Shown here in pieces: positions 1 to 64,000 of a stretch of DNA of 64,000 nt. Source of the stretch: Pempheris klunzingeri (Eukaryota > Chordata > Actinopteri > Acropomatiformes > Pempheridae); assembly GCF_042242105.1 (NCBI RefSeq), contig NC_092019.1, positions 16,661,328 through 16,725,327 of the forward strand, written 5' to 3'. The notes under the pieces were generated by a model, which worked only from the letters and a program-made list of their open reading frames with translations, had not been told where the DNA came from and did not search any database. Both the position numbers and the translations under genes were made by a program. The first letter of the stretch is position 1, and every line of letters starts with the position of its first letter.

Positions 1-265
1 TATTTTAGGCAACAAGCTGGCCTGCAGACACTCACTGACCTCTGCGTCTCTCTAGCCTGTTGGCTCAGACACAGGAGTCAAGTGCTGACCTGTGGACCAT
101 TTGGGAGCTGCACAGGGGGCTGAAGCTTCTCAAGTAACTTCCAGTTGTTAGAAGTTAGAAATTACCTGAACAGACTTTTGCAAACCTGTGACCAAACCGC
201 TTAAATTCACACAGACCTGGCCACATGAGGACTCACACACATACGCATAGAGAGATAGATGGTTT

Positions 266-285
266 GGGTCAGAGGTCAAAGATCA
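266..285 (+). promoter_or_regulatory. Triple nuclear-receptor half-site array (DR1 + DR1)
   Basis: Three AGGTCA-like half-sites lie head to tail with single-base spacers: GGGTCA (266-271), AGGTCA (273-278) and AGATCA (280-285). DR1 spacing is bound by RXR homodimers, RXR:RAR, PPAR:RXR, HNF4 and COUP-TF. The array lies about 1.4 kb inside the first intron of the crabp2-like gene, a family known to be retinoic-acid inducible. Function is inferred from sequence alone. Confidence 0.45.
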
Positions 286-462
286 GAGGGAAGAGGAAGC
301 ATTTGGGACAAGGGGAGACGAGGGAAGGCGGGAGGAGAGCGGGAGTGAGGAAAGGAATAGAGGATGGTGCTGGGTGCTGACAGGCTCCATACAGCTGCGC
401 TTCGCCCCCCAATGACACCAAGGGCCATTCCCCTCTGTCAGTCATACCAGTGCAGTATAGGA

Positions 463-463
<1 letters not shown>

Positions 464-496
<33 letters not shown>
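464..496 (+). repeat. (TG)n microsatellite
   Basis: Uninterrupted dinucleotide run placed a few bases before the first copy of an 89-bp direct repeat (502-590). Confidence 0.95.
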
Positions 497-499
<3 letters not shown>

Positions 500-501
500 C
501 A

Positions 502-590
502 TGGGTAAGAGGGTATTGTGTTACTTAGGGGTGTTTAACCTGCACTCCTGTAGCATTTCCTCCTCTATGACTACTTTGTCTTACACTTCT
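502..590 (+). repeat. 89-bp perfect direct repeat, copy 1
   Basis: Identical by eye over 89 bases to 7890-7978 and, like that copy, placed right after a (TG)n run. Flanks beyond the shared block differ. No coding signal. It may be a local duplication, or a collapsed or misjoined assembly around the microsatellites. Confidence 0.9.
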
Positions 591-750
591 CTCTGCACAC
601 ATTTCACAAAGAAGCGCACACTAGCACATACAGGTGTATATACATGCAAAAACCTGCACAAATGCTGACAGATGACCCCAGCTCTCGAAATTATGCGCAC
701 GGTGCTTTATCATATTGTCATATTTTCCTTTGTTATTGCCACCCGCTTTC

Positions 751-756
751 CACACA

Positions 757-789
<33 letters not shown>

Positions 790-806
790 GGGGGGGGGGG
801 GGGGGA
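751..806 (+). repeat. (CA)n followed by a G homopolymer
   Basis: A (CA)n run (with one TA interruption) ends in an uninterrupted run of about 16 G. Such a G run can form a quadruplex and is prone to sequencing error. Confidence 0.9.
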
Positions 807-1694
807 GTAAGGGACCCATTAAACGCTAACTGGTGCGTCAGTCCAACAGTGAAATTGGAATTCGCGCTCCCGCCCGGTGGTGATGTGTCTATATAAAGAA
901 CAATAGAGCTATTTGACAGCTATTTCAATAACCTCCTTATGTAGTAGACTGCGCGCGTATGTGTGTGTGTGCTCGTGTGTGTGTGTGTATGTGTGTGTGA
1001 GAGAGAGAATGTATATGAGAAAGCGAGATAAAAGACTCCGTTATCAAGTCTCTCAGTCATCCATGTGCGCTCAGGCGATGATATAAACTCCAGGTGTGCA
1101 CTGGCAAGTCATTTAATGGGAATTGGCTACTGACAACAGACGAGTCTACGCGCACGCACGCGCGCGCAAACACCCACCCAGATGCCTGCCGAAGCTGCAC
1201 ATGCATCGATGCAGTGATGTGACAAAACTGTGTGAAACTCAGCAGCAGGTGTTTGTCACTTCAGATAATGATGTGACTGTCCCGCACTGTATCGTGCCAT
1301 AACGGTCCTCACACACACACAATCTGAGGTTGTGACACAGACAGATGTGCCGCCGTTTGTCTCTATTGTGTTAGCAGGGGAGGCCAAAGGGGGGAGTAGA
1401 GAGGAAGAGGGGTGAGGCTGGCTGGGGGCCAAGCGCTGAATTTTGGGTTCTGCAGAATGACAAAGACCCCCCACCCATGCGGTACAGAGGGTGATCCCCG
1501 CTGGTGCACGGACACAGGGGAAGATTTGACCTATAATGTGCTGAGGAAGCTACAGTTTGAGCTGACACATCAGATCTGGGTCATTACGCACGAAAATAAA
1601 AGCTTCATAAGACATCACTTTAAAAAAAAAACGAGTCACGCTGCCATTAGGCCACGGTGAGGTTTTTTTTTGCATCATTATTTTCATCACTTAC

Positions 1695-1776
1695 TCAATG
1701 TTTTCAGGAGTTCCTCGAAGTTTTCAGAACTCTTCATCTCCCAGGTGCCGGCAAAATTTGGGATTTTGCGCTCCAT
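1695..1776 (-). CDS. crabp2: Cellular retinoic-acid-binding protein, first coding exon (partial gene)
   Basis: This is an 82-nt exon encoding 27 residues plus one base (phase 1). It starts MERKIPNFAGTW and contains SENFEELLKTL, followed at once by a strong donor (A|GTAAGTG). The sequence PNFAGTW...SSENFEELLK is the N-terminal beta-strand and start of the first helix of the intracellular lipid-binding family, closest to CRABPs, which carry retinoic acid to nuclear receptors and to CYP26 in the cell. The CRABP first exon normally ends near this residue, so length and phase fit. CRABP1 is also close; I prefer crabp2 because of the extra MxRKIP start that I associate with fish Crabp2, and because human CRABP2 and CA14 share chromosome 1q. 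Exons 2-4 are not seen in the remaining 1.7 kb and are presumed to lie beyond the left edge. Confidence 0.8.
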
Positions 1777-2300
1777 TTTAGACAGCAGGTAGTTTGCGGA
1801 TTAATGTGGGTGAACTGTTAGGTCCAAGTGCGCTGCTGTAACTGCGCCTCTTGCGTCAAAAGTGCTCCAACTGTCCCCACTGAATGTGGACTGGGTGTGT
1901 GGGTGCGCCGGATGGTGTAGTTATTTCTGCCTTCTTCTCAGGATGAGTGCCACAGCTCTTCTCTTATCTGGTTGCCGGTGCGCGTTATGAGCGGCTGCGC
2001 TACAAATGAATGGCACAGAAAGCAAAGATACTTGTATAGGGATGCACACGCCCCTTTCTATAGCGACACGCCCCGCAGGCCAACAGATTACAGGCAAACG
2101 TCCACGGTGCCTCAACCCGACCACGCCCCTGTAGGCAACATGTGTATCTCAGTGATTCCCACGCAACCAGCATTTGGAGACGCCTCTCATCCACGCGTGT
2201 ATCTTGAGTCAACCTAAGCGACCGCGCCCTGATGGTCCTGTGCGCTCTGGAGACACCTCTGCACACTTGATATGATATTATATAAAATGTTTAGGTGTTT
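1777..2300 (-). promoter_or_regulatory. Upstream region of the crabp2-like gene
   Basis: GC-richer sequence directly upstream of the crabp2-like start codon. It holds three CACGCCCC boxes of Sp/KLF type at 2047-2054, 2067-2074 and 2122-2129. No convincing TATA box was found at a suitable distance on the minus strand, so the transcription start is not placed. The promoter role is inferred from position and these boxes only. Confidence 0.4.
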
Positions 2301-2486
2301 TGCCACTTGTGCTGCAGCCAGTAATGACACTCAATGATACCTCAATGCGGTCAGCTTATTAGTGCAAAACAGGGAGGATATCAGCCAGGCCAGTCTGTTG
2401 ACAGAACATGTCGTCTTGGCAGGGCAGTGCGAAAGAAGAACCAGTCAACTGCCAGACTGGCAGACTGAATGGATGGCAGAGCTGAG

Positions 2487-2489
<3 letters not shown>

Positions 2490-2538
<49 letters not shown>

Positions 2539-2562
2539 GTGTGTGTGTGTGAGTGCGCGTGC

Positions 2563-2594
<32 letters not shown>
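2490..2594 (+). repeat. (CT)n-(GT)n-(GA)n compound microsatellite
   Basis: A (CT)n tract, a short (GT)n stretch and a (GA)n tract follow each other. The CT and GA arms are complementary and could fold into a hairpin or mirror structure. The open frames across it are low-complexity SLSLSL or REREREs and are not genes. Confidence 0.9.
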
Positions 2595-2596
<2 letters not shown>

Positions 2597-2911
2597 CCAA
2601 GTTCACCCCCAGCCTCATGTGCGCCACGGCGCTGTGTCATAAAAATAAAAGCGGTGGTAATGGGATACAGCTTCTGGCCTCGACTGGTGGGCTATCCGTT
2701 TAACGGGGCCTGCGTCAGGGGGGAAAACACCCGAAGTTTAAAATAAGAGGTGGAATTGGCGCAGGTCGGCGGTGTCTCCTCGGTGCTTTTCGCCCCCCGC
2801 TGCTCGGACGGAAGAAAGGGGAAAGAGGAGGCGGAGATGCGGGGGCATTTGGAACAGCGCGTTAGACGGGTTTGTGGGGCAGGGTCAGGGGCCCGCAGGA
2901 TCGGAGGTAGC

Positions 2912-2919
2912 CCTATAAA
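2912..2919 (+). promoter_or_regulatory. Isolated TATA-like box in GC-rich sequence
   Basis: A TATAAAG-type box (CTATAAAG) lies at the end of a GC-rich 200-base stretch and about 20 bases before a (CA)n run (about 2933-2967). It could be a plus-strand core promoter, but no transcript or exon downstream could be recognised. Confidence 0.15.
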
Positions 2920-2929
2920 GAGCAGGCAC

Positions 2930-2970
<41 letters not shown>

Positions 2971-4789
2971 AACACGCACACACGCGCTGGTGATGGATGG
3001 CACAGGGACAAAGCGGATGTTAACTATTGACTCTTGATGGATGATCCCATCCGCCACACTGCACGGGGAATTAGCGCGAGGTACACCGGGTGACTTGGAA
3101 GAAGAAGGGAGGGGGGTCATCAGGAGAACACCCCCCCCCCCTTCCTTCAACAAACCATAAGCTACACGTACATATCCTAATAAACCGACTCAGTGTCAGA
3201 CACATAACAAAGACGCACTGAATAACAAAGGTGAAGAACAGCCTCAGATTGATATTTGGTAACTCGATATACACTTTTACGCACAGACCTGTGTCCAAAT
3301 TCACCGCCTGCCATCGAGCCCTGGGGCTCTGTTTGATGTGAACAAAGCTCGCTCACATTGTTTCCTTCACCACCACACACACGCTCCTCATCGGCCACAC
3401 ACCATGCCACAATCACAGCATGTCCTCACAAGTTACTCCTGGTCCGAACAACAGAGGTGAGACATCAGACAACCATATCAGAGCTAATTTCCGTCCAGAT
3501 CTCCCCTCTTTTTCTTTCCCATCATTCACTTTTTGCATCTTCCTTGCAGTTGTTAACCCCTTAAGGGTTTGCTCTGATTACATTTAAATAAAACTGCATG
3601 TCACTGATGTACAGTTTAAAAGGGAGACGGGTCCACATCTACTACAGAAGTATATTTAAACACAGCGTCAGTCTGCCTCACTGCTGCTATGGTGGGACTT
3701 GATCATGCCCCCAGTTTGAAAGTGACTGATGCAAATGCAAAGGTTACAATAGAGAGCTGTCTAGTGTTGGGAAAATTCATCTTCAGCCTCGCCGCAGGTC
3801 ATTAGCGTATTACCATGACACAACAAGAAATGCATCAAAGGCCACTGAATCGAACAGGCAGCCGTGCAGTATAGCACAGCGACAGCCTCACCCATCTTGT
3901 GTGCGTGCTTTTCAGAGGGGGCTTGATAAAGAGCTCTGAAATGTGTGTGATGCTGCATGTCAGCACGTGATGACAAAGCACCGCTCAGCATTCAGATGCA
4001 CTCAACCGTGCTGTGCTCCTCTCAACCTTTCTCTCGCCGCTCATTCCTTCCCTCCATTCCCCCTTTTCCTTTCTGCCTCTCCTTTACCTCACGCAACTTT
4101 CTCTCCCCCTTACCCCTTTCTTCCTCCTCCTCCTCCTGTCAGGCTTTTGTTCTTTTGTGCTGCTCTGACACATTCCTCTAGCACGTTGAAGAGAGGGAGA
4201 AGGGGAGAGGATGGAAAGGAGAAGAAAGAAAAGCGGGGGAAAGTTAGTGAGAAAGTTAGAGACTAGAGTGCAGGTCAATTTTTATCTCATTGTTGCGGAA
4301 AAAGGGATAGGGAGAGTGAGTCAGCAAAGAGAGACGGATGCCAAGAGAGCTGGGAGATCAAAGGCAAACAGATGGTGACAGAGATGGAGAGGTTGAGAAA
4401 CAATGAATGAATGAAGGCAACAGATATGTAAAGAGAGACTCCTCTGTCTTTGGAGGTGTAAGAAGTATTAGTTTGCTCGCCCAGTGCCAACTTTACTTCA
4501 CTCATCTCAATTTCCTCATGTTTCCCTTCCAGCTAATATCCACTAGTATACTGTCTCACTCATACCAAGAACATTGTTGGTAACCGATATCGCAAACTAC
4601 CAACGCAGAGACTCACAGACTGCCACATGCAGGGAAAACAAAGTGTATTGTGACTTGTTTACAATAATGTTTGACTACCATCAGTTCATGAGTTCACGAC
4701 AAAAGCGCACCAGAAAGCAATATTAATAAATATGGAAGAAAGAGACGCTGACAGTTTTCTCTTCCTCGTTTGGAATTCCTGATAGTTGG

Positions 4790-5095
4790 AGTGATATTTT
4801 ATGGTGCTGAATTAGAAACTGAGTTACTACTAATCTATTCTGATAATCAGTCGTTTCGGTCCTTTCGGCATGAATTATTTGTTGTATTTGTTGTTCTTAG
4901 CTTCTCCACTGTGAGGATTTTCCGCATATGATTTATATAATTTTAAACTGAATGTGGTTGTTTTTTAAACTGTTGTATAAACAAAACAAGCAATTTAAAG
5001 ACTTCACCTTGGATTCTGGAAAAATCAGATGGGCTTTTCTCACTGTTTTCAGGAATTTTATAGACTGAAATTGAAAATGATCATTATTTCCAGTT
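4790..5095 (+). repeat. Teleost interspersed repeat, copy A
   Basis: Contains the run 'agcttctccactgtgaggat' (4900-4919), then 'caagcaatttaaagacttca' further on. These belong to a repeat common in percomorph genomes, whose ends read like 'gattaatcgattaatcg' and 'gttagttgcagccct'. It is probably a non-autonomous DNA transposon. Two more copies are at about 42540-42845 and 46840-47165. Ends are approximate because the copy is decayed. Confidence 0.6.
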
Positions 5096-5227
5096 CAAAT
5101 TTTTCATATCCATCTGCTTAACATTTGTATCTTGTGTTTTTCTCTCACCATGATTTAAACAGACATGTACAAATGTATCTTTTTTAAAAAAAGAGCATGA
5201 AATCTGAAAGTGAGGTACAGTTGTAGC

Positions 5228-5275
5228 AGTATAGATAGACTTTATTGATCCCCCATAGCGGGAAATTCACAATCA
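5228..5275 (-). mobile_element. LINE 3' tail fragment
   Basis: Read on the minus strand it has a 'gggggatcaataaagtctat' tail, typical of the 3' end of fish non-LTR retrotransposons. Only the tail is left. Confidence 0.5.
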
Positions 5276-7760
5276 TTATCTTATGGCCTTTTCCATCTGT
5301 GTCTTTGGTTTTGCGGAGCCTGTTTTATTCAGGCTGAGCCTTGTATCAACACTCACACCAGGGTGAACTCTGCAATATCACCATGCTCACTTCCTCTTGT
5401 GCTGCTTATTGTTTCCTTTTTCCTCTCCTTATTCAAATGACACAGGCTTGAACCATATCTGTGGAACATCAGTCTACAGACTAGTTGTCCCAAAGAGAGC
5501 TCACATGGGTGTAGAAAAGGAAACTGCATGTACCATATTACACTTTACACAACATTTGCTGTTTGTTTAGTACAGTGGTGCCCTGTTACGATCGTGGCTC
5601 TTGTCACATTCATGTTGCAATCGCAGTTTTTGAAAAGGAGCAACTTGTCTGCACAAGTTGGAGCCTTTTCGTGTGAAAGTGAGTGTGATCAGCCTGTAGT
5701 AAAGTCACACTTCAGTAGCATTCTCCACTTTATCATCCAGATGACCTCCAGTAAAAACCGCTCAACCCGGTAACCCCAGTAATCCCAGATGTGAACTTGA
5801 CCCTGGCCTTCCCCACCACCAACTCCTGGAAGTCATTATCACTGGCCTTTACCCTCAGAGGAAGCCACTGGGTAAGATGTGCACATGCATGCAGACTAAA
5901 GTGCCATTAATTACAGTATCTCTCTCATGATTTACCTCTGCGTCAATGAAGGGGTAAGGGCCTCCCCATGGGGTTGTAATATAAATCTGAAGGGCTGGGA
6001 GAAGATTAATTGGTCATGAAAGAAAGCTGGTCTGTGACACAAAGTGGTGTCTTTTTCCTTCATCTTCGCTCTTATCTTGTGAAATACTGGACAGCCTAAT
6101 ACCTCTAAAAATTACAGCCTCACATGCAAAAATCTCTGACAGCACACACTGAGTTTGCAAGAGGACGTTTCATTTACGACAGCTGCCTGACTGACGGCCG
6201 CGGTGACACACGTTTACAGCCAAAAGTGTGCGCAGAACTGTGGGCTGCTGGCATCACGCTGACCCACCAACCCATGTGGGTTCGATTAGGACAGAGGAGA
6301 CGGGAAGCATTTAACTACATACGAGAAAGTTAGAGGCTGAGAATGAAGGAGACCAAAGAGCGACGAGGAAAAAATAATTTTCAAAAAAGGAACAGAGAAA
6401 GAGAATGGAGACAGAAAGTCAAGTGTGCATGTGTGTTCTTGGGTCTTTGTGATATTGTGCGTGTACAGTGGTGTGTGTAATCACAGCCTGCCAAAATCCT
6501 AACAAAAAAAAAGCAGGGGCAAAAGTTCATCATTTCAAGGCAAGACGAGGCCAGCCTTGTGTGAGCGCTGTAAGTACGGGCCTCCTCTGCTTTGTCTTCA
6601 TAAATGTGTGTGTGTATGTGTGTTGAAATCTTCCTCTACCAGACATTTGGTAATCATTTGTTATCCTTCTTGGGTAAAAGCATAAATTACAGGAGTGGAA
6701 CAGAAAGCGTCAGACACAAATCATTATTTAACATCCTGCCCACACACGTCACGTCACTGCACCCAGGAAGTTTTGTCTTCAAAGCATCAGTATATTAGAG
6801 TGGACTGCGTGTGTGTACGTGAGTCAAACTTTAGTCTCCTTGTGTACATGAGACTAAACCTCCAGATGCCTGGGCAGTTGCACCCAGACGTCTGTATTAC
6901 TCACACTCTATTCCTTTTGTCCTTCACTCCCCCCCCCCCCCCCCCCTCCTTCCCTCACCCTTGAGGCTTTGTGGCTCTAATTATTGCGCTCATTTGTTAT
7001 GAGTTGGTCTGGATGGAGGGAGAGCGGGAGCATAGGGAGTTAAGGTTAGGAAGGACAAGAGCTGAAGACTTGCTGAATCTAAAAAAAAATGTTTTAAAAC
7101 GTTTATTTTCTCTAAATTAATTCTTAATTTGGCCCCACTCCTATGTCTCTCCCAAACTCCCTTCTGTTTTTGCCGTTTGTCTGCTCTGTGGCTGCCACCT
7201 ACAGTTTAACGAGCCCATGAGGCCCTCTGAGGTGCTTACGTGACAACAGCACTGTAAAACAGCATTGTATCGGCTGAATGATGCTGAATTGCTTTACGCC
7301 CGACAGGAAGATGGAGGACAACAGAAGGGAAGGATTGAGGAGAGGAGAGGAGAAAAGGGAGGTCAAATGTGTAAAGAAAGGAAGCGAAGGAGATAGAGAT
7401 GTTCTTGAGGACGGCTGCGTGAAGTACAGTGAGCCAAAGTGGACGGGAGCAGAGGTGGAATGAGGGAAAGCTGAGAAGGAAAACAAGCGCTGGTTCCCAT
7501 ATTTTCACTGCTTTTCACCTTATTTTATGTCCATGTGCTTTGTTTTTGTAAAACCCCCAAAAAAGTTCAGTAAAAGTGCAGTCCTGCTTTTTATTTTTTC
7601 CTTTTCTTTTTATCGTGTTACTCCTTCTTCTTGCATCCCACTGCTATGCCCCTCCACCCTCACACTGCCTCTCACTCTGCACTCATTCTTTTATTCTCCC
7701 GTAGCCTTTTCCTCTTTGACCCGAGTCAACGATTGTTGGTCGCTTTTGCTTTTCCCTCAG

Positions 7761-7978
<218 letters not shown>

Positions 7979-10476
7979 GCGTGTGTTCAGTGGACACTGT
8001 TCATGTACATGTGTTTGTGTGTGACTTTGTGCATACACGTGTGTTGATGTGGCTTTTTGTGAATGTGTGCATTTATACATGTGAGGGTGACCCTCTGATG
8101 ATGTCATGGATGAGCAATGACCACACTTCACTGGAGTTCATCCTCTGGTCACTGCTACTGTATGTGACCACTGTGGGTCCCCAAAGTCTCTAATTATTAC
8201 CTGATGAAATGATGACACATTTATGTGTTTTATTGTTTCTGAATTGTCTTGAATAGCATATGTAGCATATCGTGCTCTGGTGCCTCTGAGCGGAAAACAG
8301 AGAAATACCATCAAGTTTAGGTGCGTCCAGTCATTTCTTCGTGATCCTATGACTTTGCCAGTGGCATATTAGAAAATGAAAGGATACAAAATAATCAGAA
8401 AGCTGAACTATACATTACAACAGAATCACGAGGCAGGAACCTGCAGAGAGGAGGAAAAAATGTAAAGTGATCCACCATGGCAGAATGGAAAGTTGTGGAA
8501 GTTTGACAAGATCAGGACTGCATTTCTTTCCAAAGGTGTCATCTGCAATCTGCAACTGCCTGTGATCCTGCAGCAAAAATGAGAATTTGTTGGTGGCTTT
8601 GGATACTAAAGTGCCATCTCTTATCTACTTCTTAGCTTTTACAAAAGTTTTGATTCAGTGATCACAATGTACGAAAATCAGCTTTGGAAGGGAGGCAGGT
8701 CGAGTGCCTAAGAAAAAGCACTTTCAGAAAGCGGGTGGTCAGCAAATATCCTGATACTCTGTAGGAAAGTGTTCAACAATAACCATACCACAGTAACACA
8801 ATGTACAAAACACCAAGAAGTCGTTGGACAGATGTACAGGTCTCTTCAAAGATCAGGTTGCTCAGGCGTCACTCTGGTCCGAGGACTCCTGCGGTGAGAA
8901 ATAAGTAGCTCTTCTGCCATCTGGTGGTGGAAAACAGGTGTGTCGGCTCAGACCTGGAACTCTTTGGCGCTGATGTTTGGGAGGTGTCTGGGCTTGTGCA
9001 GCCACGGTGACCTACTGAAACTAATCAAACTATTGTTGTTGTAGTTTATTTCTGTTTGGAGCACACAGCTTTGCATGACTGCACGCAGAGACCCACACAA
9101 ATCCCTGCAGGGACAGGTGCGGTCTGAAGACACTCAAGAAAACTCTGTGTATGTGTATATTTGTGTGTTTATGTCTCCATGAGAACCAGGTTTACTGTGA
9201 GACCAGCGGAGTTTTCAGAGTGCAGGCCTCCGGTTGTTTTCAGGTTTTTTTTTTTTTAGGAATTTAGGACTTGGTTTTAGAAATAAGGTAAGGTCAGGGT
9301 TTTTGTAACATTTAGATATTGAGAATGTTGAGAGGCCAAGGCTGAGATAACAGCCAGGCAAAGCAGGTGACTGCCCTGGTGGGCCCAGATCATCAGGGGG
9401 GCTTCAGGCTTCAGGCTCATAGTATGAAAAAGTAACATTTAAACTGTAATGACCTGTCTGAACATTGACAGCCTGTAAGTGTAACTGGTGGTGTCTAGCG
9501 TTGTGACCACTGTGTTTTGAACTGACTGTCAGAAGTAGTTTGCCTTGTGGTCCAGCAGAAGGAGCTCCTTAAATTCACTTCTACTGACTTATCCGTAAAC
9601 GAAACTGATAAAAAAAAAAAAAGAAAATGGAGGGAGACTCCTGTGAGCAATTCCTAAACTGAACTGATAAAGGCCTTAAGGCAAGATCTGTAGTATTACA
9701 TAATCTTGAGGCCACATCTTGTAAAGGAGCTCTGAATTTATATTTAGTTTTAAAGCCTTCACTACTCCACTACATACATCTCTGCTTAAGCGCCGTTTTG
9801 TTGGACTTTTCTGAGTTTGTATTTGAAAAACGTTTTGACGTGAGCTGTGAGTTTCAGTTCAAACATTTATGATAAAGAAATCATACAATTTCATAGAAGC
9901 CCACAAATTAAGTCACTTTAGCCTTAGAGTTTTCTCTTGATATCTTGCTTTATGATCAGGGTTAAGTCGTTACAATAATCATTTTCAGATTTGATGCACT
10001 GGAAATTAGCGTAGATAAATTCCAAACCTTAGTATCAATATGTCTGTTTGCTTAATAAATCATATCATCAAGTAAAAAAATCAATTAAATCCCTTAAGTA
10101 TGGCAATGTTATTTAATCCCTTTTAATGTAAAATACATAGAGCAAAGTAAATTACTTGAAATCAGCATCACATCTGTGCTTTCCATGGCCAAGCAGTAAC
10201 GTGAAATGAAATCATTAGAGCACCAACCCACTCATCGTCGAGACACATGCACAACTATAAGCAAATTCACAGGCAAACTGGCACAAGCTTATAATTTGTA
10301 TGGACTTTTGGTAGAAATATACATTTTCCAGAAATTTTAATTCTTTAGAAGTATGCTTAATATGTTGGTGATTTTAAGATTTAAGATTTAATACTTAAAA
10401 ATGTGTCAAATGAAATGTCAAGTTTTAAATCTGTTCAGGAGAACTAAAGACCTAAATGTCTATCTTGCCTCCCAAA

Positions 10477-11061
10477 TTAAAAAAAGTTAACCGCCATAAA
10501 TAAGAAGAAGGAGAACAACCAGAGCCACGACATTTTAAAGCTGGGTGCATGGCTGTTAGTTTGTCCGCCCTGGCAGCCCCTGGCATTGTTATTTGGTATT
10601 AGATTATCAGGGTTTCCCTCGAAATGGACTGGAAGGCACTGATTGCTCAGCGTCTCACAAGCCAGGATCAGATGTTTGGTTTCCTCTCGGACGCTCCTGA
10701 TGCCACACGTCCCCTGCTCGCTCCTCACAGTGACGAACGTGAAAACCTGATCGCTGATGCACAGGTTCTCCTTGTAGACCTTCCCCCCATTGTTGGTGCA
10801 CACATCCTTCACCCTGTCCAGGTCTTTGGGATGGAGGAAGGACTGCGTGGGTCTGCTACAGCCCCCGTGGTTCTTGATGTACGTCTCCCATTCATTCTGG
10901 TTGGTAGACGTAGGAGTGTCTTGGCGAATGTGGCGTTTGACGAAGGTGCTGTAGCCGTTATTCCATTTGGAGAGCTGGCAGGGAGCATCGCTTCTGGCAA
11001 ACGTTTGGTGCTCGAGCAGGAGACAGACAACTAGTTTGAGAAAAGTCCTGAGAGCAGCCAT
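10477..11061 (-). CDS. RNase A-superfamily protein with C-terminal hydrophobic tail
   Basis: A 194-residue protein from one coding exon, as is usual for RNase A genes. A signal peptide covers about residues 1-23. Family marks are FVKRHI (His44, matching RNase A His12), LACETL and CLPVHFEG (His146, matching His119). The usual CKxxNTF motif is replaced by CSRPTQSF (68-75), so the catalytic lysine (Lys41) appears lost. Mature cysteines are at 28, 68, 88, 101, 119, 135, 142 and 163; the positions matching Cys26 and Cys84 lack cysteine. Residues 178-194 are strongly hydrophobic and end at the stop with no cytoplasmic tail, preceded by a small polar stretch (QTNSHAPS) that could hold an omega site, which suggests a GPI anchor. 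Ordinary secreted RNases end shortly after the PVHF motif. RNA cleavage is uncertain; a binding or non-catalytic role is possible. Confidence 0.85.
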   Translation of the reverse strand: MAALRTFLKLVVCLLLEHQTFARSDAPCQLSKWNNGYSTFVKRHIRQDTPTSTNQNEWETYIKNHGGCSRPTQSFLHPKDLDRVKDVCTNNGGKVYKENLCISDQVFTFVTVRSEQGTCGIRSVREETKHLILACETLSNQCLPVHFEGNPDNLIPNNNARGCQGGQTNSHAPSFKMSWLWLFSFFLFMAVNFF

Positions 11062-11073
11062 TACCCAGCAGTC
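11062..11073 (-). other. Splice acceptor and 5' UTR before the RNase start codon
   Basis: On the minus strand 'cacgctag|gactgctgggta' gives an acceptor ending at 11074. A matching donor 'aatcaag|gtaggg' ends an upstream exon at 11294, giving a 220-base intron (11293-11074). A 5' UTR intron directly before a one-exon coding region is the usual RNase A gene plan. Confidence 0.6.
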
Positions 11074-11389
11074 CTAGCGTGAAACAGAGAATATAAAGTC
11101 ATAACAGTATGAACAAATGCTACACTTTACATCCTTTTACCGCAGCCTTGCTTTTACATGACACGTTATAGCAAACTGTGTGAGTGAGTTTGACAAAGCT
11201 GCAGCTGTCTGTCTGTCTGTCTTTGTAGTTTTCTTAAACATGAAACAAGGAGAGGAAGTTGAAAACAGCTGCTTGATAAGGGAACTTCCCTACCTTGATT
11301 TGGCAGCAGTAGAGGCTTCTGTGAGCTACAAGTGATCTAAAAGCTCCAGATGCGAGATTTTTCTTCTGTCCTTCAGTAGCAGTTCTACA

Positions 11390-11399
11390 TTTCACTTCC
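11390..11399 (-). promoter_or_regulatory. ETS-IRF composite element (EICE-like)
   Basis: The minus strand reads GGAAGTGAAA, an exact match to the GGAANNGAAA composite bound by PU.1 with IRF4/IRF8 in myeloid and lymphoid cells. It lies about 95 bases upstream of the inferred 5' UTR donor of the RNase gene. Expression in immune cells is inferred only. Confidence 0.4.
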
Positions 11400-11571
11400 C
11401 GTGAGTGGGAGTGGGAGTGGCCTGAGGTGTGCCTGTGGGCACGTCAACAGCGTATGTATTACTTAAATCTGTCCACATGGCTGTGCTTTAGAGCAGCAGC
11501 CATGGTGAGATGTCATCCGGTTACAGCTATAAATACCTGCTAAAGGTCCAGTGAGCTATTTTGGATGCGTC

Positions 11572-11606
<35 letters not shown>

Positions 11607-12989
11607 CCTTCATCCCTGCTTTTTCAAATGGTATCTTTTACGTGTTTAATATAACTTTATTAATAAAATGGCAACGGGATATTTCCTCACTATAACACCC
11701 ACATGTAAGATGGGATCCTAAGATGGGATCCTAAATAGAGAGATCAAAGTCATTGTAATTTCCAGCAAGATCTACAGACATGTTCTTATACCACTTCTGT
11801 TTTTATGTTCTCGAATGTTAGAGTTAGATTGAACTAAAAAGACCAAAATATAAAGTGGTTTGACAGTCTGTTTAGATACTTATGGTAGAACATACTGTTC
11901 TTATGGTTACTTTGTTCAGTTTAATCTGAATAAATACAGAAAAATCTTAGTACTAAATCTATTAGGCAAACATCATTCAATTCAAAAATCATTTAACTGT
12001 CATCTCTTAAAACAGACAAATGTAGCGCACTAGGCTTTTGTGTTAAAAAGTGCTTTTATAAGTGGAATACTCCAGTTCCTCATTATTTGTTTCTGGTTTC
12101 TCTGACTGTCCAACTCTGTGTCTCTCTTACACTTGTTCATTCTGTGCAGCAGGTGATGTGAACCAACTATCATTTATTACATCTTTTACTGCCTCTTCGT
12201 ACTTCTGCCCTGATTTTTCTTTCAATATTCAATTAGTGGCATGCCCTAATTTAGTAATTCTCGCACCCTTTAATGAAAGATTTCCCCAATTTATTTTAAT
12301 TTTGAGAAGACAATCACGATTCTGGGACACATTAAAGGCTTCGTTTAATGTCCCCACAGCCTACGTAGTTAAATTAATTGGGTTGTGCCATGAGTTGCAT
12401 ATTGAAGGTTAAAATACATCATTGAGAAAACCCTTCTTCTATGTGCTCCTCTATGTTTTCTCTCTCATGTTATTTCATTTAGTCATTTCATAATAGGAAG
12501 GTAAATTTGTACTTAAAGACTGAACTGCTCTGTGCCCTGTTGTGGTTTTAGTTTCTGTATCAGTTCAGGGCATCACAAACATATTCTGGTTGCAGAGAGG
12601 TGCCTAGGACTGCAGCACAGAGGAGACCATGAAATTACATAGCTAGACACAGATATCTATTTATTTATTAGAGTCTAACCAATGTATACGGTATTTACCA
12701 GCTGATAGGTAACCTGAAAATTGCAGTGCAGTAAAGCAAAAACATATGTTGAAGGTCATTTAAAATAGTTTTGAAATAGTCTTCCTTACAGAATTGGTAC
12801 CAGAGGGCACGCAAAAACTATAAAATGCCCCAATTACCAGTTTAATAGTAGTGTCTAATAACCAAACTTAGAGGACTTCATAAAAAAAGTTTTGTTTCAC
12901 AAACCGTCTGCCTGCCTGTCTGTCTGTCTGTACTCATGTCATTTCAATCAAGTGTCCTGTACAAAACATAATCTATAGTGTTCTATGCA
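11400..12989. other. Spacer upstream of the RNase gene
   Basis: AT-rich sequence with a short (GT)n tract near 11575-11602 and tandem 'agatgggatccta' copies near 11708-11733. No gene, RNA or element recognised. The 116-codon open frame at 12062-12412 has no family features. Confidence 0.5.
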
Positions 12990-13231
12990 TAATCTATAGT
13001 GTTTATATGCAGTAGTGTTTATATGCTGTGCATAGTATGCTCTACTGTATATGTATATTTCTCTTCCTATGTCTTCCTCCTCTCCTTCTCCCTAGCCAGT
13101 GTTGCACAGCGTATCTTACTTGAAGTCTGGATATTTGCACAGGATATTTCTATATACACAAGATATTTCTATTTCTTTTTTATATTGCATACTAATCTTA
13201 TGTTATATTATTCTATTTTAGATTGTACATA

Positions 13232-14573
13232 CAGTGGCTTGCAAAAGTATTCAGCCCCCTTGAACTTTTCCACATCTTGTCATGTTACGACCACAAACAT
13301 AAATATATTTTATTGGAATTTTATGTGAAAGACCAACACAAAGTGGCACACAATTGTGAAGTAGAAAGAAAATTATACATGATTAAAAATTTTTTTTACA
13401 AATAAAAAACTGAAAAGTGCGGTGTGCAAAAGTATTCAGCCCCCTTTTCTCTGAGTGCAACCAATTGCCTTCAGAAGTTGCCTGATGATTGCTGAATGAT
13501 CGAATGTTGACCTAATGACTAAATAGAGTCCACCTGTGTGTAATCTAATCTCAGTACAAACACAGCTGTTCTGTGACGTTCTCAGAGGTTTGTTAAGAGA
13601 ATATTGGGGAGCAAACAGCATCATGATGTCCAAGGAACACACCAGACCGGTCAGGGATAAAGTTGTGGAGAAGTTTAAAGCAGGGTTAGGTGACTCTGGA
13701 CGAACTGCAGAGATCCACAGCTCAGGTGGGGGAATCTGTCCACAGGACAACTATTAGTTGTGCACTGCACAAATCTGGCCTTTATGGAAGAATGGCAAGA
13801 AGAAAGCCATTGTTAAAAGAAAACCATAAGAAGTCCAGTTTGCCAGAAGCCATGTGGGAGACACAGCAAACGTGTGAAAGAAGGTGCTCTGGTCAGATGA
13901 GACCAAAATTTAACTTTTTGGCCTAAATGCAAAACGCTATGTGTGGTGGAAAACTAACACTGCAAATCACTCTGAACACACCATCCCCACTGTCAAACAT
14001 GGTGGTGGCAGCATCATGCTCTGGGGGTGCTTCTCTTCAGCAGGGACAGGGAAGATGGTCAGAGTTGATGGGAAGATGGATGGAGCCAAATACAGGGCAA
14101 TCTTGGAAGAAAACCTGTTGGAGTCTGCAAAAGACTTGAGACTGGGGCGGAGGTTCACCTTCCAGCAGGACAACGACCCTAAACATAAAGCCAGGGCTAC
14201 AATGGAATGGTTTAAAAGAAAACATATTCATGTGTTAGAATGGCCCAGTCAAAGTCCAGACCTAAATCCAATCGAGAATCTGAAAGATCTGAAAACTGCT
14301 GTTCACAAATGCTCTCCATCTAATCTGACTGAGCTTGAGCTCAAAAGGCAGTTCCACAAAGTATTGACTCAGGGGGGCTGAATACTTTTGCACACCGTAC
14401 TTTTCAGTTTTTTTATTTTAAATCATGTATAATTTTCTTTCTACTTCACAATTGTGTGCCACTTTGTGTTGGTCTTTCACATAAAATTCCTATAAAATAT
14501 ATTTATGTTTGTGGTCGTAACAGGACAAAATGTGGAAACGTTCAAGGGGGCTGAATACTTTTGCAAGCCACTG
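13232..14573 (+). mobile_element. Tc1/mariner-like transposon, decayed
   Basis: A 1342-bp element flanked by TA (13230-13231 and 14574-14575). It has roughly 200-bp inverted repeats of IR/DR type: 'gcaaaagtattcagccccct' occurs at the outer end and again near 13427 on the left, with reverse complements near 14371 and 14546 on the right. It belongs to the widespread fish Tc1 group. Insertion into an AT-rich LINE tail shows it is younger than the LINE copy. Confidence 0.93.
13620..14381 (+). pseudogene. Tc1-like transposase remnant
   Basis: Pieces of a Tc1 transposase are spread over different frames. The N-terminal part (HTRPVRDKVVEKFKAG) lies in a frame open from 13536 to 13757; the C-terminal catalytic part is open from 13941 to 14381 and holds FQQDNDPKH (an Asp) and [10 protein letters not shown] (the Glu of the DDE triad). 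Frame changes, and a missing segment near 13860-13880, mean no full protein can be made. Full-length relatives have about 340 residues. Confidence 0.85.
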
Positions 14574-14827
14574 TATTTTACATATTTTATATTTTCATAT
14601 AATGTTTGCTTTTTTTCTATTGTTTTTGTGCCTTAAGTGTTGGTTGTCTTGTGGTGGCTGTTTGTTGTCTGTGGGTTGTCTGTCTGTACTGCTGCCGTGA
14701 CAAAGTAAGTCCTGTGAAGGATCAATAAAGGAACTTTACATAATCTGTGCTTCAGCAAATTTGACTGAATTTCAAAATGTGAAGTAAAACACTAAACATG
14801 CATTAACAAACAAAGTCATTGTCCCTG

Positions 14828-14828
<1 letters not shown>

Positions 14829-14868
<40 letters not shown>
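14829..14868 (+). repeat. (CA)n microsatellite
   Basis: Perfect dinucleotide run of about 40 bases, downstream of ca14. Confidence 0.95.
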
Positions 14869-14871
<3 letters not shown>

Positions 14872-14903
14872 AAAGAAAGCAGGTGAGGATGCCATTCAAG
14901 TAT

Positions 14904-14909
14904 TTTAAT
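14904..14909 (-). terminator. Possible poly(A) signal of ca14 (ATTAAA)
   Basis: ATTAAA on the minus strand about 840 bases after the ca14 stop. A second ATTAAA is at 15126-15131. I found no AATAAA on this strand between them and the stop codon, so the true site is uncertain. Confidence 0.25.
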
Positions 14910-15744
14910 GAGGTGCACATGTTGATGAGTTATTTACAGCAAAAAATCAATCAAAGATGGTACCAAATTTCATTTTCCTATAGAGTCCTATAGAATAAAA
15001 ACATGTATATAAATATAACTAATCAATTTACAATATCATGTGCTAAATTTAGTTCAGATCCATAGTGTTCACTTTAAATTCCTAAAGACCTTCATCAATT
15101 CATTTGATAGGACCTGCTATGTGTTTTAATACCAAAGTGTCTGATTTGTGTCAATACTTAAGTGTTGGCGTAAAAGAAAACAATAATATTACATTGTGTA
15201 TGAAGTCGCAGGTAAACATTTCATAAGTCTATTACGTTTCATACAGTGCAGTGTGTTTGTGTTTCAAGGCAGGATGATAAAGATAAAATAACAGCAGAGC
15301 ACGTGAAACAAAAAAAAAACAACAACAAAATATATTTTACAGTATTTACAGTAATGAACCAATCATGCATCGCAGGCATTGCAAGATCAAACATACGACT
15401 CAGAGCCAGCAAACACACGTAAACCAAGTGCTTCATGTGCAAACCGAACGAATGAAAAATGTTGACACCACGACTACCAACATCACTAAATTTGGGTGGG
15501 AAACGTAAATCCTGAACACGGTTAAGTAATTGGGGAGGGAGGTGATTTGTCCTGTGTCCAGTTTACTTTAGTTTTTTTATAAAATGGGTTTCCAGTGTTG
15601 CCTTTTGTGACTGATCACTGAAAACATGTTTTGCTTTCTGCCCCCTCAGGAGACACGGATCAGCAATGACATCAGTGGCGAGAGAGGGACGAAGAGAGTG
15701 CGTGCGGATACGTGGACAAGCCCTGAGGTGGACCGTGCTGTCAG

Positions 15745-18700
15745 CTAGGGCTCAGTCTGAAGAGACGGTGAGGGTTCTTCTTTCTTCTCTGCTTCGGTAG
15801 TCGTGCTCAGAGCCAAGTCTTGTTTTTTCTCTTTCGCAGTCTCTGGCTCTTTATTCCTGAAAGATCAAAAGGAAGAATCGTTCATACGCAGTCATGCATA
15901 TGCTGCAGGTCTGCTGTCAGTGTAGTTTGTTATGTTATCCAGCAGAGGTCCTTATTTGTCAAAGAAAACAGGGAAGGTTGTGCGTAAGTTTAGGGCTCTA
16001 GTATACTATAAAATAACTAAGGGAGCCCTACATCTAAAAATTAGAGCGTTTGTTCTTCAGCTGCCACTTTTCCAGTGTAGTGGTGAACTGCATCACCTAA
16101 AATTTCCAGATTAATGTTAAACGAATTTAAAGAAAGAATTTTAAAGTTAAAGTATTTGTAAAACACGGACAACACTGTGGGAACTTCCTATGGCTTCCCT
16201 GAAAGTTTATAATGTAAATATTAACAGTATATGAACTATTTTCAGTCTGTGGAATCTTCAGGTATCAAGGTGTTAAAGAGGTGTTAAAGTTTAACTCAAG
16301 AAGATCAGTCACTATGAATGGGTGGTTAAAGCAAAGAGATGTGGTCAGAAATCTAACTCCTAGAAGTCAAAGTTAAGGTTTTGAGGTCAAAGGTTATGAT
16401 CATGAATGGTGACCTTGGCATGGGAGCAGGCCGGTTACTGGGTAGGACGTCCCAGCTAGAGGTAGAGCTGTTGCAGATCAAAAGACAGAATCACATGACC
16501 AAAACAGGAAGAAAATCTTGGGTTTAACATTTCAAGAGAGCAAAAATTTTAAAACTCATTCTCTCTGCCTCCTCCTTAGATAGGAGGATTGGAGGTAACA
16601 TTTTTTTAAAGTAGTTGCACACGGCTGATTGACATTATGAAAGCCAGTGGTTCCCAAAGTGGCGTGAAAAGGTCCCCTGAAGGCTCCGTGATGAGGATCC
16701 AGGGAACACCCAGAAAATTATTGGTATCATAAATTCACTGTAGTTTAAAGATTGATTGGTGAGAGAGATCACAGGAATCTCACATATCCATCAATGGAAA
16801 TCATATTTCTGTCTGTAAGACTCAATTCTCTGAGAAAAATGCATGCAAACACATGCCTGAGGACATACATGGGAACTTTGGGAACCCCTGAACAACAGGG
16901 GTTAATTCACTGGCTGGTTGGACGCGGAGGAGACCCACCACATACTTTCATCGATCAGTGGTAATTATGAGAGAAAATAATAATCGTGCCGGGAAACAGC
17001 CATGTTATTGCAGCAGAGGTCAGACAATCAGATTATCCTTAGCGCTGATCTTAGGGTTGCTCAAAGCAGTTATGGTGCAACCTTATAAAGAGGATTATAC
17101 CAACATTTCCGTTAGTGCCCACCCAACACCGATTTGAGGCCAATACCAATCATGTTTTGTTTAAAAAGTCTGATGGTGTTTTGCCTAAAGTTTTTGTGTC
17201 CATTCTGTTGTTCTCACTTGTTTCCTGTTGAAGCTTGAAGACGTTACGTTTCATTATGCACTGAATTTCAGCTGTAGCAGCCTCGACAAGCCCCTATTTG
17301 CTGAGCAGTGGACTTTGTTCTCCAAGCTCAATCTAATACAGTCTAATACAACAGCTTTGCAACAAATCCTGCCGACATGGAGGTTACAATGTCCAGTGTT
17401 TGCTGAAGATTGAGAGGTGTTTCTTTGTGTTCACCCCATTTATATCAATGAGGGTACACTTAATATTACAACAAATTGTTTTAAAAGGATGGGTTACATT
17501 TGCATTATTTATTATGGAACTAGGATATGGAGATATCCACTGAGCAGGATTTGTTTCACAGAAATAAACTTGTCAGTGCTCTCTGGTGGGCACACTATGT
17601 AATGCAGAAGCTCTTTCTATATTACCTCAAGTATATCTTAGATATTTCTTTTCACTTAATGGCTGAAATGGCGAAAACAGCCAGTAAGATCGGCCATGCC
17701 AGCGTGTTGGTCAGAATCTAATTTCTATCAGGTTTTCAACATAAATCTCAAATCTCCCTGCAATGTAAAAATATAACGGTGGCCACACCAGGGCTCTTCT
17801 TCAAACTTCATTTCTTGTAAAATAAAATAGTATTTCAATGTGGATTAAAAATGCTATATCTTTTTCCAAGATTTCTTTATTAGGCCTTTGTTTGTAGTGG
17901 TGTTGACCTAAGATCTGCGCTTAAGGATATCTGCCAAGCACAAGAAGAAGAAGTCACAAAAACAACTCTGTCAGTGCTTTTTTGTGCATCCTTGTCAGTA
18001 CTGAGATCAGGTAAACCACCTGTTTACCACAACTGTTTCACGGTGGAGGAGTGTAAAAAATCTGCCAAGAGATAGGAGATAGAGAATGAAAAGACAGTGG
18101 ACACTTCCACTGAGACTGCTCCCACAGCTTCTGCAGATCTGCCCAGTTAAACCACAGCAACGGCAGACGGGTGGCCAGTGCCTGCTGACAAACAGGCCAC
18201 TGATATGACCGAGCAGCACAGCCAAAGCTCCTTACCGTATCGTCTTCACGATGAAGCGAATGATTACTGCCAGACCTACGCAGCCACACATCACTCCTAT
18301 TACTATAGCTGTGACTTCACCTGCAGAGGAAAAAAACACAAAGAGGCATGATGGAGACAAAAAAAATAGAGATAAATGATAAATAATTTAAAGTATTGGT
18401 GTGATCATCAGTAGGCCAGACAGTGACTGTAGGAAAACCACATGCAATCTTACCAGAGGAGAGCTCCTTCCCTGATTCTGCAACAAATAAAAGATTGAAT
18501 AAATTGTTACAAAAATCGAAGTAAATGTCGTCTCTCTGACAAACAGTTCATTTATTTGCTGGTTTATTTTAGCAGAATCTGATGTTCAGCTGTGTGAAAC
18601 TACTATGTCCAGTCAGTCTTGCCACAACAGTGCTGATATCACAGGCCTTCCAGTTCAGTCACTCACTACAATGAGCACTTTACACAAATTCTTTCTCCTT

Positions 18701-21700
18701 TGTCTTTGTCTACCACTCTGTCTCCCTCTTTCACCTCTCTGTCTCTTTTTCGTCTCCCTTTTTCTCAGTTAGACTCGCGTGATAACAATGGAGTCACTGT
18801 TCAGTTTTTGCAAATCCTTTTCACTAATCAGCTCGCAAACAAACACCGCTCCCCCGTGCTTTTCCACCACTTCCCCTTTATCTCTATCTCTATTCCTGCC
18901 TGCCAAAGGCTCTTTCCCCCAGAGAGAGTCACCGGTAATCCTTAATATTCCCGCATTTCTGTCTACATTCCACTTTTCACTCTCTGCATGGAGTGTGCTA
19001 ATTGTTAGCTTTGGTCTACATGGCCACCCACTGGCTTGTTATTGTGGTTTGCATTATGAGCAGCATGCCTGCATTACAATCCGACAATATGGAAGTGCTG
19101 TTGGGGAGTTGACAGCAGTTTGTCTGTGACCTTTTGCAGCTTCATATTTGTGCATGTCTTTTTATATCATGCTAATCAGCTAATGTATTCTTAATTCTCT
19201 ATAATTAAGTCATTTATAGGCCTATGCAAATGTCTGGTGCCTAACACAGTATGTGCTTATCTGATCAGTCAACATGGGAGAGTGGGTGTGATTTTTTATT
19301 TATTTATTTTTTATAATGATGATGATGATTCCCTGTCTGTCTAACCTGCAGAGAAGGAGGCGAAGATGACCCTGTGGTTGAGCTGCTGTGTTGCACGATA
19401 GTTGTCCTGCAGCAGCATCCTGACTGGATCTTCAGCTTTAGTGGAGTAAAGTATCGTTTCCAACTTCCGCAGCTACAGTGGAGAGGTGAGGGGGAGAGGG
19501 TTACAGTCCTGAGGCAGGGAAAACTCAAGTCAAAATGTATTGGTGGCTCAAATATGTCACCAGGAATTCATTTATACTTGTTTGTAAGCTGAAATCTACC
19601 ACTAAATATAAAAAATTGAAAACCCATCAATGCTAGCAGTGCAAAGGTAATATCTCACTTTCCATAACCATATGGCATTATCCAATTCAGAAACTGCTAT
19701 TGGTATTTAGTGATGTGATAACAAAATGCAGGAACTCAAGAACATAATTTGTGAGACCAATCGTTTGCATTCGCAGGTCTTAATGAACAAATACTTTGAT
19801 GATTGTATTACATTTCTGTTGAAGCATCATTATTTTGGGTTGCATATATTTGCTGTGTAGAGAGTGGAAACACATCACCAGTCTGTGCAAGGCCAATACA
19901 AAGTGTATCTAGGCTGTTTATCAGTCTTTTATTTAGGCATTAAACAACATTTTAACGCATGCTAGATCAGTTCATCTTTAGAAGATTCACCTTGGTCAAA
20001 ATATAATCAGTGTCTGATTAAGATGAGTCTGCTGTTTACCTGTGCCTTAGAGATTTGAACCCTCTCATTGTACACTGTCCAGATCACACTCTGGTAGCAG
20101 GGCGGCGTCGTCAGGGAGCCGTTGTAGCGATAGTAGCGTGTCAGATCTTTAGGGAGCAGGGTCTGTATGTCAAAGGCTGGGATAGACACCTTCTGATCTG
20201 CCAGTGGGAGTGAGGGTGAGAAAAAGAGTAAAAGTATGTGAGGTCCTCTAGATAAAGCGAAATGTCTTCTTTTTTGTTGTGGCCGCACAAGAAGAATTTA
20301 TAACTGTTTTCATCTCTCCATCATTGTCCCATCAGCATCTTTAAAGCTCTAATGCTCAAAGCACTGAGTTTCTTTTTATGTTTTTCTTTAGGATACAATA
20401 TTTTTATGGTCACATGGCTCGGTCGTCATTACATCTATTCAATGAGCTGTGACTGGGGAGCATGGAAACAACCATTTACATTTAACTCAATCGAGCCAAA
20501 AAATGGAAGCTGCAGATTACGTAATAGTGAGAGAAAAAGATCTGAGGCATTTAAAACATTGTTTAAACATTGAAAAATAAACCAAACTCTCAAAAATGGA
20601 AACAGAAATGTGTTTAAGTATATTTCAAGTAGACTTACAAGCAAATCTGACTCGGCTCAGGTAGTTGAGGATGTTGTTAAATGCGGCGTTGGTCTCCTCA
20701 CCTGTCTGGGAAACCAAAATGTTTAAATTTTTACTTGATCTATTTATTATTTAGATTATTTATTATATTTAACCATGTGATTACTCTTCTTATTCTTTCA
20801 AATGTCATGTATTGCTCCTGTTTATTAGTACTGTTTCATTACCACAATGAGAATTCCTAAAACAGCCAGGCCGTCCCTCTGTGTCATTGCTGTGGACATG
20901 TTGGGGTACAGCTCAGAGTTGTAGTGCACCACATGTAGCTGGAAAGGGGAAGGACATTGTTAGTTTGTCCATCCACGCTAATGTGAAAGAGAAAGAGCAA
21001 GAAAGAGGTCCGGGTTTCTCCCTGTGACAGTCGAGGGTTAAAAGAAGAGACTGAGAGAGGAGAAAACTGCCTGCAAACTCAGATTTCCTTACTTCAGCCA
21101 GACTGAAGAAAAATGAACATCGACGAGGAGACTGATGTAAAGAGAAAGTGCTTAATTTTCTCATTATGTAATAAGACCGCTCACGCTTGACATATTCCAT
21201 TTTTCTCATAATATTTATCCTGTCTTTCATTTTGTTTCTGTATTTTCTCATCATTTCATCAACTCTGCATGACTTTTATCTTCTTAATCTGCTTATAAAT
21301 CCCTCACGCCTCTTTCCTCTCCAACTGCTCACCTCTGAAGAAAAGGTGCACTGGCATACCTGGACTGTGACAGATGGACAGGAACTGAGGTGCTGAGATG
21401 GCTTACCTTCCACTCTTTTTCCATCTCTTTCTCCATGTTTTTCCTTCCCTCTAAAGGTTATTCAGTCACTCACAAGTTTTATGTCTCCCTCTCCTCTGGC
21501 TTTGTGATTTTATCAGTAGCAACCCATCCCAGCACTTCTCTTCACAACCTGTCTGTGTCTCTTCTGTCTGTGCACCCCTCTCTCAGCAACATGAGTTCGG
21601 TGCGCTGTTTCTATCCCCATCGCACACTAAACCTGAACGAGGATCCAAGCTCGCTCAGCTATGAAAGATTTTGTGTGTTAGAGACAGAGAAGCGAGAGAA

Positions 21701-24625
21701 GGAAAGTATGAGGTAAATAGATGAATATAGTACCAGAAGTATAGCAAGCAAGGAAGGAAAGGTATTCAAACTTTTGTAAGTCCCACCATTGCCCCAGGGT
21801 ATGAAGAGATTACACAACAATGTGTTAGTTCAGGGGCCATGGTAATGTATTCAGTTTGCCTTATTTCAAGATATTTAATTTACTGTCATTTATGGCCAAG
21901 GATAGCTACAAATCATCTCAACTGAGAAGCTAGAAACTTCATGCTAGAAAAATGTATGAAACAATCTATTATCGAAATATATATAGATTATTTTCTGTTG
22001 ATAGACTAACTGATTAATCAATCAACTAAGTATCGCAGCTCTTGGTGTCACAAATACTTAGTTTAATTTCTTCAAAAGTTAAACAGCTGGGTACTGCAGC
22101 TTTTAGCGGATTTTACTGAAAGAGGAAGAAATACAGTGCATTTGTTGGGGACTATGTTCATTTGAGGATTATTACTCATTTGGTGCGCTCGTGAGTTTGG
22201 ATTTATCCAATCAGGTGTTGTGGTCACAGCAATACGCAGATAAAGTAAGAAGTTTCACAGACTTTTACACAATTTTCTTTGCTGGCCGGTTTGTTTGCGT
22301 GTGTGTAAAATTTCATGTCAATACAATGGAAAAGAAGACACGTGTCGGTGTGTGTGACCAGTAGACATGTATTCAAAATCTGCAGCATGATCCACTTTGC
22401 ATTAGTATGAAGGCTCAATTAAATGTCTTTTCTCCAAAAGTTAGAAGGGTAATTGTGTAAACACATATTGTAACAGATTACACTCCTTAGTCTCACTGTA
22501 CTTCAGTGATCTGTATGTGTCAATTGAAATGTAGTCTGTATTCTGTGTTTCATGCTGTCATCACCTTGTATTGTATTCTTAAGTTATATATCATTATATG
22601 ATAACTTTACATGATCAAATGTCGCCTTATTAACTTGCTACTATGTTCACTTTTTAATTCTCTTCCCCACAACACTGAACAGAAAGTAGATTTCTGTAAG
22701 TAGCTCTTGGGATTCTTGACACTGTAAATCCTGATTCAGAGTTAAAGCTTTATTTTTCCTTGGACATTGTGGTGAATTAAAATTTTTGTTCTGTTTAAAT
22801 AATCTCAGAATTGTCCCTAATCACAAGATTTATGCTCCTAGTTCATCCTTTAATATAAAAAAATCTCGACCCTCTTAAAAAACTACTGATATCACACTAC
22901 TAGACCTTGACCGCCCTTTACTTACAACTTAGCTCGGCTGTGATTTGTCTCGCTGTGGATTTTACTGTTCACAGTGAGCGGTGTTAAACATACCTCTGCA
23001 TCCGCACTCAGTCCACTGATGGTGTGTTCGCTGCCCCCGTGACTCGGGCCACCGCTGCCCCAGTGGAGGTGCATTTGCACAGCTGTAAAGAGCCAGGGCA
23101 GCCCTCCAAGCCCCATCCAGTCTGGCAGGTTGATCACAGCTGATGGACAGAGGAGCAAAACAAAAGCTGACTCCCTGAAGTCAACAGACAGGATAAAGAT
23201 AACTGAACAATTCAAATAAAAAAATTTAAAATTTTAGCTAATCCGCTGAATTTATTAATGGGGAGCAAAATGTTTGCTGCCAGGTTACAACTGAGAATGG
23301 CACAGTATAAGCAGATCAACCGTAAGGCTGAGGAGTCATAATAGGAGCTGGAAATGAGCTGGCTGCCATAGTTACCTGTGTGTCCGTTATTGTACAGAGT
23401 GAAGGGGTTGTTGCCGTGCTGACTGTAGCCCAGTGGGGTCAAAGGGATCAGATTGGGGTCATATTTGGTCTGTGTGGTTACCACATCCACGGGGGACTGA
23501 GAAGTACCACCGCAATCAGGGAAATACTCTGACCACTCAGACTGACCCACCAAGCCTTTGACAAGAGAAAAGACAAAAACAATGTCGTCACCAAATCACA
23601 CAGCCCACTGGCTCGAAGTTATCCACTGAAAAGCCTCCATTGATCAGTCTCGAATTATACAAGACAAATATTCTTCAATGTTTTCCTCTTACTGAATGTA
23701 TGTTTATGGTATAAAGTTTGAGGGTTTCACAGTGGTCCCAATTTTTATGCATATGGCATATTTGTAACTACACAAGGCATTTTTAATGTTTGAGCCATTA
23801 GACTCCTAAAGGATGAACAATGCCCTCTTTGCTATTGATGGAACAGGACAAATTTAATAAATGAAGACACATTTTTTCTTACTAAGATTTAACCACATTT
23901 TTCTTACTAAGATTTAGCCACATTTCTTTCTTCGGTAATACAGAAGGTGAGATCTTTCCAACATGACTCACAGCATTTTGTCAGTCAGCTGGTCCATAGG
24001 AGAAGACATGTTTTATCAACAACCACAGACAACGTCGTCTCCATAAGTTTTAACCACAGCTGAAATCATTTGTTGCACTAAATGAACGTTGCTGTGGATC
24101 AGCTCTAATAAAAATGCAGGTGACATGCACGTCCCATGAAACTCAAACTAAAATGCTGCTCAGCCATATGAAAATCTCCAAAATTTGGTCACAATTACTG
24201 CCAAATTAGCCACAAAATAAGTAATTTTTTTAAAAATAGACAATATATTTGATCTTATTTAGTATCAAACATTTTTTAACATTGCTAACAGGTGGAATTG
24301 TTGTATTGTAGTATTGTGTATTGTGATAGTAAATGGAAATAGTTGCATTTAGAAATCTTTTGTGGCTATAACACAGAGGATTAGCCCCCACTGGAATTTT
24401 ATATGGTCCTCAAATATATTAACAATCTGCTGAAAATCACAGGTAGAAAAATTTAAATGGCAGCTTTTATTCCCGAATGACAAATTCACTATTTGAACAT
24501 AATTAAAACCTGATAACTGATCAAATGATGATATGAATTGTTTAGAAGAATTGTACTTTTAGATAAAAGACATTGCACAACATAGGATTTTATAGGACAA
24601 CTTTTGCCTTTACATTTATGTTCAC

Positions 24626-24662
<37 letters not shown>

Positions 24663-27600
24663 ACACACTTAATTTTTACATCAATCAGTTGACAGATTAA
24701 ATGATTGCAGTTGAGTATCAGTGAATGTACTCATGTAGGGCCTTAAGCAGCTCCTTCAGCGAAAGACTGATACACCCTAAATGCAAGAAGGAGCACTTCC
24801 GCAGGTCCTTCATCCCGACTGCAGTCAGACTGTATAATGCTGCATTATAGTCTGCTGCACCAACCACAATCACAACCACAACCACCACCTATGCACTTTA
24901 CTACTATTATTATTACATAAACTGTGCAATAATTTCACATCCCATTCCACCTCACCCTGTTGTTGTTTTTTTGTAATTATTGTGTATTTAATTGTTTCTT
25001 TGTGTATATAGGTTTTTCCTCTGTACATACACTACTCACAAAAAGTTAGGGATATTTGGCTTTCAGGTGAAATTTCAGGATGAACCACCACCAATACATT
25101 TCCTGCTTCAGTTAGAATTGGTATTTAAACAGTCCTCCTCATCATGCTGTTCACATTCTGACATCATGAGACCAAGACGACACCTAACTATTGATCAGCA
25201 GCACCTCAACACTGGAGGCTTCAAACAGGTCCTCAGACAGAAGTGTCCACTGAGCTTAGAGGGTCACAGAGTGTCATCAGCAGGTTGCAACAGTGATACA
25301 GAGACGGGAAGAGTCACAGAAAGGAGAGGAGTGGACGTCCTTTGGCCACATCCCAATTTTACGTTTACCCTCGTTTACCCTCCACCGTTGTTAGATTTTC
25401 TTTCAATAAATTGTTTAAGATGAAGAAACTACCATTGCATGCTGATACTTAAATGTCCTACTTTCATGATATAATATCACTGTAGCATTAACTTTTTACA
25501 TTTTCCATAAATTTCACCTGAAAGTCGAATATCCCTTTTGTGAACCCTGTTTAATTTTCTATTTCTTTAACTGTGTGATTTTGTCTGTCCCCTTGAGCTG
25601 CTGTAACAGCAAACTTTCCCCACTGAGGGATCAATAAACGATATCTAATCTAATCTAATTCTTATACAGTAAAATATGCTCTATATTTGATAATTCTCAG
25701 AAACACCTCATTAACATTTAATTCATTATTGTACAACAACGGATGTGACAAATTAAGAACAATTTAATTAAAAGATGGACGGAAAGATATAGAGTAAGTG
25801 AATGAGGTAGAGGAGAGTGATTGAGCCCCTCGTTCACAGACTAAAAAGAGACGAGTCTCCCCAATTGCATAATAAAAGAACGTAAGAAAAAAAAAAGAGT
25901 CTGAAAGAAAAAGAGAGTGACATGGGAGTCTAAGAATCTGAATTTCAATTGGAAGGAGAGGAATGCTTTAGAAAACAGGCACACCACTGACACTTTTACA
26001 CAATAAAACAAGTAAGTGGTGGTGTCAATTATAAGCTTGCATTTATGTGTTAAAATTTTTTTTTTAACTAGTTTGTATGCCCTGGATCATGGTTTGGTTG
26101 TAATATAACCTTTTTAATAATTCTTCAAATCAAAAGTGTGCACACACACTATATAAGGACTCAACATGGGACTCAACATTAGTGATGTAAACACATACCA
26201 CATCTCCTCTCCTCCACTGCTCTCCCACTGCCTGCAACCCCCACCTTGCACTTCTAATCTGTTCTCTGCCCCTGACCCCTCACTACTCCCCACAGCAAAG
26301 CCCCGCACCACGACCCAACTTCAAAAGTGAGTCCCGCTGCCCCACCATTGGTCGCCATGGAGGTCTCCGTGGTAACCGGAGGCCGAAAATTCTGACCCTC
26401 TGCGCCTGCTCTACCTCTCCTAGCATGCGATGTCTGTCCTGAATACAGCCAGGAACAAAAACACACACAAACATATGCAGATTCACTCACTCAGAGTCTG
26501 ATGAGGGAATGATGGAACGTGAGGCTGACTTTCCCTCGATTACTATGCACGGCTCTCCGTTTTCTCATCTCTCGTGGAAAGATGTATCTCTCTGAAAGCG
26601 TGTAATTCTGCTCTTTCGTGTGACAAAATGCTATGCATAACAGAAACTGGCTTTCCACTTCAGCTAACAGCTCAGCAAAGGCCACGTCATGCAATGCTGT
26701 ATCACACAACATGCCTCACACACACGCACGCACACACCCGCACCCATTCAATTAATGTATGGACTGAGGATGAATCCCAGTGACTTTTATTTTGAAAGAA
26801 CCCAAATTAAATGCTTTCGAATACACACATACAGCTCGACATACATACAGGCTACAAGTCAAAGATTACACCACGTGTTTCTGCACAACACACTTGCCTC
26901 CATATCTATTATAATAACGCCTACATGGCCCATGTAAAGATACCAGTTCGCTCCAGGCACGGCCTCTACAGTTTGCTGTGTATTCTGTATGTACTGTATA
27001 TTGGCGTTGCTCTCCTGAATGCATGCAGGGTGGTGGTCTGTGCGCCCCATTCATTCCCACAATGTCATTGTCCACGGCATAGGCAGCCAGTGTGTGTCCA
27101 CAACACAATTAACACATAGGTTATTGTGCGCTGCAACAATAAGAGCCCGATTTGGTATGCTTTTGCTTCATCCCGTCCCATCTCCCTCTCTCTGTCCAAC
27201 ACCCTCATCCTTGTGCACCTGCCTCCCTCCGCCTGCCTCTCTATCTTCTTTTTTTTTTGCTTTCTTCCTCTCTATCGCCTTCCACCCCTTCATCATCTCA
27301 GTGTGACTGCTGTGCTCACGCCAGCTTGTTGAACTGTAACTAATACAGACAGAGAGAGAAGTGGACGAAAACAGAGGGAGACGGGTTGGGAGATGTGAGG
27401 GGGGGACGGCACGAATCCTACAAAAACTTACAGAAGCTTTTCTGATAGTTGCAGTGTTTTAGAGATACATGTTTAACGTGTGCAGTGAAAAGACTGAGCA
27501 TTAGTAGTTTAATTCAGGTAGTTGCTCTTACTTTTATGAAAACTTGTCCACGCCTTTGCTCTTAGCAGACTACATTACCATAAGTCATCCTGTGTGAGAC

Positions 27601-28297
27601 ATTAAACTCCTTGACAGGACAGAAGAATAAAATTATATCAAGTGTCTCCACTTGCTTATTATTTATTAAAAAACTGACTTCAGTTGACTCCCGCTCTATA
27701 GAGCTCTTAATAGTGTAGCCCCATTACACATTATGTCTGACATACTGAAGACGTATCAAGATTATCATCCACCCTCTGTGTCTTTTTATCACTCTCTGCT
27801 ACACTTTGAATTGATTGTGGTGTACAAATAAACTTGTACTTACCCGTGTATGTCCAGGTAATTTCCTCTGAAAAAGAATAAAAGGGCAACTCTTATTTTA
27901 GCGATACTACAGATGTTCTGTGAATATTAAAAGCATCATATCTGCAAGATTAAATATTATATATATCATGTAACTCTATATTATGTGATGTTTTCATCTC
28001 TTCTAATCTACAACCTCTGCTGCTTCTAATCATTACAGTACAATCCTAAACAAGCTATTGATACCTAACTACAGTGGTACCACAGTCCTCAAATACTGTC
28101 AAAATCCAATTGTTATTAGTGGATTTTACTACAGCTCCACTTCTACAGCTCACACTGAATCACCCAAACAATCTACAACACCAATATGAAAGTAAATAAT
28201 GTTAATGTATGTTAATTAATACCTTACCAGCAGCAGGTGCAACAGTCCACTGCAAACACAGAAGCATGAGAAGGACAAAAAGACCCAAAGAGTCCAT
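15745..28297 (-). CDS. ca14: Carbonic anhydrase XIV (membrane-bound), 11 coding exons
   Basis: Converts CO2 and water to bicarbonate and a proton at the outer cell surface. Coding exons (minus strand): 28297-28228, 27867-27844, 23555-23376, 23139-22994, 20938-20843, 20705-20639, 20197-20040, 19472-19346, 18477-18454, 18320-18236, 15856-15745. Together they give 1089 nt and 362 residues, with phase kept at all ten junctions. A signal peptide fills exon 1. Zinc ligands are His115 and His117 (QMHLHWG) and His142 (LHVVHYN); proton shuttle His90 (NNGHT); Glu129 (GGSEHT); Thr224 ([12 protein letters not shown]). Cys46 and Cys228 fit the extracellular-CA disulfide. One membrane helix spans about residues 300-322, followed by a basic then acidic cytoplasmic tail ending LQTEP. 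Length and exon count match vertebrate CA14; CA12 and CA9 are less similar in the [16 protein letters not shown] region. All catalytic residues are present, so it should be active. Confidence 0.93.
16384..16396 (+). promoter_or_regulatory. DR1 nuclear-receptor site in a ca14 intron
   Basis: AGGTCA-A-AGGTTA, a near-consensus DR1 of HNF4/PPAR:RXR type, lies in the last ca14 intron. Function unknown. Confidence 0.25.
16645..16890. mobile_element. Short hAT-like MITE
   Basis: The left end reads CAGTGGTTCCCAAAGTGG and the right end is the inverse of CAGGGGTTCCCAAAGTTCC, the classic hAT terminal motif. The 246-bp element has no coding capacity. The flanking 8-bp sequences do not match, so the target duplication has decayed or the ends are slightly misplaced. 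It lies in the last ca14 intron. Confidence 0.65.
21960..22045. repeat. Fragment of a teleost interspersed repeat
   Basis: A stretch like 'attatcgaaatatatataga' leads to 'ctgattaatcaatcaactaa' and ends near 'gcagctctt'. This matches the terminal part of the repeat seen at 4790, 42540 and 46840. It lies in a ca14 intron. Confidence 0.45.
24624..24661 (+). repeat. (ATT)n microsatellite
   Basis: Trinucleotide run of about 12 units in the large second ca14 intron. Confidence 0.95.
24727..25660 (+). mobile_element. LINE 3' end (reverse-transcriptase tail) split by a MITE
   Basis: At 24767-24850 an in-frame run of 27 codons ([20 protein letters not shown] within it) ends at a stop. This is the C-terminal end of a fish non-LTR retrotransposon protein (Rex1/L2-like by memory of such tails). 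The 3' region resumes after the MITE and ends in 'gagggatcaataaacgatat' plus three TCTAA units, the expected LINE terminus. Only the last few hundred bases of the element are present, as with most 5'-truncated LINE copies. Confidence 0.6.
25030..25549 (+). mobile_element. Tc1/mariner-derived element with internal deletion
   Basis: The ends are inverted: 'cactcacaaaaagttaggga'-type sequence at the left (25030 on) and 'gaatatcccttttgtgaacc' at the right. Both carry 'ctttcaggtgaaattt' inward. TA precedes the left end (25028-25029). An internal remnant starting [13 protein letters not shown] (from 25165) looks like a transposase N-terminus that runs into unrelated sequence. It is inserted in the LINE tail, inside ca14 intron 2. 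Confidence 0.65.
28228..28297 (-). other. ca14: ca14 signal-peptide exon and start-site choice
   Basis: The ATG at 28297-28295 begins a 23-codon hydrophobic leader ([18 protein letters not shown]), then the donor G|GTAAGG. The open frame continues upstream of this ATG only through low-complexity (CT)n-derived sequence, so this first Met in a signal-peptide context is the likely start. Upstream on this strand lies a long polypyrimidine stretch (28340-28420) with no TATA box. Confidence 0.8.
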
Positions 28298-28359
28298 GTT
28301 AGCCCTCCTTGCCCATACACAGAAATGAATAAAAGTGGACGGAGAGATGAGGAGCGAGT

Positions 28360-28410
28360 GAGGGAGAGGGAGAGAGAGAGAGGGGGGAGAGAGAGAGAGG
28401 CAGAGAGGTG
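28360..28410 (+). repeat. (GA)n-rich tract upstream of ca14
   Basis: Purine-rich AG repeat with interruptions, 60-110 bases upstream of the ca14 start codon; probably in the 5' UTR or core promoter. It explains the long low-complexity open frame on the minus strand (28298-28776). Confidence 0.8.
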
Positions 28411-29299
28411 GGGGGTACTGACTGGGTCCAGTGATCCCACCTTACAGCCAGAGTGTGGATGTTGCATGCTGGCTCCACTCTCGCATACAAGGGAGAGACC
28501 AGACCGGAAAGAGAGACCAGTGAGAATTAATTCGGTGTTAGTAGTTGAAAAAAGAGGGTGATGGGAGAGAGAGAAAAAAAGGAGGTTAGTGCATGGGAAC
28601 AATGGTGCAAAGGAAAGTGAATAAAAGAGAAAGACAGAGATCACAGGCGAGAAATGGAAATGAGTGAGTCTGAGGGGAGGTGACTGACTAGTTAAACTTG
28701 CTAAAATAGATAAAGTATTTCTGAATTCTTGCTGGATGAGAGTTTCAGTTTGACAATAAACGTCATCTGGTCTCATTTGTCGTCATTCAGTTAATGAAGG
28801 GCATGAGAGGAAGATGGGTGAGAAGAGAGTGGAGAGATGAGGACACGTCACACTCGCAAGCAAAGTGGTTCACAAACGGTATTGAATTAAGAAACAGTAT
28901 TTACTTTGGAGCCCTTGCTGCAGGTTACATGTCTGGTTTCACCCGTACAGACTTGATCTAAATTATTTCCTGAGGAGGAAAGAGGAGGAGTCCTGAGGAG
29001 GTCAAGCTAAGCAGAATCTCACAATAAAAAAAATTCAAGTTGGAAAAAAAAAGAAATATTTTTATTCATTTTTTTTGTGGGGTCCCGTCCCACTGGGCAA
29101 TCAAATGGCCAGTTTAAATGAATGACTTTATGATTGCGTGTGCATTGTGTTATATGTAGGTTCATGTCTGCATTTGCATTGGGTATCTTTATTTTCAGGG
29201 CAAAAAAGAAAAATATGCAGAAAAAAAATCTTAGTGCAAGATTTTCCCCATATTATGTGTTCTATATATGATTCATATTATATACTATATCATGTCATA

Positions 29300-29316
29300 T
29301 TATATATATATATATG

Positions 29317-29348
<32 letters not shown>

Positions 29349-29356
29349 TATATATG

Positions 29357-29407
<51 letters not shown>

Positions 29408-29435
29408 ATATATATATATATATACACACACACAT

Positions 29436-29470
<35 letters not shown>
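29300..29470 (+). repeat. Compound (TA)n/(CA)n/(TG)n microsatellite
   Basis: Alternating TA, CA and TG blocks that are mutually complementary and could form a large cruciform. The short open frames here are YIYIY/CVCVC repeats without meaning. Confidence 0.9.
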
Positions 29471-29475
<5 letters not shown>

Positions 29476-29512
29476 CATGTATATATTATGGCAAGCCGTT
29501 TAGGAAATTATA

Positions 29513-29882
29513 TATATGGAATGAAAGTCTGAATATATGAAATGAAACTCGGAATATATTTAATGAAAGTCTGAATATATGGAATGAAACTATGAATATA
29601 TGGAATGAAAGTCTGAATATATTGAATGAAAGTCTGAATATATGGAATGAAAGTCTGAATATATGGAATGAAACTATGAATATATTGAATGAAAGTCTGA
29701 ATATATGGAATGAAACTGTGAATATATTGAATGAAAGTCTGAATATATGGAATGAAACTGAATATATTGAATGAAAGTCTGAATATATGGAATGAAACTG
29801 TGAATATATTGAATGAAAGTCTGAATATATGGAATGAAACTATGAATATATTGAATGAAAGTCTGAATATATGGAATGAAAC
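29513..29882 (+). repeat. 21-bp minisatellite, about 17-18 copies
   Basis: The unit is 'gaatatatggaatgaaagtc' plus one base, with variants (gga/tga, agtct/actat/actgt). Because the unit length is a multiple of three, one frame stays open and would encode a seven-residue repeat N-I-(W/L)-N-E-S-L. One unit near 29755 is shortened, which shifts the frame. No start context, promoter or splice sites support translation. Confidence 0.9.
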
Positions 29883-30264
29883 TTAATTACACTTTCACCT
29901 GAATGGCTGAAGGAGGGAGAGGATGGCTGAAGCTGCCCGAAATTTAGTAGCTGCAATACTGCGCAACGAACAAGTTAACACCCTGGCTAATGCCTGCAAC
30001 TGTAGCACTAATAGTAGCACTAGGTACTGCATAGCCAAGAGGAGAAGGCCTTACTCCTCAAAATGAAATATAGTTTTTAGAAAGAATATTCTCTGTTAGG
30101 ACTGCATAAAGTGGCTCCATATAATGTTTCTAGTTTACAGTGTATTAAAATGGTTACATAAATTGGGCATACTGTACAGAGAAATGTATTACCTGACTTT
30201 GTTTAGGTTAAAACACTAGGGGGAGCCCTCTCCACGTGACATGTGGTGGGTTTACTCCCCGTGT

Positions 30265-30572
30265 GGAAAATCCACCCTAAAACTGCATGTACATTGTATC
30301 ATTACTCCCGACAGCACTGTGCAGACGTGTTGCAACCCTGGACCTGCTCCACAGACAGTGAAATGCGGAACAAGAGTGGTAATTTCCCTCGGAAATAGTG
30401 ATTCACAGCCACATTATAAAAATCTCTTGGACGTAACACCCACGTGAGTCACTTTGCACTATTTCATTGTCAATGGGGCAACTGCAGCCTGCACTGATGA
30501 GCTGTATAAAGTGACTTTGTTTTCCAACTTTATCACCCGAATATCAATTCCAATTTTTAGGGTGGATTTTCC
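30265..30572. mobile_element. Small inverted-repeat element (MITE-like)
   Basis: The left arm GGAAAATCCACCCTAAAA (30265-30282) is the exact reverse complement of the right arm at 30555-30572. The right arm continues outward for several more bases (ccctttaaa), so the left end may be truncated. The internal 270 bases have no gene. It is likely a non-autonomous DNA transposon. Confidence 0.55.
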
Positions 30573-31039
30573 CTTTAAACTCTCAAAGGCAATCCTGCCA
30601 AGAGTCTTTTGATCTAGATTACATCACGTGGAGTCAAGGATAAACTTAAAACGATAAAATAAAACTGCAAAGGTTACATCACTTACTGCATTCAGTGTGG
30701 CAACTGTAGAAGAGCCATTATCTGGAGCTCAAACAATGGATAGATATATAGATAGACAGATAGATTTAAGTATTTATTAGCCATTGATTATCATTAGTTA
30801 TTGCCTATTCTATTCAGTCCAGAATTAGTTTAGTATTATATATTATAGAAATTGTTAGTATTATTTTCTATAAGCAGCCTTATACCTGGAAATATATTCA
30901 TTTATTTCCGCTACTGTAGACTGTATGACTGTCTAATGACTAATCAGAGGTTTGTATATGTATAAGTATAAAAGTATGTATGTGTTAGATGAACATATAT
31001 CTTTGGCACTGTTTTATTAGTTCTCCGTCCCTCCGCTCC

Positions 31040-31255
31040 GTCCTTTCACACTGTGTACCGATCCGCACCAACGTGAAGCGCTTCAGCCGAATTATGCAAC
31101 AGCAACGACCTTTTCCGGCCTCTGATTGGTCGCTCAGCGTTCCGTGAGGGGGCGTGGCTAGACGACTCTAATACGCTATTGGCCGCGTCTTCGCAGGGGG
31201 CGTGTCGCTTGATTTCATTCACAAATCTAGCAACGGAGCATCTCTCCGACATGTG
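31040..31255. promoter_or_regulatory. Promoter-like CpG-rich island between ca14 and ciart
   Basis: Clearly richer in CpG than its AT-rich surroundings. It contains an AACGTG E-box variant (31070-31075), a perfect D-box TTATGCAA (31092-31099), two inverted CCAAT boxes (ATTGG at 31125-31129 and 31178-31182) and two GGGGGCGTG GC boxes (31148-31157 and 31196-31205). No exon could be tied to it. It may be an alternative or distal promoter of ciart, an upstream ca14 promoter, or a promoter of a non-coding RNA. Confidence 0.45.
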
Positions 31256-31518
31256 AATGCCCCTCTGTTTATACTGCTGAACACATGTCCCGGATCCGCA
31301 AATGTGAGCGGACGAAAACGCTGCAGTCGCGGCGTAAAAAGGAGCTTCGCTGGTTTTGAACGCAGTGATTTATAGTCAAGTTATACATTATTACAACATA
31401 TATTATCCTAGAAGGCTACGGCTACTGCAAAAATCAGTTTAATTATCGACGAAGAGAGATGTTAAATGTGCTGATCCACCAATGTAAAAGCAGAATGTGT
31501 CGAAAGGACCAGTGTATG

Positions 31519-31552
<34 letters not shown>

Positions 31553-34300
31553 ACATGATCATTGTGAACTGGGCTGCTTCACACTAAATAATCCATGCTT
31601 TGAATTTGGAAGAAACAACAACAACAATGTAGGCTGGTCATGGCATGAAATATGATCTGCACTGTCCAGGCACGTGCCACCATGGGCGTGAACAGAAAGA
31701 AAGAGAAAGAGAGCATATATTTCCTCTTGTCCCTTTGCCAAAACTGTAATATGCGAGTAATGAGTTAGATTCCTGCAGGAGAGAGGAGGGTGAAGAAGGG
31801 GAGGACAGGTGGCAGACAGGTGCTGTGGTGCTGTCCTGCTTTTCAGGTGAAACACGATATGTTGCTGGGCCTCTGCATTAACAGTGGGGAGACAGTTTAC
31901 ATTTAGTCTTTAGTCCTCCGTCTTCGCTCAGGCAGGTCAGGTTTCAGTTGTGGTGTCTTGCACTGACCACACCTCCTTTTACATTTGGCCTTAAAGGAAC
32001 TCCTGCATGCTCTCACTACGTGAACTCCTGCATGCTTTCACAATGAGCAAGGCCCCTGTTGTGACTCCCCTTATTACAGGAACATTAACATTGTGATATT
32101 TACTATGACTGAATATAATAAAGCTCTCTCACAGGACACAAACAACAGGGCCCTCTGCTGCGCTGGCCTACATGTTACCTGAGGACATGAGCCTCAGCAG
32201 TAAACCTACAAATCATTTACAATGCACCGTAACTTGAGAGGCAACGTAACTAATTTTATTCCAGATGTGCATTAATCCATTTCCACCCTGAGTAACCCCA
32301 CTGAGGAAGCCTTTATTTTCCATATTAGAGAGCAATTTGACGCATTGCACTTTGACCCACTCCATCGACAGAAACACCTCCCATGGTCACTCCTATTGAG
32401 TTCTCAGGCATGTCAATACAAGGGCACGATAGTGAGAAGAGGGTGGAGAGAAAAAACACAGAAACCAGGTGGGGGATGGGACGAAAGGGGGAAGGGAGAT
32501 GGAAAGAAGGGAAGGATGGGGGTGGTCTTAGGCACCCATGAACTCAGAGTAGGTTCATTGGGTTCATGTGCTCAACAGGAATGCTGTTGGGGGTGGAAAG
32601 CTCTCTCTGCCGACCGAGTCCCTGTTAAGTATACACAACACAACCTTTCTCTTGGTTTACTATTACCAAAGGTTAACCATTATTGCGTTTTGACAATAAG
32701 ACGGGTTGGTTTACTCACCTGGTGTCGGGGTTACTAAGTGACTGTGCATAGATACAATGCCCACAGATGGGTATTGTCAATCAAACAATGACATAGCCTG
32801 TTGTGTGCATGTTGAGGAGAGGAGGTCAGTGGGTTCATATGTATGTTGTATGTATAGAGGGGGGAGGGCGGCTACTTCATCCTTGACTGCAGCATGCAAG
32901 CTGCTTAGAGGCATCCACCACTCCTCACGCTTTAACCTGGTATTTCACATCTAAAAATACCAGGAAATCCTGTGTGTAGTGTTTGGCATGCAATTAAAAT
33001 CATATGAGATGAGATACTAATACATGTGATGAGTATTGGACACATACTGTGTGTGCGTGTGGTCTATACATGCAGATATACTGCCATGTATGTTTCAAGT
33101 TGAGGTCACTGAGTTCACTTTGTAGTAAGCCAGGGGGGAGGCTGCTACATGGCCATAAATCATGGACATGGGAGCTGGCTGACTGCTGCACTATTGTCAG
33201 ATTCATATTGGTGATCTAAATTTACCAATAAAGAAAGAAATACAATAGAATGAAATGAAATGAAATATCACTTCTTAACTCCTGCTTTTAGCCACGTTTC
33301 CCAGTTGCACAACCTGAACGACGACCTCTCTTTCTGTCAGAGAATACTATGTTTAGAGATGTTGAGCCTGTTTGTCAGAGTAGCTTAAAAGACAACTGTA
33401 GAAAATACAGGAATCTTTAAGTAAAACTGCGAGAAATATACAAAAGAATAACACATTTAGAGTGAAATTTAGCGCGGACATCTCAGAGAGAGTTAAAGAA
33501 TGATGTTGGGTCAACAGGTTGACCCTGCGGGACCTTTCAGTCGCTTGTTTATCTCTGGGGTCTCGTGACAGATGGCGCCTTCCATCATACGTATTTATGT
33601 ACAGACCACATTGTGTAAATTGTCTTTGAGCCTTTGAGATGCTTTCTTGAACTTACTAACCTGTTTGAGCTTTTCCTGAGCTCTGTTCACCTTTTGTTGT
33701 CTTGATAAGCTTGGCCCACCACCTATTGTTTTAGTCTACCTTTGTTATAATGGTGAGAAAAAAAAAACAGCTCTGAATGTGGAGCTTCAGGTAGAGATTT
33801 GATGACAGCTGTGAGCACTTTCTCCGCAGATCATCACAACTCATCACAGCCGTCCGTGTTCCTCTGAAGCTTAAGATAGTTTTTTCCAATCTGGAGCTTT
33901 AGGATAGCTTTCCCTCTTCAACCTATTCCCAGCAATGAGTGTAACCCCAGCTATTAAAATATTCCTGGGAATGTTGCATCTTATGGCCATTTACTCCAAT
34001 CAAGTCATAGGCCTGTTGATGACTGGCTCCTGAAGACTTTTATAAGAAAGGTGGAAGAAAGGAGGAGGGAGCCGTGGAGGTTATCATTACTTGGGCGTGA
34101 AAGTGGAATCTGTATAAAAGAAATATTATATGTTGCCATAGGTCATTGTCAGGTCTGCCGCACTAGCCAGTAAGAACAAGGCAGAGTGGTTTATAGCCTC
34201 TGAGAGGATGTAACATCCCAACAACCCAGACAAATGTCCTTATTAATTTCTCCTGGGAGGAAAAGTCATCTATGCCTTGCTGCTGTTCCGCAGTCCTGCA
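31256..34300. other. Spacer between the 31-kb island and the ciart promoter
   Basis: Nothing gene-like recognised. It contains a (GA)n tract at about 31526-31549 and low-complexity purine stretches. The 130-codon open frame at 32345-32737 has no family features and sits in purine-rich sequence. Confidence 0.5.
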
Positions 34301-34340
34301 TGCATTTATTCAATTAAACCCAAATGATGGGAGAACTGGG

Positions 34341-34348
34341 TTGCATAA
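34341..34348 (-). promoter_or_regulatory. D-box upstream of ciart
   Basis: TTGCATAA on the plus strand is the reverse complement of TTATGCAA, the optimal PAR-bZIP (DBP/TEF/HLF; repressed by NFIL3) site. D-boxes drive clock-phased and, in fish, light-induced transcription. It lies roughly 0.6 kb upstream of the inferred ciart first exon. Confidence 0.5.
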
Positions 34349-34599
34349 GGATTTTATTTTCAGTCGCGTTCAGCATGCGCGTGCTTTAGTTTTTTGGGGG
34401 TGATCGGTGTGAGGAGGCGGGGCCATACATACTTTATACATCAAATGCATAGAACATATTGTGCATCTCTCGGGCCGGCGTCGTAGTGCGTGCGTGCGTG
34501 CGTGCGTGTGTTTACACCCGCTCGCTGTAGTAGAGCAGCCCTGCCCGACACCACGCACACGAGCGACACATGAGTGGGCAGGACTGTGACTGCTCGGGC

Positions 34600-34720
34600 C
34601 GACGTCCAATCAGCGGCGAGTAAAGCGATCACTGGCTGGGACGGCCAGCCAATGGCGTGCGCCAACGCCGGGCCGGCAGCCAATGGGATGCGCGCAAAAC
34701 GTGGGCACGTGGATCCGCGC
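34600..34720 (+). promoter_or_regulatory. ciart proximal promoter: CCAAT boxes and tandem E-box
   Basis: Three CCAAT boxes (34606-34610, 34649-34653, 34680-34684) are followed by AACGTG (34698-34703) and a canonical CACGTG E-box (34706-34711), two bases apart. CLOCK:BMAL1 binds CACGTG and often a neighbouring variant box. The region is CpG-rich and immediately upstream of (GA)n sequence and the first exon. Mammalian CIART is a direct BMAL1 target, so this fits. Confidence 0.6.
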
Positions 34721-34796
34721 ACATGTTGACGCTCGTAAACTGACGAGAGAAAGAGCCAGCACAGAGACGAGCCGATGCACGGCCGGTAGTGTGTCT

Positions 34797-34857
34797 GAGA
34801 GAGAGAGAGAGTGGGAGAGAGAGACAGAGAGACAGAGAGAGTGGGAGAGAGACACAC

Positions 34858-34892
<35 letters not shown>
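34797..34892 (+). repeat. (GA)n microsatellite in the ciart 5' region
   Basis: Interrupted GA repeat just before or within the non-coding first exon of ciart. The long SLSLSL frames on the minus strand are its shadow. Confidence 0.9.
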
Positions 34893-34893
<1 letters not shown>

Positions 34894-34929
34894 CTGAGGC
34901 TGGGCGCCCCGATGCTGCTCCAGCCACGG

Positions 34930-35027
34930 AGTGTGTACTGACTGATCTGTCGTAGCAAAGTACCGATAGGAGAGAGAGCCGCCAGGAGTGTTTCTGACTG
35001 CTGCTGTTTGATCCAGCATTACTGAAG
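34930..35027 (+). other. ciart: ciart non-coding first exon (3' end certain, 5' end not)
   Basis: Downstream of the CCAAT/E-box region and the (GA)n tract, 'gcattactgaag|gtgagcatc' gives a consensus donor at 35027. The next acceptor is 'ccccaacag|aaATG' at 36849. The start of the exon is not visible. Confidence 0.5.
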
Positions 35028-36115
35028 GTGAGCATCTCCAATGAGGGGTTTTTTTTTGGTTTTCTGGTTTGCGTCTCCCGAAGTTGTCAGGCTTACTTAA
35101 AGGAATTTCCTGTCCTGCTTATGTTACCCTGTACGAGTACTATCTGATAATACAGCCCAAAGACAGCGGTGTTCATAGATCATAGCACGTAATGATATCC
35201 GATTATCAGGGTTCTTGTTTTGGCAGATTGTAACATCGATAAATCACGTTTTCTTTTGTAGTTGATATCTTCCTTGTTGTCATGCCACCCTGATTCATTT
35301 CTGGTGTTTTAGGTATTTGTATTACAGTTGTATGGGGCATTTTGTGTGGGGGAAAATATGCGGTGTGTTAGTTCCTGTTGTGGGCATCGTGGTGCGCAGA
35401 CCCAGACAGGCAGCCAACACCTGAGACGCAGCCTCATGGTCCATGCCTACCTGTGCAGACTGTATAGACTCATGCACCATCACCATCACCTCCACCCCAT
35501 CCCACCCACTCAACCTCCACCACCCCCATCCCACCCACCATAGACTGTGGACTAAATCACAGACAGCGTGGAGGAAAAAAAAAAAAAGAAAGAGGAATAA
35601 GGGCCAGATGTAATGATTTGGTTCCTCTACTATCTGTTATAGTTGACTCGTGCAGACGGATGTAAACAACGTGACATTTAGTTTTAAGAGGAAACAACCG
35701 GCCTGATGGGAGGCCAGCCATCAGACACAAATAACATGTGAGTGGGAAGGATTTTTGTCTGTTGTAAAAGCTGCACAGGCTTGTTGAAGTGTTTCTATTT
35801 GCCTGAAACTGACACGTTGGGGAGGCTCAGTGAGTGGCTCTTGCGCTTTTTCATCTTTGTAGGCATGCTGGACAAGTCTGTATCGCTCTCCTTTGTGTGT
35901 GAGCAAGTTTAGACTTTATTTTTCATGTTGATAAATGCTATGTGTGTGTGTGTTAGTTGAGTGTATTACCGTGACCCCTCTAATTTCCCTCAATGTGTTG
36001 GTGGGATCAGAGACCAGCAGGCACTCTGAGATTACAGAGAGAGAAAGAAATAGAGGCAGATAAAAGAGAGGCACATGGCCAGAGATACAGAATGTAAAAT
36101 GTGAGTAAGAGAGGA

Positions 36116-36168
36116 AGAGGAGGAGGAGGAGGAGGAGGAGGAGGAGGAGGAGGAGGAGGAGGAGGAGG
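36116..36168 (+). repeat. (GGA)n microsatellite
   Basis: Trinucleotide purine run in the first ciart intron; the poly-Leu, poly-Pro and poly-Ser frames on the minus strand are artefacts of it. Confidence 0.95.
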
Positions 36169-36286
36169 GCTGGTCTGTGGAAGAGGAGAGGTAGAGGAGC
36201 ACCAGGCTTGTGTGCATAACGAACAGGATGAGCTGAAGGGAGATGAGAAGCATACAGAAACGCAGCCGTAGAGGAAAGAGAGAGAG

Positions 36287-36291
<5 letters not shown>

Positions 36292-36321
<30 letters not shown>
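36292..36321 (+). repeat. (GT)n microsatellite
   Basis: Short perfect dinucleotide run in the first ciart intron. Confidence 0.9.
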
Positions 36322-36324
<3 letters not shown>

Positions 36325-36851
36325 CCGGGGGAAGGGGGGGTGGTGGAGAGCAAGCCCGAGATGGGGAGGAGGGGCTAGAGAGAGCACTGGAGGCAGTGGG
36401 AGAGCGAGAGAGAGAGACTGCCTATTCTGATTTCACTACTCTACAAGCTCCCATCCCCCTCACATTTTACTCTCCTCTACAGTCTCCAATCTCCTCAATG
36501 GGAGCCAGACATGCACCACCATTGTGTGCCTACTGCCTACCCCCGGTCCCACTCTGCACCATGTTAAACTAGGGCACTGGTATACCCACCATTTTGAGTA
36601 ATTGGGCTTATTATTTTTGGGACAGAAATGGGAACAAATGGAGTTTTGCCAAATGAAAAGCAGTTCTTTGCAATGATTTCGTCCTCACGCCTTTAATTTC
36701 TACACTGTCTACATTTGTCCTGGCTCTCACTGTTGTAACAACTTAAAACATGCTGGTTTTGAGTGTCCAGCCAAGACTCTTTTTTTTCTTTCTCTATAAG
36801 CTGTATTGAATGTCATAATAACCCTAACCCTCTGCTGCCGCCCCAACAGAA

Positions 36852-39136
36852 ATGCAGTCCCAGGGCAGCACTTCCTCTCAGCCCTCCTTCGATTCCCTGA
36901 GCTCCAGCGACAGCCTCTTGTTCAGCGACTCTGAGCAGGCGGAGGACGACACAGATGTCTTCCTGACAGACAGCTCTTCCTCTGTCGTCATCAGTGGCGT
37001 GGGCGGGGCGGCGGCCAATGGGAGAGAGGGAGGATCGGAGAGCCCCGGGTCCCAGTGGACATGCGATGGCTTCACCGATAAAGAAGAAGAGGAGGAGTCA
37101 TACAGGTCGGAAAGTGGCGGCAAGGCAGCTCACATCAGCTTGGACGAGAGGGATCCTACGAGCCAGATCCCCAAATCACAGGGAGACCTGCTGTTTGCTC
37201 AGAAGGTAAGGGGACTGGGTGAAGGGCCCTGGGTTGTTGAGAAAAGAGGTGACAGAGCAATGTGAGTGCAGAGGAAGGCCCGGCAGACTGATTCAGACAG
37301 CAGGGCCTAACCCAAACTCAGTAGTAATCTATCTTCCCTCCCTCTTCCTCTGTCAGTGTGCTGAGCTACAGGGTTTTGTCAGGCCTCTGCTGGAGCTGCT
37401 GAATGGACTGAAGAGGGGCCGATTCGACCGCGGTAAGCATCCTTACATCACTGCTTCTGCTCAAGCGTGTGTGCAGACTGGCAACTAAAGTTGTGGATGC
37501 TGAACACAGGTTTATATGATTGGAGGGGCCTCAGTCGATTAGAGTGTGTACCTTTGTGCGGCAGCCTGTATCGACGCAGCCTATTGATGTAGTCCAGAGT
37601 GCAGCGTGTGAAGCGACAGTCTTGTGGCTGACTCGTCAGCACACGAGAGTTTACAAGTTAAAGTGTATGTGTGTGTCAAACAGAGCGTGAGAGACAGTGC
37701 ATGTCTGCCCATGCATACATTCTCTGTGACTATGAGAGTGCAAATGCTGACTGAGGGATTATATTTTTGATTGACAGGTTTGAGTAGTTTCCAGCAGAGC
37801 GTTGCCATGGATCGAATCCAGAGGATCGTGGGGGTTTTACAGAGACCCAACAGCGGGTAAGATGTCATTTACATTGTTCCACTATCCACCTGAAGTGTTT
37901 CTAACTATGTGTTACTCATTCTCGTACGCTGTACGCTACATCGTAGTTGAATTTTAGCATGCAGATGATTATTAAATTGGAGTAAGATCCACAAGAAGGG
38001 AGCAGGGAGGTCGTGCTCCATTTCAAGCCTCATCTCCTGTTCCATGTTTTATTGACTAGTCCTTGGGCAGGTAGAGTTACAGCATTCACAGACGTTTAGA
38101 GAAGCACCAACCCTCAGAAGAACATTTTTCTAGACTTGTATGCAGGACCATAAATGTCCAGTCAAACACAAATGTATTGCCATCTGTTCCTCACTTTTCA
38201 TTTTTATTGTCTCATTTATTTTTTGTAGGGAGAAGTACCTGAACACTCTGCTCCAGGTGGAGATGATGCTGAAGGTTTGGTTCCCTCAGATCCACACTCA
38301 GCCGGTCTCTGCAGCCTCCAGCGTCGCCACATCCCCCACCCACTCCCTCCAAGACTCTTCCAGCTCCACCCCGCCACACAAGCACAGGGATCAGTTACAT
38401 ATTCCCGTCAAGGTGAGAGCAGAAGTATTCCTGTGTGTGCAGGAGCCCTCGCTTCCCACCAACACCGCCACACATTGAACTCTGTATTCACTTGCAAAAT
38501 TCTTTCCTGCTCATTTTCCAGAAGCGCAGACTCAGCTGGACAGGTACGGACTCCCCTACGCCTTCCCCTGTGCTTCTAAAGTGCCCTCGAATCAGTGCAG
38601 AGGAGAAGAGGGTGAAGCAAGATCGTGATGAAAGGGAAGGCCCTCCTCCTCCATCATTGTCATCTGATGCAAACCAAAACTCACCAGATGTGGCCGATAA
38701 CAGCCAGCTGAATGAGGACACAAAGGGAAAGGACAATGACAGCGAGGAGCCAAGCAAGCTATCAAAATACAAAGCAGGTCAAAGTTCTGAGCCGAGCCTG
38801 ACGTGGGTCCACGTAGCCCCCATCCTGTCCCCACGAAAGGCCTGCCTCTCACATGAGGGCACAACAATGGCAGGTAGCACTGAAAACCAGCGTGTCGCTG
38901 CCATCCTCCCACCCAGGAGCAGGGGCAGTCCAGCTACGCAAGACAGCTCCATCTCTTCTACCACACCCTACAAGCACTCCAAAAATCTGAAGAAGCCAAT
39001 CCGGTGCCAAAGCCAGCCTGTTGTTGGACAACAGAGTGAGAGTGAGACCATCGAGACCTGTGAGGGTCAAAGTCCATCTCCTCAAGTCACACTTAAGCCT
39101 TTGCCCAGGCTGTGCCCCACCCCCTTAGAGACCTGA
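36852..39136 (+). CDS. ciart: Circadian-associated repressor of transcription (CIART/CHRONO), 5 coding exons
   Basis: A nuclear repressor that in mammals binds the BMAL1 C-terminus and CRY proteins and damps CLOCK:BMAL1 activity. Coding exons are 36852-37205, 37357-37432, 37778-37856, 38229-38412 and 38522-39136 (1308 nt, 435 residues, phase kept). The N-terminus is Ser-rich (SFDSLSSSDSLLFSDSEQAE). A conserved helical core runs from about residue 116 to 185: FAQKCAELQGFVRPLLELLN, then DRIQRIVGVLQRPNSGEKYL, then LLQVEMMLKVWFPQI. KRRLSWTGTDSP follows, and a long disordered Pro/Ser tail ends LCPTPLET. A non-coding first exon ends at the donor 'actgaag|gtgagc' (35027) and joins an acceptor at 36849. 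Human CIART is somewhat shorter (385 residues); the extra length is in the tail. Confidence 0.92.
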
Positions 39137-40228
39137 TGCACTGAGCAAGCAAAGAGCCGGCAGCCTTGCTTCGTTACATCACCGGGCTGAGAGCTGCTGA
39201 GAGCTGCTGTGAGAGGAAGAAGGGAGGAGGCTGAAGGCCTGCGATTATAGATACATTAACAAGCGGAAGGAGAGGAAAGAACTGTAGGTGACAGACGATG
39301 AAGACAAATGAGTGATCATACACAACCCCTCACGAAGACCACAATTACAACAAGGTTTTTCAAACAACAGGACATGATGTGTCTAAATGAGTCAAATCTA
39401 TCAGAGCTGATCAGCACAATTGCTTAATAATCTAAACCTTTGCACAAAAGCAGTTGTGGTTGAGGGGGATAATGGAGAAGACTCAAAGCTCAAAGGCTAT
39501 TTACAGCTTATTGATCATGATAATGACCAACATGAGAGATTTTTAAGAATTTTGAGGAACAGATAGAAGTTTCTCCTCAGCATGAAAGCAATCAATATAG
39601 TCAGAGATGACTGATGACATCAAACCAGAGGGACACGCTCGATCTGTACGTAGAGACACTGATGTCAGTATCCAGAATGACAGCATCTAAGCTAATTATG
39701 ATGAGGTGTCTAGTTAGGATTCAGTCCAGAGTGAGTAACAAAGGGTGAGCTGAATTTGATTCTAGTCTTAAGGCAGGAGACAAGTTTGACCTTACATTCA
39801 CTTGTAGATAGAAGTGAGGCATCTGGCCTGAAGAGGAAACGCAACATTGAAGTCAATGGAAATCTTGTAGCTAGCGATGTGAGAAATACAGTGTGCAAAG
39901 CGCAGCATTATACTGTTCGTGTTAGAGTCAGTGGAGAAAACGATGTCATCAACTCACGAATGTAATCCAAGAACTGTTTGGGAGCTCGGCTGGCCGATCT
40001 GACGCAAGGCATCGACAGGAGTGACATCGCGGCAATCAGAGGTCAACCAGCTTTTCTTGTCGTGCTGCAGATCAGATGTTTCTGTCCGGTCCTCAACTGC
40101 AAACTGACTGGCAGTCGTTGCCGTGAAAATCCAAGGAAGACCAGCTGAAGGAAAAAACAAGGACCACTCGAAGACGTATGACTCTTGAGTCCCACGGTTA
40201 ATTTATTCGTGTGTAGATTGGACAATGC

Positions 40229-40257
40229 ATTTATTTATTGTTTGTATTTATTTATTG
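40229..40257 (+). promoter_or_regulatory. AU-rich elements in the ciart 3' region
   Basis: Two TTATTTATT nonamers about 17 bases apart (within 'gcatttatttattg' and 'gtatttatttattggg'). Such elements recruit ZFP36/TTP and AUF1 and shorten mRNA life, which would suit a strongly cycling transcript. Confidence 0.45.
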
Positions 40258-41683
40258 GGCAGCTGAATATAGCCTGCTGTGCGCTTGCATAGTTTGGCCT
40301 ACAATGTTTGGAGGTGACTCAGAAGACGCTGGTGACAGTTGTTTGTGGTTTTTATTGCTCCTGAGGAAAAAAAACTGAAGTGAAATCTTGTGATTGGAAT
40401 ATTGGACTACTGTGCCTTTTACCAAATGGGTTGTGTTCACAAAAGCATTTGGTGCTTTCAGTGCATTCATCCTGCATTTTGATTGTTTGCTATTATTTCA
40501 CCAAACCAGTACACACATTCAATCATGAAAGCCTACATGTAGTCATTTTCATCTTGCTTCTAAAGTTACACACAGCATCAGAAAATCAACAGTATTGTCA
40601 GCTATCTATCTACTGCTTAAAAACCAGCATCCAGCTCTAGTACTCTGATCTACAGTTAATCCAAACTGCCTGCATCTCCAACCTTTACACGCTCCAACAG
40701 CAGTGGCCACTATTTGTCATGTAGTTTTAACGTGTAGCCTTCCTTTGGGGCTTTTTCTCTTGGTTCTGGTCAGAAGAGGAACAGACTTAACTGCACTTAT
40801 AGCTGGTGCTCTTGAAAACTTGAAAAAAAAAAATGAAAATATAAATGTAAGGGAGGAAATCTTTATTTGCACCACCCTCTACTGCTGCTATTGTTGCTCT
40901 AATTCCAGTTCTAATTTAGCCGTTTGATAGGAAGCTCTCTCTTTATTTGGAAATCTGCTCACAATATCCTTCTCAATGTGGGAGGGGTTTTACCGATGTG
41001 ATTGGATTGACCTATATTGCAAAAATATTGTAAATATTTTGACTGAAATATTTTTAAATTGGAACAAGTGATTAATACGCTATTTACATAAATAAAGAGG
41101 GGGTATATCCACGTTCTAGGCTCCTCCAAAAAAAACACCATGTGTGAACACAAAGCCACTGGCAGCCTCCATGTTACTGCCTATGTTTGTGGTGTAAGGA
41201 GTGTACAAACCCTCAGTCACAGACCCAGAGTCAGACCACCGTACCCCATCCCGTCTTCAAACGTGACAGCATGTTGTGCCAGACGCTGACTCTCGATCAG
41301 ACGCTGCGGGTGTCCTCCTCCCCACTCCTGTTTTTGTACGGTTGTGGTATGACAGAGAAACCAATTGCACTTATTTTTCATTGTTTATGTCCTTTTTTCA
41401 TGTATGTTTTCTACTGCAGCAACCACTGCTGATTGGTCAGAAATAATATGTCTTGTTTATTTCAGCTGCCTTTTTCTTCTGAAATTGTAAAAGCTGACTG
41501 TAGTTCCCCCTCTTCTCCCCTCCCCCACTCTGCTGCATTCGTCTGCCCTTGCCCTCTCTCCTTCATCTCCCTCAATCCTGTTAGTATCTTTTCTTTCTTA
41601 ACTAAACTCTCACCCCATCTCTACATGATATTACTCTTCTGGCTACTTTTTCAATAATGATGAAAAGGAAAAAAAATTCTTTT

Positions 41684-41689
41684 AATAAA
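41684..41689 (+). terminator. Poly(A) signal AATAAA, likely distal ciart
   Basis: Canonical hexamer on the plus strand, followed within about 20-40 bases by T/G-rich sequence. Nearer alternative at 41091-41096. Confidence 0.45.
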
Positions 41690-42539
41690 TGACACATTTT
41701 TGAAACTGAACTGCCTGCCTGGATTTCCTGCTCATTTGGGGAGTTTTTGTGTATTTACTTGTGTCCACACATTTGCAGTTTTTGTTGTCTTCTTGATCTA
41801 ATGTAAGTAGGACCCGTTTTTTTGGAAAGCAGCTCTCAATGGGGTGCAGATTTAGAGACTTTACATTTTCAAGTGTGCGTGTGTGGATGGTAGGGTGATT
41901 AAAGGAGGGCGAGGGTAGTGAGAAGGAGGGGCGGCAGGGTGTGAGACTACAGCCTTGGTAATCTGACTGGCAGTAGTGGGGGGGGGGCTGGCTGATCCTC
42001 CAACCAGCTGCTTCTACACAGCGTAAACACTACGCTTGAATGTGCGTTCATGTGGCCTGGTTGTTTATTTCCTGAGATCACAATGAGTAAATACCTCCTA
42101 TAGATGGAAGAGGAGAGAGTGGCGTGGTTTTGTCTGAGCAGAGCAGTCCAACGGGGGCTCAGGTCTTGATTTCTGCACCCAGGCATGATGATTTCAGTCG
42201 CTCTAAAAAAAATCAACGGTCAAGAGTCAAACGTTAATCTCACAGATCACTCACCAAAGTGTCCTGTCTACCTGTTAAAGCCCATAAAACTTAACAGAAA
42301 CCAGGCTGTTGCCAGTGATGTTTTTTCTACACAAAACACATGATTGTGCAACATGATTGACAGAAAAAAACCAAATTGCTGATAACCCAAAGGTACACTG
42401 GGTGCCAGTTGATTGTAATATTATGTGACATGAGTGATATTTATGATATGTGATATTTACGTCTCAGTATAGAGTAAGTCATTGTTGAAAGCTGTAGACA
42501 AGAGGGTGTGTATAACTGGTGATAGGATTATTTCATAGT

Positions 42540-42845
42540 TCCAAGTCGATTGGTCAGAAGATTAATCAGTGACTATTTTGATGATTGAGTAATTCTTGAA
42601 GCTACAACTACAAATATTCTCTGGTTCCAAAGTGAGGATTTACAGCCTTTTTTTGATTTTCTATCATTTTGAACTGAATGTCTGGGCTTTGGACTGATAG
42701 TCAGACAAAACAAACATTTCATCTCTGATGGAAATTGTGATGGAAAGTTTTCTCTATATCTGACTTCTTATATAGACTAAATGATCTAATGGAGAAAATG
42801 ATTAGCAGATTACTCAATAATGAAAATAATGGTTAGCTACAGCTC
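42540..42845 (+). repeat. Teleost interspersed repeat, copy B
   Basis: Begins near 'ccaagtcgattggtcagaag', includes 'ccaaagtgaggatttacagc' and 'agacaaaacaaacatttcat', and ends 'aatggttagctacagctcc'. Same family and orientation as the copy at 4790. Confidence 0.65.
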
Positions 42846-44607
42846 CGGTTTGATATATTTAATCTAATATTAAACATAATTTGACTCAAATTCCTGAATT
42901 AAACATAACATTCATCATTTTCTCTCCACTCCAGCATCACATCCATGGATACTGCTGGCACATGGGCACGAGAGTGGCAAATTTTAAGAGGGTGTGGTTT
43001 GATGTCTTCCTGCTCAGACGGGATGAAATCAGCCATGCTGCACATACACACACACACACACACACATACACACATACAGTCGTAAACACAGATACACACA
43101 TGCGTGTGCCACTCCCCGCCACACGCTCTGACACACTGACTGGCTGATTTTGAGATGGGCCTGTCTCTGACACACTGACTGTGCTACATTACAACAACAG
43201 AGAACGCCCTCCCTCCCTCCTCCCCTCCGCCTCCCTCCCTCTCAGCCCCCCCTTGTATCCATGCAGTTTTTAGCAGAGAAGCCCTTGCCCTCCATCTCCC
43301 CCTGCCACTACTACCCCCCCTTTCCTCCTCTGGAGGATGGAAATGAGGGGCAAAAGGAAAAGGACGGGGAGAGGATGTGTGGAGGGCACAGGGAGGAAAT
43401 CTGACCTCACTCAGTTTTGGGGAGCGTGGAGGCATTTGTTGTTTTTCACAAATGTTTTGAATAATAATGAAAAAAATGCTTTTTTTTCTCACTCACTCCA
43501 CCCTTTTATTTTGTGTTCACATTTTTTTTTTTTACTTTGTCTTGTACAATTTTGTTTTAAAAAAAGTTTTATACTCACACTGCATTATATTGAATTTGTA
43601 ATTGTTCATATTACACCACATAATCAGCAGTCAAAAATGATTATTGTTATTGCATCATAAATGTGCTCAGTTGTTTTAACTTCTCCGAGTGTCCAACAAG
43701 CCTATGTTGGATTAATAGAGCACGTGTGTCTGTACATCAATAGGATTGCACATAATGAACTTACTGCCCTGCTTATCTCTTGTTGTGTAGGTCTTAATTG
43801 TGGTTCCACATTCTCTTATTGGTTTTAACAAGTTAATGATTTAAGAGCGTCTGTCCACCTCTGCCATGTGCGTGATGAAGGGAATGACACAATGAGGTGC
43901 TTATTCACTTATTCTGAACTCCCCTCCCCCACAATTCACTCACTGCACTCCAGTAAAATTCACGTGAGGTGAAGCCACACTGTGACTTCACAACTACACA
44001 CACACACACACACACACACTCGCTCATGTGCTCACATAAGTGCATAGACATGATAGGAGCACACTCACACACTTGCTCTTACTCACCCCGAGTCCTCGGG
44101 GGGTTTTACTGCCGACTGGTCCCAAAACAGCCTGGATGCTCATTAAAATTGCACAGTGGCCAGCCCTGTGAGGGAAATCTGAGCTACTTCGAAGTCGTTT
44201 CTTTCCTTACTGGAGCTCACGGTGATGATGGGCCTTGGTGGGGTTGAAAACGTTGCTCTGCCCACCATCTGTGGTCCCCTTCACCGTGATGTCACCACCA
44301 ACAGGGGACACGGTAAAGACAGAGATACCAGGACTACATTTTCAAGGACGCACGTGTGTCTCATGACATTGTGTGTGATATTTGGGGCACAGCCGAGCTA
44401 CAGGCAAATAACATCCTCATCAGTTTCTTTGGCCTGAATGTGTTCTCTGAAGTCTGCTCGTGATGACGCCATCTTACACGACTGCTCAATTATTCAGGTA
44501 CAGTGAGTGAAAGGGAAACACCAGATAGGATACACAGAGGATGGAAAAAAGGGAGAGGTGTAAAGAAGGCAGGGTTGAAAAACAGAGGGCGTTATGAATG
44601 AGAGAAA

Positions 44608-44700
44608 AAGTAGAGGTCGACCAACACTGAATTTTAATCATAGGCAGACATAATAACAATAGTTTGGAACAGGAAAAAGCAGATTAATTGGCCAATATCA
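44608..44700 (+). repeat. Fragment of a second teleost repeat
   Basis: Starts 'tagaggtcgaccaacactga' and continues to 'gattaattggccaatatcaa', resembling the fish repeat whose consensus begins TAGAGGTCGACCGATA. Probably a non-autonomous DNA transposon fragment. Confidence 0.45.
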
Positions 44701-46839
44701 ACCCCTGCTTCTCCCAGCTCCCATGCAGGCTGTGTTTTACTTCCGCAGCAATGTTGGCTACTTATACCAACTCTGAACATAATCATTATCAAGAGAATAT
44801 CTTGAAGGGTACTTCCATGGATTACATGGTTGGAATATGTTTACGATGGATGATGTGCTGTATGTGGCTTACGATTGGCCAGGAAGGATTACTTCTGTTG
44901 CACATCACGTTACAATTTAAAATCCACTCCTGCAAACCAGTAATCTTGGTGCACACTCCCAGCGTATGTAGGATCCTAAAGGGTATGATTTTATTCCATG
45001 AATGGATAGTTATGTGGCTGGTTTATTTGGAAGAGAGAACATGGTAAGTTAAGTAAAAGTTGAACGGTTTATTTTTCTCCATGTCTTGTATCGTGGACAA
45101 GGAGCTGTTAGTGTTGCAGTGTTCAGTATGTTTGACAGATAACTTTAGTGGGGAGAAATAAACTAAAACAAAATTGTCATTCATATTGTCAAATGCCATC
45201 ACCAGAATACTGTGTTGAAGTATCTCTGATGTGGGCTGCTGCATATTTATGGCTGCCACTCTCCTGGTCAAGCACACTGAGTGTCATTTCATGGGTTCTT
45301 GTTTAGGTTATTATCAGGAGTTAATCACACACATTTATTTTCAGCAAAAGTGGCCCTCAAACAATCCGATTGGCCATTTACCCGTAGCTGTGCTAGGCTT
45401 GCACTTGGCTAGCCAAATTCTCAGGACTGCAGTTATCCTCAATCTAATGTGTTAATAATGCCATACAGTAACCAACAACCTTATGCTAATAATTTACAAA
45501 TAAAGCTGTCTTGTATAAAGTTCATTTTCATTTAGATATAAATTATCTCATGTACACAATAACATTACCTCGTCTTAATGTATGTATGGTGCCTCGATGA
45601 AAAATGGTGATGTTTGTCCCCATTGGAGCAAAGTTCCACCGATAACAATAGTTTTTACAACATCTTATTGGCGCCATTTAATCTGCCCAAGCAATTAATT
45701 GATCAATTTGTAGATAAAAACAGTAAAGATAAAAGCTTACTCTCTTTGTGGACGACTTGGGATTTAGTATCAGCACGTGCACACACACTGTTACACACAT
45801 TGAGGTCCTAGCAGCCCATGTGTGAAGTAAAGACAGTGGAGTCCCCTGAGATCTTTTCTTCTAAGATGATTTACAGCCCCTGTCAGATACAATGATACAA
45901 AACTGGGTCAGCATGATGAAATATATCATAACCACACACTTGATGAATCAAAAAGCTGTGTGAAGGAACATAGGGAATATCTTCAATAAAGTCCCAAATT
46001 ATGCATTTATGTAATATTCATACCATGGCAACAATGCACATTAATGCACACAGCTAGCATCACGCTGTGATTTAGAAAACCGAGGATGTTTGGGGGAAAT
46101 AACTGAATGAAAGGAAACACTTGTGAGAGACTCAACAATTAGCGCTTTGCAGATATTGGGTTAGGATTAACTGCAGACTAAATGCCTGACATTCCAGTAA
46201 TATAATAGATTAATTCATACCGCTTTCACCGCAGCCCCCATGATGCTGTATTACGCTTGTTTTACACTGCACAGACAAGTAGAAGCTACTGTTTGCTGGT
46301 GTGGGTAAGAGCATGCGTGAGTGTGCATGTGACCCTGTGTGTGTTTTGTTTTGCTGTGTGTACTTGAATAGAAATATCTGTGGTATTGTCATATTATGTG
46401 CTGAGGTGTCATTACATAATAGAGTTGGCTGGAGAGAGAAGGGGAGGGGGGTGCAGACAGCACATGTGAGGTACCAACGAGGATTTCAGGTTGATGGCGG
46501 GTGGTGGTGGAGGTATCTGGGTGGGTAAATGTGAATGAATGTGTTGTCAATCACTTGATTACAACCAGATTAAAGCATTAGTCTTGTAAATGTATATTTA
46601 ACCAGTTTTTTTTTTTTTACCAAATTCAAGGTCAAAATTGGAGCGATAATTAGCTGACTGACAGACCAGCTTTAAATATTAATGATGAAATTACTCTCAT
46701 ATAGTGCTGAAATGACCAATTAGTAGTAAAGAGATTTCTTTACTTTATACCATTGTAAATTGCATATTTTTTGGATTTTTGGACTGCGGCTAGAGTACAA
46801 ATATTAATAGAAAATTAAGCATTTAGTCAGAAAATAATC

Positions 46840-47165
46840 AGTAGACTTTTTTTTCAAATTCATTCACTCATCGTAGCCCTAATGATTAATTGTGTGGTCT
46901 ATCGAATGTCAATAACAAGTTCCCAGAGCACTTGGTGAACTCCTATAATGTCTTATTTTGTCCAACAGACCAAAACCGAGATATATTCAGTTTACTAACA
47001 TGGAAAATTAAGAAAAGCAGAAAATGTTCATATTTGACCAGTTGGAAACATTTTTTTCTCCATTTATACTTTAGAAAACACAAAACACTGTGATGATTAT
47101 CAAAATAACTGTTGATTAATTTTCTGTCGCTCAATTATTGAACACATTTTTTCAGCTCTAGATGT
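46840..47165 (-). repeat. Teleost interspersed repeat, copy C
   Basis: Opposite orientation to copies A and B: 'agtgatta'-type ends surround 'aatgtcttattttgtccaac' and 'attcagtttactaacatgga', closing with 'attgaacacattttttcagc'. Decayed but recognisable. Confidence 0.6.
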
Positions 47166-48589
47166 CACCTTAGAAACTGGGAAATTGTGATGGAAATTTT
47201 TCATAATTTCATAATTTTGTATATTGAAAAAAAATACAGGTCAATCACTATCCAAAAGGACTGTTAGTTGGAACTCAAATTTCTGTTACAGTGTATACAC
47301 CATAGTCTCATTTCTTTTTTTCACACGCTAGAAAGGTTTCTAAACACAAAGAAGTTTCTGGTGGTAGAAATATCTCACATTTCAGCACAGAAAAAAAAAC
47401 AAACTATACAATGAAAGTCTGTCAAAACTTGTCCTCCTACTATTCTGTGACACTAATCAGAGGTTTCCTTTAAGCTACCAATCTGGTTACCGCAAACCGT
47501 CTAAAAGTCCGGTTATTCACATAAATTGGGCGGTGGTGTGCATGTAAACATGGATGTAAACAGTGAGCAAGAGAATGAGTGAGTGAAAGCAAGAGGGTAA
47601 GCTGTGGTGGACGTAACCTTGATGAATCAGCATATGAAGGGGTTGATGGTGGGGCTGTGCTGTTCAGTAGGAGTGATTGAATGTAGCTATAATGAGCGGC
47701 TGACGTCTTGATGAGTGTTATAACTCTGCAGAAAGAGCATGTCTGGAAGACTATAATATGCTGCGTATATACAGTTTATCCCGTCACTGGAGGGTTACAC
47801 ACAGCATTAGCACAGTGAGTGAAGGCATGGACGTGGATTGCTGTGGAGGGGGGTGATCTGGCAGACTGGTGTAGCCTCAGGCTCACTACTGCATTCATGC
47901 TCACATTACTGTACTACAACTGCACTCAGTTGACCCACATCATGCAAAGATAGAGGAAAACTGAGGGGGTGGGGTTACAGTGGGAGGACATGGAGATCAC
48001 ATGATAACCCTGAGCTTTTACCAGGGGACTGGCTTCATGGCAAATCTGGGGTTAGTTGGACAACAGTTAGGCAATGTTTAACTCTAGACTGAGTAGCGAC
48101 ATGAGGAGCTTATGAATAGGTTGTACTTTTATCGTGTAAATCAAATCCTGAGCCTTTACTTTAGGAGAGGCAACTGGAAATGCAGTCAAACTAATATTGT
48201 GGGCAGTTTGCTTCAGTTTATCTGTTCATTTTCTGGTGAACAGGCTATTTTATGGGTATTTGACATGGTTTTGCAATGTATTTAACATATCAACTTTGTG
48301 TTACAGGCCAAAAACTCTAAGTGTACTGACAAGTTTTAAAAGAAGGATTATATTTAGGCACAATTAAGAATTAGAACAAATAATAATTATTGCCGCACAC
48401 TGACTCTGATCTCTGGCTGGCTTAACCTAAATCTGCAGGAAGAGTGGAGGAATAGTGCATGTTCTTTCTGTAGAGTTTAAATGATAGCTGACCTCTGTAA
48501 AGCCTGACTTTTGGTCACATTAGTCAAAGAAACAAGTCTTACCTTGAGGGAAACCTGTGACACAGCCGGACACTTCTCTCCAGGTGCAG

Positions 48590-48830
48590 CTGGGTGGAAG
48601 CAGCGGACATTTAACCGAACCGACTGCGCAGCTAAAGGGCCACGAAGAAGAAGCAGCTTCCATTTCCTCTTCCGGGTCTTGAATTAGAAACGTCGTGTGA
48701 ACGGCGCGACCAAACAGAAACTTTTGCATCAAACTGAGCAGTTTGAGTATTTTACTCTTCTTAAACTTGATCGTTTTGAAGCGACCTTCGCAGCGTAGGC
48801 GGCCTGACAAAGGGTAAAGGCAGAGCTGAA
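48590..48830 (+). promoter_or_regulatory. Likely prpf3 promoter / non-coding first exon region
   Basis: The nearest GC-richer, CpG-containing stretch upstream of the prpf3 coding start. The first coding exon opens with a splice acceptor (cag at 49146-49148), so a non-coding exon must lie upstream; a possible donor is near 48812. The minus-strand 96-codon frame here has no family features. Confidence 0.35.
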
Positions 48831-49157
48831 AGGTTTGAGCGTTTAATTAAACAGTTATTGGCTGGTGTTGGTAGCTGCCAGACAGCAGTGTGCTAATGGT
48901 AGCTAGCAGGCAGCCGGGGAGTTTTGGCGGATGTAATTGATTTGAGCTCGGATGTTGCCTGGTTAGCCAGTATAACATCACAGCTATCAATTAGTTAGTG
49001 TGAGCTAATAACTGGATGTTAGTGTTTGTGAATGGGTATGAATGTAGTACTTGGCTACAGTCCATGGAGATATGTGGGCGATAACCAGGCTAATTAGCGT
49101 GAGTGAGTGAGTGATGCTAAATGTTGTAAATTATATGGTGTTCTGCAGGATTGGAGG

Positions 49158-54645
<5,488 letters not shown>

Positions 54646-54792
54646 AAACCTGCCGAGAGCACGTAGTGTCAGTCAACGCCCCCTTCAACAAGCCCCCAGA
54701 CTCACAGCCTCGCAACCAGTCGGCCCTCACGGCTGCCTGTAAATGGGGACAGCGGACTTAATCAAGAGACTTGAGCATAGAAACGGAGGAAC

Positions 54793-54798
54793 AATAAA
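54793..54798 (+). terminator. Poly(A) signal of prpf3 (AATAAA)
   Basis: Canonical hexamer 148 bases after the prpf3 stop, followed by a GT-rich stretch (gtgtggaagtttttgtgag). A short 3' UTR is therefore likely. Confidence 0.7.
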
Positions 54799-54799
54799 A

Positions 54800-55515
54800 C
54801 CTGTGTGGAAGTTTTTGTGAGAATGTGTGACAGATTTGGGTGTCTAGGACAAAATGTGTGTGTACGCCTGCATCAGTGTTCACCTCTTTGATTGTGGGCT
54901 GTTCTGTTGTGTCATCTGTCATTAAATACAGTCTGACAGATTGCACTGTGTGATGTAGATCACTCACCCAAGGCTTTATGTGATGACAAAATGGTGTCCG
55001 ATTATGTCATGATTTTGTGATGAAACCCCTCTATGTACACTGATAATAAATTCCTGTTTGAGTCAAGCAGTAAACAAAAACTTTTGCACAGCTATTGTGC
55101 AAACACATTAAGAGAGGATCTCTGGGTTGTGTTGCAAGATTGTCATAAGACTCATAGTAGTCCTTGCAAGTACATTTCGCAGAATTTAAAGTTCCCAAAT
55201 CCATATTTTATTCTTTTTTGGAGAAGCGAGACAATCTTTGCCTCGCTTGTAGCTTTATTTCTCTCTAACGTTACATTCACAGCCTTAAATAAACGACTAA
55301 GTTTAACCCACATGTGTCCGACTCTGATATTTATCTTGCTCTAACACAAGACATAAACTGGCCGTTTTACTCCACGTAGCTTGCATTTGATTAAAAAAAT
55401 AGTTATGTGCTCATAATAAAGAAAAACACGGGGGCGTGTTTCTGGTCGTCCTCATTACGTTGGCTCCTTCCTCTGACTCCGCATCAGCAGCGAGCGATCT
55501 GCACTCATAGATAGA
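54800..55515. other. Short spacer between prpf3 and rprd2
   Basis: AT-rich, no gene recognised. The last 80 bases become GC-richer (gggggcgtgtttctggtcg) and probably hold the rprd2 core promoter and 5' UTR. Confidence 0.5.
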
Positions 55516-55526
55516 AAGATGGCGGC
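55516..55526 (+). promoter_or_regulatory. YY1-type motif spanning the rprd2 start codon
   Basis: AAGATGGCGGC, the consensus long YY1 element, covers the ATG at 55519. This arrangement is known for TATA-less housekeeping genes, where the element helps set the transcription start and favours a very short 5' UTR. Confidence 0.55.
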
Positions 55527-58500
55527 CGGTTCTGGGGCTGCAAGCGGCCACGGAGCCCGCGGCTCCAACGCTGCCCTCGAAGCGTCTTTGGACCGGCGGT
55601 TTCAAGGAGTATCCAACACTATGGAGTCAATACAGGGACTTTCAACCTGGTGCATTGAAAACAAAAAGCACCACGGCCTTATCGTTCGCCACTGGATGAA
55701 GTGGCTCAAGAAATGTGAGTAGTCTGCTGCCGGACTTAACCCGCCAGCTAGCTTACTTTAGCTAATTCAAAAGCACATCTGCGTTGACCGTGTTTAGCTT
55801 GCAAAAAACGCGGCTGTAGCTTCTTGTGGTGGCTTTGCGTGAAATGCTGCATAGTTTAATGCATTACAAAATAATTTAGATTCATTTGGGAATTTTTAAA
55901 TGCTTAATCTTCGGCGCCTTTGAGCGGTTGGCGATAGTATCAGTAGCTACCCGAAATTAGCCGCTAATGCTAGCTAAGCTAATGCTAACCTCTCACTGCT
56001 AGCACTGTTTACAGTTGGGCCTCCCGAGGTTCATGGTCTGACAGATTCAGCATTTGCACGAAGATTTGCCATGCACCCCGCTGCTTATCTCAGAGAGTAA
56101 ACTCTTCCGCCAAAGCTGGTTACGACATGCTGAGTTAGATTCATCTATATGCCAGTTTTAGTCTGTGCTGTGTAGTTTGATCTGTGTGCAAGTTCAGCTC
56201 TGGCTCACGGTTTGTTGTTTATGTGATTCAGTGGATAATATTTGTGCAGATTGGATAGTTGAACAAGGATAAAGGAGAAGTCCACTCTAATCTAATCCAT
56301 GTATTCACATATAAGAGTTTAATTCTTATCGAGCCGATCCATTTTAGAGTTGCACTTTCTAAATTTCCTCTAACTTGGCCCCTCATTGGTTTCCTCATAC
56401 TATAAAGTGCATATAGTCGATTCCTTAAATATCATCCTGATTTGCAGTTCAACTCCTTAAATATATTTATTTGTTGTAATTATTCTAGCTTCTTATGTTG
56501 ACTAAGCAGGTCTGCACATTCAATTAATTAAACTTGATTGCTGTTCCTGGTCTTGAACTTGAACAAAGCAGGAGTTTTAAACACATGTTCGTGTCTGTCA
56601 GTGAAACGTTTGCACCTGCAAACTAGTGTTAATAGAGTCTGACAAGTGTTTGGCCTCATTTTTAATTAAAAGTGGTTGCGTATTCACTCACTAATCTGTT
56701 TATAGTCATCCGTATTAATTCTGCTTTAGGTTGGGGTTCACAGTTTGTCTGCATACAAGCGATAGCCAGGCCTTTTAGCATCATTGTACCAGTCCAGTAT
56801 TCTGATGAGTGTTATATGTTTGGCATTACAACACAGCACTCTGACCCCATCCTCCAGCAGTGTCATCAAATGTCCCCCAAATAGCACTTGTTTATGAGGT
56901 ATAGTAAGTCCTGCATGCAACATTTGAAATACTGCTATGGTAAAGAGGTCCAACTTTGCTCTTCGTATTAGGTGTAATACTTTCTATAATTTACACAACA
57001 CTTATGCAGCACTTCTAACTAATATGAAAGTGCCTGTAGTTGTCATTGGCAAATATGGGTTCTTTGGGAGATTTAATGAAATTGAGGTAACACAGCGGTA
57101 GAGCCACTGAACTGCCCTCGCTTCTTTAGCTTTTCTTTAGCTCACATTGTAGTCTAGCACTCAGACAGACTACAATGTCTGCAGTTCAGTGGTTTTTGTC
57201 TTCACGTGATGGTTTCGTGAAATCACTTTGAAGTCATTTCTCTGTTGTTTTGGTCTCTGTCCGCTCCAAGAGTCTGCCCTCTTTTCTGATGAATGGTTTT
57301 TCTGATGTTGCCGTTCTGAATTTATGTTGTCATTTATGTTGCCATCACCTCATCTTTTTACATACACCTGAAGTATGTTGACTTATAACAAGTTCTCAGA
57401 AATGTGGATGTGCACTCAACACCATTTTGTATAAAACTAGAAACATAGACATTTGTAGAGGAGTGAAGAATGGTTTAGGAGATTTACAGACTTCATCAGT
57501 TTCTCAACTGAGTGTGGGCAGAACAAGAAGCCACCGAGCTGTATTTTGTTGGTCGTTGATGCTGGTGAATGCAGGAAGAAAAGTTGAGCTTATGCTGTTT
57601 TTGGTAGAGCAAAAAAAAAAGGTAGTATTCACAAACCTAATGTTGGAAAAGGTTGTTGTTTGATGTCTTTGTTAATCAACCTAAGATGTTTTTGTTCTAT
57701 TCTGTGGAGAATAATTTATTTGCTGGCTACAATTTATTAACAGTGTCATAAGGATAATCTTATTCATTGCTGTGGCATGTTTCAGAAAGTTTAGTTTGTT
57801 TTTGGAAAGAGATGCCAGTTGGTACATAGTGTGAGGATTGATGGCCTATTATCATGAAGTGAATATGTAGAAGCTGTTACACACCAAATCAGTGTTTGTT
57901 GTTTAAGTGTGTTTTAAAAAGGATTTGACAGGTGTATTGGATTGCATTTGCTGCATTTAGCTACATGATGCTAATTTGGATGTTTATGTGTATGGAAGTC
58001 AATGTGTGTATATGTAAAAACAATATGTTCAGAACATATGTAGGGATATTTGCTTTGTTGGAGATTTTTCAGCGCAACTGTTTTGCTTTAAATATGGCTT
58101 TCCAATGTTAACCTAAGTTAAACATGTTTGAGTGTTGAAGTCAAAGGAATAATCAACATCATGGAATCATCACTGGGGGAAATCTTTTTTCTGAAGTTCA
58201 AAGGAGAGTGTGTTGCAAATTCAGCTGCAGGAAAAAAAAATCAGAAAATATATTTTGTCATTATTCTACCATGGTAAACTGCAGATCTGCCAAATCCTTG
58301 AGAGGCCTCAGCTCTAAGATTTGATTGATTTGAATTATTTATTAGGGCTTTTTTGTTAAATCGACAGTTTCTCAGGGAAGTCATCATGTAGGCTTTTTTT
58401 TTTTTTTTTTTTTTTTATCTCCCATGCATCACTGCCCAAAGAGCATCGGATGATAAAAGCTTATGCTGACAGCACACGGTGAACTGCTGCACTTTGGCTG

Positions 58501-58666
58501 AGGCATTGTTCTCAGATGAAGAGCAGTGCCAACTATCCAAGAAGCAATCTACTGGTCATCATTTATGGCTGGCTGTAGACAATGACGTGTTTGGGTCCAT
58601 CTCAAAAACTCTATTAGATGTCTAAAAAGGTATAAAGTAGATTCACTTATCTCTTTTTAACTTTGA

Positions 58667-58698
<32 letters not shown>

Positions 58699-61600
58699 GT
58701 TGGTCTTTATTGTTCAAGCTCTTTGTGGAGAAAAGAGCTTCAACAGCTCTGGGAGAATGTCGGAAATGATCTAAATACCCACAATATATTTTCATGGTGT
58801 CTCTGCCGCATTTGTAGCATAAGTTGTGTTTTATATATTTCAGGTGCAGCAGTCTAAACTGTAGATGACTATCAGTGCTTCTCAAATTAACTCCTTTGGT
58901 CGATACCCACTAATAAGTGTTTATTGCATGGGATAATATACATGTCCCAGTGTTCATTGATCAGTGTTACAAGTGATGTTACTAGTGTGAAGATTCTTTA
59001 CTAACAATGACAATAAAAATGCAACCATAAAAGGTACAGTGTATATTTGTGTTTACCATGCCGTGGCGCATTATAGCACAGTCTAATGTTTTAGGATGGG
59101 AACCAGAACTGCATTGCAACTACACTAATGGTCAATATGATCATTGATTAATAATAATTGATTAATTCTTGGCGGCAGACAGTTAGTTTAATGTAGTTTT
59201 TGTTGCAGTGATGGATCTGATGTATACAATACAAATAACAGTACTTTTGAAATAAGGAAATCAGTTTTGTGTTTATGAAAAGTTCTGAATTTATGCCGTG
59301 TATTTGAAATTAAACTGGACTAAGTCTTGTACTGATTTTAGTTCTTTTAAAGCTACTTTTAGGGAAATCACCTTTTTGAAATACTCAACCCAGATGCACG
59401 ACAAATGTTTTTCAGTAAATTTGAATGTAAGCAGAACAATATTAGATTGAATATTCTTTGTTCCTTTTGTGGTGCTGTCGGAAATGTATTATCTAATATA
59501 TTCTAACAATTTTGTGTTATCATGCATGGCTTATATCAAAGAAAGCCATCCTTACTTTACTTACTTTGGCATGGCGTTTACACTGATGATGATAAATGGC
59601 AAAAGCACATTTCTAGAAAATTAAAGAAAATATATATTTAGAAAAAATGGGTTGTTTCAGCAAAGATGTGCAAGAAGTGTTGAGTTCAACTTCTTTCATG
59701 TTAAACTGACAGGTGTCACTAACTTTGTAAGAACTAGTCTTAGGCAATGTTTCAGGTATAATACTTTTTGGGCATAAATTATATTTTATTACTTTTAGTT
59801 AATAAGTTTGGGTTGGATTGAGAAGTTTAGCTTTACTCTTCGGGGTGTCATAATTGTTTGTATTTTCAAGTAATGCAGTGTATTTGATTTAGTTTGTGCA
59901 CGAGTGTGTTGATTTTGAGTAGGACTGTCATCTGTTGTTGTGGTCATGGAGATACTCAAGGAAATGCATCTACAAATCAAGTTACCGTCATATTATCAGC
60001 ACAAGTACTTTGACTGCTGCCCCCCATTGTGGATGTAAAAAATTTTATGTTTTTATTTATTTTAATTAAAAGCCTCAGAGATTCAGACTTTCTGACATTA
60101 ATGCTGACACTGAAAAGTAAAGAAAAACTCTAGATAAGGAAGAACATTTCTGCATATTGATCAAATTAATAGTAACTGACAGTTGGATTTAGTTAACATA
60201 TATACAGTTGCTCTCCATAGACTAAAGTAATGATTAGCTGGTAGGACAGGTGATTTTCGTTGTCTAAGTTTTTCACTAACCTTTGCTGAAGTATAACAAA
60301 ATTTGACACATGTGACATCAGAACATTATCCAAAACGTACTTTACTGACTGTTACAGAAATCTGAGTACTGAATAATGTACATACAAAGCAGTTGAAATC
60401 ATTGTGTCGTTTGTCCGCTGATTTTGTATTTGTTTTGGAACTGAAAATGTATGACTGATACTGGTGTTGGCTGAACTAATCACACCAGCAGAAGCAGGCA
60501 AAGTCTTCATGCCTCTGTGTAATCAAAGCTCTTTCACTGTTTACACTGACGGTAATTTAATAAATCAGAATGGCTTGTGACTAATGTGACAGATGTATTC
60601 GCATCAGTATGGCATTTGTCCATAGCATTAAGAATGATGTTAATATTTTAGCGTGGCTGATACCAATTTTAATATTTAATTTTCTTAGCATTCAGATAAT
60701 GACCTACATTTTGTTTGTATTTTAAAAAAAACTAAAACAACATGTTTTAAGAAGAAGAAGAAAGATTTGCTCCTTTTTTTTGTGTGTGGCCAAGATCTGT
60801 AGTGAGTAGGACATTTTACCGCTGGCGTGATGGCATTACTCTTTCTAATTTAACTTGAGCAAACAGTATCATTGGCATTTCTTTATTGCAATTATCCTCC
60901 AATTTATATGCTAATACACGTTTATCTGTGATAAGCTCAAATCAGGTGATAATATTGACCTGATTAATTTATTGGTTTCTGTTCAGCTATAAACTAAAAC
61001 AAAAGTGCATAAAATTTGGGAATCATCATATTGGAGTTTTTTTCCCAGATATCTGCATCAGCCACATAACACCAATACAGATTATACATTTTTAGTTGCT
61101 TGTTAGCAGTGGGGATTTAGTTTTATTACCTTGGTCTAAAACCCTTTCTTGCATTTCTGTTCCCCTAGGAGGACTTTATATCCTAAATCTTACCCTTCCC
61201 TTTGTGTCTGCTTTCTTTTTTCAGCTGACAACAATCACCGTTTGAATCTCTTCTACCTTGCCAATGATGTGATACAGAACTGCAAAAGAAAGAACGCCAT
61301 TGTCTTTCGTTCAGCCTTCGCAGAAGTCCTTCCTAATGCTGCTCAGCTCATCAAGTGAGTTTTTATTCAGCTGTAGTACTGGATCAACATTAAATTACTC
61401 TTATCTACATGGCTGCTGTGCTTGTCCTAAGCCTGTTCGTCCTCTCTGCTACTATTGAGGCATGCCGTGCTGTATTTGTTTCATTTCTTTTAGAGATGGG
61501 AAGGTCCGCAAGTCAGTGGAGAGGATTTTTTTGATTTGGGAGGAGAGGAGCGTGTATCCGGAGGAGGTCATTACCCAGTTCAAAGCCAGCTTGAACAAAA

Positions 61601-62137
61601 AGGAAAAGGAGCGAGAGAAGCAGAGGGAGAGAGAAAGAGAGAAGGAAAAAGAGAAGGAGAAAGAAAAGGAAAAGGAGACTCCACCAGCAAATGGTCAGTT
61701 TGGTACTTTTTCATCCTGTTTTCATTCTGCATCTTGAAAAAGTCATGTTTATCAAATCTAAAAGTGAAATAACTTTTAGTTGTAATATCATTTATTTCAA
61801 ATTATTTACAGGTGCAGTCCTGACTGTATGTTATTAAGTTCATGTTATGCTTTTATTCTCTAGTCTCAGCTAACACCAAAGCTGCACTCAAGTCCAAGAT
61901 TGTTGCAGAGTTCACAGTAAGTCTTCTTTCCCCAGTTGTGTTAGAGCATGTCTAAAGCATTATAAGTGCTGTAACATTTGTCATCTTTATTCATCTGCCC
62001 TCTTTTCCAGCCCCACTCCCTCATTGAACAGCTGACGAGATACAAGCGAGCAGTTGCAGAAGAGGAGTTCAGGGAGAAGCAGCTGGCAGCTCTCAGGGTG
62101 GATGTCTGCAGCACGGAGGCTCTTAAGAGACTCAAAG
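55519..62137 (+). CDS. rprd2: Regulation of nuclear pre-mRNA domain protein 2, 5' part (first 5 coding exons)
   Basis: Binds the phosphorylated C-terminal domain of RNA polymerase II through an N-terminal CID and works with RPAP2 and other RPRD proteins in transcription. Exons: 55519-55714, 61225-61354, 61494-61693, 61864-61916, 62011-62137; 706 nt, 235 residues plus one base, phases consistent. The CID runs from about residue 20 to 142 and shows [39 protein letters not shown] and [19 protein letters not shown] Lys/Glu/Arg-rich tract (about 144-170) follows. Then come [12 protein letters not shown] and [15 protein letters not shown], which match the region after the CID in vertebrate RPRD2. 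Human RPRD2 has about 1460 residues, so most of the coding sequence is beyond the right edge. RPRD1A/B are less similar after the CID. Confidence 0.94.
55715..61224 (+). other. rprd2: Large first intron of rprd2
   Basis: 5.5 kb between donor T|GTGAGT and acceptor tttttcag|CT. AT-rich, with a poly-T run at about 58397-58417 and a (TATC)n tract at about 58668-58699. No exon or RNA gene recognised inside. Confidence 0.8.
58668..58699 (+). repeat. (TATC)n microsatellite
   Basis: Tetranucleotide run of about 8 units in the rprd2 first intron. Confidence 0.9.
61597..61680 (+). repeat. rprd2: Purine-only coding tract in rprd2 exon 3
   Basis: Almost pure A/G sequence encoding the alternating KE/RE tract. 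The repeat is in frame and within a well-supported exon, so it is coding, but the number of units is likely to vary. Confidence 0.8.
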
Positions 62138-63283
62138 GTCAGATGTCACTGAGCCTATTTCTGCATCATCATCATCATCACACACTTATTGTCCTGTGTA
62201 CTTAATGTCTTAAGCCACAAACATATTGGACACTTGATGGGTGTGCCTTCGGTTGTCAAAACACAAGAGTTCACATACCGCTAGTGGAGGTATAACACAG
62301 ACAGGATTTATCTGTATCTGACTGACCTAAAAGCTATAAATCTTCTGGACCTATGATGTATAAGTGTTAGTCATTTTCATTTTTATCATCATTTTGACAT
62401 TGACCAGAGATGTTACGCTGCCAGATCACGCTAGAATGACGAAACCACCACTTTTTTCCCTCCAAGTGAGGAAATAAAATAGTTGCAGTTCGCATAATTC
62501 GGTTGACATTCATACAGATTTTTTAAACTCTTGAAGATAGACTCATCACTAAAGCATATGTTATGCAGGAGAGCCAATAAAAACAAATTGAAGGGCCAAA
62601 GTTGTCATATTGAGATTTACGGTGTATTGCTTGATACACCACTTCTACGCTTCTACTCATACACTAACTAACATGCAAGAAAACATTGCACCTTAAAAGC
62701 GGTCGGAAGGTGCCGGTAGGCTTTGCTTGGTGCAGCGAATTAGATATTTTTTTCTTTAGTTTAGCTAAAGTTAACTAGTAAAGATGAAAAGGTAGCAAAG
62801 CATCCTTTCAATTTTTGGAACAGCTTCAACAGTAGAAGTTTATGATGCTGTAGTTAAACAATGATTAAAAACTTAGTTGGCACCAGGGCCACCTCTTGTT
62901 AACTCACAGGTTGGCTTCTACTAATGCTAGGTAGATAACTAGCATTGATGATGATTATGTAACATTAATGTTGTTTTCTCATTCATTCACATGAATACAT
63001 AAGATTATCTATGATGAGCTATGATCTTCACCCTCTGACAACTGTCTACTAGTTCACATGCTGTTCTACAGAGATGGAGGGGAGGAGAGAGGGGGACATC
63101 TAGTGACAGTAAGAGAATGAAGGCTGGAGAAAGGAGGGCTTCTTACTGTGTTATGTGGAGGAATAAAGAGGCAGCATACCTACTGAGCAAGATGTTTGAC
63201 TGACTGCCGCATCACATTCTCAACATGATGGAAAGTTTTCATAAAATCAGTCTAACATTTGGTCGTGTGGGCAGTTATATATA
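62138..63283 (+). other. rprd2: rprd2 intron sequence
   Basis: Begins at donor G|GTCAGA. AT-rich; holds a (CAT)n run near 62163-62180. No further rprd2 exon seen before the right edge. Confidence 0.6.
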
Positions 63284-64000
63284 CACTCCCCTCCAAAAGT
63301 ATTGGAACAGTGAGGCCAATTCCTTTATTTTTGCTGTAGACTGAAAACATTTGGGTTTGACATCAAAAGATGAATATGATCAACATTTCATATTTTATTT
63401 CCAGGTATTTACATCTGGATCTGATACACAACTTAGAAGATAGCACCTTTTGTTTGAACCCACCCATTTTTCATGTGAGCAAAAGTATTGAAGCATGTGA
63501 CTGACAGGTGTGTTTTGTTGCCCTGGTGTGTCCTGTTACATTGATTATTCAAACAATAAATAGCGCTGAATGTCTACGTTCAGTTTCAGATTTGGGTTTT
63601 GCCTGTGCAGACTGCATTTATAGTTAGAGGCGTAACCAATAAGAAAACCAGAGAGCTGTCCATGAGTGAAAAACAAGCAATTGTGAAGCTGAGAGAAGAT
63701 GGAAAATCAATCAGTCATTCCACAAACATTGGCCATAGAAGAAAGAAACCACTGGTGTACTAAGTAACAGACGTCGAACGGGTAGACCAAGGAAAACAGC
63801 AGCAGTTGATGACAGAAACATTGTGAGAGCTGTAAAGAAAGACCCTAAAACAACTGTTGGTGACATCAGCATCAACCTCCAGAGAGCAGGAGTGAAGGTG
63901 TCACTGTCTACTGTTCGCAGAAGACTTCATGAACAAAAGTACAGAGGCCACACCAGAAGATGCAAACCACTCATTAGCAAGAAGAATAGGAAGGCCAGGC
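63284..64000 (+). mobile_element. Tc1/mariner-like transposon, 5' part, cut by the window edge
   Basis: Starts CACTCCCCTCCAAAAGTATT after TA (63282-63283), a Tc1-type terminal repeat. From 63663 it encodes MSEKQAIVKLREDGKSISHS, the helix-turn-helix start of a Tc1 transposase. The frame is then broken: later pieces (about 63774 on) fall in other frames, with stops between. The copy is dead in this part. It lies in an rprd2 intron, in the same orientation as the gene. Confidence 0.85.

Follow-up and report, generated by a model that had tools for sequence, protein, structure and literature searches.

We have identified, in a 64,000-nucleotide stretch of the Pempheris klunzingeri genome (the window; coordinates below are positions within it), a gene of the RNase A superfamily that differs markedly from the genome's own soluble RNases and that, judging from its sequence, probably carries a C-terminal GPI-attachment signal. 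Its product is most likely a GPI-anchored RNase A relative that is weakly active or inactive, with both the anchoring and the level of activity being predictions.

An intact frame with an N-terminal signal peptide

The whole coding sequence comprises 194 codons and a stop on the minus strand (10477..11061). It is read in one frame, presumably from one exon, and the open reading frame is intact and contains no internal stop. In the translation, a PVHF motif occupies residues 144–147 (with the histidine at 146), and the frame continues for 48 residues past that histidine, confirming what the first-pass annotation had reported. That annotation had also raised the possibility of a frameshift; the tail proved readable in the window sequence without one.

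Residues 1–24 (10990..11061, minus strand) form a probable secretory signal peptide, with cleavage after Ala22 or Ser24 according to hydropathy and our own reading of the −3/−1 rule. The N-terminal hydrophobic segment spans residues 1–17, with a mean Kyte-Doolittle value of 1.73, and the ER signal expected of GPI-anchored proteins is seen here on hydropathy only. An antisense open reading frame of 136 codons (10624-11034, plus strand) overlaps the RNase coding exon and probably exists only as a consequence of the codons on the sense strand.

A divergent member of the RNase A family

An RNase A-like domain (residues 37–148; 10618..10953, minus strand) is recognized by the Pfam family PF00074 (RnaseA) at 24.3 bits (E 4.5e-05), which narrowly exceeds the curated cut-off of 23.1 bits, by a margin of 1.2 bits. 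A phmmer search of PDB sequences returned 20 relatives of the 194-residue protein at E 0.001; angiogenins matched best, the top match (E 9.9e-05, 25.4 bits) covering residues 26–148. The earlier assignment to the RNase A family, made from the sequence without database searches, is borne out by these two matches, if narrowly. AlphaFold models made without an alignment were poor (mean pLDDT 46.2 and 48.6), and a Foldseek search with the domain model from that prediction gave no matches at E 0.001 or better; because the alignment-free structure prediction was poor, fold matches are left out of the argument. Pattern matches in viral and prokaryote collections (7 and 38, respectively) included none that encoded a relative.

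Both catalytic histidines are kept in the alignments (RNase A numbering is used for His12, Lys41, His119 and the cysteine counterparts). His44 (10930..10932, minus strand), the counterpart of His12, is invariant in an alignment with two RNases from the same genome and is also aligned by phmmer and BLASTP, while His146 in the PVHF motif (10624..10626, minus strand) corresponds to His119 in phmmer, MAFFT and BLASTP alignments. The CKxxNTF signature of the family is absent, its place being taken by CSRPTQSF, a change that the first-pass annotation had not remarked on. At the lysine position within it, phmmer and BLASTP place Arg70 (10852..10854, minus strand) and MAFFT places Ser69; we regard Arg70 as the probable counterpart of Lys41, such that the catalytic lysine has probably been replaced by arginine. 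Because the catalytic lysine of CKxxNTF is missing, the 194-residue protein is, by its sequence, a divergent RNase A relative rather than a canonical RNase. RNase A retains little activity when Lys41 is replaced by arginine, and on that basis we would expect either a weakly active enzyme or a pseudoenzyme that binds RNA.

The three disulfide pairs that are conserved in fish members of the family are not all present. The pair C88–C135 retains C58–C110, and C68–C119 retains C40–C95 in the MAFFT alignment, with phmmer and BLASTP not lining C68 up with its counterpart. The counterpart of C84 is V112 (phmmer and MAFFT) and that of C26 is either N56 (MAFFT) or W58 (phmmer), and therefore the C26–C84 pair is gone. 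There are extra cysteines at positions 28, 101, 142 and 163; the last of these, which MAFFT sets against the final cysteine of the two same-genome RNases, may be shared with them. The mature protein has a predicted pI of 7.73, versus 9.91 and 10.53 for those two paralogues (their mature start being assumed, with a cut after residue 21).

Distant paralogues in the same genome

A search of the 646-Mb genome with PF00074 returned two matches (72.6 and 71.6 bits), both on contig C9, which correspond to neighboring canonical RNase A genes encoding proteins of 147 residues (L001, positions 1423-1866) and 145 residues (L002, positions 1426-1863). Since the search missed the window gene itself, its list is incomplete and further divergent members of the family may exist in the genome. 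The best match to L001 among PDB sequences is zebrafish RNase5. In the MAFFT alignment the 194-residue protein is 29 and 31% identical to L001 and L002, and BLASTP against L001 reports 24% identity at E 0.055; on these alignments, L001 and L002 are distant paralogues of the window gene and not its orthologues. Each of them has nine residues after the catalytic histidine and no tail, and both failed the GPI rule test described below. Each also has an odd seventh mature cysteine near its C-terminus (GHCD/GRCD), which could allow dimers to form.

With the 194-residue protein as query, tblastn against the window recovered the gene and no other hit with an E value below 2.3. The same query against 60 kb of sequence from the same genome (30 kb to the left of the window on contig C8 and 30 kb surrounding the canonical pair on C9) returned nothing at E 0.1, the canonical genes included, so that only close copies are within reach of such a search; when the L001 protein was searched against the same 60 kb, L001 and L002 were the sole hits.

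The hydrophobic tail and its fit to a GPI signal

The RNase A-like domain is followed by a polar linker that includes Cys163 (residues 149–170 by sequence reading; 10552..10617, minus strand) and then by a proposed GPI attachment signal (residues 171–194; 10480..10551, minus strand), which is assigned by its fit to the GPI pattern and would be lost on anchoring. The protein ends with an uncharged hydrophobic run, WLWLFSFFLFMAVNFF (residues 179–194), that lies directly at the stop codon. A hydrophobic end of 17 residues had been described previously; the run and its position at the stop hold, and its length is corrected to 16 residues, 17 being reached only if Ser178 is counted. For the last 17 residues, Ser178 included, the Wimley-White octanol sum is −17.05 kcal/mol and the mean Kyte-Doolittle value 1.72.

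The open length of the tail is unremarkable, because 2,020 of 18,244 sampled positions in the window (11%) are open for 46 codons. Its hydrophobicity, by contrast, is remarkable. Among the window's remaining stops with at least 17 open codons upstream (2,532), none is preceded by 17 residues as hydrophobic (the lowest sum is −15.65, and two are at or below −15), nor is any of 251,571 stops simulated from an order-3 Markov model of the window, nine of which reach −15 or below. These counts weigh against the possibility that the ancestral stop was lost in a gene that is decaying or evolving fast, leaving a tail that is neutral read-through of 3′ sequence and has no membrane role. Such an origin would agree with the frequency of open stretches just given, with the divergence of the domain and loss of its lysine motif, and with the T-rich composition of the last 54 bases (28 of 54). 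Against it stand the end of the protein, so hydrophobic that neither set of stops contains its like, and the frame, the pair of histidines and the predicted splice sites, which are all intact; we consider neutral read-through quite improbable.

According to PMC9098846, a GPI signal combines a small omega residue with an 8–12-residue hydrophilic spacer, a small residue at omega+2 and a hydrophobic C-terminus of 15–20 residues. The tail fits this pattern with Ser170 as the omega residue, Ala172 at omega+2, the eight-residue spacer HAPSFKMS and a hydrophobic end of 16 residues. Gly166 is an alternative omega residue, with a spacer of 12, and fits if threonine is allowed at omega+2. We converted the pattern into a rule test, which is our own construction upon that published description and not a trained predictor. 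With the cut on mean octanol energy set at −0.3, −0.5 and −0.8, the rule is passed by 8, 2 and 1 of 551 control frames from the window and by 283, 103 and 5 of 40,382 simulated frames, respectively; the 194-residue protein has a mean octanol energy of −1.09 per tail residue. The GPI-anchor layout that the first-pass annotation proposed is thus backed by the test, within the terms of the pattern on which it was built.

The main rival to a GPI signal is an uncleaved C-terminal transmembrane anchor, which would make the product a type I protein with almost no cytosolic part. The run is very hydrophobic, as its octanol sum indicates, and rich in tryptophan and phenylalanine, as such an anchor might be. 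At 16 residues it is nevertheless short, it extends right up to the stop codon and no basic stop-transfer residues come after it, and suitable omega and omega+2 residues are found at the expected distance. We judge a transmembrane anchor unlikely, and a GPI signal suits the tail better because the run is only 16 residues long and no basic residue follows it.

Gene structure and splicing

Splice sites were scored across positions 9500-11800 by a simple scheme with approximate weights. From these scores we infer a non-coding first exon (approximately 11294..11400, minus strand, with its 5′ end being approximate), a 220-nt intron in the 5′ UTR (11074..11293, minus strand) and a single coding exon that includes the tail. 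The donor of this intron, AAG/GTAGGG at 11293 (9.0 bits), is the best scored in that stretch. The acceptor, TTCTCTGTTTCACGCTAG/G at 11073 (9.5 bits), lies 12 nt before the ATG and ranks third; the two higher-scoring acceptors, at 9604 (16.0 bits, after a T run) and at 11730 (10.2 bits), are both located outside the interval between the 11293 donor and the ATG. In the canonical genes L001 and L002, an acceptor-like sequence ending in CATCAG likewise stands just before the ATG. The reading frame, splice scoring and hydropathy agree on a single exon that encodes the whole protein, its probable signal peptide included, as is characteristic of the family.

Removal or replacement of the tail by splicing would yield a soluble product, and acceptor-like sites are present downstream at 10468 and 10430 (6.3 and 7.8 bits). 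Splicing away the tail alone appears unlikely, because the sequence from the domain end to the stop contains no GT donor above 0.3 bits, and splicing from 10658 or 10728 (donors of 5.1 and 5.3 bits) would delete the catalytic histidine as well. The blunt snout bream and zebrafish members aligned in PMC5852591 also have single coding exons. A soluble product made in this way is, in our estimation, very improbable.

The sequence GGAAGTGAAA, at 11390-11399, resembles an ETS-IRF element; its location in a promoter is presumed and amounts to a guess. It hints at leukocyte expression, and carries little weight because its two-base-gap form occurs seven times in the window.

Comparison with known RNases and a proposed role

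The protein shares with fish RNase A enzymes (those of zebrafish, Rnase1-3 of blunt snout bream, and L001 and L002) a signal peptide, a coding sequence in one frame, the counterparts of His12 and His119 and, by MAFFT, two of three disulfide pairs (C68–C119 and C88–C135). The fish members that are aligned in PMC5852591 have a signal peptide, a single coding exon, the CKXXNTF motif, the His-His-Lys set and six cysteines within 133–150 residues. In comparison with those aligned members, the window protein is longer (194 residues), has an altered motif, lacks the C26–C84 pair, and has a hydrophobic tail and extra cysteines. Its best PDB sequence match, over residues 26–148, is angiogenin (RNase 5); unlike the window protein, the aligned angiogenins retain the signature's lysine and NTF and terminate shortly after the PVH motif, with no tail. 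With the GPI-anchored ectoproteins described in PMC9098846 the window protein shares the omega residue, spacer and hydrophobic C-terminus.

The first reading had held that the family otherwise consists of secreted proteins. This agrees with passages of PMC5000675 and PMC5852591, the former of which describes the final form of human RNase A members as secretory. Among the matches listed from the open-licence literature, as judged by titles and the starts of abstracts, none names a natural membrane- or GPI-anchored member of the superfamily; some of them concern angiogenin uptake, immunotoxins or bacteria. In the same open-licence literature we found no report of a C-terminal extension in teleost RNase A members. 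A GPI-type tail on an RNase A relative would be a new layout for the superfamily, and the gene itself may already be present in databases under a plain name.

If the GPI signal operates as predicted, the signal peptide would direct the protein into the ER, where GPI transamidase would cut after Ser170 (or Gly166) and join the new end to GPI, removing the last 24 residues in the case of Ser170. A mature domain of about 146 residues would then be displayed on the outer leaflet of the cell surface. There it might cleave extracellular RNA slowly or bind it, or its role might be that of a surface binding protein. We put forward tentatively, from one gene in one genome, that a fish RNase A lineage has turned into a GPI-anchored surface protein that either serves as a receptor for extracellular RNA or slowly degrades it, with rebuilt disulfides and arginine for lysine, and that it may be the first naturally membrane-tethered member of its superfamily. 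A cell-surface form, if true, would mean that the family's action can be local, in the manner of a receptor or on extracellular RNA, for instance, and would offer a simple genetic and biochemical system for studying the function of surface RNA handling.

Other features of the window

Exons of a carbonic anhydrase are found on the minus strand at 20010-20297, 22925-23233 and 23215-23595, the last of these being closest to CA14 among PDB sequences, and an exon matching the U4/U6 snRNP protein Prp3 (PRPF3) is located at 50910-51191 on the plus strand. Human CA14 and PRPF3 are neighbors on 1q21. Conserved synteny with that human region is not claimed, as human APH1A and MRPS21, searched against the window, yielded nothing at E 0.01. 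Scans of the window for tRNAs and Rfam families gave no matches. Two long open frames without a Pfam match (36828-37262 and 38417-39133, plus strand) perhaps belong, by eye, to the circadian repressor CIART, which is an assumption on our part. Pieces of Tc1/mariner-type transposases (DDE_3; HTH_Tnp_Tc3_2) are present on the plus strand at 13914-14378 and 63739-63999.
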